Assembly: GCF_002591915.1 (NCBI RefSeq)
Contig: NZ_NIHB01000002.1
Span: forward strand, 628,133 to 692,132
Direction: 5' to 3'
DNA from: Marinicella litoralis
GTDB lineage: Bacteria > Pseudomonadota > Gammaproteobacteria > Xanthomonadales > Marinicellaceae
DNA length: 64,000 nt
Shown here: positions 1-64,000 of the stretch, one piece after another
Numbering within the stretch: the stretch's first letter is position 1
How the letters are laid out: each line of letters opens with the position of its first letter
Made by a program: the position numbers and the translations under genes
The notes under the pieces: model-generated
The model's database searches: none
What the model was told of the DNA's origin: nothing
Seen by the model: the letters and a program-made list of their open reading frames with translations, nothing else

Positions 1-1215
1 ATGATGAAAAATTTGCCACAAAACTTTGGCCACCTGCTGGTTAAATCCACCCACAGTGAACAACAATTTCTGTACCCGATCCAATCAATTGAACAGGTCA
101 ATAAAAACCGCAAAATCTTGGGTCTAACACCATTGAAAGAGATGCTGGGCACAAAAAACTGGTTGTTAAGAGCCAAAGGAGAAGTCAATCGCAATCATGA
201 ACTGGTTCCAGCCGAACAATTGATGCAAATAGCAGATTTGGCGCTCACTTGTTTGGATCAAATTTACCCCAATTCAATCAAACACATATTGAACCATGCC
301 GATGATGCCGCCGTACCTGACCAATTGTATCCAGCTTTTTTTGGTTGTTTTGACTGGCATTCATCTGTGCATGGTCACTGGTTACTTGTCAGGGCAGCAA
401 AATTATTTCCAAATCACGAAAAAACGCCTGTATTTATTGAACGGCTGGCAGCCCATTTCACTGCTGAAAAACTGAAAAGCGAATTGGATTATTTTCAACA
501 ATCTGGACGTGCTGGCTTTGAACGCCCTTATGGCTTGGCTTGGTTTTTACAGTTGTATGCAGAAATTCATGACTGGCAACACCCTTCGGCTCAAGCATGG
601 TTGCTGAATATGCAACCCTTGAAAAATCACATTGTGCAACAATTAACCAGTTGGGTGCCCAAACTGGCTTATCCCATTCGAAGTGGTGAACACAGCCAGA
701 CGGCCTTCGCATTTGGGCTTGCCTATGATTATGCAAAGATCACTGAAGATCATGTGTTCAGTGATTTATTGGAGCAGCAAGTCAACCGTTTGTATTTGGA
801 CGATCGAAAATGTCCCATCAACTATGAACCATCGGGCCATGATTTTTTATCTCCATGTTTGGCTGAAGCAGATCTGATGCGCCGTGTTTTGTCACAACAA
901 GACTACAGCAAGTGGTTAAAACGATTTTTACCTGGCATCAAAAAAGGCAGTCGTTGGTTAAAAATCGCCCAAGTTACCGACCGAGTTGATGGCAAACTGG
1001 CTCATTTAGATGGCTTGAATATAGCCCGAGCTTGGATGTTGGAAGGTATGGCTTTCGCCTTGCCAAAAAAAGACAAAAGACAACAGTTATTATTAAAATT
1101 GGCTGACAAACATGCCGAATCAGGACTGGCGGCTGTGACTGGTGAACATTATTCGGGAGGGCACTGGCTGGGTTCATTTGCTACTTATTATTTGACCCAG
1201 AGCGGCTTGAATTAA
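1..1215 (+). CDS. DUF2891 family protein
   Basis: Function is not established. The core block FGCFDWHSSVHGHW (residues about 113-126) is the hallmark of the DUF2891 family, in which a DWHSSVHGHW segment and further conserved His, Glu and Trp residues lie on an all-alpha, probably alpha/alpha-barrel scaffold. A second conserved stretch, GEHSQTAFAF, lies near residue 230, and the C-terminal GGHWLGSFATYYL motif is intact. No signal peptide is visible. The window opens exactly on two ATG codons, so the true start may lie upstream. The first 65 or so residues do not look like the family core and are the least certain part. The gene is followed by a separate, independently started gene. Confidence 0.8.
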   Translation: MMKNLPQNFGHLLVKSTHSEQQFLYPIQSIEQVNKNRKILGLTPLKEMLGTKNWLLRAKGEVNRNHELVPAEQLMQIADLALTCLDQIYPNSIKHILNHADDAAVPDQLYPAFFGCFDWHSSVHGHWLLVRAAKLFPNHEKTPVFIERLAAHFTAEKLKSELDYFQQSGRAGFERPYGLAWFLQLYAEIHDWQHPSAQAWLLNMQPLKNHIVQQLTSWVPKLAYPIRSGEHSQTAFAFGLAYDYAKITEDHVFSDLLEQQVNRLYLDDRKCPINYEPSGHDFLSPCLAEADLMRRVLSQQDYSKWLKRFLPGIKKGSRWLKIAQVTDRVDGKLAHLDGLNIARAWMLEGMAFALPKKDKRQQLLLKLADKHAESGLAAVTGEHYSGGHWLGSFATYYLTQSGLN

Positions 1216-1326
1216 GCAGTGACATTTTGGCCTTGTTCAGCCAAGAATAACTAAAAGAAAATTGATGCCCTAAATCATCGGTGGTAAGATGAATCGTATG
1301 GTTAACTATAGGGATGCTCAATTACT

Positions 1327-4287
1327 GTGAAAATTAATCAATCTATCCGATTCAACACATTTTTAGATTGCACATTATTCCCTCTTTTACTCTGCCTCAT
1401 ATTAATCCTTTCTAGCAATAACACAGCCGCACAAGAATTGCCTTTTGCCAATCTAAGCATCGCAGATGGTTTAGAAGATATGGTGATATTTGACATTGAA
1501 CAAGATGACCATGGCTTTCTGTGGATGACCACAAGAACTGGCATCAGTCGATTTGACGGCAATCAATTCTGGACATTCAACCGCTCAAATGGTCTGCCAC
1601 ATAATTTGGTAAGGGATTTATTGAAGGCCAAAAATGGCAAGCTTTGGGCTGCCTCAGAAGCAGGTTTGGCTTGGTTTGATGGTTATGAATTCAAATCAAT
1701 TTCGGAAGAATATTGGCCAAGCAACGTTTCAGCCAGGGCCTTACAAGAAGCCGCAGATGGTACCATTTGGGTAGCAACCTATGGTATGGGTATAGTGCAA
1801 ATTGACCCCAGTGGCAACCCCAAAATAATCAATCAATTTAATTCGTCGACCGGTTTTCCAAGCGATCGTTTTCGCAGCCTAATGATTGATGTGGATGGCC
1901 ACATTTGGGCAGGTGACTCAAAACGCGTGATCAGAATCAACAACGATGGCTACGAGGCAATTGAATGGAAGGCCGAAGCGTCTGAAATCCGCACCATTTT
2001 CCAACATGAGAACAAACAAATTTGGGTTGGCACCCGCAATGGTGTGGCCGTTTTTGATGGAACGGCCTTTGTTCCACTTGACTTTGATGTTGACCTGTCC
2101 AACCAAACCATCAACTCCTTTACAGTTGACCATCAGCAGCATATTTGGGTGAGTTCGCGGGATTATGGTGCCTATGAATTTAATCAAGATCGTCAATTAG
2201 TCAAGCATTTAAACATGTCCAATGGGCTGCCTGATAACAGCGTGAATAGCATGTATCAAGACAGTGAGAACAACATTTGGTTTGGTACTTATGGTGGCGG
2301 CATTGCCAGACTGAGCGCAGCCAATGTAACCAATTGGAAAGCACAAAACGCCATGCCAAATCCCAATGTATATGCCATCATACAAGACAACAACGGTTGT
2401 ATCTGGATAGGCACCAATGGTGATGGCGTCAGTTTATTGTGTGAAGGTGAATTAACACACATCACCACCAAGCAAGGACTAAGCCACAACAAAGTATTAA
2501 CGGCCGTATTGGACGATGAAGGTGATCCTTGGTTTGGCACTTTACAAGGAATTACCTATCAAAAAAACAATCAATTTCATCAGCTGCACATTTCAGAAGG
2601 ATTAACTGGACCGGTGGTTTATCACATCATCAAAGACTTGGATGACAGCTTATGGATAGGCACCAACAATGGTTTAAACCATTACCAAGATGGGAAATTC
2701 ACCAGTTATTTTACCGAAGATGGCTTGCCTGATAATCGAATCAATCGCATCTTTCAAAGTAAAAATGGTGATATCTGGTTGGCATCTTCCAATGGACTGT
2801 CATTATTTAAAGACGGCCAGTTTACCAATTGGTCAACCAGTGATGGTCTGGCGGCTAATTTCATCAATGACATTTATGAAGATGGAAAGGGGGTTTTATG
2901 GCTTGCGACCAACAATGGTTTGAGTTTATTTGATGGCACCTCGTTCACCACCTGGACCACTGAAGATGGTTTACCACACAACAATGCAACCAGCATCCTA
3001 CAAGGGGAAAACAATGACATTTGGATAGGTACCAGCAGGGGAGTGGCGATTTTTGATGGCAGCAATTTTACGGTGATAACCTCCAGAGAAGGTTTGGTTT
3101 TTGATTTGGTCAATCGTGGTGCTGGATTCCGTGATGATCAAGGCAACCTCTGGTTTGGTACCGCCAAAGGCATCAGTCGCTTTGATGCCAACTTCAAGCC
3201 CGGTTCAAGCACACCGCCACCTGTTCACATCATATCCGTTCGCAATGAAATGGATGCACTTGACCTCAATACAAAAATTAGAATTCAGCAACAAGACAGC
3301 AGCTTAACCTTAAGTTTCACTGCGATCAGCTTTCAACGTGCCCCGGATATCAGCTACCGATATCGATTGGCGGTGAATGAAGACACGCCATGGCGTGAAA
3401 CAAGACTGAATGAAATCCAAATCAACTCATTGGCAGCGGGTAATTATCGTTTTCAAGTCACAGCACGCATTGGTAATGGTGCTTGGAACTCAAACCCAGC
3501 TGAATTTAATTTTGAGGTAACCCCACCTTTTTGGCAAACTCCGTGGTTTATCTTGCTGTTGATTGCAGGTGTAGTGATTTTCTTGCTGTATCGTAATTGG
3601 CGAAACAAACAACATGCATTGAAACTGGAAAACATTGTGTTTGATCGAACCAAACAACTTGAAGAACTGAACCAAGGTCTGGATTGGCTGGCAAACCATG
3701 ACAGTTTAACTCGCCTATCAAACCGCAATCACGTGCAAAACTTACTCAATGAATTCAGTTACGCCTCCTCATCTCCCTTTGCGGTCATTGCCATTGATTT
3801 AGATTATTTTAAAAACGTAAATGATCAATATGGTCATGACTTCGGCGACCAGGTCTTGAAGCGTTTTTCCAAAATGTTGTCTGATTTAATTGAAGAAAAC
3901 CAAACTGCAGCCCGCTGGGGTGGTGAAGAATTTATTATTATTTGTCCTCAAATTAAACTGACTCAACTCAAAATATTGTCATTAAGTATCATCCAACAAT
4001 GCAGGCATTTAATCATTCCGAATCACCTCAGTGAAACAGTTGATGTCACTTGTTCAGTTGGCTTTGCCTATATCCCCGGATTCAACCCTGAGTACAAACT
4101 GGTGACACAAATGGAAAAAACCATTCAGTTGGCTGACCAAGCTTTGTATGCAGCGAAACACAACGGACGGGATCAATTGTATGGATACATCATCAAACAA
4201 CCGGCAAAAACAATACAACTGAAAACTTACCTCAGTGACATTCAAGATGCCATTGATAAACAATGGATAGAAGCCGTCAAAGAATAA
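1327..4287 (+). CDS. Reg_prop sensor diguanylate cyclase (GGDEF)
   Basis: Predicted inner-membrane protein that senses an unknown periplasmic ligand and makes c-di-GMP from two GTP. It has an N-terminal signal/anchor segment (about 12-36), then about a dozen Reg_prop propeller repeats of the type IWIGTNxGL...DG (about 40-625). A Y_Y_Y domain follows (about 665-730), then a transmembrane helix FILLLIAGVVIFLLY (about 740-755), a short coiled linker and a GGDEF domain with GGEEF at 865-869. The I-site RxxD is absent: the equivalent residues are EENQ. The start is GTG; an AGGGA lies some 14 bases upstream, so the start is only moderately certain. It resembles hybrid two-component propeller sensors but ends in GGDEF rather than a kinase. 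A second protein of the same plan lies at 16.1-19.1 kb. Confidence 0.9.
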   Translation: MKINQSIRFNTFLDCTLFPLLLCLILILSSNNTAAQELPFANLSIADGLEDMVIFDIEQDDHGFLWMTTRTGISRFDGNQFWTFNRSNGLPHNLVRDLLKAKNGKLWAASEAGLAWFDGYEFKSISEEYWPSNVSARALQEAADGTIWVATYGMGIVQIDPSGNPKIINQFNSSTGFPSDRFRSLMIDVDGHIWAGDSKRVIRINNDGYEAIEWKAEASEIRTIFQHENKQIWVGTRNGVAVFDGTAFVPLDFDVDLSNQTINSFTVDHQQHIWVSSRDYGAYEFNQDRQLVKHLNMSNGLPDNSVNSMYQDSENNIWFGTYGGGIARLSAANVTNWKAQNAMPNPNVYAIIQDNNGCIWIGTNGDGVSLLCEGELTHITTKQGLSHNKVLTAVLDDEGDPWFGTLQGITYQKNNQFHQLHISEGLTGPVVYHIIKDLDDSLWIGTNNGLNHYQDGKFTSYFTEDGLPDNRINRIFQSKNGDIWLASSNGLSLFKDGQFTNWSTSDGLAANFINDIYEDGKGVLWLATNNGLSLFDGTSFTTWTTEDGLPHNNATSILQGENNDIWIGTSRGVAIFDGSNFTVITSREGLVFDLVNRGAGFRDDQGNLWFGTAKGISRFDANFKPGSSTPPPVHIISVRNEMDALDLNTKIRIQQQDSSLTLSFTAISFQRAPDISYRYRLAVNEDTPWRETRLNEIQINSLAAGNYRFQVTARIGNGAWNSNPAEFNFEVTPPFWQTPWFILLLIAGVVIFLLYRNWRNKQHALKLENIVFDRTKQLEELNQGLDWLANHDSLTRLSNRNHVQNLLNEFSYASSSPFAVIAIDLDYFKNVNDQYGHDFGDQVLKRFSKMLSDLIEENQTAARWGGEEFIIICPQIKLTQLKILSLSIIQQCRHLIIPNHLSETVDVTCSVGFAYIPGFNPEYKLVTQMEKTIQLADQALYAAKHNGRDQLYGYIIKQPAKTIQLKTYLSDIQDAIDKQWIEAVKE

Positions 4288-4416
4288 ACCCATTCTGATT
4301 TTTTTGGTACATCGAGCCAAAACCAAATCAGCCGGTTTTATCCTTAAATATTCACTGTTTCATTGTGCCCCACTGCAGTTAGAATATAGCACCAGTGATA
4401 TCAACTGAGACAAGCA

Positions 4417-5637
4417 ATGAAAAATACCTTTAAATCAGACAAACTTAAGGGCGTGTGTTATGACATTCGAGGCCCTGTTTTGGCTGCCGCTAAACGCATC
4501 GAAGAACAAGGCCAGAAAGTGTTGAAATTAAACATTGGTAACCCAGCACCCTTCGGCTTTGATGCCCCAGATGACATTGTTCGTGATGTGGTCCACCACA
4601 TCACTGATGCCGAAGGTTATTGTGATTCTAAAGGCATCTACCCTGCTCGGGTTGCTATTTACCAATATTATCAAAAACGAAAAATCAAGAACCTGAATAT
4701 TGATAACATCCTCATTGGCAATGGCGTCAGTGAATTGATTGTCATGACCATGCAAGCCTTGTTGAATGATGGTGATGAAATGTTAATTCCCGCACCTGAT
4801 TACCCATTGTGGACTGCTGCCGTTCATTTATCAGGTGGCAAGGCCGTGCATTATTTATGTGATGAAAACAACGACTGGGCACCTGACGTTGCTGACATGG
4901 AAAACAAAATCACTGAAAATACACGTGGCATCGTGCTGATTAACCCCAATAACCCAACAGGTGCCATTTATACAAAACAACAATTACTAGCGGTTATCGA
5001 CCTGGCAAGAAAGCATGATTTGATTGTTTTCAGCGATGAAATATATGAGCTCATCAGGTACGATGACACCCCGTTCACCTCTATTGCAGCTTTGGCAGAT
5101 GATGTGATGTTTGTGACATTCAATGGTTTGTCAAAAACTTACCGAGTGGCCGGTTATCGAACTGGTTGGATGGTGATTTCAGGAGCACTTGAGGGTGCTG
5201 ATGATTATTTAGATGGCTTGAACATTTTATCCTCAATGCGCTTGTGTGCCAATGTTCCCACACAATATGGCATACAATCTGCATTGGGTGGTAAGCAATC
5301 CATTTATGACCTGACAGCTGCCGAAGGAAGGTTAAATCAACAAAGACAACTTGCCCATGAAATGATCAATGACATACCAGGATTATCAACCACCTTACCC
5401 AAGGGCGCTTTGTATTGTTTTGTTAAAATCGATACCGAGCGATTTAACATCACAGATGATGAACAATTTATTCTGGACTTATTAATAGCCAAACACATTT
5501 TACTGGTTCATGGCACTGCATTCAATTGGCCAGAACCGAACCATTTCAGGTTGGTTTATTTACCCCAGGTCACAGTACTGGAAGATGCCTTGAGTCGCCT
5601 AAAGGATTTCTTGAGGGATTACCGACAAAACAACTAA
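4417..5637 (+). CDS. alaA: alanine transaminase AlaA-like
   Basis: Cytoplasmic PLP-dependent class I/II aminotransferase; AlaA makes alanine from pyruvate with glutamate as amino donor. The 406-residue length equals the usual AlaA length. Visible landmarks are NIGNPAPFGF near the N-terminus, the substrate/cofactor segment INPNNPTGAIY (about 175-185), SDEIYELI (about 206-213), and the Schiff-base lysine in GLSKTYRVAGYRTGW (Lys240, the AlaA position). The start fits the family N-terminus (K-S-x-KL-x-x-VCYDIRGPV). It stands alone with its own upstream gap. The AlaA assignment rests on recognised family motifs; another transaminase of the same subgroup is the main alternative. Confidence 0.92.
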   Translation: MKNTFKSDKLKGVCYDIRGPVLAAAKRIEEQGQKVLKLNIGNPAPFGFDAPDDIVRDVVHHITDAEGYCDSKGIYPARVAIYQYYQKRKIKNLNIDNILIGNGVSELIVMTMQALLNDGDEMLIPAPDYPLWTAAVHLSGGKAVHYLCDENNDWAPDVADMENKITENTRGIVLINPNNPTGAIYTKQQLLAVIDLARKHDLIVFSDEIYELIRYDDTPFTSIAALADDVMFVTFNGLSKTYRVAGYRTGWMVISGALEGADDYLDGLNILSSMRLCANVPTQYGIQSALGGKQSIYDLTAAEGRLNQQRQLAHEMINDIPGLSTTLPKGALYCFVKIDTERFNITDDEQFILDLLIAKHILLVHGTAFNWPEPNHFRLVYLPQVTVLEDALSRLKDFLRDYRQNN

Positions 5638-5762
5638 GCTCACCATCTGAATGGTCATTTGCTAAATTTGACACGCCAGTGTCATTGGAACAAACAGCTG
5701 GTTTTACAATATTTTCATTGTGCTGATGTTAATGTATTGATACTTTCATTTGAGGAGAAAAG

Positions 5763-6260
5763 ATGAGTATCAAAGAAACCAATGATTTTGACAAGATCAG
5801 AGAAATCATTGAAGACATCAAAATTGCCATGCTGGTGACAGCAGACAGCGAAATAAGCCTGAACTCAAGGCCCATGTTTACTGCAGACATTGACAGTGAA
5901 AACAACATTTGGTTTTTTACCCGAGATGACTCTGGTAAAGTCAAAGAAATGATTAATGACCACCATGTCAATCTGTCGTACTCTTGCCCCAAAGATGGCC
6001 AATACCTCTCTGTAAGCGGCACTGCATCATTCAATGACAATCCCCAAAGAAAAGCAGCATTGTTTAACCTGATGACCAAAGCATGGTTTCCTGCAGGTGC
6101 AGAAGACCCAACTTTATTGTTAATTAAAGTCAATCCGCATCAAGCTGAATATTGGGACACTTCTTCAAGTAAACTGGTACAGTTGTTTCGAATTGTTAAA
6201 GCCATTGCCACTGAGAACGTATATAAAGGTGGCGAGCACGGCAAAGTCAACGATATTTGA
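5763..6260 (+). CDS. pyridoxamine 5'-phosphate oxidase-fold protein (GS26-like)
   Basis: Small flavin/split-barrel protein of the general-stress-protein-26 type. The fold is suggested by an N-terminal helix, the AMLVTADSEISLNSRPMF strand pair (about 29-46), IWFFTRDDSGKVKEM (about 58-72), and a C-terminal KLVQLFRIVKAIAT tail typical of the GS26 subgroup. Relatives bind FMN, FAD or F420-like cofactors, but the substrate is unknown. The start is supported by the GAGGAG ribosome-binding site about 6 bases upstream (TTGAGGAGAAAAGATG). It is convergent with the following mechanosensitive-channel gene, with a hairpin between them. Confidence 0.85.
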   Translation: MSIKETNDFDKIREIIEDIKIAMLVTADSEISLNSRPMFTADIDSENNIWFFTRDDSGKVKEMINDHHVNLSYSCPKDGQYLSVSGTASFNDNPQRKAALFNLMTKAWFPAGAEDPTLLLIKVNPHQAEYWDTSSSKLVQLFRIVKAIATENVYKGGEHGKVNDI

Positions 6261-6303
6261 GCCACCAACTCAAACCCTGCCACCTTATAAGCTCAATCAA
6301 TCA

Positions 6304-6334
6304 AACCTCTGGAAATTACCCAACTCCAGAGGTT
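6304..6334. other. 10-bp hairpin between convergent genes
   Basis: A perfect inverted repeat AACCTCTGGA / TCCAGAGGTT (6304-6313 and 6325-6334) encloses an 11-base loop. It sits between the stops of two convergent genes. There is no adjacent T-run on either strand, so it is not a textbook intrinsic terminator; a transcript-end or RNA-stability hairpin is a guess. Confidence 0.5.
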
Positions 6335-6389
6335 ATAGTGCATGGTTATGAATTTTTGATTTGCACCAACAGATTGAATTGAAAAGAGA

Positions 6390-8789
6390 TCAATCTGATT
6401 TGTCTTTGTCTTTTTGTTCAGCTTCCTTTTTCTTTTCATCCTCTTCTATCATTTGCGCAACTTCACCTTTACCCTTTTCTTTGTTGTCATCAGCGGTTTG
6501 TCTGGCATTGGACTGTGCAGGAGATTCAGCTTCAAGCTGTTTGGAATGATTGTCCTTAGAATCGGTATTTTGGGAATTTGATTCATCAATCTGCAATATC
6601 GATGAGTCTTTAATGTGAATGTCTCTTTGTGGGAATGGAATACTGATATTCGCATCACGCAGGGCTTTATCAATTGCAAAATTGATGTCTGTTTCCACAT
6701 CTAAAAACATTTTTATGTCTTTAATCATCACCCGCAGTTCAAAATTCAAACTGCTGTCGCCAAATTCTCGAAACAACACTTTGTGTTTATAGGGGTCACG
6801 TTTAATCACTTGATCATGGCTGGTGGCAATTTCATTCAGTATTTCTCGGACTTGATTCACATCAGACCCATAAGCCACTCCGATTTTTATGGTAATTCGT
6901 CCAATAGAATTACTTAAAGTCCAATTGGTGACATGATGAGACAACAGTTCTGAATTAGGCACCAATATTTCTGCATTATCAAATGTCCTGATGCGCGTGG
7001 CTCTGATTTTAACTTTTTCAATCAAGCCAACTGTTCCCCCCACTTCAACCCAATCACCTCTGGTCACTGGCCTTTCAAACAATAAAATCAGACCTGAAAC
7101 AAAATTACTGACTATGTTTTTTAAGCCAAAACCAATACCCACAGAAAGTGCGCCAGCAATGATGGCTAATCTCGAAATATCAAAGCCTGCCACTGAAAGC
7201 CCAACAAACACGGCAATGGTCAATCCAATGTACCAAATCAACATAGAAAAAACTTCACGAGAACTTTTTCTGACCCTGCTTTTATCAAACCAACGATTTT
7301 CAATACCCAATTTCAGCTTCTGCAAAACATAAACAATCAAAGAGACCAACACCACAGCAATTAATATATCCTGAGGGACAATGCGAACTGATCCCAAATC
7401 AAAACCTTCACTGTAGATGAATGAAACTTGTTTATAAGCTTCCTCTGAAACGCCACCCAGCCAGCTCAAAAATACCAAGCCTGCCAGACCAGAAACAAGT
7501 ACAGTCAATAGACTGACCCAGAATGGAAATGCAAAGTTCGAACCATCGTATTCCTCTTGCTGCTTTAGGTGGTTGATTTTATGCACCAATGATACTTTTC
7601 TGATTGAATTAATTGTTTTTAATTGCCAATGAACCAACATCAGTCCAACAGAAATTATCAGTATATATTGAGCGCCCTGAGCATAACTCAATGTATACGC
7701 CAGCAAGCTAAGGACTGCTAAAAGCAAAATCAACAATGGAACAAACCGATCCTTCTTCGATTTGATTAACAAGTAAAAGTACAGGTTAGTTAGGCCCAAT
7801 AATAAACAAGTCAAAATGACCAGTGGAGTGATTAACACTGAATATTCAACCAACCAATCTAAACCAATGTTCTGTTTAAAATGAATGCCATTCCACCCTA
7901 AAGCCAACAACACAATCAATCCTGTTGAATAGATCATGAAAGGCTTTATAAATTGCTTTTGTTGTTCAGACACCAATAATTTTAAGGGCAACAGTACAAA
8001 AGCGTCACGAACCAATAATCCACCGAATAACACAAACGCGTGTACTTTATTGCTGTCAACCCAAACGTAATAGAGCCAAGCCAAAACCAATGGCACCGCA
8101 TACAAACTCATCAGCTGCTTTATAAATCCTTTAACGCTGATACCCGCTGGATCGACAGCCTTAAAGGTAAAGGCCTCAGCTCGATGACGCCACAAAACCA
8201 TCGCATAAGCACCCATGCCCAATAGAACAGTCCATAAAAACCAAATGTTAAAAGGCAAAATTTGGGACACATCTTTTAAATTGAGTTGAACGTTTTCTGC
8301 TTTCATAAAAGACCAAACATCTTGACGGCTGGTCAATTCATCCATCCAAAGTTGTTGTTTCTTTTCAAACAGAGCAAATCTGGCCTCTTCCATTTGCCCG
8401 GATTTTAACCGGCAGGCTATCAGTCGCTTGGTGGTGACATTAATTTGGCGATCGACCTCTTGCGTTGCGGCACTTTGCGGCAACATTTGGGACCCTTGAT
8501 CCTGTCCATCTTTGGCGTCGCTTTTTAATGCATCAATCTCGCGGATATCTACCAACTGTGCAATTTCTTGTTCAGCCTTTTTTTCACAATTTTGCAAGGC
8601 TTTAATTAAATCTTGACTATTTTTCTCCAATTCACTTAAGCCATTAACTGACAAATCAGATTTTTGATATTTTTCTAAAAATTGGTTGGTCTGCTGTTCT
8701 AATTGTTGAAAATCAAGATTGTCTGCACAAGTTAAAGACACCCAATGACTCAAAACGCACAGGAGCAAGCATACTATTTTATTTGTCAT
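6390..8789 (-). CDS. large MscS-family mechanosensitive channel
   Basis: Inner-membrane tension-gated channel of the large (KefA/MscK-like) class. It has a signal peptide (about 1-22) and a periplasmic coiled-coil region rich in Gln/Glu/Lys (about 25-165), then about eleven membrane helices. The MscS core begins around residue 530 with a pore helix rich in Gly/Ala (ISRLAIIAGALSVGIGFGLK). The beta domain follows with FERPVTRGDWVEVGG and the VPNSELLSHHVTNWT motif, then the C-terminal alpha/beta cage with PFPQRDIHI. The last 70 residues form a low-complexity, highly charged tail (DDNKEKGKGE ... EAEQKDKDKSD) not needed for the family fold. It could be assigned MscK-like, but the periplasmic part is much shorter than in E. 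coli MscK. Confidence 0.9.
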   Translation of the reverse strand: MTNKIVCLLLCVLSHWVSLTCADNLDFQQLEQQTNQFLEKYQKSDLSVNGLSELEKNSQDLIKALQNCEKKAEQEIAQLVDIREIDALKSDAKDGQDQGSQMLPQSAATQEVDRQINVTTKRLIACRLKSGQMEEARFALFEKKQQLWMDELTSRQDVWSFMKAENVQLNLKDVSQILPFNIWFLWTVLLGMGAYAMVLWRHRAEAFTFKAVDPAGISVKGFIKQLMSLYAVPLVLAWLYYVWVDSNKVHAFVLFGGLLVRDAFVLLPLKLLVSEQQKQFIKPFMIYSTGLIVLLALGWNGIHFKQNIGLDWLVEYSVLITPLVILTCLLLGLTNLYFYLLIKSKKDRFVPLLILLLAVLSLLAYTLSYAQGAQYILIISVGLMLVHWQLKTINSIRKVSLVHKINHLKQQEEYDGSNFAFPFWVSLLTVLVSGLAGLVFLSWLGGVSEEAYKQVSFIYSEGFDLGSVRIVPQDILIAVVLVSLIVYVLQKLKLGIENRWFDKSRVRKSSREVFSMLIWYIGLTIAVFVGLSVAGFDISRLAIIAGALSVGIGFGLKNIVSNFVSGLILLFERPVTRGDWVEVGGTVGLIEKVKIRATRIRTFDNAEILVPNSELLSHHVTNWTLSNSIGRITIKIGVAYGSDVNQVREILNEIATSHDQVIKRDPYKHKVLFREFGDSSLNFELRVMIKDIKMFLDVETDINFAIDKALRDANISIPFPQRDIHIKDSSILQIDESNSQNTDSKDNHSKQLEAESPAQSNARQTADDNKEKGKGEVAQMIEEDEKKKEAEQKDKDKSD

Positions 8790-8993
8790 GAAGCTGATTT
8801 GATTTCACAGATTTTAATGTATTCCTATTCTATCAATACAACTGTCATATTTATGTAGATATTGCATAAATTTAAACATTCATGATGACGCAAACTACAA
8901 TCTGGCCGGCATCAATCATGAATTCCGCTTAAATGATTGACTTTAAAGTTCAATGAGTTACCATGCGCGACACTATTTTCATCAGTTTAAATC

Positions 8994-10553
8994 ATGTTTA
9001 ATTTAATATCTAAAAAGACGGGTTACAGCATCAAAAATGATGTGTTGTCTGGTTTAACTGTGGCCCTGGCATTGGTTCCTGAAGCCGTGGCTTTTGCATT
9101 TGTGGCCCGAGTTGATCCTTTGGTCGGCTTATATGCCGCTTTTATGGTTGGCTTGATAACCTCAATTTTCGGCGGTCGTCCTGGCATGATCTCTGGAGCC
9201 ACAGGCGCGATGGCTGTTGTTATGGTGGCTTTGGTTGCTGAACATGGCGTTCAATATTTATTCGCAGCAGTACTTCTGACCGGAGTGATACAAATGCTGG
9301 CAGGGGTATTTAAACTTGGCATGTTTATCAGGATGGTGCCCTATCCAGTCATGTTGGGCTTTGTCAATGGATTGGCAATTGTCATCTTTTTGGCTCAATT
9401 GGGCCAATTCAAGATTGTAGATGAAGCAGGCATGCATCAATGGATGCAAGGAACCACACTTTATTGGATGATTGGTATGGTTGCATTAACCATGTTAATC
9501 ATACACTTTTTACCTAAATTAACCCGAGTCATACCTGCTTCATTGGCCGCTATTTTGATTGTAACAGGTCTGGTTATTGGTTTAGACATCCCAATTCCTA
9601 ATGTGATTGATTATGTCCGTTCTGAATCAGGTAACCCAAATGCCACGATTGCAGCCGGTTTACCAACATTCGCCATTCCTTCGGTACCATTTGATCTGGC
9701 TACTTTAAAAATAATCCTGCCTTATTCGTTGATATTGGCGGCGGTTGGATTGATCGAATCCTTATTGACGATGACTTTGATTGATGAAATCACTGAAACA
9801 CGTGGCAATGGTAATCGTGAGTGCTTAGGCCAGGGCTTAGCTAATTTTACCAATGGATTTTTTGGTGGAATGGGTGGTTGCGCCATGATTGGGCAAAGCA
9901 TGATTAATATCAAATCAGGTGGGCGTGGGCGGTTATCGGGTATTTCAGCTGCCATTGCCTTGTTGCTGTTTATTTTGGTGGGCTCATCATGGATTGAAAT
10001 GGTGCCATTGGCGGCCTTGGTTGGCCTGATGTTTATGGTTGTGTTGGGAACCTTCGAATGGGCAAGCCTGAGAATGATTACCAAAGTACAAAAATCAGAA
10101 ATATTTATCATTGTATTGGTTTCCGGCATCACAGTCATAGCAGATTTGGCCATTGCCGTCGTTATTGGCGTGATTGTCAGCGCCTTGGTATTTGCCTGGA
10201 AAGGCGCCAAACGCATCTTTGCCGAAAGTCATGTTGATGAAAATGGATCCAAGGTTTATTTACTCAGTGGACCCGTGTTTTTTGGTTCCATTCAAAATTT
10301 TCAAGACATCTTTTCACCTCGTACTGACCCCGAAGACGTGATTGTGGATTTCCTGAATGCCCGTGTTTACGACCATTCTGCCATTGAAGCTTTGGACTCA
10401 TTGGCCGAACGTTATGAACGCAATGGTAAAAAATTACATTACCGACACTTAAGTCCAGAATGCAAACAACTTTTAACCAAAGCGGGTGACTTGGTCGAAT
10501 TGAATTTGATTGAAGACCCAGACTATAAGGTTGCAGACAGTACATTGGGGTGA
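8994..10553 (+). CDS. SulP family inorganic anion transporter
   Basis: Inner-membrane SLC26/SulP transporter, 519 residues. The N-terminus carries the sulfate-transporter signature region (DVLSGLTVALALVPEAVAFAFVA, about 14-36), and about 12-14 hydrophobic helices follow. NGFFGGMGGCAMIGQSMINIKSGGRGRLSG (about 286-315) is the conserved substrate-site loop of the YchM/BicA group. The C-terminal STAS domain covers about 415-505 and includes DVIVDFLNARVYDHSAIEAL. Substrate (sulfate, bicarbonate or another anion) cannot be read from sequence. It is divergent from the MscS-type gene with about 200 bp between. No strong ribosome-binding site is visible before this ATG, but the N-terminus matches the family start. 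Confidence 0.93.
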   Translation: MFNLISKKTGYSIKNDVLSGLTVALALVPEAVAFAFVARVDPLVGLYAAFMVGLITSIFGGRPGMISGATGAMAVVMVALVAEHGVQYLFAAVLLTGVIQMLAGVFKLGMFIRMVPYPVMLGFVNGLAIVIFLAQLGQFKIVDEAGMHQWMQGTTLYWMIGMVALTMLIIHFLPKLTRVIPASLAAILIVTGLVIGLDIPIPNVIDYVRSESGNPNATIAAGLPTFAIPSVPFDLATLKIILPYSLILAAVGLIESLLTMTLIDEITETRGNGNRECLGQGLANFTNGFFGGMGGCAMIGQSMINIKSGGRGRLSGISAAIALLLFILVGSSWIEMVPLAALVGLMFMVVLGTFEWASLRMITKVQKSEIFIIVLVSGITVIADLAIAVVIGVIVSALVFAWKGAKRIFAESHVDENGSKVYLLSGPVFFGSIQNFQDIFSPRTDPEDVIVDFLNARVYDHSAIEALDSLAERYERNGKKLHYRHLSPECKQLLTKAGDLVELNLIEDPDYKVADSTLG

Positions 10554-10954
10554 ATAATATGCCCAGTGATTATAAAAATAACCAATTTCTCATATAACTA
10601 TATAAATCAATATGATAGGTGATTAATTAAGCTGGATTATGCTTGTTTTCTAAAAGCATATCCAGCGGATTATAATCAAATTTTTATCTATCGCCTTTAT
10701 TCGTACGACAATTCCTTCAGTTCAACCAGCCTGTTAAAATCACACTCAATTCTCTTTTTTTTAATTCTACACATTTCGGTGTTTTGTGAATCCTGTCACA
10801 TTTTTTTTCGCTGTTATGCCAATAATGATTTGTGGTTGTGAAAATAATGTTATATATTCTAACCGCCACAAAAACTAATATTATAAAAATAAGTGGTATA
10901 GCCAGATTGATGAATTCAATCTGAATTATAAAAAATAGAGGAGAGAAATCTAAT
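10554..10954. other. 401-bp intergenic region with two stem-loops
   Basis: No coding sequence is supported here. A long hairpin, GCTGGATTATGCTT (10631-10644) against AAGCATATCCAGC (10654-10666) with one bulged T, could close the SulP transcript although the T-rich stretch only begins about 14 bases later. A second stem-loop, CAGATTGA / TCAATCTG (10903-10910 and 10916-10923), lies in the probable 5' leader of the subtilase gene, just before its ribosome-binding site GAGGAGAGA, and could stabilise that mRNA. Confidence 0.55.
10830..10858 (+). promoter_or_regulatory. possible sigma-70 promoter of the subtilase gene
   Basis: TTGTGG (10830-10835) and TATATT (10853-10858) are separated by 17 bases and lie about 100 bases before the subtilase start. 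The -35 element is a weak match, so this is a moderate prediction. The surrounding DNA is very AT-rich, which raises the false-positive rate. Confidence 0.4.
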
Positions 10955-12991
10955 ATGAAAAAATTAGATATTGGTACGCGTTCGCCAAAAATTAAATTAA
11001 GAAGCGCAATTTCGAAGTCACTCACTGTTATTACTTTAGCAGCATCTTGCCAAATTTCTTTGGCTCAAATGTCAACCGGTTATGGCCTGGGTAATGACAA
11101 TTCTGGTAACAACAATACCGTTTCACAAATCAGGGGCATCAATTCTGCCACCAAGATTCCGAATCAATACATTGTTGTTTTTAAAGACAGCGTGGTGACA
11201 TCTCAGGCTGCCCTGTATGCCAACGAGCAATTCAGTGAAGCGGCTGCTCGTGCATCAGTTGTACAAGAAATGGCGGTCGACATGTCAACCATGGCACGTG
11301 GTGAAACACTACGCACCTACTCGACAGCTTTAAATGGCATGGTCTTAAAAAGTGATTCTCAACGAGCTGTTGATGCATTAACTAAAGATCCTCGGGTTGC
11401 TTTCATTGAAGCCGATCAAACAGTTTCAATTGGTGCCACACAAAGCAATGCCACTTGGGGTCTAGATCGTATTGATCAAGCCAACTTGCCTTTAAACAGT
11501 ACTTATAACTATGACGCCAATGGTACAGGTGTAAATGCCTACATTGTTGATACGGGTGTTCGCATTTCGCACAATGACTTTGGTAACAGAGGAAACTCTG
11601 GGTATACTGCCATCAATGATGGAAACGGTACCAACGACTGTAACGGTCATGGTACACACGTTGCAGGTACAGTAGGTGGTAGCACCTATGGTGTTGCAAA
11701 AAATGTTGAAATCTATGCTGTAAGGGTATTGGGTTGTAACGGCTCAGGTTCAAATTCTGGTGTAATTGCTGGTATCGACTGGGTTGCTGCCAATCACATC
11801 AAACCAGCTGTAGCCAATATGAGTTTAGGTGGTGGCGCCAGTTCAGCCACTGATAATGCCGTTAATTCTGCCGTTGCTGCTGGTATCACAATGGTTGTTG
11901 CTGCAGGTAATGACAACAGCAACGCGTGTAATTATTCACCTGCACGAGCTGCCTCAGCAGTAACTGTTGGCTCGACAGCAAGTAATGATGCAAGGTCATC
12001 TTTCTCTAACTACGGTACTTGTTTAGATATTTATGCACCTGGTTCTTCAATCACTTCAACTTGGTCAACCAGCAATACAGCGACCAACACGATCAGTGGA
12101 ACGTCAATGGCTGCACCACATGTAGCTGGAGTTGCCGCTTTGTATTTGGATGACAATCCGAATGCATCACCTGCTCAAGTTCAGGCTGCGATTGAAAACT
12201 CAGCCATTCCTAATAAAGTATCTGATGCCAAAACGGGTTCGCCAAACATTCTGTTGAATAACTTCAGCGGTGGCGGTACACCTCCAGATCCAGATCCAGA
12301 TCCAGTAGATGGCGTTTTAAGTAACGGCGTTGCCAAAACTGGCTTGTCAGGAGCTTCAGGTTCTCAAACTTACTTCACATTGGCTGTTCCTTCTGGCGCA
12401 ACAGATTTGAGTTTTGTATTGAGTGGTGGTTCAGGTGATGCTGACATGTATGTTAGGTTTGGCAGTGCGCCAACAACATCTACATATGATTGTCGTCCTT
12501 ACAGAAATGGTAACAACGAAACTTGTGACATCACCAATGTTCAAGCGGGCACATACCATGTTATGTTAAGAGGCTACAGCTCATACTCTGGCACAAGTTT
12601 AGTTGGTAGCTACACAGCTGGCGGCGGCGGTGGCGGTGGTACTAACTTCTTCGAAAACACCAACAATGTGACGATTTCATCAGGTGCGGGCAGTACAGTA
12701 AGCTCTACCATCAATGTAACTCGCACAGGTGCTTCGGGAACCATTACCATCAGAGCCGATATCAAACACACTTACCGTGGTGACTTATCCGCTAAGATCT
12801 ATGCACCAAACGGTGCAAGTGGTACAGTACATGCCAGAACCAACTCTTCTGACAGTGGTGATGATTTACTTATCGATATCGACTTGAATGCTGGAACCAT
12901 TGAATCCAGTGGCCAATGGAGGTTCGAAGTAACTGATCACGCTTCTCAAGATGGTGGTTATATTGATTCATGGAGTATTGAGTTTAATTAA
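10955..12991 (+). CDS. secreted S8 subtilisin-like peptidase with PPC and P domains
   Basis: Extracellular serine endopeptidase of the proteinase-K/aqualysin type. Order: long signal peptide (about 1-38, cleavage near SLAQ), I9 propeptide inhibitor (about 70-158), and S8 catalytic domain (about 190-430). The triad is Asp199 in YIVDTGV, His232 in NGHGTHVAG and Ser384 in SGTSMAAPHVAG. A Pro-Asp repeat linker (PPDPDPDPVD, about 443-452) leads to a PPC domain (about 455-555), a Gly linker and a proprotein-convertase P domain (about 565-678) ending GGYIDSWSIEFN. The C-terminal domains of such enzymes are often removed or help secretion by the type II pathway. The start is set by GAGGAGAGAAATCTAAT before ATG. 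All catalytic residues are present. Confidence 0.96.
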   Translation: MKKLDIGTRSPKIKLRSAISKSLTVITLAASCQISLAQMSTGYGLGNDNSGNNNTVSQIRGINSATKIPNQYIVVFKDSVVTSQAALYANEQFSEAAARASVVQEMAVDMSTMARGETLRTYSTALNGMVLKSDSQRAVDALTKDPRVAFIEADQTVSIGATQSNATWGLDRIDQANLPLNSTYNYDANGTGVNAYIVDTGVRISHNDFGNRGNSGYTAINDGNGTNDCNGHGTHVAGTVGGSTYGVAKNVEIYAVRVLGCNGSGSNSGVIAGIDWVAANHIKPAVANMSLGGGASSATDNAVNSAVAAGITMVVAAGNDNSNACNYSPARAASAVTVGSTASNDARSSFSNYGTCLDIYAPGSSITSTWSTSNTATNTISGTSMAAPHVAGVAALYLDDNPNASPAQVQAAIENSAIPNKVSDAKTGSPNILLNNFSGGGTPPDPDPDPVDGVLSNGVAKTGLSGASGSQTYFTLAVPSGATDLSFVLSGGSGDADMYVRFGSAPTTSTYDCRPYRNGNNETCDITNVQAGTYHVMLRGYSSYSGTSLVGSYTAGGGGGGGTNFFENTNNVTISSGAGSTVSSTINVTRTGASGTITIRADIKHTYRGDLSAKIYAPNGASGTVHARTNSSDSGDDLLIDIDLNAGTIESSGQWRFEVTDHASQDGGYIDSWSIEFN

Positions 12992-13019
12992 TTCAATCTT
13001 CAATGTTTCAATTAAAAAA

Positions 13020-13043
13020 GGAGGCTCAGGCCTCCTTTTTTTT
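13020..13043. terminator. intrinsic terminator, probably bidirectional
   Basis: GGAGGC (13020-13025), loop TCAG, GCCTCC (13030-13035), followed by eight T and preceded by six A on the plus strand. It ends the subtilase transcript. The last T bases overlap the stop codon of the convergent hydrolase gene (TTA at 13042-13044 read on the plus strand), so it can serve both directions. Confidence 0.92.
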
Positions 13044-13911
13044 ATGCTGCAATCAATGCATTCAATACTGCGTTTGACCACAGCTCTGGATTTTCTAACA
13101 TGGGGAAATGACCCAAGCCTTCCAGCAAGGTTAATTCACTGTTGCTTATTTCATCATTCAAAGTTTCTGCCATGGCCGCAACGGCAACAGGATCATTTTT
13201 GGCCCAAATGATTTTGATGGGAACATCAGTGGTTTTTAATGCGCCAATCCACCGATGCCAAAATTGGTAACGTTGACTGATGTACTGGGTTGTTTTAGGC
13301 AGTACACGCCGTCCTTGGTTACAATTCATCATGTACCACAAGGCATCAAGCTCTGATTGATCGACTCGCTCTTTATTATAATAAATGTTTTTAATATTTC
13401 TGGCAAAGATGCGGCGACTACTGAGTCGAGCAACTATTGGACCAGTCAATCGGTTTAACAATAATTTTTGTATCAATCGCAATTGAGCCATTTCAATGTG
13501 CATGCTGCCATTACACAACACAAATGAATCTATCTTTACGCCCAAGTTTTTGTGCAGATTGATTCTTGCCAATAATTCTGTCGCTATACTGGTCCCATAA
13601 TCATGTGCCAGTACAATGGCTTGGGTGATATTCAACTGCTGCCACAATAGCAATGCCTGGTCAGTCTGTTCAAACAATGAATAGGAGTAATTCAATGGCT
13701 TGGCTGAATAGCCAAAACCTAAATGATCATGAACGATGACCCTGAATTTATCCTCCAGTATTGGTATGGCCTTGTAGTAGTCATAAGAACAGGTTGGGTA
13801 GCCGTGTAACAACAATAAAGCGGGTTTATTCGAATTTGAGTCATAATAAAAGTGCTCGTAACCATTGACAGTGATAAAGCCGCCTCTTTGCTTCCATTGA
13901 TCTGCATCCAT
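13042..13911 (-). CDS. alpha/beta hydrolase, MEST-like
   Basis: Cytoplasmic alpha/beta-fold hydrolase of 289 residues. The oxyanion segment LLLHGYPTCSYDYYK (about 33-47), HDHLGFGYSAKP (about 61-72) and the nucleophile elbow LAHDYGTS with Asp104 resemble the vertebrate MEST/epoxide-hydrolase group. That group uses an aspartate nucleophile (HDYG or HDWG) rather than serine. The C-terminal catalytic His is in LLEGLGHFPMLENPE. The substrate is unknown; epoxide or dehalogenase chemistry is possible from the Asp nucleophile but not shown. Its stop codon lies inside the T-run of the convergent subtilase terminator. Confidence 0.85.
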   Translation of the reverse strand: MDADQWKQRGGFITVNGYEHFYYDSNSNKPALLLLHGYPTCSYDYYKAIPILEDKFRVIVHDHLGFGYSAKPLNYSYSLFEQTDQALLLWQQLNITQAIVLAHDYGTSIATELLARINLHKNLGVKIDSFVLCNGSMHIEMAQLRLIQKLLLNRLTGPIVARLSSRRIFARNIKNIYYNKERVDQSELDALWYMMNCNQGRRVLPKTTQYISQRYQFWHRWIGALKTTDVPIKIIWAKNDPVAVAAMAETLNDEISNSELTLLEGLGHFPMLENPELWSNAVLNALIAA

Positions 13912-13975
13912 AATGTTTTTACCCCAGTTTGATCAAGCTATATAATAGCTCACTTTAAAAGCTTAATTGAACTGA

Positions 13976-14869
13976 ATGAAACTCGCTATCATTACCTGTG
14001 AAAAACTTCCCAATGGCGTTAAAGATGACCAAATCTTTTTTCGTGCCTTAGTCAGCATGGGGATTGAAGTTGATTTATGTGTCTGGGACAGTCAAATTGA
14101 TTGGTCTCAGTATGAAGCATGTGTCTTGCGATCAGTATGGGATTATCATGAAAAAACCGAAGCTTTCACCCAATGGTTGACTGAAACGTCAAAGGTCACC
14201 CAATTAATTAACACCAAGGACATGGTGCTGTGGAATCAAAACAAATATTATTTGGCAGAACTTGAACAATTTGGCATCACCATTGCACCAACGACATGGA
14301 TCAAAAAAGAACAAGACTTCGATTTAGTCCATTGGTGTGAAGCCCAATCTGCCACAAAGTTTTTTCTTAAACCAGTGGTCGGAGCCGACTCATCGGGTAC
14401 ATTTCGTTTTCAAAAGTCCAATGAGGAAATCAACCAAGCCAACAATCACTTACAACAATGGCTGCCTAAAGTTGACATGATGTTACAACCCTATTTTAAT
14501 TCAGTTGAAACCTTTGGAGAAACTTCGGCCATATACTTTGGCGGCAGCTTATCACATGCTGTCAGAAAAATACCTGTCAGTGGAGATTACCGAGTTCAAG
14601 ATACCTTTGGTGCCAAAGACATTCCATACACTTTGAATGCGGCTGAAATGGTTTTGGCAAAAGCTTGTTTAGCATACCTAAATGAAAAATTTGGTGAAGT
14701 TCATTATGCTCGATTTGACTTTTTACATGATCAGGAGGGCACTGTATTTCTCAATGAAGCAGAATTGATAGAACCCTCCTTGTTCTTCAACCATATGCCC
14801 AGTGCTGCAGATAATTTGGCGCAAGTCATTTATCAGCAACTCAATCAATCAGAATCAGTAGAAAACTGA
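13976..14869 (+). CDS. ATP-grasp domain protein
   Basis: A 297-residue protein with the layout of the RimK/glutathione-synthetase-like ATP-grasp group. It has an N-terminal Rossmann-like half (MKLAIITCEKLPNGVKDDQ; VLRSVWDYH), a central region with a phosphate-binding loop (FFLKPVVGADSSGTFRF, about 133-149), and the metal/ATP residues in VHYARFDFL and FLNEAELIEPSLFF (about 241-270). Such enzymes ligate a carboxylate to an amine, thiol or peptide using ATP. The substrate here is unknown and no biosynthetic neighbour gives a hint. It is divergent from the MEST-like hydrolase with 64 bp between starts. No strong ribosome-binding site is visible. Confidence 0.82.
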   Translation: MKLAIITCEKLPNGVKDDQIFFRALVSMGIEVDLCVWDSQIDWSQYEACVLRSVWDYHEKTEAFTQWLTETSKVTQLINTKDMVLWNQNKYYLAELEQFGITIAPTTWIKKEQDFDLVHWCEAQSATKFFLKPVVGADSSGTFRFQKSNEEINQANNHLQQWLPKVDMMLQPYFNSVETFGETSAIYFGGSLSHAVRKIPVSGDYRVQDTFGAKDIPYTLNAAEMVLAKACLAYLNEKFGEVHYARFDFLHDQEGTVFLNEAELIEPSLFFNHMPSAADNLAQVIYQQLNQSESVEN

Positions 14870-14944
14870 CCCAGAGATGGCTGACATTGAAACTGCTTAA
14901 AAACCATACTTACTCAATCCCTCGCACAGTCTATTGACAGGAGT

Positions 14945-15244
14945 TTAAGGCAGCACTTTTAGATAAGGTTTGACCACCACTGTGGCATAAACCCCGGCTT
15001 TGATATAAGGATCATCATCAGCCCAGTTTTGGGCTGCAGCCAAAGATTCAAACTCAGCCACCACCAATGATCCGGTAAATGCAAGCGGATCTGGCTTACT
15101 TTCATCGGTTGCTGGGTGAGGTCCCGCAATCAACAAACGTCCAGCCTCATTAAGTGCTTGTAAGCGAGCCAGGTGCTGATCACGAACCGTCATTCGCAAT
15201 GCCAAGGACTCAGGTACATCGGTAGAAATAATAGCAAAATACAT
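14945..15244 (-). CDS. yciI: YciI family protein
   Basis: Small dimeric alpha-beta plaits protein of 99 residues. The family pattern is complete: MYFAIISTDVPES, the conserved RxxHLARLQAL helix (His29 region), the GPHPATDE loop with GSLVVAEFESLAAAQNW, and the ADDDPYIKAGVYATVVVKPY segment with the family's conserved Asp. Some relatives are implicated in dehydrochlorination or ring-cleavage chemistry; E. coli YciI has no proven reaction. The gene stands alone, convergent with the ATP-grasp gene. Confidence 0.92.
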   Translation of the reverse strand: MYFAIISTDVPESLALRMTVRDQHLARLQALNEAGRLLIAGPHPATDESKPDPLAFTGSLVVAEFESLAAAQNWADDDPYIKAGVYATVVVKPYLKVLP

Positions 15245-15307
15245 GATTTACTCAAGTAACAAAAGAAGGGTCGATTATAATGGTCTTTTTACCGAAACAA
15301 AATCATC

Positions 15308-15502
15308 ATGTCAGGAAATAAACGCAGTGAATTATCCATTGGTCTTGAAGTTTCAGTGGTCCAAAAACCACACCAACGCAGCGGTGAGTTGACCCAAGGT
15401 GTTATTGCTCGGATTTTAACCAATTCTCCCAACCACCCTCATGGTATCAAAGTCAAATTAGAGTCCGGTGTTGTTGGTCGCGTTAAATTAATCCATGACT
15501 GA
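15308..15502 (+). CDS. YwbE family protein
   Basis: A 64-residue protein matching the YwbE family: GLEVSVVQKPHQRSGELTQGVIARILTNSPNHPHGIKVKLESGVVGRV. It is probably a compact beta-barrel, and the many basic residues and conserved HPHGIKV element suggest nucleic-acid or translation-related binding, but no function is established. The reading frame runs 8 bases into the start of the next gene, so the two are probably translationally coupled. The start ATG is the only one compatible with the family N-terminus. Confidence 0.88.
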   Translation: MSGNKRSELSIGLEVSVVQKPHQRSGELTQGVIARILTNSPNHPHGIKVKLESGVVGRVKLIHD

Positions 15503-16124
15503 AGCCATTTTATACACTTTCAGAAGGTGCCCCTATGCCATCCGTGCACGAATGGCATTGGCCTACTCCGGTATTCAATGTGAATTACGTGAACTGATGT
15601 TGAAGGATAAGCCACAAGATATGCTTGATCATTCTCCCAAAGGGACTGTACCCGTTTTAATCACTGACAGTGGGGCAGTGATTGATGAGAGTTTAGATTT
15701 GATGTTATGGGCATTGAACAAAAATGATCCGGATCATTGGCTCAATGACGCAGCAACAAGCCATGAATTGATTCAACTTAATGACCACACCTTTAAACCG
15801 TTATTGGATCGTTACAAATATGCAGACCGGCACCCAGAGTTGTCGCCACAAGAACACCGTGAACTGACTCTACCATATATTGCGCATTTAAATGAATTAC
15901 TGGATAAACATACATTTTTGATTGCTGAACAAACCAGCCTGGCTGACACAGCCATCTTTCCTTTTATTAGGCAGTATGCTTTTGTCGATAAAGTTTGGTT
16001 TGATCAGCTGCCTTACACCAAACTGCAACAATGGCTGAAATTTTATCTGAATATGCCGCTGTTCAATCAAGTCATGAAAAAATACACATTATTTAATCAA
16101 GGCTTCAGTCACCGCTTTCCTTGA
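15495..16124 (+). CDS. glutathione S-transferase family protein
   Basis: Cytoplasmic GST-fold protein of 209 residues. The N-terminal thioredoxin-like domain has FRRCPYAIRARMALAYSGI (about 8-26), where CPYA resembles the Cys/Ser active-site position of omega/Grx2-like GSTs. The cis-Pro segment KGTVPVL and the ES helix start follow, and the C-terminal all-helical domain holds LADTAIFPFIRQYAF (about 154-168), the usual N-capping region. It overlaps ywbE by 8 bases. It is not the zeta-class maleylacetoacetate isomerase: the SSCSxRVR motif is absent. Substrate unknown. Confidence 0.85.
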   Translation: MTEAILYTFRRCPYAIRARMALAYSGIQCELRELMLKDKPQDMLDHSPKGTVPVLITDSGAVIDESLDLMLWALNKNDPDHWLNDAATSHELIQLNDHTFKPLLDRYKYADRHPELSPQEHRELTLPYIAHLNELLDKHTFLIAEQTSLADTAIFPFIRQYAFVDKVWFDQLPYTKLQQWLKFYLNMPLFNQVMKKYTLFNQGFSHRFP

Positions 16125-16139
16125 ATTGATCCTTTTGAT

Positions 16140-19100
16140 TCAATGTGCAATTCGAATGGTGTTGCGCCCTCCTGATTTACCTTGATACATGGCTTCATCG
16201 GCTTTTTTAATACAGTCATTCAATGACATGCCTTTTTCGCTTTGACATATTCCAAAGGTCAAAGTCACCGAAATAATGTTTTCGCCATATTTGAATTCGG
16301 TCCCTTCTACCGCTTCACGAATGCGATCAATCATAGGAAGCAGTTGATTGGCATTTTTCGCTTCAAAATAAAAAATAAATTCTTCACCGCCCCATCGGGC
16401 AACCATGTCTTCTTCTCTGATCATGGCCCGCATTATTTCACTGACTTTGATTAAAATCACATCGCCAGCAGCATGTCCATATTGGTCATTAATTTGTTTA
16501 AAATGATCAATGTCAGCCATCACCAAACAAATACCATCGATTGCCGGGTCCTTACGCTTCAACTCAATGGTCTTGATAAACGCCATTCTATTCGGTAAGC
16601 TGGTTAAATAATCTGAATGTGCTGCGGTTTTCAATTGGGCATTCAAATCACGCAATTCTGAAGTCCGACTTTTCACTTCGTTTTCTAAAGTTTGGTTTTG
16701 CCTTTTTATTTTGTTGGTTCTGAATTGATGTAAAAAGATGGCCAGAAGCACAAAGATGATACCAAATAATGCCCTAACCCAACCTTGATTCCACCACACT
16801 GGATGTATATTCAGATTGATAGACATCAATTCTTCAGACCAACGACCATCGTTGTTGATGGCTTTAACCTCTATTTGATAAGCGCCTGGATTTAAATGAC
16901 TTAACTCAATCATTCTGTTGCTGCTGATGTTCAACCATTCCTCATTCAAACCCATGATTCGATACCTGTATTTGATTTGTTCAGGTGCTTTGAAATCTAA
17001 GGCTGCAAACTCAAATGAAATGGCTCGATCCTCATGATAGAGATCAAATTGGTTTTGTTTGGAAACCCATTGAGCATTTTGAACTGGCTGATTGTTAACC
17101 CAAACTTGAGACAGGATAAGCGGTGGCTTGTACTGTTTACTTTGTTTAATTAAACGGGGGTAAAATGAATAATAGCCATTGATACTACCGATATAAATGA
17201 CATCATTGGCGTCGATGGTCGATGACCGATTACCAAAACCATCATTACTGATTGATTCATTGAGGATGTAATTATTGATTTCCTCTTTTTCTGGGTTGAA
17301 ACGAGACAGTCCAAATTTATAAACTATCCACAAATTCTGATTTGAATCTTCATGAATTGATCCGATGGAATCACTTAACAAGCCATTCGATTGCGAATAT
17401 TGCTTAAAATTTAAACTTTCTGGTAAAAATTGATTCAAACCCCTCGCAGTGGCAATCCATAATCTTCCCATACTGTCCTGAAAAATGTCTTTAATACGAT
17501 TAGATGAGATGCTGTTGATGTCGCCATAGTCATGTTTGAAAAGTTCTATTTGCTGACTTTCCGGATCTAACCTAAATACACCAGCTAAATTACTACCAAT
17601 CCAAATATGTTGATGATTGTCCTCATAAATCACGCTGATGTTCATGTCGGTAAGTGATTGACCATCAACCGTTTGCATCAATTTTGCAGTATGTGTCATT
17701 GGGTTCCATTGCAGTACACCGATGTTATACAAGGCCAACCACAAATCACCATTTAATGATTCTGTTACAGAAAAGACATCTGTTGGTTCAATTCCAACTA
17801 AATCAAAGGGTTCATTCTTAATTTCTGCCTTAAGTGAATTGCTTGGTAACAGAAACAGACCAGCACTGGTGCCGATCCAAAAGCCATTTTCTTTGGTTTT
17901 TTTAATGGTTCGTATGATGCCCGGAATTTCATTCAATCCATCAACCACGACCTTTGAAGAAGGTGCTGCTATGGGGTGTTGGTAAACGGTTTCTGAAGTG
18001 CCAATCAAGAGGTTACTGAATTCATCGGTATTGATGGTCCATACTTGCTTGTTTTGTTCAGTGGCTTCTGATTCCGAAACATAGTTGGTGTGTAATTTAA
18101 ACAAACCACCAGCCTGATCAATTTTGACCACTCCGTTATCACGTGTGGCTAACCACAACAGACCGGAACGATCTCGTAGGATTTGCCTGACATCTAAATG
18201 GGCATAAGCTTGCCATAACTCACCCCCTTCGTCGGTTTTAAATAACTGCTTTGTTGCATCATATTCATAAAGACCTTCCATGGTAGCAATCAATAATTTT
18301 CCACCAGCCTCAAAATGAATGTCATTGATTTTTATGGTTTTATTGTTTGAAAAATGAAGCGTAAATTGCTTGGTGTCAATGTCAAAACTATACAAACCAG
18401 TAGAGGAGCCAATCCACAGCACATCTTCGTCCATTTGAATGTTCCTGAATTGGTTGGATGATATATTACTGATCAATGATGCGGGTAATTTAAAATGCTG
18501 ATAAATCCCTGTATTAACATTCAATTGGCTCAAGCCTTGAGAGGTTCCTAACCATATATTGCCCAAACTGTCTTCTTCGATATCCCAAACGCGAGATTGA
18601 CTAAAACCACTGTTATCTTGTTTTTTTCCACCAAAGTAGTTCAGTTGATCGCCTTTCATTTGGTAAAGACCACTGCCTGTGCCTATCCACATACTGTGTT
18701 GGCTGTCTTCAAAAAATGTTTGGACATTTTCAGAAATCATTTGATCTGTTTTTGAACTTGAATAGGGCAATCTGGTTAATTCACCGTTGTTCAAGTCTAT
18801 GACATTGGCACCACCGCCAAATGTACCAATCCACAAATGATTCTCAGAATCCAGATATATGTTCCCGGCGTTGTTATTTGATATCGTACTTTCATCTGCA
18901 CCATCATGTCTGAATACTTTGAAAGAGTAACCATCATAGCGCGCCAAACCACTTGTGGTTCCAAACCACATGTAGCCTGTTTTGTCTTGCGACATAGAAT
19001 ATACGGTTGAATCAGGTAGGCCATCTTCCATGGACAGTTCAACAGCTTGCCACTGATCTGAATGACTAGAAATTGCCGCCCATGAAACCAATAACAAAAC

Positions 19101-19142
19101 GGAAGTTAAATAATTTTTAAGATTAAAGAATACAGTTTTCAT
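16140..19142 (-). CDS. Reg_prop sensor diguanylate cyclase (GGDEF) with I-site
   Basis: Second membrane-bound c-di-GMP synthase of the propeller-sensor type. Signal peptide (MKTVFF...), about twelve Reg_prop repeats (LWIGTGSGLYQ, IWLGTSQGLSQ and others), Y_Y_Y domain, one transmembrane helix (RALFGIIFVLLAIFLH), coiled coil, then GGDEF with RWGGEEFIFYF. Unlike the other two GGDEF proteins in this window it keeps an inhibitory I-site, REED, five residues before GGEEF, so product feedback is likely. The frame is open to a GTG at 19202 and an ATG at 19193, which has GGAG close by. The inner ATG at 19142 is preferred because it puts the signal peptide at the N-terminus. It is convergent with the GST gene, 15 bases apart. 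Confidence 0.9.
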   Translation of the reverse strand: MKTVFFNLKNYLTSVLLLVSWAAISSHSDQWQAVELSMEDGLPDSTVYSMSQDKTGYMWFGTTSGLARYDGYSFKVFRHDGADESTISNNNAGNIYLDSENHLWIGTFGGGANVIDLNNGELTRLPYSSSKTDQMISENVQTFFEDSQHSMWIGTGSGLYQMKGDQLNYFGGKKQDNSGFSQSRVWDIEEDSLGNIWLGTSQGLSQLNVNTGIYQHFKLPASLISNISSNQFRNIQMDEDVLWIGSSTGLYSFDIDTKQFTLHFSNNKTIKINDIHFEAGGKLLIATMEGLYEYDATKQLFKTDEGGELWQAYAHLDVRQILRDRSGLLWLATRDNGVVKIDQAGGLFKLHTNYVSESEATEQNKQVWTINTDEFSNLLIGTSETVYQHPIAAPSSKVVVDGLNEIPGIIRTIKKTKENGFWIGTSAGLFLLPSNSLKAEIKNEPFDLVGIEPTDVFSVTESLNGDLWLALYNIGVLQWNPMTHTAKLMQTVDGQSLTDMNISVIYEDNHQHIWIGSNLAGVFRLDPESQQIELFKHDYGDINSISSNRIKDIFQDSMGRLWIATARGLNQFLPESLNFKQYSQSNGLLSDSIGSIHEDSNQNLWIVYKFGLSRFNPEKEEINNYILNESISNDGFGNRSSTIDANDVIYIGSINGYYSFYPRLIKQSKQYKPPLILSQVWVNNQPVQNAQWVSKQNQFDLYHEDRAISFEFAALDFKAPEQIKYRYRIMGLNEEWLNISSNRMIELSHLNPGAYQIEVKAINNDGRWSEELMSINLNIHPVWWNQGWVRALFGIIFVLLAIFLHQFRTNKIKRQNQTLENEVKSRTSELRDLNAQLKTAAHSDYLTSLPNRMAFIKTIELKRKDPAIDGICLVMADIDHFKQINDQYGHAAGDVILIKVSEIMRAMIREEDMVARWGGEEFIFYFEAKNANQLLPMIDRIREAVEGTEFKYGENIISVTLTFGICQSEKGMSLNDCIKKADEAMYQGKSGGRNTIRIAH

Positions 19143-19202
19143 GGCCAAACAAGTTGGAATAGGCAACCGGGTATAAATTGAACACTTCGTCATAGGCTCC
19201 AC

Positions 19203-19712
19203 ACTTCTTTAACTGTCAAAATAATTATTTTGACCACACACCATTAAATAATAACACAAAGATGTTTTTCCACGGTACGCTTGAGATAAAGAATGTCCAT
19301 AATTCGTCGATTTAACAACATCAATGAAATTTTACTTACTAAAAACACGTATTTTGATACTTTTTAGCAGTAATTAATGTGATTTTTTGTTAACAATGGT
19401 CATAAAAGCCTAAATAAAACCATCGCAAGGATATAAATACATTAAATCCTGTGGTTCAAATTCATCCAATTGTGTATCACAAGGCATTCATGTTTTGTTA
19501 TCCAGTGTTAAACACCGCTGGCAACAATCCAAATTCAGTTCTGTATATCAGGAATACAACACCACATTACAGGTTTAAGATATATTAAGAGATCAACAAA
19601 CCAAGTAATTTTCAGTTAAGCTTGGATTTTTTGGTTTCATCATTAAAATACCCAAACATTATATTTCAATCATTTTGCGCCTGATTTACGTTCAGGTTAG
19701 CAGGAGAACAAC
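19203..19712. other. 510-bp intergenic region, no gene
   Basis: Lies between the divergent second Reg_prop cyclase and trhO. It is AT-rich with no coding frame I can support. Apart from the palindrome at 19215-19234 and the trhO ribosome-binding site (AGCAGGAG before 19713), I see only a weak CCAAG/CTTGG stem followed by ATTTTTT near 19605-19638. Confidence 0.5.
19215..19234. promoter_or_regulatory. 20-bp perfect palindrome upstream of diguanylate cyclase
   Basis: GTCAAAATAATTATTTTGAC is a perfect 20-base inverted repeat with no loop, upstream of the second Reg_prop cyclase. Read on the minus strand it ends in TTGACA, a consensus -35 hexamer, so a dimeric regulator bound there would cover the promoter. 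No strong -10 element is seen at 17-18 bases, so the promoter part is tentative. Confidence 0.45.
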
Positions 19713-20732
19713 ATGTCAAATTCAACCGAAACTGCTCGTGTGGGAGCCATTGTAGTCACTGCACTTTACCATTTTGTGCGTTTGGAAAATTTCAAAGACC
19801 TGCGACAACCTTTGTTAGATTGCATGATCAACCATCAAGTCAAAGGCACCCTTTTATTGGCCAATGAAGGTATCAATGGAACCATTGCTGGAACTAGATC
19901 TGGTATAGATGCCGTACTGAGTTGGATTCGTCAAGATGAACGGCTGGCGGGAGTTGACAGTAAAGAATCATATACCAATGAGATGCCATTTTATCGTTCA
20001 AAAGTCAAATTAAAAAAAGAAATCGTCACCATGGGTGTCGAGGGCATCGACCCCAAAGAAGTGGTAGGAACTTATGTAAAACCAGAGGACTGGAATGATC
20101 TGATCTCTGATCCAGATGTGGTTTTGGTAGATACCCGCAATGATTATGAGTACAACATCGGCAGTTTTAAAAATGCCATCAACCCCAACACCGAAACTTT
20201 CAGAGAGTTTCCTGAGTATGTCAAACAAAATTTAGACCCAGAAAAACATAAAAAAGTGGCGATGTTTTGTACCGGAGGCATTCGTTGTGAAAAATCGACA
20301 GCCTATTTAAAGGAACAAGGCTTTGATCAGGTCTATCACCTTAAGGGTGGAATTTTGAAGTATCTGGAACAAGTACCTAAGGATGAAACCTTGTGGCAAG
20401 GCGAATGTTTTGTTTTTGACAATCGAGTGGCTGTCAATCATGACTTAGAAAAAGGCCAGTACGACCAATGCTATGCTTGTCGTTATCCCATCACCGAAGA
20501 AGATAAAAAATCTCCTCACTATGAAAAAGGTGTCAGCTGCCATCATTGTTATGATCAAACCACTGCAGAACAGCGTGCACAATTCGCTGAACGTGAAAAA
20601 CAAATGCAGTTGGCCAAACTACGTGGAGAAACACACATTGGTATGTCTGCCAGTGAAGCCATAGAAAAGCGCAAGCAAGAAAAACTGGCCATTAAAAATG
20701 CCATGCGTAATCAAAGCCAAAACAACACATGA
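19713..20732 (+). CDS. trhO: tRNA uridine(34) hydroxylase TrhO
   Basis: Oxygen-dependent hydroxylation of U34 in tRNAs, the first step of 5-(carboxy)methoxyuridine formation (formerly YceA). The 339-residue length is normal. Landmarks: N-terminal acylphosphatase-like domain with [16 protein letters not shown] (about 45-60), [11 protein letters not shown], and rhodanese domain (about 125-220) with the catalytic loop [11 protein letters not shown] containing Cys186. A Cys-rich C-terminal zinc-like segment CYACRYPIT / GVSCHHCYD follows. The 3' end overlaps the next gene by 4 bases (ATGA), so the two are translationally coupled. Ribosome-binding site AGGAGAACAAC precedes the ATG. Confidence 0.96.
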
Positions 20733-21370
20733 CTCTGTTGTTACCCGTTGTATGCCTATTCGCCTGTGCTTTAAGCCTTGGTTTTGAATCACGAAATCAA
20801 ACGGCATTGGCCAGCAAAACCAAATTCCTTGCCAGTTTAGCTTTTGTGGGGTTTGCTTGGGATATGGGCGCCATGAATTCCACTTATGGTCAATGGGTAT
20901 TCATCGGTTTATTGATGTCACTGATGGGTGATGTGTTACTGACTTTAAAAGGTCATAAGCATGCCTTCATTTCAGGTCTGTTGTTTTTTATGTTGGCACA
21001 TTTATTTTACGCTTGGGCTTTTTTCAAAACTGGATTCAATGGCAGTAAGCTGCCTATGACTTTACCCACTGTCATACTTGCAGTGACAATCACCGCATTG
21101 TGGTTACGACCTCATTTAACTGGCCTTTATGCCTTCGCAATTCCAGTCTATTTATTTGTCATTGCTGTCATGTTGATTTTTGCATGGAGCAATCTTTCAG
21201 TGACTGCTTGGTGGTGGATTGTAACCGGTGCGACTTTATTCGCAATGTCAGATTTATTGGTGGCCAGGAACCGGTTCATTCAAGCAAACTCCATCCATCG
21301 AATCATCGGTTTACCAAAGTACTATTTAGCCCAATTGATGCTGGCATATTCTATCAATTTAATCCCATAA
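20729..21370 (+). CDS. lysoplasmalogenase (YhhN family)
   Basis: Integral membrane protein of 213 residues with about eight hydrophobic helices. The YhhN/TMEM86 signature is seen in [13 protein letters not shown] (about 69-81), HLFYAWAF (about 91-98) and the C-terminal [17 protein letters not shown] (about 171-187) with its two conserved Asp residues. Family members cleave the vinyl ether bond of lysoplasmalogens; activity in bacteria lacking plasmalogens is unclear. It starts inside the stop of trhO (ATGA overlap) and is followed at once by an intrinsic terminator, so trhO-yhhN is a two-gene operon. Confidence 0.9.
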
Positions 21371-21402
21371 AAAAACCCACAGTCAATTCACTGTGGGTTT
21401 TT
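21371..21402 (+). terminator. intrinsic terminator of the trhO operon
   Basis: AAAAACCCACAGT (21371-21383), loop CAATTC, ACTGTGGGTTTTT (21390-21402): a 13-bp perfect stem including the A/T tails. It begins directly after the stop codon at 21370, and the A-run also lets it work for the convergent M36 gene. Confidence 0.93.
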
Positions 21403-21430
21403 CTTTACCGATAAAATGATTAATATATAT

Positions 21431-23698
21431 TCAGGGGACCAAATCGAAGCTGTCAGCAAATATCACATCGCTAACCTCACACTCAACTGGGACTTCATAT
21501 GATTCAGTTTCATCGCCAGTAACATTGACGCTGCCTGAACTGGCTCCAACACCTAAGCCACGTTTGGCAAAACCATGCCAAATTTCACATTGATTCGCTC
21601 CTGCACTGTTGTTTTGATCAGCCAATAAAACGGCATCACGCCCATCTATAAAACCAGGATCGCAAGGTTGTAATTTCAAACCATCCATAACCAGCTGTAA
21701 TGCCAGGTTGTTACCGCCACTTCCGTTGTATAAATCAGCATCATAACCATATTTATCTACCAAATTCCAATACACTTCCCACAACATTTGAGCCCAAATC
21801 GACCCCACAAAATGAGGGCTGCCATTGGCATCAGCTAAATCTCCGAAAGTATGCAAGTTCACATTCATATTGGTAGAATAAGGATAAGTTCTGATGCCCC
21901 CAGGATTTTGCGTGGCATAGGATCCCATCGGTCTGGCTTCAAGTGCCGTATCATTTGGATCTGCTGTCATAACCAGAGCAAAAAAGTCGCTCCAACCTTC
22001 TCCCATTTGTTCACTGCTGGTCAAACAACTGGATTGTGACGGGCCTCCGGTTAAACGATTGGATATACCATGACCATATTCATGAATAATGATACCATTA
22101 TCGAAATCACTGTCTCGATCGGCATTGGTCTTAACCATGTCAACATCTACATTGTTATCCAATTGGGCGCGAATGATTCCACCATCGGTTTGACCTACCA
22201 TTAAAGCGGGGATGGTAACATTGGCACCCTGCGCACCTGGCCCCATATTGAGAATGCTGTCGCCTTGATTATTGGCCACTATGGCACCGATGGCGCCTGC
22301 ATTTTCTGCGTTAAGAACTTTAACCCCAAACTCACAACCACCTCGATCAATCAAGGCAATACGTCCTGAAGTAAACCCCACTAAAGCCTCGCAAGCATCG
22401 CTGACCGTTCCGGTGTTATCATCTGCTGCTTCTACAATTCCATTCAATGGTGTGGAAGTGATTGGTGCTCCAAAACTTGCCCCGGCTGCGGTGTATGATC
22501 CAGCAATAGCCGGTGGTGAATGGACCAGTAAATCAGGCGTTCCAGAAAAGTAAAACATTTGCATTCTGGGGTTTGAACCATCAGGAGGGGTAGAAAAATT
22601 GGCATTATTTGTTCCGGAACCATCTTGTGCATCTGCATTTACAGCGTCGCTGCCTAGGCCATTGTTACCATAGTTATTCTCCTGAAAATTTCCTGCTGCT
22701 TCATCAAAACCATAAAAGTACATCACGTCATGTATGACGTTGTTCCAATAAAACAAGTTAACGATGGCCGCATCCAGGTTTTGCTCTTCATCTGGATCTA
22801 CGGCCGGATTCCAAGGCACATCAAACAATAAATTAGCTCCGCCATCAGGTCGCCCTCCACCAGAGTTGTTCGCATCTAAGTCATCCTGTGCATAAACATT
22901 ATTACCACGCGTATCGGTGAATTCTGCACCCGCTGAACCGTCGATGTCATGCCAACCAAATGGTGAAGCTGTTAAGTCATGTGGATCAACCATCGTCTCT
23001 AATTGGTACCCGTTGTCAGCCGGAGACTCATTGGGTAATGGGATGACATCATAACTGGCATCAGCAGTCCAGTTCACCTGATCGATGACTTGACCAGTTA
23101 ATGTATCTACCCGCATGCTCCACCAATTACCACCAGATTGAATTTGTAGGTCCCAAGAAAGTCTGAGTTCATCTCCCTGTTTTTGATACATCAATTTAAC
23201 CGGTATTTCAGCACTTGAGATGTCCTCATCTAAATAAACAGCTGCCCGATTGGATGACTGCGATTGATTAATTAAATAAGCTGGCAATCGAGTAACAATT
23301 CCCAATTCTTGTGCTGCATTTAATATGGCTTGATCAGCGGCTATAAATGGACTTACTTGCGGTGCTTTGGCTGCCAGATTATTGACAAATAAATTATGCA
23401 AATTTAAGATTTTTCCTTGTTGATCCAAATTTAATTGAATCAATCCTTTGTGAACTTCTATGCCATTAAGTTGTTGTTTAAACACCAAATGGCTAATGCC
23501 ATTTTTCTCACTGAGGTAGTGACTGGTGATGGCAGCATCTTGTACGTCTTTATTGGTGACATTGAGATTGCTTAATTGGTTAACCAACAATGTTCTGGCG
23601 TCTTCTGCCGGATAAAGTTGGGCGGAACTGGCGAATGTGTTTGAAGCACACAACAGTGCGCCACATGCTGTAGCCAGCATGACTGTTTTTATTTTCAT
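21431..23698 (-). CDS. secreted M36 (fungalysin-type) metallopeptidase
   Basis: Exported zinc endopeptidase, 755 residues. Signal peptide 1-23, FTP/PepSY-type propeptide (about 35-210), then the M36 catalytic domain. A PA domain (about 400-520) is inserted before the active site. Zinc site: HEYGH at 539-543 (GIIIHEYGHGISNRLTGG), with the third ligand Glu568 in EGWSDF. The C-terminus ends CEVSDVIFADSFDLVP; a short acidic/aromatic IFxDxF tail of this kind recurs, as far as I recall, on exported proteins of related gammaproteobacteria. All catalytic residues are intact. The terminator of the convergent trhO operon lies 28 bases beyond its stop. Confidence 0.95.
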   Translation of the reverse strand: MKIKTVMLATACGALLCASNTFASSAQLYPAEDARTLLVNQLSNLNVTNKDVQDAAITSHYLSEKNGISHLVFKQQLNGIEVHKGLIQLNLDQQGKILNLHNLFVNNLAAKAPQVSPFIAADQAILNAAQELGIVTRLPAYLINQSQSSNRAAVYLDEDISSAEIPVKLMYQKQGDELRLSWDLQIQSGGNWWSMRVDTLTGQVIDQVNWTADASYDVIPLPNESPADNGYQLETMVDPHDLTASPFGWHDIDGSAGAEFTDTRGNNVYAQDDLDANNSGGGRPDGGANLLFDVPWNPAVDPDEEQNLDAAIVNLFYWNNVIHDVMYFYGFDEAAGNFQENNYGNNGLGSDAVNADAQDGSGTNNANFSTPPDGSNPRMQMFYFSGTPDLLVHSPPAIAGSYTAAGASFGAPITSTPLNGIVEAADDNTGTVSDACEALVGFTSGRIALIDRGGCEFGVKVLNAENAGAIGAIVANNQGDSILNMGPGAQGANVTIPALMVGQTDGGIIRAQLDNNVDVDMVKTNADRDSDFDNGIIIHEYGHGISNRLTGGPSQSSCLTSSEQMGEGWSDFFALVMTADPNDTALEARPMGSYATQNPGGIRTYPYSTNMNVNLHTFGDLADANGSPHFVGSIWAQMLWEVYWNLVDKYGYDADLYNGSGGNNLALQLVMDGLKLQPCDPGFIDGRDAVLLADQNNSAGANQCEIWHGFAKRGLGVGASSGSVNVTGDETESYEVPVECEVSDVIFADSFDLVP

Positions 23699-23977
23699 TT
23701 TTACCCTCTGTTTTATGGATTAGTCGCAAAACTTTTGGTTTGTACTTTTTATTATCATCCAAAAATTTCGATCACATCTTAAAGCCTAGCAGGATTAAAA
23801 ATCCAGTATTTCTTATAACAAACTTATGTATTGTGATGACCCTCTATAAAATAGTTTCTTGCTTTCGAGAAAACCAATTATTCAACCGACTTTTAAGTAT
23901 TCAAGTAGCATCAAAGGTTTCTGAGCAATCGTTATTGGTTTCGTCGTTTTAATTTCCATCATCAAATAGGTAATTTG

Positions 23978-24300
23978 TTAATACTCATTCACCAATGCAA
24001 GAACTCGATCCTTGTGATAACCACGAACCACTTCTCCTTTGATTAAAAATAAAGGCACGACACGCCCTCCAAACTTCATATTTCGGCATTGACTTGCGAT
24101 GACTGTTCAATGTCTAGTTCCTTATATACAATGCCTTGCTGCTCAAACAACGCCCTGGCCTGTTTACAATAACCGCACCATGACGCTGAATACATAATGA
24201 CATCGGCACCCTGTGTTTGGTTCAGTTCAGCAGTAGCATCTGTTACAACCCACTTTTGATAAATAAAGAAAATAACAACCAGTGCAATCAATGATTTCAT
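23978..24300 (-). pseudogene. membrane-anchored glutaredoxin-like protein, frameshifted
   Basis: The frame from 24300 encodes an N-terminal anchor (MKSLIALVVIFFIYQKW) and a thioredoxin-fold start with active site SWCGYCKQA and ELDIEQSS. It then stops at a TGA (24076-24078) straight after NAEI. In another frame the missing half continues without a gap: MKFGGRVVPLFLIKGEV followed by VRGYHKDRVLALVNEY and a TAA at 23978-23980. This supplies the cis-Pro loop (GGRVVPLFLI) that every glutaredoxin needs. One base inserted near 24076-24083 would restore a protein of about 107 residues. Either a real one-base deletion or a sequencing error; codon use and motif quality of the second half suggest it is recent. 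Confidence 0.85.
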
Positions 24301-24393
24301 CCAAGCTCATCCGCATTCATAAAGTTACTGTCTTTATACCACATTCACAGCAGATAGAAAGACTGTCACAAAGCAATACGTTTATTGATGATC

Positions 24394-24420
24394 AAAAAAA
24401 AAGCCCGATAACATCGGGCT
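24394..24420 (-). terminator. intrinsic terminator of the homogentisate operon
   Basis: Stem AGCCCGAT (24402-24409), loop AAC, ATCGGGCT (24413-24420), with an A-run at 24394-24402 that gives a U-run on the minus strand. T bases also follow on the plus side. It sits 26 bases beyond the stop of the FAH gene. Confidence 0.93.
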
Positions 24421-24445
24421 TTTTCTTATGAATAAAAACTGCTTT

Positions 24446-25426
24446 CTAATATTTAACCACTTTCTGGTGGATGGTGCCAAAGATGTTATGACCTTCGCCG
24501 TCAGTAATTTCAATTTTTACATCATCACCGAAGCTCATGAAAGGTGTACTTGGTTTGCCATGTTCTATCACTTCAAGTACCCTTTTTTCAGCCAGACAAG
24601 TGGATCCTTTGGCCATGTCATGGTTAGCAATCGTGCCTGATCCGATGATAGCACCAGCACACAATGGTCTTGTTTTTGCCGCATGGGCCACCAGTTGAGC
24701 AAAATCAAATTGCATATCAACACCACAGTTGGGTTCACCAAACCATTCGCCGTTCAACCAGGTTCGCATCGGCAAATGAATTTTATTGTTTTGCCAGGCC
24801 TCACCCAATTCATCTGGAGTCACAAAAAATGGTGACAATGCTGTGCGAGGTTTTGATTGTAAGAAACCAAACCCTTTGGCCAATTCAGCAGGTATCAAGT
24901 TTCGCAATGACACGTCATTCAAAATACACACCAATTGAATGTACTGGCCGGCCTCCTCTGCCGACACATTCATCGGTACATCTGAGGTGATGACTGCAGC
25001 TTCAGCTTCAAAGTCAATCCCGTATTCTTCACTGACCACTTCGATGTCTTGGTTGTGCGCTAAGAAACCATCACTGACCGCTTGATACATCAATGGATCT
25101 TCTAAAAAACTGGGAGGCATTTCAGCGCCACGTGCTCGTCGAACCCTTTCCACATGAGCCAAATAAGCACTGCCATCTAAAAATTGCAATGCCCTGGGTA
25201 AAGGCGCCATCACTTCATCTAAGTTTAAGTCAAAAGCATCATTCAGCCCTTCATCATTCAAATGTTGGTAGACCGTATTCAACTGTGGCGCCACACTGTC
25301 CCAGTTGTCCAGGGCTTGTTGCATGGTTTGAGCAATTTGTGGCACTGTTACGGCTCGGTTACCCGCTCGGTTGACAACGACCAATTGGCCATCGCGCGTT
25401 TGGTTGTTTATGGTAGTTAGTTTCAT
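24446..25426 (-). CDS. fumarylacetoacetate hydrolase family protein
   Basis: Probable last enzyme of tyrosine breakdown, splitting fumarylacetoacetate into fumarate and acetoacetate. It has 326 residues with an N-terminal cap and a C-terminal FAH domain. Visible are the metal-binding acids in IDFEAEAAVIT (about 175-185), the loop with RTALSPFFVTPDELG, LNGEWFGEPNCGVDMQFDFAQLVAHAA (about 224-250), and the glycine segment GAIIGSGTIAN (about 259-269). Context makes the assignment firm: it is the third gene of an hppD-hmgA-fah operon. FAH-fold enzymes of other pathways share this architecture, so the substrate is inferred from neighbours. An intrinsic terminator follows. Confidence 0.9.
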   Translation of the reverse strand: MKLTTINNQTRDGQLVVVNRAGNRAVTVPQIAQTMQQALDNWDSVAPQLNTVYQHLNDEGLNDAFDLNLDEVMAPLPRALQFLDGSAYLAHVERVRRARGAEMPPSFLEDPLMYQAVSDGFLAHNQDIEVVSEEYGIDFEAEAAVITSDVPMNVSAEEAGQYIQLVCILNDVSLRNLIPAELAKGFGFLQSKPRTALSPFFVTPDELGEAWQNNKIHLPMRTWLNGEWFGEPNCGVDMQFDFAQLVAHAAKTRPLCAGAIIGSGTIANHDMAKGSTCLAEKRVLEVIEHGKPSTPFMSFGDDVKIEITDGEGHNIFGTIHQKVVKY

Positions 25427-25501
25427 AGTCTTTTAATATTTTGTTTTCAGTTTTAAGGTATTTGAATAAAAAGCTGATTATTGTCATCTCGTTTCATTCA
25501 A

Positions 25502-26632
25502 TTATTTTTGTTCTTGCCATGAGTTCACATACTCTGGCCACTCTACTTGTTCTGCCGCATCACACACTTCAAGCGGGTCTCGCGTATCAATCATCACTGC
25601 CACTTCTTCAGTCATCACATTGTTCTGCGTAAACGCATTTTTCATCGCTTTGGGATGAGGTCCGTGGGTAAAACCAGTCGGGTGTAAGGTAATCATTCCT
25701 GGGTGAATATTGTCTCGCGAAAAGAAATTGCCTGAATGGTAAAACAATACCTCATCATAATCATCATTGTTATGATAAAACGGCACTTTCAATGATTCAG
25801 GGTTGGTTTCAAACAATCGTGGTACAAAAGTACAAACTACGAATCGATTACCCAAAAATGTGGTGTGGGCTGAAGGGGGTACATGAAACCGATGACTCAT
25901 GACAGGTGAAATATCACGCCAATTAAGTGCCACCGGCATCAAGTCGCCTTGCCAACCAATGGCATCCAATGGATTGAATGGATAGTTGATGGTTGAAATC
26001 TTCTGTAGCCTTTTGACTTGTACTGTCCAATCGTCATCACTGTATTGTTGTTGGAATGCCGCATTGATTTCAGGCGTCCTATAGACCGCTGCATCAACGA
26101 TGGCATTTGGTCCCAACAACCCTTTGTCTGGCAATTGATAATGGCCATTGCTGGATTCAATCATCAATATTTCACATGAATTGGTGGTTTCTAAACGCCA
26201 CATGGTACCTTTGGGCAGCATCAAATAATCACCTTCTTTAACCACCATATGCCCAAAATCAGAATATAAATCAGCCGTGCCTTGGTGAAAAAATAACAAA
26301 TCATCGCCGTCGGCATTCCTGACTAATTTTTTCATGCTGCTGTCTAAAGTCCACATGCGGATTTTGACTTGGTTATTTTTTAACAACACATGAGCATCCC
26401 ATGGGGTTGCTTGGCTTGAACCGAACAAATTGGTGTCAAAAGCACGCGGCCGGTTGTCTCCTTGAAAATCGGTCCAACCCGTGTGTTTATGCTTGTGATA
26501 GAAATGAGTCACTGGGCCAAAAAAACCTTCTTTACCCATTTCACGTTCATAACTGTCTTTGGGAAAACCAATGTGCGCTTGTTTAGCCACCTTGCCTTGT
26601 TTTTTATAAAAATTAAACCACTTGCCGTTCAT
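25502..26632 (-). CDS. hmgA: homogentisate 1,2-dioxygenase
   Basis: Cytoplasmic non-haem iron dioxygenase opening the ring of homogentisate to maleylacetoacetate. At 376 residues it belongs to the short bacterial form. Cupin-like strands carry the iron ligands: PFYHNNDDYDEVLFYHSGNFF (about 294-314) and GFTHGPHPKAM (about 330-340). WRLETTNSCEILMIESSNGHY and LLGPNAIVDAAVYRTPEI are conserved HmgA stretches. It lies between the HPPD and FAH genes, 27 bases downstream of HPPD, consistent with one transcript. Confidence 0.94.
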   Translation of the reverse strand: MNGKWFNFYKKQGKVAKQAHIGFPKDSYEREMGKEGFFGPVTHFYHKHKHTGWTDFQGDNRPRAFDTNLFGSSQATPWDAHVLLKNNQVKIRMWTLDSSMKKLVRNADGDDLLFFHQGTADLYSDFGHMVVKEGDYLMLPKGTMWRLETTNSCEILMIESSNGHYQLPDKGLLGPNAIVDAAVYRTPEINAAFQQQYSDDDWTVQVKRLQKISTINYPFNPLDAIGWQGDLMPVALNWRDISPVMSHRFHVPPSAHTTFLGNRFVVCTFVPRLFETNPESLKVPFYHNNDDYDEVLFYHSGNFFSRDNIHPGMITLHPTGFTHGPHPKAMKNAFTQNNVMTEEVAVMIDTRDPLEVCDAAEQVEWPEYVNSWQEQK

Positions 26633-26659
26633 ATCGTAGCTCCGTTCGTTGACCCTCGT

Positions 26660-27688
26660 TTATAAATAACCGCGACGTTGTTGTTCTAATTCAATCGAAT
26701 CAAATAATGCCTGGAAATTCCCTTCGCCAAATCCTTCATTGCCTTTTCGTTGAATGATTTCAAAAAAGATGGGACCAATGGCAGTGTTGGTGAAAATTTG
26801 CAACAGAATTTCTTTTTTGGTGGCTTCATCGGCATCAATCAAAATATGATTGCGTTGCATCCGTGCGACATCTTCTTGGTGCTCTGGCACCCGGCGATCA
26901 ATGATACTGAAATAGGTTTCAGGTGTTTGCATGAACTCTACCCCAGCTGCACGCATTGACTCCACCGATTCATAGATGTTATCGGTAAATAAAGCGATGT
27001 GTTGAATGCCTTCGCCTTTGTACTCGTCCAAGTATTCATTGATTTGTGATTTCGGATCTTCCGATTCATTCAAAGGAATTTTGACTGAACCATTGGGGCA
27101 TGTCATGGCCTTTGAAACCAGACCTGTTTTTTGACCTTTGATATCAAAATACCTGATTTCTCTGAAATCAAATAGATTTTCATAGTAATTGCTCCACTTT
27201 TCCATGTTGCCAAAATACAAATTATGAGTCAAATGATCGATGAAGGTCAGCCCAAAACCAGTCGGAGTTTGGTTCATGCCAACGATGTCATTGAAGTCTT
27301 CTTTCAATACTTTGGCATAACTTTCTTTGTCCAGGATATACAAGGCCGCATCACCGATACCCTTGATCGCTGGAAAATTCAATCCATTGGGTACATCCAA
27401 TTGCTCCGAACCACCCTTCAAGCTGTGAGCCAAGGCATCTTCCTTGTTGTCAAAAACTATCGAAAAGCCACAGGCACAAGGTCCATGCGCTGTCCTGAAG
27501 TCAGCAGCAAATCCCGTGTCACATTCATTGATGTAAAAATCAGTTTGACCTTGGCGGTACAAAGTAATGGGCAGTTTTTTGTGGGTTTTGATCGCGGTAA
27601 AACCCATTTGACGAAATAATTTATGTAATGGAGCGGCGTCATTGGCCGAGTACTCAATGAAGCCAAAACCGTTGATGGTTGCTGACAT
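26660..27688 (-). CDS. hppD: 4-hydroxyphenylpyruvate dioxygenase
   Basis: Converts 4-hydroxyphenylpyruvate to homogentisate, the entry step of the operon. Two VOC-type beta-alpha-beta modules are present. Iron ligands are visible as His in FIDHLTHNLYFG, His in GIQHIALFTDNI, and Glu in IFFEIIQRKGNEGFGEGNF near the C-terminus. The frame is open 14 codons further upstream (to 27730), but ATG at 27688 gives the family N-terminus (MSATINGFGFIEYS) and has GGGGA 8 bases before it, so I chose it. A TAGAAT -10 element lies upstream, and the operator palindrome overlaps the -35 position. Confidence 0.95.
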   Translation of the reverse strand: MSATINGFGFIEYSANDAAPLHKLFRQMGFTAIKTHKKLPITLYRQGQTDFYINECDTGFAADFRTAHGPCACGFSIVFDNKEDALAHSLKGGSEQLDVPNGLNFPAIKGIGDAALYILDKESYAKVLKEDFNDIVGMNQTPTGFGLTFIDHLTHNLYFGNMEKWSNYYENLFDFREIRYFDIKGQKTGLVSKAMTCPNGSVKIPLNESEDPKSQINEYLDEYKGEGIQHIALFTDNIYESVESMRAAGVEFMQTPETYFSIIDRRVPEHQEDVARMQRNHILIDADEATKKEILLQIFTNTAIGPIFFEIIQRKGNEGFGEGNFQALFDSIELEQQRRGYL

Positions 27689-27730
27689 GTTGTTGTCCCC
27701 GATATGATAAAAACAATATTCTATCCGCAT

Positions 27731-27769
27731 TTAGTTTCATATGAAACTAATATTTGTTTCATTTGTAAC
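27731..27769. promoter_or_regulatory. tandem palindromic operator between hppD and marR
   Basis: A perfect 20-base palindrome, TTAGTTTCATATGAAACTAA (27731-27750), is followed by an imperfect copy, GTTTCATTTGTAAC (27756-27769). Their centres are 22 bases apart, about two helical turns, so two dimers would sit on the same DNA face. For hppD (minus strand) the first copy overlaps the -35 hexamer TTTCAT placed 17 bases from TAGAAT. The likely ligand is the adjacent MarR protein, repressing both hppD and itself. Confidence 0.75.
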
Positions 27770-27791
27770 TATTTTTGATTAAAATGGGAAA

Positions 27792-28214
27792 ATGGACTTG
27801 AATCAATTCTTACCTTACCAGCTGTCAATCTTGAGTTTGAAAATCTCTAATGGCATTGCTGAACATTATCAAGACCAATTCGGTATCAACATTTCTGAAT
27901 GGCGTGTTCTGGTCATTTTATACAAAAACCCTGATATCACAGCCAAAAAAATAGCGCAGTTGTCGCAAATGGACAAAGTCCGAATCAGCCGAACCGTTAA
28001 ATCATTGGTGCAAAAAAACTACCTGACACAATCACAGCACCCATTAGACGCACGTGCTAAAAACTATGAATTGAATGAACGTGGTCGGTACTTAATGCGG
28101 GCAGTCATCCCGGATGCCCTGCGCTATGAAGAAGAACTGCTCAGTCAATTGAACCAAGATGAGCGAGCACAACTGCATCACTTGATTGGTAAATTCAATC
28201 GCATTTTGGGTTAG
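27792..28214 (+). CDS. MarR family transcriptional regulator
   Basis: Small winged-helix repressor of 140 residues. It has a helical N-terminus, the recognition region ITAKKIAQLSQMDKVRISRTVKSLVQKNYL (about 54-83), and a wing with HPLDARAKNYELNERG (about 88-103), the classical DARxxxxxLTxxG motif. It is divergent from the homogentisate operon across a palindromic operator, so it is the probable local regulator (HmgR-like role), with a tyrosine-pathway intermediate as candidate inducer. Only GGGA close to the ATG resembles a ribosome-binding site. Confidence 0.9.
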   Translation: MDLNQFLPYQLSILSLKISNGIAEHYQDQFGINISEWRVLVILYKNPDITAKKIAQLSQMDKVRISRTVKSLVQKNYLTQSQHPLDARAKNYELNERGRYLMRAVIPDALRYEEELLSQLNQDERAQLHHLIGKFNRILG

Positions 28215-28404
28215 GATTGATTTCACCTGAGATTTCTGAATATAGGAAGAAATCATAGTATTGAAAATTCATTGATATGAATAAATATGCTGACAAGGTA
28301 TAGAAAATAGAGGTTGAAAACAAAACAACATGCTAACTAAACTTAGCAAAAATGCTTTCAACACAGTATCTGCACTCGCTTAAGCACGGTTAGAACGATG
28401 GACG

Positions 28405-28530
28405 ATTGTCATCCTGAGCGAAGCGGAGCGCAGCCGAAGGATCTCTAAACACAGGATGGCAGGTTACGTTTATCAACGCATGAACTTGGAGAGAGTCTTC
28501 TACTCACCAAGGCTCCCTCAAAATGACAAC
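28405..28530. repeat. inverted-repeat element with TGTCATCCTGAG-type arms
   Basis: In the 320-bp gap between marR and uup, the left arm starts ATTGTCATCCTGAGCG (28405-28420) and runs to GAAGGATCTCT (about 28446). The right arm, read on the opposite strand, starts TTGTCATTTTGAGGGAGC (28529 downward) and ends near GACTCTCTC. The arms are related inverted copies of a dispersed sequence seen in intergenic DNA of many unrelated bacteria (TCATCCTGAGCGAAGCG...GAAGGATCT). It contains no gene. The rest of the gap (28215-28404) holds only a weak hairpin at about 28232-28255. Confidence 0.65.
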
Positions 28531-28534
28531 AGGT

Positions 28535-30403
28535 TCAGTCCTTGGCTTCTAATTCATCCCAACGGTTATACACAGTTTGTAACTCTTTTTCCTTATCAGC
28601 CAATTCAGTTGTCACCTTTTTAATATCAGCCTCGGCTTTGTTATAAAATTCAGGGTCACAAACTTGTTCTGACAAAGCAGCTATTTGGCTTTCTAGTTGA
28701 TCTATGATCGATGGTAATTGTTCCAATTCATGCTTTTCTTTGAAGGTCAATTTATGGCTGTTGTCAGTTTTGGTTTTTTCAATTGGCTTTGCTTTGTCTT
28801 TTTTGGGTGCTTTATTGGTTTCCGGTTGGCGCCTTTGCCTCAAATAATCTTCATAACCACCAATGTATTCATTGACGTCATAAACGCCATCGACAGGGTT
28901 TTCATAAACAATGGTTTGGGTACACACATTATCAATAAAATCTCGATCATGACTGATCAAGATTAATGTTCCTTTGAAATCAAACAACAGGTCTTGAATC
29001 AAATCCAAGGTCTCCATATCTAAATCATTGGTCGGCTCATCCATTACAATCACATTAGCCGGACGCGCAAACAGACGTGCCAATAATAAGCGAGACCGTT
29101 CACCACCTGACAAGACGCTGGCTGGTCCTCGAATCTTTTCAGCATTGAACAGAAAATCTTGTAAATAAGAAATTACATGTCGTGGCTTGCCATTGATTTC
29201 GACAAAATCCGTGCCCAATTGCAGGTTATTTTGTACCGTGTCTTCATCATTGATTGCTTGTTTGAGCTGATCAAAATATGCCACTTCAACACCGGTACCC
29301 ACTTTCACCGAACCTTCTTGGGGTTCAATCTCACCCAACAATAACTGTACCATGGTGGTCTTTCCAACACCATTTGGACCAATGATACCGACTTTATCAC
29401 CACGCATGATTTTGGTTGAAAAGCCTTTGAGGATGGTTTGGTCACCGTATTTAAAGCCCACATTGTGCGCCACAATGACTTTTTTACCGCTGGCATCGGC
29501 CACATTAATTGCTGCTTTGGTGGTTCCAGATTGCGTGCGACGGGTTTTGCGTTCTTCGCGCAATGCCACCAAGTCTTTAACCCGACTTTCACTTCTGGTT
29601 CTTCTGGCTTTGATGCCTTGCCGCACCCACACCTCTTCTTGACTGAGTTTTTTATCCAAACGCTCCCATTCTTTGACTTCGGCATCCAAACGGTCCTCGC
29701 GCCTAACCAAATACGTTTCATAATTACAGTCGTATTGGTATATTTTTCCTCGGTCCAATTCAATGATGCCGTTGGCTATGCTTTTCAAAAATGTCCTGTC
29801 ATGAGTGACAAAAACAACGGCACAATGCAGTTTATTGACCATGTCTTGTAGCCACAGGATACTTTCGATGTCCAAATGATTGGTCGGTTCATCTAATAAC
29901 AGCACGTCTGGCATTTGTACCAACGCAGCGGCCAAATTGATTCGACGCCTGACCCCACCTGACAAGGATTTAATCACGTCATTAGGGTTGAGCTTTAATT
30001 TGGTGGTCACCACATCTATCTGCTGCAGCAATTCCCAACCATTGTTTTCATCAATCACATGTTGATATTCCGCCATTTTATTAGGATCGACAGCGGTTTC
30101 GTATTGCTCCAAAGCATGACCCACTTCACCCAAGGCGTGTAATAAAAACTCCCTGACGGTGGATTCAGATTCATTGACTGCTGATTGTTTCATCATCGCC
30201 ACTTTCATACCATCCTGTTTAATGACTTGACCATCATCAATAGGCATTTCTCCAGCCATGATTTTCAACAAAGTGGATTTACCTTCACCGTTGCGACCAA
30301 TCAAGGCCAATTTTTGTCCTTTGGAAATGGTTAAATTAACCGAGTGCAAAATGGGATGAGCACCGAAATCAATACTTACTTTGTCGAAACTGATGAGTGA
30401 CAT
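28535..30403 (-). CDS. uup: ABC-F ATPase Uup
   Basis: Soluble duplicated ATP-binding-cassette protein (622 residues) with no transmembrane part; ABC-F proteins act on the ribosome, and Uup also affects excision of transposons and replication-linked repair. First cassette: Walker A GRNGEGKST (about 37-45), signature LSGGVRRRINLA, Walker B VLLLDEPTNHLD. Second cassette: GPNGVGKTT, LSGGERSRLLLA, VIVMDEPTNDLD. The arginine/lysine-rich interdomain linker (about 240-300) and a C-terminal coiled coil (about 550-620) place it with Uup rather than EttA or YheS. The stop lies 4 bases from the end of the repeat element. Confidence 0.93.
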   Translation of the reverse strand: MSLISFDKVSIDFGAHPILHSVNLTISKGQKLALIGRNGEGKSTLLKIMAGEMPIDDGQVIKQDGMKVAMMKQSAVNESESTVREFLLHALGEVGHALEQYETAVDPNKMAEYQHVIDENNGWELLQQIDVVTTKLKLNPNDVIKSLSGGVRRRINLAAALVQMPDVLLLDEPTNHLDIESILWLQDMVNKLHCAVVFVTHDRTFLKSIANGIIELDRGKIYQYDCNYETYLVRREDRLDAEVKEWERLDKKLSQEEVWVRQGIKARRTRSESRVKDLVALREERKTRRTQSGTTKAAINVADASGKKVIVAHNVGFKYGDQTILKGFSTKIMRGDKVGIIGPNGVGKTTMVQLLLGEIEPQEGSVKVGTGVEVAYFDQLKQAINDEDTVQNNLQLGTDFVEINGKPRHVISYLQDFLFNAEKIRGPASVLSGGERSRLLLARLFARPANVIVMDEPTNDLDMETLDLIQDLLFDFKGTLILISHDRDFIDNVCTQTIVYENPVDGVYDVNEYIGGYEDYLRQRRQPETNKAPKKDKAKPIEKTKTDNSHKLTFKEKHELEQLPSIIDQLESQIAALSEQVCDPEFYNKAEADIKKVTTELADKEKELQTVYNRWDELEAKD

Positions 30404-30645
30404 GAATATTTTTCATTGGAAATTGGCTCAACATTGTATTCAGTTAGCGAACAACCACAAGCTTGATGTAGACATATTCCAATTTTATCTTTAAGACTGA
30501 CCTAAATTGACACATGAGATGCCAATGAAAATAAATTAATTTTATTCTTTTGACGGCCATCACAGAAACATCTTAATCCTTCGACTAATTTTAATTAAAT
30601 TCACAGTTAATGAGTTAAAATGAAAACCTGTCATATAAAGAACGT

Positions 30646-32940
30646 ATGTTGAAAACGGTTCCGAAACTAAATTTATCCATTCCAGACCACACCATATTAG
30701 ATAAAATTGGTGAAGGTGGCATGTCGGCTGTTTATTTAGGACGTCAAATATCCTTGCAACGCAAAGTCGCCATCAAAGTATTGAAAAAATTAGTGATGGA
30801 TGACAAAACCTTGTCTGAGCGGTTTGTCGATGAGGCCAAAACAGTCGCTTCTTTGGACCACCCACACATCATCAGCATTTACGAAGCCAAAAAATTACCT
30901 TCAGGCTTGGCCTATTTCACCATGCCCTATTTAACCCATGGAGATTTTGGTGAAATCATTTGTACCAATTCTGATCATTTGATTGAATTGCTGTGTCAGA
31001 TTTGTGATGGTTTATCACATGCCCACAAACATGGCGTTATACACCGTGACTTGAAACCAGAAAATATATTATTTGATCAATTTGGTCGCATTAAAATCGC
31101 TGATTTTGGTATCGCTATATCTAAAAACATCAAACGAAAAACCAAGGACACTCAGTTATTGGGCAGTGCCCATTTCATGAGTCCAGAACAAATTCAATCC
31201 AAGATGATTGATTTTCATACAGATATTTACAGTTTGGGTTGTATCATTTATGAGAAATTAACCGGTGATCATGTGTTTGATGCAGGCAATGATTTTTCTA
31301 TACTAATGTCTCACATCAACAAACCCATTCCCACTTTACCCAAAGCGTTGTCTGAATGGCAACCGATCATAGACACTTGCTTGGCCAAAGACCCTGAAGA
31401 CCGCTACCAGTCTGTGGAAGAAGTCAAAGATGCCCTACTGGAAATCAAATACAGTAAATCCAGTAACGAGAAAATAGGACAAAGCAAAAATCCATCGCTT
31501 TCTCAATTGTCACCAGCCAAGTTGGTGATTGCGGCAGGGGTGATTCTGACCCTGCTTGTAACCACTGCTTGGCTTTTTATGGGTTCTGACACAGACATCA
31601 TTGAACCCGCAACAACAGCTACAACAATCGAACCAACCGAACCAGTCGAAGCGGCTGATCAGGACCCTGAACCAGCTGCACAACAGCCATTGGTTTCAAA
31701 TGAAACACCTGACAATGACCCCCTGACTTTGACCTTCGGTGTCATCGAAGCCGACCCTGAATTGGACGAAGATGCCGAACTGATTGATTTAACTGGAAAC
31801 TTAGACAACGATCAAATCAATGAAATGTCAATCGAAGTGACTTTGAATGAAGCCCAACAATTACTCAGCAAATACCGTTTAACCAAACCCAAAGGTGAAA
31901 ATGCCGCTGATAAGTTTCAAAAAATCTTGTTGGAACATCCAGATCACGCAGAAGCGCAAACAGGCCTCAATCAAGTGGGTGTCTATTATTTCAGGTTAAT
32001 CAACAGTAAACTTAAAAAAGAGGATACGACTGCCGCATTAAAACACATTCAATCTGTAGTTAGTTACATTGAAACTTATCAAATAGATCGTGGGTTGTTT
32101 GATAAACAAGTCAGTGCGATCATGTCCGCCACTGACCAAAAAGTCAAACAAGCCATTCAGCAGAGACGCAGGAACCCAGCCACTGAAAACTACCTGAAGA
32201 TGGCAAAATTATTGGTGCCTGACGCACCAGTCATCAACAATTTGCAAAGCAATTATGACAATATTCCCATCAAAGGTGATGTCAGCACAGATACATTGGG
32301 TCATCAGTTTGTTTTTATACCTGTTTACAACCCAACCACAATGAATGATCTTTTGGTGAGCCAGTCGGAGGTCACCGTAGCCCAATTTGAATCATTTGCA
32401 GGTGACAAATTCACTGAGGAAAAATGTTCACATTACGGTAAAAAGTCCTTTTTCAAGAAAACTTGGGCCAAACCACCATTTGATCAAACCAGCAACCATC
32501 CTGTGGTTTGCGTCTCTTTCAATCATGCGAAAGCTTATGCCACTTGGTTAAGTGCTAAAACAGGCGACACTTACCGCTTGCCCACAGCGCAAGAATGGCA
32601 ATACATCAATCAGCAAGTCAGGCCTACACACCATTGTCAATCAGCCAATGTGGCTGGTGCTGAAGTTGAAGATGAAAGCAAAGCAACCGACAATCCTTTG
32701 ACTTGTCATGATGGTTTTACATTCACCGCGCCCATCAATTCATTCGCTGCCAAAATCAATATCAATGACTACAATGGTAATGTGGCAGAATGGGTCAGCA
32801 ACTGTAATGGCAACAAAGGATGTGTAGCAGGCACTTCATGGCGTTCTGGCCAGGGTGTTGACCCATTAAAGTTGGACCCCTTACCCACCAATGAAACCTA
32901 CTCGCATGTAGGATTCAGGCTGGTCAAGGAAATACAGTAA
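30646..32940 (+). CDS. Ser/Thr protein kinase fused to FGE/SUMF1-type domain
   Basis: Predicted single-pass membrane protein, 764 residues. A cytoplasmic Hanks-type kinase domain (about 15-268) has Gly loop GEGGMSAVY (22-30), Lys44 in VAIKVL, HRDLKPEN (133-140) and DFG (153-155), so it should be active. A basic tail leads to a transmembrane helix (about 291-312), an acidic Pro/Glu/Asp-rich linker, a helical TPR-like part (about 390-520) and a C-terminal formylglycine-generating-enzyme (C-lectin) fold with GNVAEWVSNC and HVGFRL (about 555-764). The domain lacks an obvious FGE cysteine pair, so ligand binding in the periplasm is more likely than catalysis. It is convergent with the dehydratase gene, 4 bases between stops. 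Confidence 0.93.
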   Translation: MLKTVPKLNLSIPDHTILDKIGEGGMSAVYLGRQISLQRKVAIKVLKKLVMDDKTLSERFVDEAKTVASLDHPHIISIYEAKKLPSGLAYFTMPYLTHGDFGEIICTNSDHLIELLCQICDGLSHAHKHGVIHRDLKPENILFDQFGRIKIADFGIAISKNIKRKTKDTQLLGSAHFMSPEQIQSKMIDFHTDIYSLGCIIYEKLTGDHVFDAGNDFSILMSHINKPIPTLPKALSEWQPIIDTCLAKDPEDRYQSVEEVKDALLEIKYSKSSNEKIGQSKNPSLSQLSPAKLVIAAGVILTLLVTTAWLFMGSDTDIIEPATTATTIEPTEPVEAADQDPEPAAQQPLVSNETPDNDPLTLTFGVIEADPELDEDAELIDLTGNLDNDQINEMSIEVTLNEAQQLLSKYRLTKPKGENAADKFQKILLEHPDHAEAQTGLNQVGVYYFRLINSKLKKEDTTAALKHIQSVVSYIETYQIDRGLFDKQVSAIMSATDQKVKQAIQQRRRNPATENYLKMAKLLVPDAPVINNLQSNYDNIPIKGDVSTDTLGHQFVFIPVYNPTTMNDLLVSQSEVTVAQFESFAGDKFTEEKCSHYGKKSFFKKTWAKPPFDQTSNHPVVCVSFNHAKAYATWLSAKTGDTYRLPTAQEWQYINQQVRPTHHCQSANVAGAEVEDESKATDNPLTCHDGFTFTAPINSFAAKININDYNGNVAEWVSNCNGNKGCVAGTSWRSGQGVDPLKLDPLPTNETYSHVGFRLVKEIQ

Positions 32941-32944
32941 AAGC

Positions 32945-33943
32945 TCAACCATTAACTGACAAAGCAGGCGTGTTACATAGGTAATCCACTTGCCAGATCT
33001 TTTGCATCATTTCGACATCAATGTTACCGCCCGAAATAATCACCAACACTTTCTGTTTAGATGTTTGTTTACGCAACCATTGACACACCGCATCCATGGT
33101 CATGGCTGAAGTCGGCTCAACATGCAGTTTAAGTAAATGTTGTAACCATTGTGTCCAATAGGCCATGGGCGTTTCTGCAACCGTGTAAAAGTCATCCAGG
33201 TGTTTGATGTGCTCAAATGTTTTCTCACCAATTGATAATGTCATGGCACCATCAGCCAAAGTTTTTGGTGCATCATCCAAGTGTTGTATCTGCCCAGTCT
33301 GATAAGATTGAAAAGCATCATCACCAGCCATTGGTTCAGCGGCAATGACTTGGGCCTTGGGTTGCAATTCACGGGTTGCCACTAAACTACCTGAAATCAA
33401 ACCACCGCCACCACACGGGGCGAACACAGCGTTGATGGACTGATTGACCTGTTGCAGTGCTTCCAGTGCAACCGTTCCCTGACCTGCAATCACCGAATAA
33501 TCATTATAGGGTGGAATCCAATAGACCCCCGCTTCAGCAGCCGCAGCTTCAACGGCTTGATCCACTGCCATTCGGGTTTTGTATTGTTTGACTTCGGCAC
33601 CGTAGGAACGTGTGGCTTGGGTTTTCACTTTGGAAGCAAATACCGGCATAAAAATGGTGGCCGGTAAAGCGAACTGAGCCGCTGCCCATGCCACTGCTTG
33701 GGCATGATTGCCAGAAGACTGAGCCACCACTCGTTTGATGTCATTGTGCTGTTCACGCAACACTTGAATCGCATTACATCCGCCTCGGGCTTTAAAAGCA
33801 CCAATTTTTTGTAAGCACTCCGCTTTGAAATAGATTTCATGTCCCAGCCATTGATTCAACAAAGTTGAGCTGAGTACGGGCGTGTCGTTGATGTAAGGTT
33901 TAATCCGATGCTGGGCTTGCTTGATGTCTTGGAATTTAATCAT
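32945..33943 (-). CDS. PLP-dependent threonine/serine dehydratase family protein
   Basis: Fold-type II PLP enzyme of 332 residues, of the catabolic threonine dehydratase / serine racemase group, without a C-terminal ACT regulatory domain. The Schiff-base Lys51 is in GAFKARGG, the substrate-binding loop is SSGNHAQA, and the phosphate-binding loop is PCGGGGLISG. The usual products would be 2-oxo acids plus ammonia from threonine or serine; 3-hydroxyaspartate dehydratase or racemase activity cannot be excluded. The start overlaps the stop of the upstream methyltransferase by 4 bases, so it is part of a translationally coupled run. Confidence 0.9.
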   Translation of the reverse strand: MIKFQDIKQAQHRIKPYINDTPVLSSTLLNQWLGHEIYFKAECLQKIGAFKARGGCNAIQVLREQHNDIKRVVAQSSGNHAQAVAWAAAQFALPATIFMPVFASKVKTQATRSYGAEVKQYKTRMAVDQAVEAAAAEAGVYWIPPYNDYSVIAGQGTVALEALQQVNQSINAVFAPCGGGGLISGSLVATRELQPKAQVIAAEPMAGDDAFQSYQTGQIQHLDDAPKTLADGAMTLSIGEKTFEHIKHLDDFYTVAETPMAYWTQWLQHLLKLHVEPTSAMTMDAVCQWLRKQTSKQKVLVIISGGNIDVEMMQKIWQVDYLCNTPALSVNG

Positions 33944-34554
33944 AGTCGTTCAAAAATTAACATTTGGTTGTTGGCGGGCATATTGATGTCTTGACGTAAG
34001 GGTAATCTTTGTTCATCCATTAATGCAACAATGGTTTCAAAGTCACGCACACCACGCAATGGGTCGATGTCTTTCAACCACAAATCGAAATCGGCATTGG
34101 ATGCAGAGGTGAATTCACCCTGGTATTTGAATGGGCCATAAAACATCACCAAAGCGCCTTTTCTGAGGTTTTGTCCCATGCTTTGAATCAGTAATTTAAC
34201 CCATTCAAATGGAATGATGTGTAAGGTATTGGCACTAAAAATCAAATCAGCCTTAATATCTGGCCATTGGTCTTTACCAATTTCATATTCAATGGGTGAT
34301 TGAACATTATTTAAATTGGCTTCATCCAACCACAATTGGATGCCGGCATGGTTGGCTTTGATGTCAGAAGTTTGCCACAGCAAGGCAGGCAAGTTTTCAG
34401 CAAAGAATACAGCGTGTTGCCCAGTACCTGAACCAATTTCCAACACCTGTTTGTCATCTGTACGAAGGTGTTGTTTCAATACCTCAAGCAACACCGATTG
34501 ATTCCTTTCACAAGAAGGAGAAAAGGGTTTCTCAACTTTTTCTGGATGATTCAT
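33940..34554 (-). CDS. DUF938 family SAM-dependent methyltransferase
   Basis: A 204-residue class I methyltransferase-fold protein of the DUF938 family. The N-terminal KPFSPSCERNQSVLLEVLKQHL and SAM-binding VLEIGSGTGQHAVFFAENLP (about 42-61) are diagnostic. The acidic loop WQTSDIK, the central FSANTLHIIPFEWV and the GALVMFYGPFKYQGEFTSASNADFD stretch follow. Substrate unknown. It overlaps genes on both sides by 4 bases (ATGA type), linking it to the wHTH regulator upstream and the dehydratase downstream. Confidence 0.9.
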   Translation of the reverse strand: MNHPEKVEKPFSPSCERNQSVLLEVLKQHLRTDDKQVLEIGSGTGQHAVFFAENLPALLWQTSDIKANHAGIQLWLDEANLNNVQSPIEYEIGKDQWPDIKADLIFSANTLHIIPFEWVKLLIQSMGQNLRKGALVMFYGPFKYQGEFTSASNADFDLWLKDIDPLRGVRDFETIVALMDEQRLPLRQDINMPANNQMLIFERL

Positions 34555-36611
34555 TGTAATTGTGTCCGCAAAACATCTGACTCGGCTCGATCTGTGCGCG
34601 TAATCAATAGACGATCCTCAGCTCGATTGACACTTAATGAAGTTCCAACTGAATAAGGCCGGTGACTGGTGATGAATGTTTGGTCTCCCGTAGTCACGTC
34701 TAAGCGCCAAATCCCTGATGACTCAGCTGATTGGTTTGAATTCAGGTCAAAATACACGGCTTGATTGATGGCCGTCCATAAATTCATGGCAGACATCCTG
34801 ACAGATGGGGTTAACAACTGGGATTTTTCAGTCAAAGGGTCATAAATAAACAATCCCGCTTCAACAGAACTTGAATACACCAATCTACCATCAGATAAAA
34901 TCATAAAGCGACTGACTGATTGAGGAGGCAGTACAGTGACTTTGCCGGCTTTTAATTGCAGGATTTTATTGTTCACTTCTTTTGACTTGGCCAAGGCAAA
35001 AAATACGCCCTGGTACTCCCTGGAGGCTAAATGCCCCTGACCAAAATCCAAGGTATGTGTTTGCAGGGTCTCACTATTAAAAACCAAGGTACCATAACCC
35101 TTGTTGTCATTGGTGGTGATCAGAATGTCTCTGCCATTGCTGTGCCAAGAAGGTCGAGTCAATTTAACATTCGGTAGAGTCACCAGTAATTTTTCTTTAG
35201 ATTGTTTAAAATCATAAATCCAAATTGAGCTTTGGTCTTGTCGATTGGAGGAAAACAGAAACTGTGTACCATTGGGTGAAAACGCAGGATAGTTGTCATA
35301 TTTTGTGGAATGAATCAGTCGCTGATAACTTTTATTTTTGGTGTCGAACATCCAAATATTGGCTTCATAACTGACCACCTGAAAAGTCATGGTGCTTCTT
35401 CGCTGGTCAAACGAAGGGTGTTGAGCGCCATAAGCACCTAAAAGTACCGGTGATTTTTCATGAATGTTCAACAGCCAAAGTTGTCTACTGCCACTCAAAT
35501 CAGAATCAAACACGATGTGGTCATCATCATACCAATCATGACTGACCGAATAATGTTCACCCAAAGTGAGGGGCCACTCCTTACCTGATATGAACGATTT
35601 AATCCAAAGGTTCCTCACCGATTGGTTACCTCTGGAAAAACTGAGGTATTTTTGATCAGGACTGACCCGAGGAGACCAGTCTTGTTGGTTGCTTGACGCT
35701 GGAAAAGTCAGTCTGGATTTTTCATTAGATTTCAAGTCTAACTGGCTGATTCCCACCAGTGCTTCACCATCACCCACTGCCTGATCAGCATAGTACAACT
35801 TCTGAGTGACGGAATTCCAATCGATTGTTCGGGACTCTGCATTGAAAAAACAGGTTCCTAAATCCACAAACAGTTGTTTTGAAATATGGTAACTTTTGAG
35901 GTGACATTGGCTTTGCTCACGGGCTGTAAAAATGAGCAGGTTTTGATCAGACAAAAAAACCGGTGATGATAAGCTGTGATGGGCCAATTGTATGATCTGC
36001 TGTTGATTGGCATCAAGCATTGACTCTATGATAATTTGACTGCCTTGCTCATCATTGCGCACATAGCTTAACCAAGCACCATCCTCACTTAATTCACTTT
36101 GTTGCTCCATTCCAGGTTGAAAGGTGACTCGGCTGGCAGCCGCTAATGCAGTTTGTAATGTGCTTTCCATTGATTCTTGTTGATTGAAATAAACCGACAG
36201 CAACAAGACGCTGACTGTAAACAACAAGACGCCAACACTTTTTGTGACCCGAACATTCCGCGCTTTCAAAGGCTCAATCATTTGGGTGAGTTGATAGCCC
36301 TTCTTAGGAATGGTTTTGATGTATTTTGCTTGGCTTGCTGAATCACCCAATATTTTTCTCAGTTCCGCAATGGTACGTGACAGCGCATCTTCATTGACAT
36401 ATTTATCGTGCCAAACATGATCTAAAAATTGTTGCCGCGTCACCACATTGGGCGCATGTTCTATCAGCAATGACAACACCAGATTCAATTGAGTAGACAA
36501 CCGCACTTCGTTGTTGTTGTTTTTCAACAAACCATTGTCTGGGTGGTACCGCCATTCACCGATTAACCAAACGATGGGTTTGCTCTGCATACTTTCAGCG
36601 ACTTTCTTCAT
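34551..36611 (-). CDS. CadC-type wHTH membrane regulator with PD40 propeller
   Basis: One-component transmembrane regulator, 686 residues. An N-terminal OmpR-type winged helix (about 12-112) carries the recognition region EDALSRTIAELRKILGDSA and the wing KYIKTIPKKGYQL. One membrane helix VGVLLFTVSVLLLSVYF (about 126-142) precedes a periplasmic WD40-like/TolB-type beta propeller (repeats such as SPDQKYLSFSR, DWYDDDHIVFDSD, FSPNGTQFLFSSN; about 170-680). This plan matches CadC/ToxR-like proteins that sense a periplasmic signal and bind DNA from the membrane. It starts a three-gene minus-strand run and is divergent from a secreted propeller protein, a possible target. Confidence 0.9.
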   Translation of the reverse strand: MKKVAESMQSKPIVWLIGEWRYHPDNGLLKNNNNEVRLSTQLNLVLSLLIEHAPNVVTRQQFLDHVWHDKYVNEDALSRTIAELRKILGDSASQAKYIKTIPKKGYQLTQMIEPLKARNVRVTKSVGVLLFTVSVLLLSVYFNQQESMESTLQTALAAASRVTFQPGMEQQSELSEDGAWLSYVRNDEQGSQIIIESMLDANQQQIIQLAHHSLSSPVFLSDQNLLIFTAREQSQCHLKSYHISKQLFVDLGTCFFNAESRTIDWNSVTQKLYYADQAVGDGEALVGISQLDLKSNEKSRLTFPASSNQQDWSPRVSPDQKYLSFSRGNQSVRNLWIKSFISGKEWPLTLGEHYSVSHDWYDDDHIVFDSDLSGSRQLWLLNIHEKSPVLLGAYGAQHPSFDQRRSTMTFQVVSYEANIWMFDTKNKSYQRLIHSTKYDNYPAFSPNGTQFLFSSNRQDQSSIWIYDFKQSKEKLLVTLPNVKLTRPSWHSNGRDILITTNDNKGYGTLVFNSETLQTHTLDFGQGHLASREYQGVFFALAKSKEVNNKILQLKAGKVTVLPPQSVSRFMILSDGRLVYSSSVEAGLFIYDPLTEKSQLLTPSVRMSAMNLWTAINQAVYFDLNSNQSAESSGIWRLDVTTGDQTFITSHRPYSVGTSLSVNRAEDRLLITRTDRAESDVLRTQLQ

Positions 36612-36696
36612 GCTGGATAAGCAAAAAAGAAGTTTTGCGAAGGTTTTTTCATGGAGAAAAGAATAATTTTAAGCCTTTAATAAACAAGAGATGAAC

Positions 36697-38052
36697 ATGA
36701 AAAATATACGATTAATATTAACCCTCATTATAACCAGCCCTTTCGTAGATGCACAAGATTTAGGCAATCCTAACTGTGACTCTTTGTTGCTGGTCAGTAG
36801 TTGGTTTAATGACAATGTCAAAATCTTTGATGGTTGTGATGGCCAATACATCAGAGATTTGGCAGAGAACGGTGTTTTAGATGGCCCGCAATCTATTTTC
36901 CAAGACCCCAATGGAGACGTTATTGTTGTCAGTGAGTCAAACCACAAATTAATAAAATTTGATCAAGCCACGCTATCCACGGCCACCACGGTAGTTGCAT
37001 CTGATCTGATGGATAATCCCATTACTGTGGTTAAGAAAGACGACAACCATGTCTATCTAGGAAGCTATTCAGGTAACAACATCATTGAATTGAACACCCA
37101 AACTTGGCAAGCTGTGCGCACTGTTTTACCAGTCAACAATGGTCAAATTCAAGGCATAGATATCGGCATGGCGATGGGCCCTGATGGACAGCTGTACGTC
37201 CCAGGATATGACTCTGACAATGTACTTAAAGTGAATCCAATGAATGGCAGTACCAGCCAGTTCATTTCCTCGGGTGCAAATGGCTTGAACCAGCCACGTT
37301 CCATTCTTTTTTTGAATGATCGCATTTTGGTCACCGCGTGGGGCAATCTGGCAGTATACAGCTATTCATTAAATGGCCAATTTCAAGGTGAAGTCATCAG
37401 CGGATTACCTGGTCCTGCGGGAATGATGCAGGACGGCCCTGATCATATACTATTGACATCCGACACCTTAAATACGGTCAGACGGTATCAACTCAGTGAT
37501 TTCAGTTTTGAAACATTGGTCGCCAATCGCAGCGGCGGTCTTGCTGGAGCTACTTTTGTTTATCGTTTACAAAAACAGACCAACGTCGCAGAAGTTACAG
37601 GCATGCGCCAAGCCTTTTTAACCGGGCTTGGCACCATTGACGGCAATCAATTAACAGTCAGTTCGTTTGCCACTACGGGTGGGGCTTTTGGTCTTGATTT
37701 TAATCCTGATGATGTCAACAATGTTTTTTGGGGCACGATGACCTTTGAATTTTCAAGTTGTCACACTGCTCAGATGACTTATGACTCTGTTTTGGCCATC
37801 AATGGTGTTGCCTTTGGAAGTGGCGGTTATCAAGTGGGTCGATTGGCCATGAATGCCAGTGGACAAGCTTGTGAGAGCCAAGGGTACGAATTGATGAATG
37901 AAGCTTCATTCATGGGTGGAACATTTTACGGTGGAGAACTTTTTGATGGCGAAGGTTTTACCATTGATTACTTAAACGAAGGTCAAGCCATTGTGACTTG
38001 GTATACTTATTTACCTACAGAAGGTACTTGTCTCCCTACCGAAGGCTGTTAA
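36697..38052 (+). CDS. secreted beta-propeller protein, NHL/SMP-30-like
   Basis: Exported protein with signal peptide MKNIRLILTLIITSPFVDA and about 300 residues of NHL/SMP-30-like repeats (SIFQDPNGDVIVVSESNHKL, AMGPDGQLYVPGYDSDNVLKV, MMQDGPDHILLTSD). A Cys-containing, Gly-rich beta domain follows (about 320-450), ending in a duplicated PTEGxC (LPTEGTCLPTEGC). No catalytic motif is visible. ATG at 36691 also opens the frame; 36697 is preferred because AAGAG lies 7 bases before it and the signal peptide then begins at once. It is divergent from the wHTH-propeller regulator. Confidence 0.75.
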   Translation: MKNIRLILTLIITSPFVDAQDLGNPNCDSLLLVSSWFNDNVKIFDGCDGQYIRDLAENGVLDGPQSIFQDPNGDVIVVSESNHKLIKFDQATLSTATTVVASDLMDNPITVVKKDDNHVYLGSYSGNNIIELNTQTWQAVRTVLPVNNGQIQGIDIGMAMGPDGQLYVPGYDSDNVLKVNPMNGSTSQFISSGANGLNQPRSILFLNDRILVTAWGNLAVYSYSLNGQFQGEVISGLPGPAGMMQDGPDHILLTSDTLNTVRRYQLSDFSFETLVANRSGGLAGATFVYRLQKQTNVAEVTGMRQAFLTGLGTIDGNQLTVSSFATTGGAFGLDFNPDDVNNVFWGTMTFEFSSCHTAQMTYDSVLAINGVAFGSGGYQVGRLAMNASGQACESQGYELMNEASFMGGTFYGGELFDGEGFTIDYLNEGQAIVTWYTYLPTEGTCLPTEGC

Positions 38053-38082
38053 GTTTTATTGGCTCTGATCAAAAAGGTACTC

Positions 38083-38113
38083 AAGCTGGGCCAAATTTGA
38101 TTTGACCCAGCTT
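38083..38113 (-). terminator. hairpin, probable terminator of the TPR gene
   Basis: AAGCTGGGCCAAAT (38083-38096), loop TTG, ATTTGACCCAGCTT (38100-38113). The single C-A mismatch on the plus strand becomes a U-G wobble in minus-strand RNA, which favours a role for the minus transcript. A T-run (CCTTTTTG on the minus strand) starts about 7 bases later, so the terminator is not perfect. Confidence 0.55.
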
Positions 38114-38212
38114 AATCTTAAGACGCATGCATCAACTCCTTCTGTGAATTTCAATAACTCCACAAAAACCCAACAGCCTAGCAGATTGTATCTCCCCGCA
38201 TTTAAAGAGACC

Positions 38213-40576
38213 TTAAGTGGCAGCTATTTGTTCTTCGAAAGCCTTTAGCTCAATCAAGTCTTTGAAATCTGCATCTGCATCTTGCCAAATGGACTTGATT
38301 TTTTCGGTTAAATCAATGGCTTCTTCGAGTGCACCTAATTCATACAGTGCCCTGGCTTTTAACAACATGGATTGCCCAAGTATTGGATTGCGTTGCAACG
38401 TTTCATCAATGATGTTTATGGCAGATTGAAATTTTCCAAATTCAAACAAGGTCAATGCTTTCTGGTATTTCAACTCATCCACCACATACAAAGAGTTTAG
38501 CGTGAGAAAAGACTGATTTGACTCATTGATGGCCTGATCATGAAGTTCAATGGCTTCTTCAAACTTACCCGCATGCCTGGCTTCAATGGCTCTGGATGCA
38601 TAAATGAACTGATCATATACATTCATTTGAAATTCATTCTTAAACTTCTCAAAACGCTTTAAAGATGCTGCAGATTGCTCAAAATTACCCGCCAGATCAT
38701 GTACAGATTTGGCGATAATCTCCAACATCTGATTAAATGGAGGTTTGGTTTCTGCTTGCATGTCAGCATAGGCTGCCCAAGCTTCATCAAAACGTTGTAA
38801 GTAAGCCAAATAGGATATTTTTTTACTACCAAACATCAAGTTGAGCGACAAAGGTGGCATGAATGATTGGCTGATGGCACGCATTTCATCAAGCACCTGC
38901 ATGGCCTCTTCCAATCGTCCCAGGTAGAACAACAGGTTTTCTTTTTCTGTCAAAATTTTGACTCGATCGGCATCATTGTCTGCCTTCAAGCGCAAAGCAT
39001 CCAAAGCTTGAATGGCATCCAAAATACGCCCCTCTAATGCCATGACTTTGGCCAGGCCTAAATCGGCATCAATGTCATTGAAGCTCATTAAACTGGCATC
39101 TTCAAAATGTGATTTGGCAGCCGCAATGTCACCAAACTGCAAATAAGTGCTGGCCATTTCCAAATGTGGCTCAGCTTTGTCGGGGCTACTTAATAAATAA
39201 GCATTCAAGGCCTTGATGGCATTTGCTTGTTCACCTTTTAAGCGATAGATTCTGGCTTGATTGATCAATGCAGTTGAATTGATTTCTTGTAACTCCGCAA
39301 GCTTTTGATAGGTCGACAAGGCATCATCCAAGCGATGACCAATCACCATGTAATTGGCACCTAGAATTTGTAAGGCATCTGCACTTTTCGGGTACAGTTT
39401 GACCCAGTTTTCTAACACTTTGATGGCCTTGTCGGTCTCACCATTGATGGCATAATAATTGGCTTTGACTTTCAACAGTGTTTCTTGAGACAGGTTGTAT
39501 TCCAGTTTCAATGCCGATTCAGCGGCTGATTTGGCTGATGCAAAATCACCCATGCCTCGATAATAGTCAATCAACAAGACATAAGCCTCAGCCAATTTTT
39601 CATCTGATGACAATGCCATTTTAAGGTGACTGATGCCCTGTTCAAAATCATTGTCTAAAGCCACAGCATTCAAAGAATCAATCACAGATTCAATGGCTGC
39701 TAAATTATTGGAAATGTGTTGTGATATGGGCATATCAGGTATCACATTGGCGTCCACTTTTATGTTGGCTTTGTTTAAAATCACCTTGGCCAGTTGTTCA
39801 GCCACATCATCCAAGGCAAATAACCAATCATCGTAAGAAGATGATATGGTGGTCAGTAAAGCACCGCTTACGACATCGTACAAAGAGGCTTCAAAGCTTA
39901 TTTTTCCTTCATCTTGCAAGATTTGTCCTTTGATCATCCACTGAGAATCACGATCATTGGCTATGCTCAAATCCAAGGACAAGGGCTCACCAAGCGCACG
40001 GTCGTATCCTTTACTGGTAATGGCACTTAATAAAGCAGGCGATTCATAGGGGGTACGTATAGATATGATTGGGTTGCGCATCAAATCTTTGGCCACCATC
40101 CACATTGAGCCATAACTCAACCAGTCCAAAGTTTCATCGCCAGTCTTATTTTCCCAAAAAAAGCCATAGACTTTCTGACTCATGCCAGATCTGGCCACTT
40201 CATAATCAACCATTTTGCCAGTTTGCACATCAGTCAAACTCAAAATTTCTGTGGCCTGAACCTTGTCTACGGGTTGGATGAAAGTGGTGACAGCAAACCA
40301 TGCCAGTAATGAATTAAAAGGAATAAATATAATTTGTTTTTGGGTCCATTTGTCTTTCCCTGGTCGTCCATGGCCCCAAGCCAACAAGGCCACCAAGGGC
40401 AGAAATGAAATCAAAATCACAAACACATAGGATGAAAACTGGGTGGGCACATCGAAGCGCTCACTCATCCAATCACCTATTTCAACGGCCAACCAAACAG
40501 CAGCCACATACATACCCAATATTTGGGGAATTCTTCGTTCTGCGAGTTCAGTAAGCAAACTCTTTTTGCGGGTCAT
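38213..40576 (-). CDS. membrane-anchored TPR protein with TolB-like N-domain
   Basis: 787 residues. The N-terminus LLTELAERRIPQILGMYVAAVWLAVEI (about 7-33) is the membrane start found in adenylate-cyclase-like and wHTH TPR proteins of gammaproteobacteria, although the DNA-binding or cyclase domain is missing here. Two to three membrane helices (about 17-105) are followed by a soluble region resembling a TolB-N/FlgO-like domain (about 130-270). At least eleven TPR units follow (about 295-780; for example AEAYVLLIDYYRGMGDFASAKSAAESAL). Probably a scaffold in the periplasm or at the membrane; function unknown. It is divergent from slyX with 67 bp between starts. Confidence 0.85.
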   Translation of the reverse strand: MTRKKSLLTELAERRIPQILGMYVAAVWLAVEIGDWMSERFDVPTQFSSYVFVILISFLPLVALLAWGHGRPGKDKWTQKQIIFIPFNSLLAWFAVTTFIQPVDKVQATEILSLTDVQTGKMVDYEVARSGMSQKVYGFFWENKTGDETLDWLSYGSMWMVAKDLMRNPIISIRTPYESPALLSAITSKGYDRALGEPLSLDLSIANDRDSQWMIKGQILQDEGKISFEASLYDVVSGALLTTISSSYDDWLFALDDVAEQLAKVILNKANIKVDANVIPDMPISQHISNNLAAIESVIDSLNAVALDNDFEQGISHLKMALSSDEKLAEAYVLLIDYYRGMGDFASAKSAAESALKLEYNLSQETLLKVKANYYAINGETDKAIKVLENWVKLYPKSADALQILGANYMVIGHRLDDALSTYQKLAELQEINSTALINQARIYRLKGEQANAIKALNAYLLSSPDKAEPHLEMASTYLQFGDIAAAKSHFEDASLMSFNDIDADLGLAKVMALEGRILDAIQALDALRLKADNDADRVKILTEKENLLFYLGRLEEAMQVLDEMRAISQSFMPPLSLNLMFGSKKISYLAYLQRFDEAWAAYADMQAETKPPFNQMLEIIAKSVHDLAGNFEQSAASLKRFEKFKNEFQMNVYDQFIYASRAIEARHAGKFEEAIELHDQAINESNQSFLTLNSLYVVDELKYQKALTLFEFGKFQSAINIIDETLQRNPILGQSMLLKARALYELGALEEAIDLTEKIKSIWQDADADFKDLIELKAFEEQIAAT

Positions 40577-40643
40577 TTTCTATTCATCCTTCAACATATA
40601 AATGCATTATACTATGACAACCAAACCGATAGAAAGGCCACCC

Positions 40644-40850
40644 GTGACAGAAAACAAATTGATTGATCTAGAAACCCGCATCGCATTTTTAGAAGACACC
40701 GCGGACGACTTGAATAAAATGGTTTACCAACAAACCAAAAAGATAGATGACCTCCTGGCAATCATTCAAAACTTGAGCAAGCACATGAAACAAGTGCAGA
40801 GCGACATCAGTGACATCAAACCAATGGATGAAGTACCTCCCCATTATTAA
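40644..40850 (+). CDS. slyX: SlyX family protein
   Basis: Small coiled-coil protein of unknown function. From this GTG start it has 68 residues: the TENKLIDLETRIAFLEDTADDLN opening lines up with E. coli SlyX ([23 protein letters not shown]), and it closes with the family C-terminus PPHY. An ATG frame begins at 40602 (82 residues), but it has no ribosome-binding site, adds a tail not present in the family and overlaps a possible -10 (TATACT). GTG at 40644 has AGAAAGG (40631-40637) 6 bases upstream, so it is preferred. Confidence 0.85.
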   Translation: MTENKLIDLETRIAFLEDTADDLNKMVYQQTKKIDDLLAIIQNLSKHMKQVQSDISDIKPMDEVPPHY

Positions 40851-40982
40851 CGAAGTGCTTGTGAACACTGCTTTGGCTTGAGGCACCTGCGATTTTTGAC
40901 CCATTCAAAAACCATCTTCTGACACATGCGTCTCTGTTAATTTCAGCTATACTGTAATTGAAAAAAACTAAGGGGTATTCGC

Positions 40983-43655
40983 ATGTCATTCAAAAAATCT
41001 TTCGTCGTCATTTTAATGTCGTTGTTTATTTATCATTCTGAGGTATCAGCGGGTGAGCTGTATTGGCCTGAAATGGAATATGATACAACCATACCCAGAC
41101 ACCATGATGTTTTGGGTTATCAGACTGGTGAAAAAATCACCAACCACATCGACATGCTCAAGTACTTCGATGCTTTGGTAAAAGCAGCACCTGAGCACAT
41201 TCAAAAATTCAGTTACGGAAAAACTTGGGAAGGTCGAGAATTGATTTACTTGGTCATTGGTTCAGAACAAAACTTAGCAAAATTGAGGGAATTCGAACAC
41301 AACATCCAAAAATTGGCTGACCCCAGAATCACCAACAAAAAACAAGCCGATCAACTGATTAAACAATTACCCGCTTCGGTGTGGCTTGGTTATGGGGTTC
41401 ATGGCAATGAAATCAGCAGCACCGATGCGGCCATGATGACTGCTTATCACCTACTGGCTTCAGCAGAAAGCCCGATGACAAAACAAATCATGGACAACAC
41501 CTTGGTCTTTATCGATCCTTTGCAAAACCCAGATGGCAGAACCCGGTTCACCAGTCGATATTATTCAAATGTAGGCTTGGAACACAGCGGCGATCGCTAC
41601 AGTGCAGATCATAATGAACCCTGGCCAAACGGTCGCAGCAACCATTATTTATTTGACATGAATCGAGATTGGCTGGCCATGACCCAACCTGAAACCCAAG
41701 GCCGCATTGCTACCATGAATCGTTACCTGCCCTTGGTGGTCATAGATTTGCATGAAATGGGTGGTGACAGCTCTTATTATTTTGCCCCAGCAGCGGAACC
41801 AATGAACCCATTGATGACAACAGCGCAAATCAATAACATGACATTGATTGGCAAAAACCATGCCAAGCATTTCGATGCCATGGGCTATGATTATTTCACT
41901 CGTGAAGTGTTTGATGCTTTTTACCCTGGCTATGGCGACAGTTGGCCCACATTTTACGGCGCTTCAGCTTCCACTTACGAGGTTGGGTCAGCCAGAGGGG
42001 AAGTTTTTATCAAGCGAAACGGAGAAAAATACACCTACGCCGATTCAGTGCAAAAACATTTTATCGCATCAATTTCTACCATTGAAGCCACTGGCAATCT
42101 TCGCACTCAATTGCTGAATGATTTTTATCAGTATCAAGTCAGTGCCATTGCTGATGGAAAAAACAAGCAATATGTCGTTCCGGCACAAAGCGATCGAGCT
42201 GGAGCTCATCGTTTGGCCCAGTTATTGATGGCTCATGGCGTCGAAGTTCATCAGCTTAAGCATGACATCAAAACCTGTGGACAAGCATTCAAATCTGGTG
42301 GTTTTGTGGTTGACTCAGCACAACCAAAAGGGCGGTTTGTCGAAGCCGTACTCAGTCAGCAAGTTGATATGGACCAATCCTTTATTGAAGAACAAGAAAA
42401 ACGCCGCAGCAGAAACCTCAGAGATCAAATCTATGATTTAACTGCCTGGTCACTGCCATTGATGTTTAATCTTGAGGTGATCAATTGTCGTGGGATAAAA
42501 AGCAACCACACCACTATGCTCAATGGCGACATGGCATTGTCACCCCAACTGTCCAACCCTGATGCTAAGGTGGCATATCTGGTACCGTGGGGCGATATGG
42601 CTGCTGGCCGATTCCTCACCAACGCTTTGCGCCAAGGCATCAAAATCAAATCATCTGATTTACCCTTTACCTTAGCCAATGGAAACAACTATCCAGCTGG
42701 CACTTTAATCATTGAAATCGAAAACAACAGCAATGACCTTGCTGCACAGGTCCAACGCATTGCTACCACTACAGGTGCAGTGGTTGATGGCATCGATTCA
42801 AGCTGGGTCACCAAAGGACCTAATTTTGGTAGCGGTAATGTGGTTGAAATACCAGCACCCAAAATTGCCATGGCATGGGATCAGCCCACCAGTAGCTTAA
42901 GTGCAGGAAACAGTCGTTTTGTGATTGAGAGACAATTGGGTTATCCAGTAACGGCCATTCGCAGTCAGCATTTAATCTATGCTGACCTCAGTCTTTATGA
43001 TGTCTTGATACTGCCATCGGGCAACTACAGTCAGGTTTTCAATGAACAAAGCATTGCGCACATCACCTCATGGATTAACACGGGTGGGGTTTTGTTGACC
43101 TTGGGTCAAGCCACTGCCTATGCAATCAGTGAACCTGCCAATTGGTTGTCAGTCAAAGCTGAGCAGTCATTCAAAACAACTGCTGATACAAAGCCCACTG
43201 AGACTGAAAAAAGCAGCAGTGTGCCAGGCCAATTGATACAAAATGATGAAGAATTCAATCTGGCCATACAACCAGACAAAGGCAGACCAGACTCAGTGGC
43301 TGGTGTGTTGGCCAAAGTGGCAGTGGATCAAGATCATTGGTTAACTGCAGGCGTTAAACCCGAAGTCATTGCCATGGTCAGTGGCAGTCAAATCTATACC
43401 CCAATTAAATTAGATGAAGGGAAAAATGTGGCATGGTTCAAAGGTTCTGACGAATTACTGGCCAGTGGATACCTGTGGGAAGAAAATCGACAACAATTGG
43501 CCTACAAACCTTTCCTGATACACCAACCCAAAGGCAAAGGCATGGTCATCGCTTTCACTCAGGAGCCGACCTTACGGGCATTCCTTGATGGCCTGCAAGT
43601 GATGTTAACCAACACCTTATTCAGAAGTGTTGCACATACGGGTAAATTGCGTTGA
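40983..43655 (+). CDS. secreted M14 zinc carboxypeptidase-like protein
   Basis: Exported metallopeptidase, 890 residues, with signal peptide 1-23 (cleavage near VSAG). The M14 domain (about 45-370) has the zinc ligands His140 and Glu143 in GVHGNE, a third His in VVIDLHEMGGD, and the catalytic Glu in TYEVGSARGE (about 327-336). The C-terminal half contains a class I glutamine-amidotransferase-like/ThuA-like fold (YDVLILPSGNYSQVF, WINTGGVLLTLGQA), as in other large bacterial M14 proteins, and looks non-catalytic. Probably cleaves peptides in the periplasm or outside. Confidence 0.93.
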   Translation: MSFKKSFVVILMSLFIYHSEVSAGELYWPEMEYDTTIPRHHDVLGYQTGEKITNHIDMLKYFDALVKAAPEHIQKFSYGKTWEGRELIYLVIGSEQNLAKLREFEHNIQKLADPRITNKKQADQLIKQLPASVWLGYGVHGNEISSTDAAMMTAYHLLASAESPMTKQIMDNTLVFIDPLQNPDGRTRFTSRYYSNVGLEHSGDRYSADHNEPWPNGRSNHYLFDMNRDWLAMTQPETQGRIATMNRYLPLVVIDLHEMGGDSSYYFAPAAEPMNPLMTTAQINNMTLIGKNHAKHFDAMGYDYFTREVFDAFYPGYGDSWPTFYGASASTYEVGSARGEVFIKRNGEKYTYADSVQKHFIASISTIEATGNLRTQLLNDFYQYQVSAIADGKNKQYVVPAQSDRAGAHRLAQLLMAHGVEVHQLKHDIKTCGQAFKSGGFVVDSAQPKGRFVEAVLSQQVDMDQSFIEEQEKRRSRNLRDQIYDLTAWSLPLMFNLEVINCRGIKSNHTTMLNGDMALSPQLSNPDAKVAYLVPWGDMAAGRFLTNALRQGIKIKSSDLPFTLANGNNYPAGTLIIEIENNSNDLAAQVQRIATTTGAVVDGIDSSWVTKGPNFGSGNVVEIPAPKIAMAWDQPTSSLSAGNSRFVIERQLGYPVTAIRSQHLIYADLSLYDVLILPSGNYSQVFNEQSIAHITSWINTGGVLLTLGQATAYAISEPANWLSVKAEQSFKTTADTKPTETEKSSSVPGQLIQNDEEFNLAIQPDKGRPDSVAGVLAKVAVDQDHWLTAGVKPEVIAMVSGSQIYTPIKLDEGKNVAWFKGSDELLASGYLWEENRQQLAYKPFLIHQPKGKGMVIAFTQEPTLRAFLDGLQVMLTNTLFRSVAHTGKLR

Positions 43656-43753
43656 TTAAAGTCTAATTTGACCTGTGCCAGGCTGAGACTGTTATTGTAA
43701 GGTACCCATTTACTTTTTTGTGTGGACAGCTTACAACGTCGTTCAGCTGGTCT

Positions 43754-44779
43754 TTATACAATCAACATGGCATCGCCATAACTGAAAAACCGGTACTGTT
43801 CATCGATGGCATGTTGATAGGCTGCCAAAATATTTTTTCGACCAGCCAAGGAAGAAACCAACATAACCAAAGTGGATTCAGGTAAATGGAAGTTGGTGAT
43901 TAAACCATCAATGATTTTGAACTCGTAGCCAGGGTAGATAAATATTTGGGTGTCACCCACAAAAGGTTCAATTTCACCGTTGGCAGCTGCCGTTTCTAAA
44001 CAACGCACTGCCGTGGTACCCACCGCAATCACACGGCAGCCCTTTGCATGTGTCTGTTTCACCAAGTCGCACACTTGTTGATCAACAGACAACCATTCTT
44101 TGTGCATTTGATGAGACTCGATTTCATCGGTTTTTACCGGTTGAAACGTACCGGCACCAACATGTAAGGTCACGAATGCTGACTGTATGCCTTTGGCTTC
44201 GATTTGCGCCAATAGATCATTGTCAAAATGCAAACCTGCCGTAGGTGCAGCCACTGCACCGGTTTGCTTGTTGTCGGCATAAACAGTTTGGTAACGTTCA
44301 TCATCATGTGAATCTGCTTCACGTGTGATGTATGGCGGCAAGGGCATATGACCATGCTGTTGCATCAAATCAGATAAATGATGACCGTTGATTGTTTCAA
44401 CCAAATAGAACATGCCCTGTTTGGCAGTGACGGTCATTTTAGCCATACCATCAAATTCAATGGTGCTGCCCAATTTGACAGATTTGTTTGATTTTAACAG
44501 GGCTTTGGCTTGTTGTTCATTCAAAACCCTTTCGATGAACACTTCAATTTTTCCGCCAGTCGATTTTTGTGCCAACAACCTGGCTGGGATGACTTTGGTG
44601 TTATTGAAAACCAACAAATCCCCGGGGTTCAACTCGCACAAAATGTCCTTGAATTGTAAATCTGTGGTTTGACCCGTTGATTTATGAAGCTTCAGTAAAC
44701 GACTGGCAGAACGGTCTGGTAATGGCTCTTGGGCAATCAGTTCGGATGGTAATGTGAAGTCAAAATCCTTTTTTTTCAT
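43754..44779 (-). CDS. queA: S-adenosylmethionine:tRNA ribosyltransferase-isomerase QueA
   Basis: Transfers and isomerises the ribosyl group of SAM onto preQ1 at tRNA position 34, giving epoxyqueuosine. The length of 341 is near the family norm. Landmarks: FDFTLPSELIAQEPLPDRSASRLL (about 5-28), GDLLVFNNTKVIPARLLAQKSTGG, GHMPLPPYITREADSHDDERYQTVYA (about 143-168), GAVAAPTAGLHFD, THAKGCRVIAVGTTAVRCLE, and the C-terminal TNFHLPESTLVMLVSSLAG. It is the last gene of the housekeeping run, 9 bases downstream of the PCu(A)C gene. The tgt partner is not in this window. Confidence 0.96.
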   Translation of the reverse strand: MKKKDFDFTLPSELIAQEPLPDRSASRLLKLHKSTGQTTDLQFKDILCELNPGDLLVFNNTKVIPARLLAQKSTGGKIEVFIERVLNEQQAKALLKSNKSVKLGSTIEFDGMAKMTVTAKQGMFYLVETINGHHLSDLMQQHGHMPLPPYITREADSHDDERYQTVYADNKQTGAVAAPTAGLHFDNDLLAQIEAKGIQSAFVTLHVGAGTFQPVKTDEIESHQMHKEWLSVDQQVCDLVKQTHAKGCRVIAVGTTAVRCLETAAANGEIEPFVGDTQIFIYPGYEFKIIDGLITNFHLPESTLVMLVSSLAGRKNILAAYQHAIDEQYRFFSYGDAMLIV

Positions 44780-44788
44780 GGTATTTAA

Positions 44789-45220
44789 TTATTGTTTTTT
44801 AACGGGGAAATCCAGATGCTGAACCTGCTCACTGCCCGACTCATCTTGGTAAATCAAGCAGATTCTGACTTCTTCACCAACAGTAAAACGCTTTTTAGGC
44901 ATCATCAACATAATATGTAACCCACCTGGCTCCATAACTAGTTGCTCATTTTGGGGTATCAACAGTTCTTTTTGTTCCCGCATTTTCAACAAACCATCTA
45001 CATCAATGGTTTTGTGAATTTCCGCCATGGCAAAATCTGGCGCGAAAGCACCGATTAACTTCAGGTCTTTTTGAGTTTGATTTTCAACCGTAACATAGGC
45101 TGCCAGCATCTTAGCTGTCGGCGGTGCTTCTCTGAACCACAGGTCACTGATTGCTGGAAACTCAAAGGCTTGAACTGACTGGACACTTAAGCACAAAATC
45201 AAAACAATGATAGGTTTCAT
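44789..45220 (-). CDS. periplasmic copper chaperone PCu(A)C family
   Basis: Exported cupredoxin-like protein of 143 residues with signal peptide 1-18. The copper-site spacing H-x10-M-x21-H-x-M is complete: His in AEIHKTID, Met in LLKMREQK, then GGLHIMLM. Such proteins carry Cu(I) to cytochrome oxidase CuA or CuB centres. Its start overlaps the stop of glmM by 4 bases, an unusual coupling because glmM is followed by unrelated genes in most genomes. No other copper gene is nearby. Confidence 0.92.
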   Translation of the reverse strand: MKPIIVLILCLSVQSVQAFEFPAISDLWFREAPPTAKMLAAYVTVENQTQKDLKLIGAFAPDFAMAEIHKTIDVDGLLKMREQKELLIPQNEQLVMEPGGLHIMLMMPKKRFTVGEEVRICLIYQDESGSEQVQHLDFPVKKQ

Positions 45221-46548
45221 AATGTATTTACCAGGTTTGCCAAGTCACTGGCGTGTTTTTGAGCGAGCTGTGCATCTTTGGCTTCTACCATCACCCTTAA
45301 TTTCGGTTCTGTGCCAGAGGGTCTTATCAAAACCCGACCATTGTCACCCAGATCATCATCCACCTTTCTGGCCGCGTCAATCAGGGTTTGGTTGCGGGCC
45401 AATTGTTTAGGTTGATCATGCTTCACATTGATCATCACTTGAGGATACAACTGCATTTCAGCTGCCAATTCTTTCAATGATTTACCGGTTTCCATAATCA
45501 CTTCCAAAACCATCAAAGCACTGATGATTCCATCCCCTGTTCCAGCCAAATTTAAATTCAAAATATGCCCCGAGGACTCTCCACCCAAAATCCAATCCCT
45601 TTTGCTTAATTCCTGATGGACATAGCGGTCTCCGACATTGGCCCTGACAAACGGCACCCCTAATTGCTTCAAGCCTGCTTCCATGCCTTGGTTGGACATC
45701 AATGTTCCCACCACGCCACCATTTAACTTATTGTGAATATGTAAATGTTTAGCTACCATGAAAATCAATTGGTCTCCATTGACTTCATTGCCGGTGTGGT
45801 CGACCATCACCACCCGGTCTCCATCGCCATCCAGAGCCACGCCCAGGTCGGCTTTGGTTTCTATCACCATTTCACTCAGTACAGAAACTTCAGTGGAACC
45901 ACAGTCTTTATTGATATTAAACCCGTCTGGTTTATTACCAATGACGGTGATGTCAGCACCCAATTCTTCAAACACCTGTGGTGCGATGTGGTAACTGGCT
46001 CCATTGGCACAGTCTAAAACGATTTTTTTACCAGCCAACAGTTGTCGGTTGGCAGCACGTTTACAAAACTCAATGTATCGACCTGCCACATCATTGAGTC
46101 TTTTGGCCTTACCTAATTGTGCTGACTCCACCATATCCATGGGTTGGTCCAATAAAGCTTCAATGGCCAATTCTTGCTCATCATTGAGTTTTTGCCCGTT
46201 TTGATTAAAAAATTTGATGCCATTGTCATAGTACGGATTGTGTGATGCACTGATTACAATGCCTGCACTGGCATGTAAGGTCTTGGTTAACCAAGCAACA
46301 GCCGGCGTTGGCATGGGTCCAAAAAGAATGATATTAACCCCAGCAGATGACAAGCCAGCTTCTAAGGCTGATTCCAGCATATAACCAGATACTCGGGTGT
46401 CTTTGCCAATAACAATGGTTTTATTGGGCATGGACTGTCCCAATACTTTGCCAGCCGCATAACCCAAGCGCAAAGCAAATTCAGCCGTGATTAATGACCC
46501 ACCCACTTTACCTCTGATGCCATCAGTACCAAAATATTTTTTATTCAT
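45217..46548 (-). CDS. glmM: phosphoglucosamine mutase GlmM
   Basis: Interconverts glucosamine-6-phosphate and glucosamine-1-phosphate for UDP-GlcNAc, hence peptidoglycan and LPS. The 443-residue sequence starts FGTDGIRG. It has the phosphoserine loop ISASHNP with Ser102 at the standard position, the metal loop DGDGDR, the sugar-binding GGESSGHIL, and the phosphate-binding RPSGTEPKLRVM at the C-terminus. It lies 23 bases after folP in the conserved ftsH-folP-glmM order. Confidence 0.97.
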   Translation of the reverse strand: MNKKYFGTDGIRGKVGGSLITAEFALRLGYAAGKVLGQSMPNKTIVIGKDTRVSGYMLESALEAGLSSAGVNIILFGPMPTPAVAWLTKTLHASAGIVISASHNPYYDNGIKFFNQNGQKLNDEQELAIEALLDQPMDMVESAQLGKAKRLNDVAGRYIEFCKRAANRQLLAGKKIVLDCANGASYHIAPQVFEELGADITVIGNKPDGFNINKDCGSTEVSVLSEMVIETKADLGVALDGDGDRVVMVDHTGNEVNGDQLIFMVAKHLHIHNKLNGGVVGTLMSNQGMEAGLKQLGVPFVRANVGDRYVHQELSKRDWILGGESSGHILNLNLAGTGDGIISALMVLEVIMETGKSLKELAAEMQLYPQVMINVKHDQPKQLARNQTLIDAARKVDDDLGDNGRVLIRPSGTEPKLRVMVEAKDAQLAQKHASDLANLVNTL

Positions 46549-46571
46549 AAACTGTTCCTAGTTTCATCAGA

Positions 46572-47384
46572 CTATGCTGTATCAGCTATCAGCGCCTGAC
46601 AGGTTTTCAACACATCCATGGTTTCAGCCACATCATGAACCCGAAAATAATCAGCCCCTTGTAAATAAGTAAATTGTGCCACTGCCAATGAGCCTGCCAG
46701 TCGTTGGTCTACAGGTCTTTGCAAAAGGTCTTGGAACATTGATTTTCTAGAAACCCCAATCATGACTGGCAACCCCATTTGTTTCAAAGTGGACGTATTG
46801 CGTAACAATTGTAGGTTGTGATGTAAGGTTTTACCAAAGCCAATACCAGGATCTAAAATAATACGGTCGGCATCCATACCATATGATAAACAAGCTTCTA
46901 CCCGCTCATCAAAAAAATCCAGTACCTGTTGTACCACATCATCATATTCGGGGCCGTCTTGCATATTCTGAGGCGTGCCTTGCTTGTGCATCAAACAAAC
47001 CATCACATCATGAACAACTGCTATTTCAATTGCCTCATCCGCTTGTAAAGCATTGACGTCATTGATCATGGTAGCACCTGCCATGATGGCCGCTTCCATC
47101 ACTTCTGGTTTACTGGAATCAATTGATATTTTTTGTTCGGGGTATTTGGCTTTGATGGCTTTGATAATTGGCACCACACGACTGATTTCTTCATCAACCG
47201 AAACTGTGTCAGCACCTGGCCTGGTTGACTCACCACCCACATCTATCCAGTCGACTTGTGCCATGACCATTGAATCTACTTGCTGCATCGCCGCGTTGAC
47301 TTGACTGAATTGTCCGCCATCTGAAAATGAATCGGGGGTCACATTTAGGACCCCCATTATTTTAAAATCTCTTATAAAAGACAT
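46572..47384 (-). CDS. folP: dihydropteroate synthase
   Basis: Condenses p-aminobenzoate with the pterin pyrophosphate in folate synthesis; target of sulfonamides. TIM-barrel protein of 270 residues with the two family signatures: IMGVLNVTPDSFSDGG (about 9-24) and VDWIDVGGESTRPGADTVS (about 44-62). It also has DPGIGFGKTLHHNLQLL and the C-terminal RVHDVAETMDVL. It follows ftsH by 13 bases in the conserved cell-division/folate block. Confidence 0.97.
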   Translation of the reverse strand: MSFIRDFKIMGVLNVTPDSFSDGGQFSQVNAAMQQVDSMVMAQVDWIDVGGESTRPGADTVSVDEEISRVVPIIKAIKAKYPEQKISIDSSKPEVMEAAIMAGATMINDVNALQADEAIEIAVVHDVMVCLMHKQGTPQNMQDGPEYDDVVQQVLDFFDERVEACLSYGMDADRIILDPGIGFGKTLHHNLQLLRNTSTLKQMGLPVMIGVSRKSMFQDLLQRPVDQRLAGSLAVAQFTYLQGADYFRVHDVAETMDVLKTCQALIADTA

Positions 47385-47397
47385 GGCTTATTGGTTA

Positions 47398-49332
47398 TTA
47401 TGATTCTGTGGCCTCTCCACCAATGACCGAATCTTTTTTGTCTTTAGATTTTTTCTTGGTGTCCGTTTTAGGCTTGTCATCGTCGCCATCTTCTTCCCAA
47501 TTCTCAGGAGGTGTGATTTCCTTGCCTTCCATGATTTCTGCCACTTGACTGGCATTGATGGTTTCATACTTCAACAAAGCTTCTGACATGATGTGTAACT
47601 TATCAATATTATCAGTCAAAATTTTACGGGCTTTTTCATAGTTGGTATCAATGATCTTTTTAATCGCATCATCAATCAATTTGGCAGTCGCATCTGACAC
47701 ATTTTTATGTTGAGTCACTTGCCTACCCAAAAACACTTCACCTTCGTCTTCAGAATAAAGCAATGGACCCAGGCCTTCGCCAAAGCCCCATTTTGTCACC
47801 ATGTTTCTGGCAATATTGGTGGCTTGTTGGATGTCACTAGAAGCGCCTGTTGAAATGGCGTCAGCGCCACCCAATAACTCTTCCGCAATTCGTCCACCAT
47901 AAGCCATCGCAATTTGTGATTCCAATTTACGTTTGCTGATCGATATTTCATCTTTGTCTGGCAATGAAATGGTGACGCCCAATGCCCGTCCTCTTGGGAT
48001 GATGGTTACTTTGTAAATCTGATTGTGTTCAGGTGATAAATAACCCACAATGGCATGACCAGATTCATGGTATGCCGTTACCTTTCTGTCTTCTTCATCC
48101 ATCACCATGGATTTTCTTTCAGCACCCATCCAAATCTTATCACGGGCTTTCTCAAAACATTCCATATTGACTTCTTTGGCATCTGTTCGAGCAGCAAACA
48201 ATGCCGCTTCATTGACCAAATTAGCCAAATCAGCACCTGAAAAACCTGGTGTGCCCCTGGCAATGTCTCTTGGCTTCACATCATCAGCAATGGGTACTTT
48301 TTTCATGTGAACTTTCAAAATGGCTTCACGACCTAAGATGTCGGGTAATGGCACCACCACCTGTCGATCAAATCGCCCTGGTCTTAATAAGGCAGAATCC
48401 AATACGTCAGGTCTGTTGGTTGCCGCGATGACAATAACCCCTTCATTACCATCAAATCCATCCATCTCAACCAACAACTGATTCAAGGTTTGTTCACGTT
48501 CATCGTGTCCACCACCCATTCCGGCACCACGTTGTCTACCGACAGCATCGATTTCATCAATAAAGATGATGCAAGGTGAATTCTTTTTCGCTTGTTCAAA
48601 CATGTCTCGCACACGAGAGGCACCCACACCGACAAACATTTCAACAAAATCAGAACCTGAAATGGTAAAGAAAGGCACTTTGGCCTCACCAGCAATGGCT
48701 CTGGCCAGTAAAGTTTTACCGGTACCCGGTGAACCCACCATTAAGATTCCTTTAGGAATGTGTCCACCTAGTTTTTGAAATTTGGTGGGGTCGCGTAAAA
48801 ACTCAACCACTTCAGCCACTTCTTCTTTGGCTTCCTCAGCACCAGCCATATCATCAAAGGTCACTTTGTTTTGATCTTCAGTCATCAATTTGGCTTTAGA
48901 ACGGCCAAAACTCATGGCCCCGCCCTTGCCACCGCCACCTTGCATTTGACGCATGATGAGGAACCACAAGCCGATGAACAATAAGATGGGGAATATGGTT
49001 TCAAAGATGCGCCAGCCCCAACCTTCTTCATGGGGTGCTTTGATGGCATATTTGACATTATTCAGCAGCAAGTCATCTTCTAAATGCGGATCGTTGCCCG
49101 CTTGTACCATCAATTTTTCACCACCTTTTGTGGTGGCAATAATTTTTCGATGCACTGAAGTTTCAGGGTCAATCTGAACCTCACTGATTTGGCCGCTTTG
49201 TACCATATTGATGAATTCAGAATAAACGATTTCACCACTTTTCTGTGGTTGTTGTACCATGCTGCCAAAGACACTCATGAGTACCATCAGTACCACCACC
49301 CATAATAAGATGTTTTTTGCTATGTTATTCAA
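47398..49332 (-). CDS. ftsH: ATP-dependent zinc metalloprotease FtsH
   Basis: Inner-membrane AAA+ protease, 644 residues. Two N-terminal helices (about 5-24 and 111-127) flank a periplasmic domain. Walker A is GSPGTGKT (200-207), Walker B IIFIDEID (about 255-262), second region of homology [19 protein letters not shown], and zinc site HESGH (422-426). The C-terminal tail is acidic then lysine-rich ([22 protein letters not shown]). Start follows rlmE by 14 bases, the usual order. Confidence 0.98.
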
Positions 49333-49346
49333 TATCAGCCTCTGCT

Positions 49347-49964
49347 TTATTTGAAACCAGTGGCCACCGCAAATACTTCTCTCGATCGTGGGCGCGATGA
49401 CTTGGGTTTGTAGATAACTACTTTATTAAACAAATGGCGAATGTTTTGCATGTGTTGATCAAAACCTTCACCTTGAAATAATTTGACAACATGTGCACCA
49501 CCAGGTTGCAACGATTGTTGACAAAAATCCAATGCCATTTCAGCCAACAACATACATCGTGGCTGGTCCATGGCATTCATTCCACTTAAATTGGGGGCCA
49601 TATCCGATAAAACAAGGTCTATTTTTCGTTCCCCTAACAATTTGAGAAGCTGTTCATACACCTCATCCGATGTAAAATCCCCTTCTATAAAATGAACCCC
49701 TTCAATCGGTTCAATTGGTAACAAATCAAGACCAATGATAAAGTCGGTTTGCGGCGACTTGGCTTTAATGACCTGACACCAACCACCAGGGGCCGCACCC
49801 AAATCGACCACCGCCTTCAAACCCGATAATAAATTGAACTTTTCAGCAATTTCTTCCAATTTATAAGCAGATCGAGCACGGTAGCCAGCGCCTTGAGATT
49901 TTTTCACAAATTGATCATCAAAATGCTCCCTTAACCACTGGTTGGAGCTTTTACTTCTGGCCAT
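49347..49964 (-). CDS. rlmE: 23S rRNA 2'-O-methyltransferase RlmE (FtsJ)
   Basis: Methylates the 2'-OH of U2552 in 23S rRNA during late 50S assembly. 205 residues with the basic N-terminus ([34 protein letters not shown]), SAM motif [14 protein letters not shown] (about 53-66), [18 protein letters not shown], and the catalytic K-D-K-E set, including Asp in [12 protein letters not shown] and Lys in [13 protein letters not shown]. It begins the minus-strand housekeeping run and is divergent from yhbY, as in enterobacteria. Confidence 0.97.
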
Positions 49965-50038
49965 ACTTTCTCACGTTCTTATGTAATGCTTGTTGGTTAA
50001 TGATAAAATACCACTTTAAATTAAAAGTGTATCATTGA

Positions 50039-50365
50039 ATGTCAAACAAAGCTGTAAATAAATCAAGCAACAAACCTTTAAGCAAGAACGCTTTAAAGTT
50101 CCTGCGAGGCATTGCTCATGACACCAAACCAGTGGTGACCATTGCCGATAAAGGCATCACCGAAAACATCTTAATTGAGTTGGATATTTGTCTCAATCAA
50201 CATGAACTGGTCAAAATCAAAATCCGCGCTGACCGCGAAGCCAGAGAACAATTCACCTCACAGATTTTAAAAGAATCTGGTGCCCAAATGGTACAGTCGA
50301 TTGGACAAACTTTAACCATATATCGCGCCAATCCTAAAAAACCTGTTTTTGAACTGCCCAGATAA
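50039..50365 (+). CDS. yhbY: ribosome assembly RNA-binding protein YhbY
   Basis: CRM-domain protein of 108 residues associated with pre-50S particles. The core LSKNALKFLRGIAHDTKPVVTIADKGITENILIELDICLNQHELVKIKI (about 17-66) is the CRM fold with its GxxG-like DKGI loop. The C-terminus QSIGQTLTIYRANPKKP is typical. It lies divergent from rlmE, the conserved pairing. The 5' leader holds a near-palindromic CACTTTAAATTAAAAGTG (50012-50029). Confidence 0.95.
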   Translation: MSNKAVNKSSNKPLSKNALKFLRGIAHDTKPVVTIADKGITENILIELDICLNQHELVKIKIRADREAREQFTSQILKESGAQMVQSIGQTLTIYRANPKKPVFELPR

Positions 50366-50379
50366 CAACCTATTTGATT

Positions 50380-50766
50380 ATGGATTTATTAGAAAATCGC
50401 ACCAATCATCCCAACATCATAAAATCAGCAGCGGCCGATTCCTGTGTATTTGAAAGTCAAACCTACCACCATTCCATCATTATTCCATTCAATGGTGAGG
50501 TCATGGCTTGTGATTTAATATCGGTGGATGAGTTAAATCAGCAAATTGTGCAGCAATTATGTGATTATCATCCTGAAGTCATCATCCTGGCTACTGGCTC
50601 ATCAATCATATTTCCTACCACTGAATTACTTGACCCATTGGTTAAGTTAAACATTGGTTTAGAAGTGTTACATAACGAAGCGGCGGCCAGGACATTCAAC
50701 ATCTTATTGGCTGAAGACCGCAAAGTCGTTTGTTTGATGCTACTAGCTGATAACAACTGCGTTTAA
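50380..50766 (+). CDS. Mth938-like (DUF498/Xcc1710-type) protein
   Basis: A 128-residue protein of the Mth938-like domain family (related to human NDUFAF3). Recognisable pieces are the hydrophobic YHHSIIIPFNGEV strand pair, PEVIILATGSSIIFPTTELL (about 66-85), GLEVLHNEAAARTFNILLAEDRKVVCLMLL (about 93-122). Molecular function is unknown. An in-frame TTG at 50374 is possible, but ATG at 50380 is preferred. It follows yhbY by 14 bases and ends at an intrinsic terminator. Confidence 0.88.
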   Translation: MDLLENRTNHPNIIKSAAADSCVFESQTYHHSIIIPFNGEVMACDLISVDELNQQIVQQLCDYHPEVIILATGSSIIFPTTELLDPLVKLNIGLEVLHNEAAARTFNILLAEDRKVVCLMLLADNNCV

Positions 50767-50787
50767 CAACAAAATCATAGACAAAAA

Positions 50788-50812
50788 AATACCCTCATCC
50801 GAGGGTATTTTT
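50788..50812. terminator. bidirectional intrinsic terminator
   Basis: AATACCCTC (50788-50796), loop ATCC, GAGGGTATT (50801-50809), with a seven-A run before and TTT after. It separates the plus-strand yhbY run from the minus-strand L36 gene and can serve both. Confidence 0.9.
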
Positions 50813-50832
50813 GGTATTCAGTCTTAAGCGGT

Positions 50833-50958
50833 TTATCTTTGACGTGCTTTTAATTTAGGATTTGATTTACAAATCACAAATACTTTACCACGGCGGCGAA
50901 CCACTTTGCAGTCTCTAGAACGAGTCTTGGCTGATTTCAAAGATGATAAAACTTTCAT
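50833..50958 (-). CDS. rpmJ: 50S ribosomal protein L36, zinc-free (C-minus) type
   Basis: 41 residues read from the minus strand: [20 protein letters not shown], then [21 protein letters not shown] and TAA. The [24 protein letters not shown] core is unmistakable L36. The zinc ribbon CxxC...C...H of the canonical form is not present; only Cys17 and Cys30 remain. This matches the alternative paralogue (YkgO-like). It stands alone, not in the spc ribosomal operon. In bacteria with both forms the zinc-free copy is induced under zinc starvation by Zur; no clear Zur box is seen here, and whether a second L36 exists lies outside the window. Confidence 0.95.
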
Positions 50959-51051
50959 AATTTACCGCTGGTTTAAAAAGATTGGAAATTATACCCATCT
51001 GGCATAAAACTGCAAACCATTTTTACTATTAATTCAGCTTTCGTTGAATGA

Positions 51052-51783
51052 TCATCCACTTGCACTGCCATACAACTGTTCTGACTTATTAAACAACAGC
51101 CATGAGGTAAATATGTATTTATCATCTGATATGGGCATATTACCCCTGTGCGTATGCGTAAACCCAGCTGGTGCAATCACCAAAGTACCTTGTTTCGGTT
51201 GCGTTTTGATGTTTTGGAAATAAAACTCAGTTTCACCACCTTCAGCGACATCATTCAAATAAAACATCCACAAAAGCGTTCGATGTAGTGCGTCATTGGC
51301 AGGATCTCGTGGATGTGGATACACTTCTGAATGGTAGTAAAAATAACCACCTTCATTTTGTTTGTATTTTTGGATATTTACTGAGCCCAAACGATATACC
51401 GCTTTGATCAATGCCACCAATGATTCATCACTTAATCCTGGGATATCCACGTACGAAATTTGTTCAACCCCATCCTCTGTTTGAACCTGTAGGGCCACGG
51501 CGCCAGCCAATAAAAAAGGGTATTTCCGCACATACGCCACCAAGCCACTTAATACAGCATTTTGAATAACGCCCATTTCTTCTGACCAATCCTGGTCAGA
51601 ACTGATGGTTATGTCCGTGCTGTTTTTTTTAATCACATCAACGCCTTGACCCGTCACACCAGGACGCTGATGGTCGCTGTGATTAAACTTTTGAATACAA
51701 TGTTGGCAAAATTCAGGAGACAATACCCCCTCTGCTACTTCGATAAAATGAGTCAAGTTAATCAAGCCTAAAATGAAAGGCAA
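51052..51783 (-). CDS. 2-oxoglutarate/Fe(II) oxygenase, prolyl-hydroxylase-like
   Basis: A 243-residue P4H-type dioxygenase. The jelly-roll landmarks are in order: NIQKYKQNEGGYFYYHSEVYP, HRTLLWMFYLNDVAEGGETEFYFQN, QPKQGTLVIAPAGFTHTHRG, and DDKYIFTSWLLF, where Lys is the expected 2-oxoglutarate-binding residue. The first iron motif reads H-S-E rather than the usual H-x-D; HxE is also seen in some amino-acid hydroxylases. Substrate unknown: protein, amino acid or small molecule. Downstream gene is rpmJ. Confidence 0.87.
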   Translation of the reverse strand: MPFILGLINLTHFIEVAEGVLSPEFCQHCIQKFNHSDHQRPGVTGQGVDVIKKNSTDITISSDQDWSEEMGVIQNAVLSGLVAYVRKYPFLLAGAVALQVQTEDGVEQISYVDIPGLSDESLVALIKAVYRLGSVNIQKYKQNEGGYFYYHSEVYPHPRDPANDALHRTLLWMFYLNDVAEGGETEFYFQNIKTQPKQGTLVIAPAGFTHTHRGNMPISDDKYIFTSWLLFNKSEQLYGSASG

Positions 51784-51853
51784 TTATTCTAGCTTGTTGT
51801 GGACAGAAGTTAAACCATCGATTGTGGTGATCTGGTCATATTCTATCTATCAC

Positions 51854-52732
51854 TCACTTTCTGATAGCCACCACTTGATTTTTTCCATTGCTTTTAGCAA
51901 GGTACAATGAATTGTCAGCACGTTTGATGGTATCCATCACCGACTCATTATTTTTCAACTCCGCAACTCCCAAGCTGACTGATATTTTCTCATTACCCAT
52001 TTTAGGCGGCATTGTTATTCCAAGCACCCTTAATCTGATTTTTTCGGCAAACTCACACGCTTTATTGACATCGCTGCCCAGCAAGCAAATGGCAAATTCT
52101 TCACCACCCCAGCGACCAATGACTTGGTTTTTACTCATTAATTCAAGCAGAGACTTACCAAGATCACTGAGGAAGCTGTCACCTGCCAGGTGTCCCATGG
52201 TGTCATTGTATTTTTTAAAATCATCTAAATCAGCAATAACAAACGACAAGCTCAAGCTGTTTTTTTGTGCCACTGCCTCAAAGGCTTTAAACTGTTGCAA
52301 CATCCCTCGTCTGTTATACAGTCCTGTCAGCTCATCGGTAATGACTTGACGTTCCAGGATTTTGTTTAAATTGACAAAATCAGAAATCCAGTCTTTGACA
52401 CCAAAAATAATGAGGGTAAATGCAATCACCAAGGTAAGCTTTTCTCCGATGGCGGTATAAAGTTCACCATGAAAATGCAACTGGTCTAATGCATCTATAT
52501 ACATAGAAATAAATGCCAGAACAAAACCCACATTTAAATAAGAATAATATTTTTTTCCTTTCAATTGATCAATGGTAAAAAATAAAATGGCTGCCATAGT
52601 GGCAAACACAAATTCTGCCATTAAATTAAATACGCGTACGTCTTCAAATCGCTCCAACCAAAAAAAGTCATACCCAGCAAATACAACAACAATGATCAAT
52701 AAAACGATCGTTTTTTTATAATTAGGCCACAT
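51854..52732 (-). CDS. membrane diguanylate cyclase (GGDEF), six-helix
   Basis: 292 residues with five to six N-terminal hydrophobic helices (about 8-118) and a C-terminal GGDEF domain that begins ITDELTGLYNRRGML and has RWGGEEFAICLLG. The residues before GGEEF are SKNQ, so there is no I-site. The long gap upstream holds a candidate small RNA with its own terminator, so this gene probably has a separate promoter in 52733-52913, or is controlled by read-through past that terminator. Confidence 0.9.
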   Translation of the reverse strand: MWPNYKKTIVLLIIVVVFAGYDFFWLERFEDVRVFNLMAEFVFATMAAILFFTIDQLKGKKYYSYLNVGFVLAFISMYIDALDQLHFHGELYTAIGEKLTLVIAFTLIIFGVKDWISDFVNLNKILERQVITDELTGLYNRRGMLQQFKAFEAVAQKNSLSLSFVIADLDDFKKYNDTMGHLAGDSFLSDLGKSLLELMSKNQVIGRWGGEEFAICLLGSDVNKACEFAEKIRLRVLGITMPPKMGNEKISVSLGVAELKNNESVMDTIKRADNSLYLAKSNGKNQVVAIRK

Positions 52733-52913
52733 GAATTGATTTTTACTCCAATCAAGCTCAATTAATTAACTGTTCGAATAACACGAACCCTGGGGTTATC
52801 ATAAACTTCATTCAATAAGAAAGCTTTATTGAAAACATTCATTAAACGCTGATATAACTATACCACAACGCTTAAATGGCAAACCACAGTTTAAAGTGGA
52901 AAAGTATTCGCGC

Positions 52914-52943
52914 AAAAAAAAAGGCGCCATAAAATGACGCCTT
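52914..52943 (-). terminator. intrinsic terminator of the candidate small RNA
   Basis: Minus-strand RNA: AAGGCG-U-CAU, loop UUU, AUG-G-CGCCUU, then nine U. The lone C-A mismatch on the plus strand is a U-G wobble on the minus strand, and the T-run is only on the minus side, so orientation is clear. No gene reads into it from the right, which implies an unannotated minus-strand transcript. Confidence 0.8.
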
Positions 52944-53040
52944 AAGTATAACGCTGAGGAAGAGGGAGGAAAACCTCAGCTGTTTTTGCATGTGACAAAC
53001 ATGAAGTCTGGCACATACATGAAATCTTGCGATTTCAAAT
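52914..53040 (-). ncRNA. candidate structured small RNA with C/U-rich loop
   Basis: On the minus strand three hairpins follow one another. The first is GAAATC-GCAA-GATTTC (53036 down to 53021), a 6-bp stem capped by a GNRA tetraloop. The second is GCTGAGG ... CCTCAGC (52980 to 52953) around a 14-base pyrimidine loop, UUUUCCUCCCUCUU, that is complementary to Shine-Dalgarno sequences. The third is a terminator at 52914-52943. Between the first two are two imperfect 18-base direct repeats (AGATTTCATGTATGTGCC / AGACTTCATGTTTGTCAC). The 5' end is uncertain (about 53040-53080); TAGAAT hexamers lie at 53061-53072 but no good -35. An attenuating leader of the downstream cyclase gene is the alternative. 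Confidence 0.5.
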
Positions 53041-53317
53041 GGGAACAATGAAAATTCCTAATTCTAATTCTACGCATCTAAGATGAATAGAACGTGAAGA
53101 TAAATAAAATAATTAAACTTCAAACAATATATTTTATTGTTATTGCCTTTGATGCATTGTTGAATCAAAAGTTCAAATTATTATGATTAATTCATTGCGG
53201 TTTCAAACAACCGTTTGATTCAATCTATGAGGGGCATTTTAACTACATATTGAAAAGAAACAAGCTAATTGTTTTTGTGTTTCGGATAAATTATACTTAT
53301 GCGAAAAAATCATATAT

Positions 53318-54262
53318 ATGTCTAATAAATACAAAAACATCCCTCCATTGAGAGCCATCAAAGCTTTTGAGGCTTCTGCTCGGCTGCTTAGCTTCACCCA
53401 AGCCGCCCAAGAGTTACACGTTACCCAAGCTGCCATCAGCCATCAAATAAAAAATCTTGAAGTATTAACTGGCGTACAACTGTTTCAGCGGTTCAATCGA
53501 TCGCTTAAATTGACATTTGAAGGACGGCTTTATTTAATTTCAGTCAGAAATGCTTTAGAAAGCATTGAAAAAGCCACACGTCAACTTAAAAACAAAGACG
53601 CCTCAGGAACACTTAATATATCAGTACTGCCCTCTTTCGCCACCAAATGGCTGTCTAAACGCATTTGGCGCTTTCAACAACAACACAAGGAATTGGATGT
53701 CAGGATATCGGCATTCGAATGGTTGACTGACTTTAAAAAAGACGATTGTGACATCGCCATACGTTATACCGCAGACCCCAATTATCCAGGATTAAAAAGT
53801 GAACTGTTACTTGAAGAAGAGGTGTTTCCCGTCTGTTCTAAACAAGTCTACGAATCATACCAAGGAAAATTAACACCTAAATCATTACTGAATGCCAACT
53901 TGTGCCATGAAGACTTCACCACTGAAGATTGGCATGATTGGTTTGATGCGGTTCAAATTCAGGCAAAACCCAAATTAAGAGGCACACGGTTCAGTCACAT
54001 GGTAACCATGCTGGAAGCGGTTGAGAATCATCAGGGCTTTGCCTTGGGCCGAACCCCATTGGTTCAGGATGACATCAACCGAGGCTTATTGGTAGAGCCA
54101 TTTAAGCAAAGAATCAAAGGCGAAATGTCATATTATTTGGTCTACCCGAGATCAACCGAGAGTGATCAAAAGTTACAAATTATCAGGCAATGGTTATTCG
54201 CGGAAGCTGAACAATTCAAAAACAGCCATCAAAGCCAATCATCTTCTTCAGCAAACAAATAA
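53318..54262 (+). CDS. LysR family regulator, GcvA-like
   Basis: 314 residues. The N-terminal wHTH has PPLRAIKAFEASARLLSFTQAAQELHVTQAAISHQIKNLE (about 9-48), the GcvA/AmpR-subgroup form. The effector-binding domain starts near residue 92 (GTLNISVLPSFATKWLSKRI) and includes CDIAIRYT. GcvA-like proteins regulate amino-acid or beta-lactam related genes, but the target here is unknown since the nearest gene upstream is a cyclase on the other strand. The 3' end overlaps that of obgE by 34 bases on the opposite strand. Confidence 0.92.
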   Translation: MSNKYKNIPPLRAIKAFEASARLLSFTQAAQELHVTQAAISHQIKNLEVLTGVQLFQRFNRSLKLTFEGRLYLISVRNALESIEKATRQLKNKDASGTLNISVLPSFATKWLSKRIWRFQQQHKELDVRISAFEWLTDFKKDDCDIAIRYTADPNYPGLKSELLLEEEVFPVCSKQVYESYQGKLTPKSLLNANLCHEDFTTEDWHDWFDAVQIQAKPKLRGTRFSHMVTMLEAVENHQGFALGRTPLVQDDINRGLLVEPFKQRIKGEMSYYLVYPRSTESDQKLQIIRQWLFAEAEQFKNSHQSQSSSSANK

Positions 54263-55254
54263 GCAGCGATGTCTTTGATCAACTCATCCAAACCATATTT
54301 ATTGATTGAAGAAATTAAATAATATTTATCGGTCCAACCCATTTGCTGGGCATAATTGGCTGCCAATTCCTTGGCCTCTGCTTCAGTGGTGACATCGGCC
54401 TTAGTAAAAACCAACCACCGTTTCTTTTCTTTTAACTGTTCAGAGAATTTAACCAATTCTTGTTTAAGTTGATGGTACTGCTCTATGGGGTCTGACATCC
54501 CTTCATATGCGGGCAATTCAATCATGTGTAACAACAGACCCGTCCTTTGTAAGTGCTTCAAAAACTGAATACCTAGACCCGCGCCTTCTGCCGCACCTTC
54601 AATGATACCTGGAATGTCTGCCACCACAAAACTGGTGTCGGTGTCTATTGGCACCACACCCAATGCAGGGTATAAGGTTGTAAAAGGATAGTCAGCAATT
54701 TTAGGTTTGGCTTTTGAGATGGCGTTAACAAATGTAGATTTTCCAGCATTGGGGAATCCGAGTAAGCCAACATCTGCCAAAACTTTCAATTCGAGTTTAA
54801 TTTCTCTCAGCTGTCCTTGCTCTCCGGAGGTGAATTGTTTGGGCGCCCTGTTAACAGAACTTTTAAAGTGCATGTTACCCAATCCACCTTTACCACCATT
54901 GGCGATAATAAGTTGTTGATTGTGTTCGGTAATGTCACCTAGTTTTTGATCAGTTTCCAGGTCATACACTTCCGTACCAGTGGGCACTTTAATGATCAGA
55001 TCATCACCACCCTTACCATACATTTGCCGTCCTTTCCCAGAAGTACCATTGAGGGCGTCAAACCTTCTTTTGTGTCTAAAATCCACCAGGGTATTCAGTC
55101 CCTGGTCGCCTTGAAGAATGATATGACCACCATGCCCACCATCTCCACCATCAGGCCCGCCAAATGCAATAAATTTTTCACGACGAAAACTGGCGGATCC
55201 ACTTCCTCCATTCCCTGCTTTTACAGTGATTCTGACTTCATCTACAAATTTCAT
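54229..55254 (-). CDS. obgE: GTPase ObgE/CgtA
   Basis: Essential ribosome-associated GTPase in 50S assembly and stringent-response signalling. 341 residues: Gly-rich Obg domain (MKFVDEVRITVKAGNGGSGSASFRREKFIAFGGPDGGDGG, about 1-40), then the G domain with G1 GFPNAGKST (about 165-173), switch I/G2 DYPFTTLYPALGV, G3 DIPGIIEGA and G4 FTKAD. The acidic C-terminus (AEEDDWL) is short. It follows rplU-rpmA but a terminator separates them. Its stop lies inside the convergent LysR gene. Confidence 0.97.
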   Translation of the reverse strand: MKFVDEVRITVKAGNGGSGSASFRREKFIAFGGPDGGDGGHGGHIILQGDQGLNTLVDFRHKRRFDALNGTSGKGRQMYGKGGDDLIIKVPTGTEVYDLETDQKLGDITEHNQQLIIANGGKGGLGNMHFKSSVNRAPKQFTSGEQGQLREIKLELKVLADVGLLGFPNAGKSTFVNAISKAKPKIADYPFTTLYPALGVVPIDTDTSFVVADIPGIIEGAAEGAGLGIQFLKHLQRTGLLLHMIELPAYEGMSDPIEQYHQLKQELVKFSEQLKEKKRWLVFTKADVTTEAEAKELAANYAQQMGWTDKYYLISSINKYGLDELIKDIAAYLFAEEDDWL

Positions 55255-55283
55255 GATTTTGACTATAATTGATGTGTATAAAA

Positions 55284-55307
55284 AAAGCCCACTTAAAAGT
55301 GAGCTTT
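55284..55307 (-). terminator. terminator/attenuator between rpmA and obgE
   Basis: AAAGC-C-CACTT, loop AA, AAGTG-A-GCTTT (55284-55307), with an A-run at 55281-55286 giving U on the minus strand. The mismatch is a G-U wobble only in minus-strand RNA. It lies 24 bases beyond rpmA and about 30 before obgE, so it would cut obgE expression relative to the ribosomal genes. Confidence 0.85.
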
Positions 55308-55330
55308 CTCATTCAAAACAGGGCTTATTA

Positions 55331-55591
55331 TTAGTTTTGTGCTTCGACTGTTACGTATTGACGGTAATTTTTGCCTTTCTTGACAAATTTAACAACACCA
55401 TCTTTAAGTGCAAACAATGTGTGGTCTTTACCCATGCCAACATTATCACCAGCATGAAATTTTGTACCGCGTTGACGGACTAAAATGTTACCAGCGATGG
55501 CTGCTTGGCCACCGTACATTTTGACCCCAAGGTACTTAGGATTTGAATCGCGACCGTTATTAGTACTACCTGCTGCTTTCTTATGAGCCAT
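55331..55591 (-). CDS. rpmA: 50S ribosomal protein L27
   Basis: 86 residues, typical length. [28 protein letters not shown] at the N-terminus reaches the peptidyl-transferase centre in ribosomes, and the [27 protein letters not shown] core is fully conserved. There is no N-terminal extension needing cleavage. It lies 13 bases after rplU, under one promoter. Confidence 0.98.
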
Positions 55592-55604
55592 GACGTTTTA
55601 CCTC

Positions 55605-55913
55605 TTATCCTATTTTAGTGATTTTCAACTCAGTGAAATTCTGACGATGACCCATTTGTTTCATGTGGTGCTTACGTCTCTTGAATTTAATGATTCTTAC
55701 TTTCTTATGGCGACCATTAGACAATACTTCTGCTGATACTGTTTTACCATCTAGCAATGGCATGCCAATTTCAATGTTTTCACCATCGGAAACCATTAAT
55801 ACTTGGTCTAACTCAATTTTATCACCAGCTTCAACTTTTAACGACTCAACTTTAATGATATCGCCTTCTTTGATTCTGTATTGCTTGCCACCTGTAGCTA
55901 CAACTGCGTGCAT
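55605..55913 (-). CDS. rplU: 50S ribosomal protein L21
   Basis: 102 residues. Conserved N-terminus [22 protein letters not shown] and the basic loop [28 protein letters not shown] that binds 23S rRNA. GGAG 7 bases upstream of the ATG sets the start, and a strong promoter with GC-rich discriminator lies upstream. First gene of rplU-rpmA. Confidence 0.98.
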
Positions 55914-55952
55914 GAAACTACTCCAATTCGGTTGTTCTTAAAAAGAGCGGGG

Positions 55953-55981
55953 ATTTTACTTAAATTAAATATAACGGTCAA
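55953..55981 (-). promoter_or_regulatory. sigma-70 promoter of rplU-rpmA
   Basis: Read on the minus strand: TTGACC (55981-55976), 17-base spacer, TAAAAT (55958-55953), followed by CCCCGC. The GC-rich discriminator is the kind that makes ribosomal promoters sensitive to ppGpp. The inferred transcript starts about 30-35 bases before the rplU ATG. Confidence 0.8.
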
Positions 55982-56098
55982 CCTATATTTAAAGAGAATT
56001 TAATCGGCAGCCTTTATTGACTCAGCACATGCCTGATTTAAGGTACATACAAAATGACGATTGAACCACAACCGATATAGTTTATCATTAATGAGCCA

Positions 56099-56866
56099 TC
56101 AACCTGGTGGATTATTAATCACCACAATCAACAACACGACCAACCCAACCAAAAGGGTCAACCACCATAAATTATTTTTTACAAAACTGGTTTTTTTCTG
56201 CTGTGCTTCAGGTGGTTGCTGATCTTTGTCATTGAATGATTCACTCAACTGCACATTCCGCGGGTGAGATGGACTGAATTTAGAAAATCCAGACGTTCCC
56301 GGCAATTCTATTTTATATTTATAATGACTGTTGGCAATCACATCTCCATTGACCAATTTGGCTTGAGCAATGGCCAAACCATTCAAGTTGGTTTTGTGTT
56401 TGTTGTCTATGTAATGTAACTCGTTTTCATTCCTAAAGACATGCCAGCCATCTGGATGATGGAAATCATCGATGATAAAAAAACCAGCAGCGGTGTCGGC
56501 AAAACTCCTCACACCGAATACCGAAGACACATTTTTGGCTTTATCAAGCACCACATTGGTGTGGTTTAAAACTGAATCTTTTGGAATGTATTGATCATCG
56601 ACCAATCTGAATGGCATGTCATCAATTTGAATCAAATCTCCAGAATCCAACAAACACTTCTCTGCAATGGGTAATCCATTTACCGAAACACCTTGGTCAT
56701 ATACATTCAACACACAGCCATAACTTTTCTTTTCAATTGAAAAGTGTCTGCCCCAAATTTTAGGGTGGTTGATTTGTAAATCACAATCAAAATCATTACC
56801 CACAACCAGCACATTGTTTTCTGGAAAAGGAAAAGATTTTTTTGTGGTTTCAATAACTAAATGCAT
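56099..56866 (-). CDS. FHA domain membrane protein
   Basis: 255 residues. An N-terminal forkhead-associated domain (about 15-95) shows NVLVVGNDFDCDLQINHPKIWGRHFSIE and GVSVNGLPIAEK, though the Ser/Arg/Asn phosphothreonine-binding pattern is only partly kept. A second, degenerate FHA-like stretch follows (TNLNGLAIAQAKLVNGDVI, about 158-176). One C-terminal membrane helix NLWWLTLLVGLVVLLIVVINN (about 232-252) anchors it tail-first. A partner of Ser/Thr kinases such as the one at 30.6 kb is possible but not shown. Confidence 0.85.
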   Translation of the reverse strand: MHLVIETTKKSFPFPENNVLVVGNDFDCDLQINHPKIWGRHFSIEKKSYGCVLNVYDQGVSVNGLPIAEKCLLDSGDLIQIDDMPFRLVDDQYIPKDSVLNHTNVVLDKAKNVSSVFGVRSFADTAAGFFIIDDFHHPDGWHVFRNENELHYIDNKHKTNLNGLAIAQAKLVNGDVIANSHYKYKIELPGTSGFSKFSPSHPRNVQLSESFNDKDQQPPEAQQKKTSFVKNNLWWLTLLVGLVVLLIVVINNPPG

Positions 56867-57104
56867 TTTATTAAGCCTATATATAAAAAAGATTGTAGCT
56901 TCAATGAATACAACAATTCAATCCCATTAGTCAAATTAATGAACCAATTCACAGTTTCATAAAATATTTCAACCATACTCTGATCCCGGCAAAGGGCCAG
57001 TCAAAGCATTTCATAATCAAAAACCCATCCGTGAGTTGTTGATTTTTTATTTGAATTAAATCGTTTATAATGCGTAAAATATTTCTTAAGGAAGGATAAA
57101 TAAA

Positions 57105-58223
57105 GTGACATCAAGGGTTTTAATTTATTGGACATTATCAATATTGAGCCTGCTATGCTGTCTATTCGTGTCATTTGACAGCGAAAATTCAACCGCTGTT
57201 GAACCCAAAAACATCATATTTTTATTGAAAGTTGAGCCCAATTACTTTTATTACTCCAACAATAAATTTCATGCCATAGTTGCTGGACAACTTAAACTTG
57301 AAATTAAAACCGAGACCATCTTACCAAACTTAATTAATTATGACGCCCTGGTCATCGATGGTTTAGATCTTGATTTGAATTCGAACATCAGTTTAAATTG
57401 GGTGGCTGATGAGAAAAAACATCAGATACCGCTTAATTCAAACACCCAGTCAATCAATCTGATTGATTTTCAAACCGCACAACCGCAAAATATTTCGGAC
57501 CTGCATCTACTCATCCGTTCTAATTTTGAATTGGGCGATCATCCCAATGCACACAAAGAAGTGTCTTTTGAATCAATCTATTTTGATTCAAGGAAAAATC
57601 ATTCAACCCTATCGTTGCAAATGAATGAATGGTTCGATTACACCCCACTGAAATTTAATTCGATTAACGGCTACACCAGCAGCGAAAATTTACATTTTCA
57701 AAGCTTGATACAAAGACTCGTTATTTGGGTCTTGATCAATGTACTTTTGTATTGGTTACTCAGGGTTTCTGGCAAGCAATTGATTATCAGTTTAACCATT
57801 GCCTGGTGTTTCACCTTGATTCCATTTGTTAATAACTTCATTAAACAGAACCAACAAATAGAAACTGCATTTGCCGAAGATGGTGGCTACTTAAATAAGC
57901 AAGACATTAGCACCTATGAATTGGCTCAGGACATCATTGCTGATTTAAAGAACAGGTCAGACATCAACCTAAGCACGCAAAAATTCATTATCGTAGGAAC
58001 CAATAGTTTTTATCATTTGAGGTTGTTTCACCACCTCATGGGTTTGAATGTAGCCATCAACAATTACATCAACAATGATTTACCCAACGACGGTACCAAG
58101 CCATATATATACATCCTGACCAAAAAATCATTGGAAGATTGTCACGCAAACGAGGGTTCTCCAAGTTTGCCAATTAACATACTGAGTCAACAGGCTCAAT
58201 ATTGCTTGGTGAGCAGGTCATGA
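57105..58223 (+). CDS. hypothetical membrane protein, first gene of unknown pair
   Basis: 372 residues, no family recognised. Helix at about 5-24, a large extracytoplasmic beta-rich region (about 35-195), two adjacent helices (about 203-245: LVIWVLINVLLYWLLRVSG and IISLTIAWCFTLIPFVNNF) and a soluble C-terminal part rich in Asn and Leu. GTG start, well supported by AAGGAAGGA (57088-57096). TATAAT at 57066-57071 may be its -10. Its end overlaps the start of the next membrane gene (ATGA), so the two are coupled. Position before glycosyltransferases suggests cell-surface glycan work; this is inference. Confidence 0.75.
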   Translation: MTSRVLIYWTLSILSLLCCLFVSFDSENSTAVEPKNIIFLLKVEPNYFYYSNNKFHAIVAGQLKLEIKTETILPNLINYDALVIDGLDLDLNSNISLNWVADEKKHQIPLNSNTQSINLIDFQTAQPQNISDLHLLIRSNFELGDHPNAHKEVSFESIYFDSRKNHSTLSLQMNEWFDYTPLKFNSINGYTSSENLHFQSLIQRLVIWVLINVLLYWLLRVSGKQLIISLTIAWCFTLIPFVNNFIKQNQQIETAFAEDGGYLNKQDISTYELAQDIIADLKNRSDINLSTQKFIIVGTNSFYHLRLFHHLMGLNVAINNYINNDLPNDGTKPYIYILTKKSLEDCHANEGSPSLPINILSQQAQYCLVSRS

Positions 58224-59608
58224 TTGTGATTGCTGGATTTTGTTATGCTTTGTACTTCACAATCCTCGGGTATGCCGTCAGAGCCAGTTACAATTTAATC
58301 AATAAAACCCATTTGTTCATTGAAAAGAAAACTGATTTCATTGCACATGCCTTTTTCCTCGGTATTTTTGTTCATGTAGTCATTTTTAATATTTTTCAAA
58401 TCATGAAACTATCGAATGATTCTGTTCTCGTCATTTGTGGTGTCATCTTAGTTTCCAGCCTGTCTCTGATTACATGGCACACGCTGAAGCTGGGGGTTCA
58501 AACCAATAAAATAAGACCAACCAAACAAAATATATGGTTTATATGTTTAACCATTTTGGGCTCAAGTGCCATTTATTGGAACAGTGGAAATTTACCCAAC
58601 ATTGCCTGGGATTCCTGGATGGTTTGGGTTGGCAAAGCCGATCAATGGATCAGCCATGGACTTTCAGTCCACATCAAGCAATTTGATGCTTGGTCTCACG
58701 ACAGCGAATCAATTTATAATGCAGCTGCACACTACCCAGACGGCTTGTCACTGATTTATTTCTTACCCAAGCTGATATCAGTCAATAACAATGGAACTGC
58801 AAGCATTATTTACCTATTTGCTTTTGTCATGATTTCTTTGTTATTGGTCAGTCGCTTAGATCAAAAAGGGACTCCCATTTATCTTCAATTGCTGTTTATT
58901 GTGGCGCTATACACCACACCATTGATCAACAACCACTTAATGATTCAAGGCTATGCGGACATTTGGATGGCGATGTACATTGTTTTGATCATGTTGACTT
59001 TTATGGACTATCACGAACAACGAGATTTAGGCGTTGGCATCACCTTAATGGCCTATTTATTGATGTTGCCCATGCTCAAAACAGAAGGATGGGTTTGGTT
59101 ATTGTTGTTCATTTGTGCCCATACCATCGTTGCCATTGTGAACCACAAACACAAATTCAAACTGTTGGCCAGTGTATTGCTGCTCATTGGGTTAATAGTG
59201 ATATTGGGTGGCGTTCATTTGCAACTACCTTTTGGCAACCTGGTCATTGATGCCAATAAAATTGAATTCTTCAATTTAATCAACACCCAAATTAAATACA
59301 CTGACATCAATGATTATTTATTAACCGGTTTCTTCTGGCAAATGAATTGGTCATTTTTATGGCTGGGCTTGCCCTTCTTGTTGATTTCGTTTGTCAGCAA
59401 TCAACACAACAAAGCCAGTCAAATCTCACATGTATTTTTCATCTTGGCACTGACCTGTTTCATGTTCCTCTTTTACTTTACAGAAGCCAGCCAATGGGCT
59501 GAAGATTTAACAGCGCTAAATCGAATAGTTTTACAACTGACCCTGTGCTATTTGTTTTTACTATTTAGGACACTGACAACGCTCAGAGGCGTAAGAAGGA
59601 CAGAATAA
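58220..59608 (+). CDS. polytopic membrane protein, GT-C-like
   Basis: 462 residues with 11-13 hydrophobic helices. The first extracytoplasmic loop contains NIAWDSWMVWVGKADQWI (about 120-137): an Asp embedded in W-D-x-W-x-x-W-x-x-KA, the kind of loop found in GT-C transferases that use polyprenyl-phosphate sugars. No other motif allows a firm family. TTG at 58202 also opens the frame, but ATG at 58220 overlaps the upstream stop in ATGA fashion and is preferred. It is convergent with the M49-like lipoprotein gene, with a 16-bp hairpin between. Confidence 0.75.
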   Translation: MIVIAGFCYALYFTILGYAVRASYNLINKTHLFIEKKTDFIAHAFFLGIFVHVVIFNIFQIMKLSNDSVLVICGVILVSSLSLITWHTLKLGVQTNKIRPTKQNIWFICLTILGSSAIYWNSGNLPNIAWDSWMVWVGKADQWISHGLSVHIKQFDAWSHDSESIYNAAAHYPDGLSLIYFLPKLISVNNNGTASIIYLFAFVMISLLLVSRLDQKGTPIYLQLLFIVALYTTPLINNHLMIQGYADIWMAMYIVLIMLTFMDYHEQRDLGVGITLMAYLLMLPMLKTEGWVWLLLFICAHTIVAIVNHKHKFKLLASVLLLIGLIVILGGVHLQLPFGNLVIDANKIEFFNLINTQIKYTDINDYLLTGFFWQMNWSFLWLGLPFLLISFVSNQHNKASQISHVFFILALTCFMFLFYFTEASQWAEDLTALNRIVLQLTLCYLFLLFRTLTTLRGVRRTE

Positions 59609-59613
59609 ACAGG

Positions 59614-59650
59614 TTCATCAACCATACCACCAAATGGTATGGTTGATGAA
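59614..59650. terminator. 16-bp perfect hairpin between convergent genes
   Basis: TTCATCAACCATACCA (59614-59629), loop CCAAA, TGGTATGGTTGATGAA (59635-59650), perfect. No T-run on either side, so intrinsic termination is not proven; it lies 5 bases after one stop and 9 before the other. Confidence 0.55.
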
Positions 59651-59659
59651 ACCATGACA

Positions 59660-61366
59660 TCATAGGTTCAAGTATTTAATCCCTTGTTCAAAATCAACAT
59701 CAACAGGTATGCCTGCTTGATTGATGCGTTGCAATGCACTGGCCAACTCCTCATTGATTTGACCCTTTGTTTTAAACCATGCAGAAACGGCTTGGTAATC
59801 ACCATTACCTTGTAAGGTTAATATTTTTTCCGACAAAGAGGCTATGGCGGCAGACATTTTTTCTGCATTGACTGAATAATGACCCGATTGTTCATCAAAA
59901 CTGAAAGCACCATTTTCAGAAAAATAATTAAATCGCAATAAATTTGCTACACCATGAGCTGAACTGGATCCAAAGCGAACAGACCTGAAAATACCGGCCA
60001 TAAATGTGGTGTAATAATCCATCATTTCCCCCTCTTCTAATTCACCCAATGTATGTAGTTTTTCAACCATATACAATCCTAAAATATCGGCTTTGCCTTC
60101 TTCAATGGCCCCTGCGTATTCTTTCAGTGCAGTTCTGACAGGCCCTTTGTCGTTGATGGTGTTTTTGACTCCCAAGCCATGCGCAACCTCATGAAACATG
60201 GTGTTGGCAAAAAACGCATTGAAAGTGATGTGTTTTCTTTGTTCTGGTGCAACCAATTCATTGGCAATGGGCAACAAAATCTTTTCGAATTTGGCTTGCA
60301 TGACATTCTTTAATTGTAAGCGTCGGGTTCCCTTCTCTAACTGCACGCTTTCATCATTGGGCAAATTAATGGCAATGGTTTTACTGCCCGCATTTGAATG
60401 ACCTGCATAATAAATGGCATCATACGCATTCAAATCTGAATCTGTACCTGGGGTTTCAGTTTTATAGGCGGCTGCAACTGGCAGCTCAGCTTGCAATTGT
60501 GGTAAAAAGGCAGCGAACTTCGCCAACTTCTCACTCCAACTCAAGTCTTTAATCAAAACATAGGCTTCATAGGCTGTTTTGTAACCAAACAATTGATCTT
60601 CATAATTTTCAATGGGTCCAATAACCACATCAATTTGGTTGTTTTTCATGTCCATCCATGCCAGATCAGAAGCTTTGAATTCATCATCCAGTAAGGCTGT
60701 AGCCCTTAACTCCAGGTATTTTTTAAATCCCGCATCTTCAGCCAATTCTGCGGCTTTTAACAACAAAGCTGACGCCTGTTTAAGTTGAGGTTCAAAGGCT
60801 TGGTGGTAAGGAATTGATTTTAATGCGCCATCCTCATCACGAACGACATTGGTATACAAGCCTTTCATGGCAGACGTAGCCTCTGCTTCGAATTGAGCTT
60901 TGTCTATATCTGCAGGGTAAAAATTGGCACCCAATGGTTTTTCCGCAAAACCTGGAACAAATGATTTATCACCATCCAATCGATCCCATGGCCCATAATT
61001 AATTTCAGCAAATTTTCTTAAATTCTGATTTTCAATCCCTGCCAAAAATTCTTGTTTGGGACCGTAGCTTTGCAACCAAAATAACTCATCCATTATTTTT
61101 GCCGCATCAATCAATAATGGCAGCATATTCCTTTGGTTGTCCGAAAGGTGAGACAAATCCGCAGTCAATCTGAATTTAGCATACTTATTCAGTAAATCAG
61201 CGTGGTCCTTCTTGATGGCTGGCTTAACCGGATCGATTTGGTATTCCACTGACTTGTCTTGTTGATTCGAGCTTACCGACGACTCATCTTTCTCTGGTGA
61301 TTGATCACAGGCTGTCATGCCCAAAGATAATAAAGTGATCAACATGGTTTTATGTATTAAATGCAT
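59660..61366 (-). CDS. M49-like zinc peptidase lipoprotein
   Basis: 568 residues with a lipoprotein signal (LGMTAC, Cys20; Met at -3 is unusual). The metal site is FHEVAHGLGVKNT (about 392-404) with downstream EEGKADILGLYMVEKL (about 423-438) supplying the next Glu/Asp ligands. This pattern is known from Nudix-associated/DPP III-like (M49) bacterial peptidases, but the M49 HExxGH becomes HEVAH here. Likely an outer-membrane or periplasmic zinc peptidase acting on short peptides. Confidence 0.88.
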   Translation of the reverse strand: MHLIHKTMLITLLSLGMTACDQSPEKDESSVSSNQQDKSVEYQIDPVKPAIKKDHADLLNKYAKFRLTADLSHLSDNQRNMLPLLIDAAKIMDELFWLQSYGPKQEFLAGIENQNLRKFAEINYGPWDRLDGDKSFVPGFAEKPLGANFYPADIDKAQFEAEATSAMKGLYTNVVRDEDGALKSIPYHQAFEPQLKQASALLLKAAELAEDAGFKKYLELRATALLDDEFKASDLAWMDMKNNQIDVVIGPIENYEDQLFGYKTAYEAYVLIKDLSWSEKLAKFAAFLPQLQAELPVAAAYKTETPGTDSDLNAYDAIYYAGHSNAGSKTIAINLPNDESVQLEKGTRRLQLKNVMQAKFEKILLPIANELVAPEQRKHITFNAFFANTMFHEVAHGLGVKNTINDKGPVRTALKEYAGAIEEGKADILGLYMVEKLHTLGELEEGEMMDYYTTFMAGIFRSVRFGSSSAHGVANLLRFNYFSENGAFSFDEQSGHYSVNAEKMSAAIASLSEKILTLQGNGDYQAVSAWFKTKGQINEELASALQRINQAGIPVDVDFEQGIKYLNL

Positions 61367-61374
61367 AGGTACTC

Positions 61375-62517
61375 CTAATTGATGATGGACTGATATTGTG
61401 TTGTGACCATTTCAGTGATTTTTTCAATTTCATAGTCAAATTGTTTGGGTCTTTTTGTGATGGCTTCATAATTGTCTTTAATCACATTTATTTGTTTTAT
61501 AAAGTCATTCACATCATTGGCCTTGAAAGTAAACCCTTTGTTGTAGTTGTTAGCCAACCAACTCATGCCCGAACCCTTGGTGTCTGCCACCAAAATGATT
61601 TTATCATGATACATGGCCTCCAATAAAACCACACCAAAAGATTCTGCTCGGTCATGTGAAACCAAGCAAAATACATCACAGCTTGAAAACAACTCATGCG
61701 CTTTTTGCCAACTCACTTGACCCAATAAAGTCACCCTGTCTGACAATTGGGTTCGTTCAATGTAATTTTTCAACTGACTTTCCAGTTGGCCACCGCCAGC
61801 CAAAAGCAGTTGACAATCTGTCATGTGTTGCATTGATTCAAGCAACATCTGTTGATTTTTATAATAGGTTAACCGACCTAGGTTGAATAAACGAAAACCG
61901 CCTTTTCTCCAGTGCTTTTGCGCTACTTTGCGGTCCAACTTCATGGCCTTCAGCTCTTTGGTATTGAGCCCCAATGGCACCACTCGAGTGATGTCTTGAT
62001 GGACAATAAGTTGGGGTGAAAAATTGGCATAATTCTGTGAACTGACCAAAATGGCTTTGGTGTGCTTCAGTAAACGGCTTTCCAATGGTTTAATCAGCCG
62101 ATACAGAGTTTTCATTAATCTCGAACTGTGCGCTGTGACCATATCAGAATGCCAACTGATCACCCAAGGAATTTGCTTGGCAACTCGATTAAACAACAGT
62201 TGAAGCAAACTGGGATTTGGCCAATGTAAATGAATCAAATCAGGCTTTTGATCGGCAATTATTTGATTGACTTGCCGATTGAACCCCAGCATCAACGGTG
62301 TATGAAAAACAGGCCGTGAAGACTTCAATCGAATTAAACTCACACCCAGCTCCTCACTCAATTCTGTCGGGGAAATCAGTTTGCCCCATTGGTGATTATG
62401 CACCAAAACGGTGACTTGATGTCCTTGCTTAACTTGTTCACGAGATAAATCAAATAAATATGACTCCATCCCACCTCGATAAGGAGGATAGAATTTACCG
62501 ATGTGAAGAAGTTTCAT
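61375..62517 (-). CDS. glycosyltransferase family 4
   Basis: GT-B retaining transferase of 380 residues. The N-terminus LLHIGKFYPPYRGGMESYLFDLSREQVKQGHQVTVLVH is the acceptor half. DLIHLHWPNP and WVISWHSDMV follow, and the donor half contains FNLGRLTYYKNQQMLLESM, LLAGGGQLES and the EX7E motif in CLVSHDRAESFGVVLLEAM. Donor and acceptor unknown. It is downstream of DUF2304 and GT2 genes in the same direction, probably building a surface glycan. Confidence 0.92.
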   Translation of the reverse strand: MKLLHIGKFYPPYRGGMESYLFDLSREQVKQGHQVTVLVHNHQWGKLISPTELSEELGVSLIRLKSSRPVFHTPLMLGFNRQVNQIIADQKPDLIHLHWPNPSLLQLLFNRVAKQIPWVISWHSDMVTAHSSRLMKTLYRLIKPLESRLLKHTKAILVSSQNYANFSPQLIVHQDITRVVPLGLNTKELKAMKLDRKVAQKHWRKGGFRLFNLGRLTYYKNQQMLLESMQHMTDCQLLLAGGGQLESQLKNYIERTQLSDRVTLLGQVSWQKAHELFSSCDVFCLVSHDRAESFGVVLLEAMYHDKIILVADTKGSGMSWLANNYNKGFTFKANDVNDFIKQINVIKDNYEAITKRPKQFDYEIEKITEMVTTQYQSIIN

Positions 62518-62529
62518 AATGGCTTGGTT

Positions 62530-62865
62530 TTACTTATCCTCTTTCAGGGAATCTTCAATGATTGCAAGCTTTTGCGTTAGCCTGCGGATTTTACGTTCCT
62601 TCTGAGTCAGCGCCATATCCATGGTCAGCATTCGGACTAAAATCATACTGATGGCCAATACCAAAATAAGCGTTGGTGGATAAGTTACACCCAGCTTTAA
62701 TGCCACCCAATCGACCACTTTAGGGAATACTGACAATAAAATAGCAGACACCGCCACCATCAACCACCATGTCGCATAAGGTCCATGCATTTTGCCTTTT
62801 CTGACCAAGTATAAAATGCTGATAGACAACAATGCGCCAATGATAAGGATAGTAAGGTTTGTCAT
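62530..62865 (-). CDS. DUF2304 family small membrane protein
   Basis: 111 residues with three helices (about 4-21, 31-50, 62-80) and a C-terminal coiled coil (TQKERKIRRLTQKLAIIEDSL). DUF2304 proteins are usually found next to GT2 polyprenyl-phosphate sugar synthases, and may help anchor or regulate them. Its start overlaps the GT2 stop by 4 bases, exactly this arrangement. Confidence 0.9.
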   Translation of the reverse strand: MTNLTILIIGALLSISILYLVRKGKMHGPYATWWLMVAVSAILLSVFPKVVDWVALKLGVTYPPTLILVLAISMILVRMLTMDMALTQKERKIRRLTQKLAIIEDSLKEDK

Positions 62866-63542
62866 TTTGTTTGCTTGGCTCCAATATTAGCAATACATAA
62901 GGTGGTGGTCTGCATCATGTATTTCAATACCACCAACCATGAACTGAAGACCCTCGATTTACCGTCGTATCGATCCTGCATTTTAACAGGAACTTCGACA
63001 ATTGTTAATCCGGATTTTAACAGCATCAACAAAACGCCCACATCTTGGTAATCCAACATACTGGCTTGTCTCAATGACAGCACCTCGATGGCTTTTTTGT
63101 TATACAGTCTGAACCCTGACGTTAAATCTTCAATTTTAATGTGGGTCAAAAATTTAAAGAATGACCAGGCCATTTTTTTCAATCGGCTTAATCGATCAGG
63201 AAATGTACCTATCACCACATCAGTTGAGTTGTTTTTATAGGCCTGACACAATGAATGCACTTCTTCCGGCAAATGCTGGCCATCTGCATCCATGGTAATC
63301 ACATGATCATAACCATATTGTAAAGCATACCTGATGCCTGTTTGAGTGGCACCCCATGCGCCCAACTGCACGGTTAAGCACAGGCATTTGATTCCATGTG
63401 ATTTAACCACTTCAACTGTGTCATCTTGACTCAAATCATCAACCACCAACACATCACCTTCAACCAAATCAATCAGTTTCGGTAACAACGCCTTGAGGTT
63501 ATCAGCTTCATTGAAAGCAGGAATCACAATTAGTGTCTTCAT
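62862..63542 (-). CDS. glycosyltransferase family 2, polyprenyl-phosphate sugar synthase type
   Basis: 226 residues, cytoplasmic GT-A enzyme. TLIVIPAFNEADNLKALLPKL (about 3-23), VLVVDDLSQDDT, and the donor/metal motif ITMDADGQHLPEEV (about 84-97), with the DLTSGFRLYNKKAIEVL patch (about 141-157) typical of dolichol-phosphate mannose/glucose synthase-like enzymes. No C-terminal membrane helices, so it probably works with DUF2304. It is divergent from a GT4 gene. Confidence 0.93.
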   Translation of the reverse strand: MKTLIVIPAFNEADNLKALLPKLIDLVEGDVLVVDDLSQDDTVEVVKSHGIKCLCLTVQLGAWGATQTGIRYALQYGYDHVITMDADGQHLPEEVHSLCQAYKNNSTDVVIGTFPDRLSRLKKMAWSFFKFLTHIKIEDLTSGFRLYNKKAIEVLSLRQASMLDYQDVGVLLMLLKSGLTIVEVPVKMQDRYDGKSRVFSSWLVVLKYMMQTTTLCIANIGAKQTK

Positions 63543-63552
63543 GACATGATTA

Positions 63553-63581
63553 TTGAATTAAAATAGAAAGCACGTTATAAA
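63553..63581 (+). promoter_or_regulatory. sigma-70 promoter of the divergent GT4 gene
   Basis: TTGAAT (63553-63558), 17-base spacer, TATAAA (63576-63581). Transcription would begin about 63588, at the edge of the hairpin at 63587-63605. Confidence 0.65.
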
Positions 63582-63586
63582 CCATG

Positions 63587-63612
63587 TGCACCAATTAGTG
63601 GTGCATTTTTTT
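63587..63612 (+). terminator. terminator-like hairpin in the leader of the GT4 gene
   Basis: TGCACCA (63587-63593), loop ATTAG, TGGTGCA (63599-63605), then seven T. It has the form of an intrinsic terminator yet lies between the predicted promoter and the gene's ATG at 63637. No gene ends upstream on the plus strand. An attenuator or a 5'-end stabilising hairpin is possible. Confidence 0.6.
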
Positions 63613-63636
63613 GTTTTTTTGTTGATTTTACAAGCC

Positions 63637-64000
63637 ATGCCAAAACAAACTCAAATCATTCATGACATGTTCCAAATAAAAGGTGGTGGCGAGCGTTTGG
63701 TCATTGCCATGTGTCAAGGTTTAGATACCGATTTACTGACAGCACACATTGGACCTAATACCTTTGATTTAAGCCAAATCAATGGTGATGTCATTAATTT
63801 AGATGCACTGAGCAGAATTCATGGCATCAAAACTTGGCGTTTAGCCAAGGCTTTCAAAAACCTAAAAACCGAACAAAACTGTTATGAACAAATTATTTAC
63901 AGTGGCGTGGCAAGTCCGTTGGCTGTGCATCATTTTCCGACCGCAAAAAATATATTTTACTGTCACACACCGCCAAGATTTGTTTATGATAAAAAATCAT
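63637..64000 (+). CDS. glycosyltransferase family 4, 3' end outside window
   Basis: Partial: 121 codons to the window edge. MPKQTQIIHDMFQIKGGGERLVIAMCQGL and NIFYCHTPPRFVYDKKS match the N-terminal half of GT4 enzymes (the GGGERL and YCHTPPRF motifs are typical of the mannosyltransferase-like subgroup). No strong ribosome-binding site precedes the ATG. Divergent from the GT2-DUF2304-GT4 run, so the glycan cluster continues beyond the window. Confidence 0.88.
   Translation, partial: MPKQTQIIHDMFQIKGGGERLVIAMCQGLDTDLLTAHIGPNTFDLSQINGDVINLDALSRIHGIKTWRLAKAFKNLKTEQNCYEQIIYSGVASPLAVHHFPTAKNIFYCHTPPRFVYDKKS

Follow-up and report, generated by a model that had tools for sequence, protein, structure and literature searches.

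Genomic context and structure of the element

The window, a stretch of 64,000 nucleotides of the Marinicella litoralis genome, carries a structured element on the minus strand (about 53060-52914), which comprises four hairpins and an intrinsic terminator and lies between a divergent gcvA gene and, about 180 nt downstream of it and on its own strand, a gene for a GGDEF diguanylate cyclase (Table 1). The first-pass annotation of this DNA had described three of the structures: a minus-strand terminator whose U-G wobble and U-run exist on that strand only, a hairpin with a GCAA (GNRA) tetraloop, and a 7-bp hairpin with a 14-base loop. The terminator was found exactly at the place proposed, and both hairpins were recovered as well, the loop of the second being UUUUCCUCCCUCUU. 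The extent given for the element (52914-53040), however, did not hold, as a fourth hairpin and a conserved 5ʹ tract had been overlooked, with which the element reaches approximately position 53060. The 5ʹ end of the putative small RNA (sRNA) is predicted to lie about 10 nt ahead of CATTGTTCCC.

The terminator stem (AAGGCGUCAU-UUU-AUGGCGCCUU, 52943-52921) contains one U-G pair and is followed by the U-run at positions 52920-52914; read on the plus strand, the U-G pair becomes a C/A mismatch and the U-run is lost. The minimum free energy of the element was -51.9 kcal/mol, as compared to -26.3 +/- 3.2 kcal/mol for shuffled sequences (z = -8.0), and equally stable folds were found in two of the 906 non-overlapping 141-nt stretches into which both strands of the window were divided. 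By folding energy alone, neither strand was favoured consistently across the species; however, 20 cells of the alignment of homologs hold G-U pairs on the minus strand that turn into C-A mismatches on the plus strand. The loop of hairpin 3 had an unpaired probability of 1.00 in each of the five homologs computed, and hairpin 2 was retained when each homolog was folded singly, with compensatory changes present.

Table 1. Coordinates of the genes, RNA features and promoter-region elements discussed in the text (positions in the window, unless a contig or locus is given)
Feature	Position	Strand	Remarks
gcvA, LysR type, divergent	53318..54262	+	NF008352 GcvA, 326 bits against a cutoff of 288
GAACTTT-N15-TCAAA (TTTGAACTTT...TCAAA), between gcvA and the sRNA	53148..53174	-	conserved in gcvA-linked loci
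TTCAC-N6-TTCAT, 11-bp direct repeat	53083..53098	-	placed like a PhoB/OmpR-family activator box
-10 element TAGAAT	53067..53072	-	15 of 17 loci have TANAAT exactly 10 nt past the box
Putative small RNA	52914..53060	-	about 147 nt, with ends deduced from the promoter (5ʹ) and the terminator (3ʹ); fold, homologs, covariation
Unpaired 5ʹ tract AUUUUCAUUGUUCCC	53041..53055	-	second candidate seed; mostly unpaired in the ensemble
Hairpin 1, UGAAAUC-GCAA-GAUUUCA	53020..53037	-	GCAA tetraloop
Hairpin 2	52987..53019	-	length and sequence vary, hairpin always kept
Hairpin 3	52953..52980	-	7-bp stem GCUGAGG/CCUCAGC, 52980-52974 with 52959-52953
Anti-Shine-Dalgarno loop UUUUCCUCCCUCUU	52960..52973	-	14 nt; contains the αr8 10-mer UUUCCUCCCU at 52972-52963
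Intrinsic terminator	52914..52943	-	10-bp stem and U-run; pattern scan
GGDEF diguanylate cyclase gene	51854..52732	-	downstream neighbour, outside the sRNA unit
Second RNA, own genome	G000:C1, ~1471817-1471919	-	loci L067/L100
Second RNA, other loci	L101, L102, L105, L108, L112, L113, L120, L125

Conservation and covariation

A search of 399 genomes of the order with a covariance model (R1) recovered the whole element in 17 of the 18 genomes of Marinicella (M. sediminis, M. marina, M. meishanensis, M. pacifica, M. gelatinilytica) and diverged homologs in three genomes of the sister genus. By DNA search, the element was located in 16 congeners and in the genome of origin, which has one copy. 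The lone congener without it (G015) is represented by a fragmented, 81%-complete assembly, in which the sole match was weak and terminator-like. In a class-level sample of 369 genomes, the element was present only in the genome of origin, and outside Marinicella and the sister genus no homolog was found among approximately 770 genomes of the order and class. Elsewhere in the order, matches were weak, and one of them, locus L060, has no gcvA neighbour and was treated as unrelated; the off-family pattern-scan matches L022 and L025 were also set aside, the rest of the RNA being missing there. Within the window, no Rfam family reached its threshold.

With a single copy per genome and a mean column identity of 76%, the homologs left room for a covariation test. 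In the alignment of 17 sequences, 96% of the cells hold standard pairs, and 11 of the 28 base pairs have changed on both sides, a count equalled in none of 500 shuffles; the compensatory changes in relatives that the first-pass annotation had made decisive for its proposal are thus present. When the pairing partners were slid by one to three columns, zero to three compensatory pairs remained. Since RNAalifold had been applied to this very alignment to obtain the structure, the slid controls are biased towards that structure, and more weight is due to the compensatory counts.

Covariation was seen in hairpin 1, hairpin 2 and the terminator. Two of the six counted pairs of hairpin 1 changed on both sides (AU to GC and UA to CG), with 100% of its cells paired, and the terminator stem differs between species (GGCGUCA, GGCGCCA or GGGCCUC) with the U-run kept. 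The stem of hairpin 3 is invariant within Marinicella; in the sister genus, it is lengthened (CCGGUGAGG/CCUCACCGG) with one compensated pair, its loop is UUUCUCCUCCCUCUU, and the RNA as a whole is longer (182-203 nt), with an additional hairpin, which is followed by a different terminator. While the stems drift, the loop and the 5ʹ tract stay unchanged: UUUUCCUCCCUCUU has the same sequence in each of the 17 Marinicella homologs, except that an extra U is optional (14-15 nt), and UUCAUUGUUC in the 5ʹ tract is invariant in these 17 and is also present in all three sister-genus homologs.

Neighbouring genes

The gcvA gene adjoins the element in 16 of the 17 Marinicella loci and in all three loci of the sister genus (19/20). 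At the remaining locus (L017, on G011:C45), a cold-shock-protein-like gene takes the place of gcvA, and both the sRNA and a TTCAT-N6-TTCAT box are retained. The downstream side is variable. The GGDEF gene keeps its position and orientation in most congeners, but among the 16 Marinicella loci read it follows the element in 10, and in the other six a 2OG-Fe(II) oxygenase gene comes directly next; the sister genus has a convergent gene at this place, which we take from its sequence to be uvrA. The genome of origin also has an hfq gene. Between it and an hflX-like sequence lies a reading frame (L157, 1622-2155) with several copies of a peptide-length unit, FRGTRTNSRANRQEGKRGSYPCQSVVERSETEIGSLVLRAQP, which is probably an intergenic repeat.

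Promoter region

Activator boxes of the PhoB/OmpR family consist of two 11-bp direct repeats that end 10 nt before the -10 element. An arrangement of this kind, TTCAC-N6-TTCAT-N10-TAGAAT, spans positions 53098-53067 upstream of the sRNA, and the two loci in which the -10 element deviates have TAAGAT (G008) and GATAAT (G011). The generalized pattern TTCAY-N6-TTCAT-N10-TANAAT has a single match in the genome of origin, which is the promoter-like region of the sRNA, and 15 of its 17 matches in the 18 genomes are in the same position; in these genomes, no further conserved member of a regulon of the TTCAC-N6-TTCAT box was found.

The interval from gcvA to the sRNA holds a further conserved element (GAACTTT-N15-TCAAA). 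GAACTT was found in all 16 gcvA-linked Marinicella loci and is missing at that place in G011, which has no adjacent gcvA. A sigma-E promoter was considered for this element; however, elsewhere in the genome it has five exact matches, none of which is a gene promoter, and its spacing is constant with respect to gcvA (approximately 139-147 nt, from positions) and variable with respect to the sRNA (92-122 nt). It resembles an ECF sigma promoter in sequence and may be a promoter of the ECF type or, alternatively, an operator linked to gcvA. GcvA sites have CTAAT as their core; this motif recurs near gcvA, but no conserved copy was seen near the sRNA promoter.

Comparison with known small RNAs

The αr8 family includes MmgR of Sinorhizobium and SisA-D of Caulobacter and corresponds to Rfam RF00519 (suhB). 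This was the best sub-threshold Rfam match over the sRNA (23.5-24.3 bits for the sequence of origin, L011 and L016, against a gathering score of 41). The αr8 10-mer UUUCCUCCCU is present in all 17 Marinicella homologs, and the sister genus carries UUUCUCCUCCCU instead. The core 10-mer of Caulobacter SisA pairs with the mRNA of a TonB-dependent receptor ahead of its start codon, and the resulting repression was shown with compensatory mutations (PMC12559287). The Marinicella sRNA shares with this family the exact 10-mer, the anti-Shine-Dalgarno signature and the Rho-independent terminator (PMC12559287); however, its 10-mer sits in the apical loop of a stable 7-bp hairpin, whereas that of αr8 RNAs is single-stranded and follows a weak hairpin. 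It also differs in its extra hairpins and 5ʹ tract, its gammaproteobacterial host, and the lack of an adjacent N-formylglutamate amidohydrolase gene. With a score under the gathering threshold and a 10-mer outside a single-stranded stretch, membership in αr8 was rejected.

The first-pass annotation had compared the design to that of sX13, a C-rich-loop sRNA of Xanthomonas, in the same order, that represses at the ribosome site (PMC3771888). The comparison holds for the strong structure, the C-rich hairpin loop, the intrinsic terminator and the presumed pairing with G-rich ribosome sites (PMC3771888), and fails in other respects. sX13 has three loops with C4/C5 runs, and the Marinicella sRNA has one C/U loop and no CCCC run in any hairpin loop; sX13 adjoins polA and is confined to Xanthomonadaceae, whereas the neighbours here are gcvA and the GGDEF or oxygenase genes and no homolog was found outside the family. 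As regards Hfq, of which sX13 is independent, the Marinicella genome carries an hfq gene. Membership was rejected on the CCCC loops, the polA linkage and the occurrence in Xanthomonadaceae. The sRNA is closer to αr8 in loop sequence, and to GcvB in position, than to sX13.

As in enterobacteria and vibrios, where gcvB (RF00022) is divergent from gcvA and has variable downstream genes (PMC9409037), the Marinicella sRNA lies divergent from gcvA with changing genes behind it. It is, however, shorter than GcvB and lacks the G/U-rich R1 region, its conserved unpaired parts being C/U- and U-rich. The GcvB covariance model gave nothing above 42 bits in the 18 genomes, and with this score and the missing R1 seed, membership was rejected. 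C/U-rich anti-Shine-Dalgarno loops are also known from AbcR1/2 (PMC8844928) and from NmsR of Neisseria (PMC5362039), which repress translation at the ribosome site, and from the CCUCCUCCC-loop RNAs of Rhizobiales; AbcR1 is moreover activated by the product of an adjacent LysR-type gene (PMC8844928; PMC3927594; PMC5362039). These RNAs differ from the Marinicella sRNA in loop sequence, architecture and hosts, and no sequence relationship was seen.

Target searches

Searches with strict patterns, made for both the loop and the 5ʹ tract, revealed no mRNA common across the genus. In the 18 genomes, the loop pattern GAGGGAGGA before ATG gave six rows in four genomes with no common gene, and GGGAGGAA gave 21 ORF starts among the 60 sites listed, of which only rplV was common, to two genomes. 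The 5ʹ-tract pattern GGGAACAATGA matched, apart from the sRNA itself, mostly by chance within genes. The 11-nt complement of the loop, GGAAGAGGGAG, is nearly confined to the two RNA genes themselves (the sRNA and the second RNA described below), so any target pairing must be partial.

Proposed identity and mechanism

We consider it likely that the element encodes a stand-alone trans-acting regulatory sRNA of about 147 nt, whose C/U loop pairs with the Shine-Dalgarno regions of several mRNAs and blocks ribosome binding. The initial proposal, a free-standing small RNA that exposes an anti-Shine-Dalgarno loop and has its own terminator, appears well supported by the sequences compared: promoter, structure and terminator are conserved and the downstream gene changes, as would be expected of an RNA that has its own promoter and does not depend on that gene, and the conserved, unpaired, Shine-Dalgarno-complementary loop resembles those of trans-acting anti-Shine-Dalgarno sRNAs. 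Transcription would start at the promoter near 53060 and end at the terminator at 52914. The rigid hairpin 3 would then present the unpaired loop to purine-rich Shine-Dalgarno regions of the GGGAGG/GGAGGA type in several mRNAs, and base-pairing there would block ribosome binding and repress translation. Hfq is probably bound at the 3ʹ U-tail, and a second seed is probably provided by the invariant 5ʹ tract, UUCAUUGUUCCC. Transcription is probably controlled by an activator acting on the TTCAC-N6-TTCAT repeat, possibly together with GcvA. We infer repression in trans from the complementarity of the loop, from the precedents of αr8, sX13, AbcR1/2 and NmsR, and from the presence of hfq.

Among the other explanations, a Marinicella orthologue of GcvB, that is, a GcvA-activated regulator of amino-acid uptake diverged past recognition, is the one that the position of the element would suggest, given the divergent GcvA-family gene at 19 of 20 loci with variable downstream genes, as for gcvB (PMC9409037), the activation of gcvB by GcvA in E. 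coli (PMC3658693), and the fact that no other over-threshold GcvB was found in the 18 genomes. We nevertheless regard it as improbable. The model scored 19.6 and 15.7 bits at the sRNA, against 42 and no better than background, the seed is C/U-rich with the R1 region missing, and G011 keeps the sRNA without an adjacent gcvA. Because the model was negative and the CTAAT motifs recur near gcvA rather than near the sRNA promoter, the position is that of GcvB but an identity with GcvB is not supported. A somewhat lower probability still is given to a titrating RNA, whose loop would pair with G/A-rich RNAs or with ribosome sites in general and damp translation globally, like toxic anti-Shine-Dalgarno RNAs. 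The failure of the pattern searches to single out a conserved target and the recurrence of the loop in a second RNA are consistent with it, as are sub-threshold matches to a toxic sRNA of Betaproteobacteria (26-28 bits against 50), but these matches rest mainly on the terminator. Furthermore, the invariant part of the loop is longer than a generic CCUCC core and the separate 5ʹ tract is likewise invariant, which suggests specific partners.

It is very doubtful that the element serves the GGDEF gene as a 5ʹ leader or attenuator, with a conditional terminator that governs read-through. The distance and orientation of that gene in the window and in most congeners would fit such an arrangement; however, another gene stands there in six of the 16 Marinicella loci read, the convergent uvrA of the sister genus leaves nothing to read into, and no alternative antiterminator pairing appeared in the folds. 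The variability of the downstream gene thus speaks against a leader function of the sRNA for the diguanylate cyclase gene. Hardly credible at all is a functional RNA on the plus strand, where GGAAGAGGGAGGAAAA, with its GGA motifs, would be exposed by the complement of hairpin 3 as a loop that binds CsrA, since the 20 G-U cells permit pairing on the minus strand only, the terminator U-run and the promoter are both on that strand, and no conserved plus-strand promoter was seen.

With the trans-acting anti-Shine-Dalgarno sRNA as the preferred reading, the element is, by its sequence and fold, a real and conserved one that is as yet undescribed and has the design of this class. It has no Rfam match and thus apparently represents an undescribed family, and no paper on Marinicella sRNAs was found in the literature. 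The clean covariation, the invariant 14-15-nt seed and the defined promoter make it an sRNA ready for testing. A more speculative extension, which we consider rather unlikely as a whole, is that the gcvA-linked position in Marinicellaceae is held by an unrelated RNA with an alphaproteobacterial αr8-type anti-Shine-Dalgarno seed, through which a signal of GcvA or of the PhoB/OmpR family would bring about a broad repression of mRNAs for nutrient uptake, and which would share its loop with a sibling RNA between rluD and pgeF. Such a hybrid of GcvB-type wiring and αr8-type targeting, in which an unrelated RNA at the position of gcvB carries the 10-mer of αr8, would be a case of convergent evolution of both sRNA seeds and wiring.

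A second RNA and a similar loop elsewhere in the order

In nine Marinicella genomes, a second structured RNA of 82-83 nt lies between genes that we presume, from their translated flanks, to be rluD-like and pgeF-like, and in four genomes, including that of origin, its locus was also matched by covariance model R1. Its outer stem (GGGGUCAAUU/AAUUGACCCU) has a U-run behind it, and the loop of its inner hairpin (CUUUACUCCCUCUUC) is identical to that of the first RNA at 12 of 14 positions. The terminator-like U-run stops at the presumed start codon of pgeF in most of the nine genomes. The second RNA may be a sibling sRNA, or it may be a cis element of pgeF; with its near-identical loop, it would form a possible sibling pair with the first RNA in the Marinicella lineage.

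A similar loop, UUUUCCUCCCUUU, was also noticed at locus L060 in another family of the order (G344:C2:838183-838318, minus strand). There, the gene context is different, and a hairpin (AACGGUUGAG-UUUUCCUCCCUUUG-CAACCGUU) with a strong terminator behind it is possibly an independent anti-Shine-Dalgarno sRNA.
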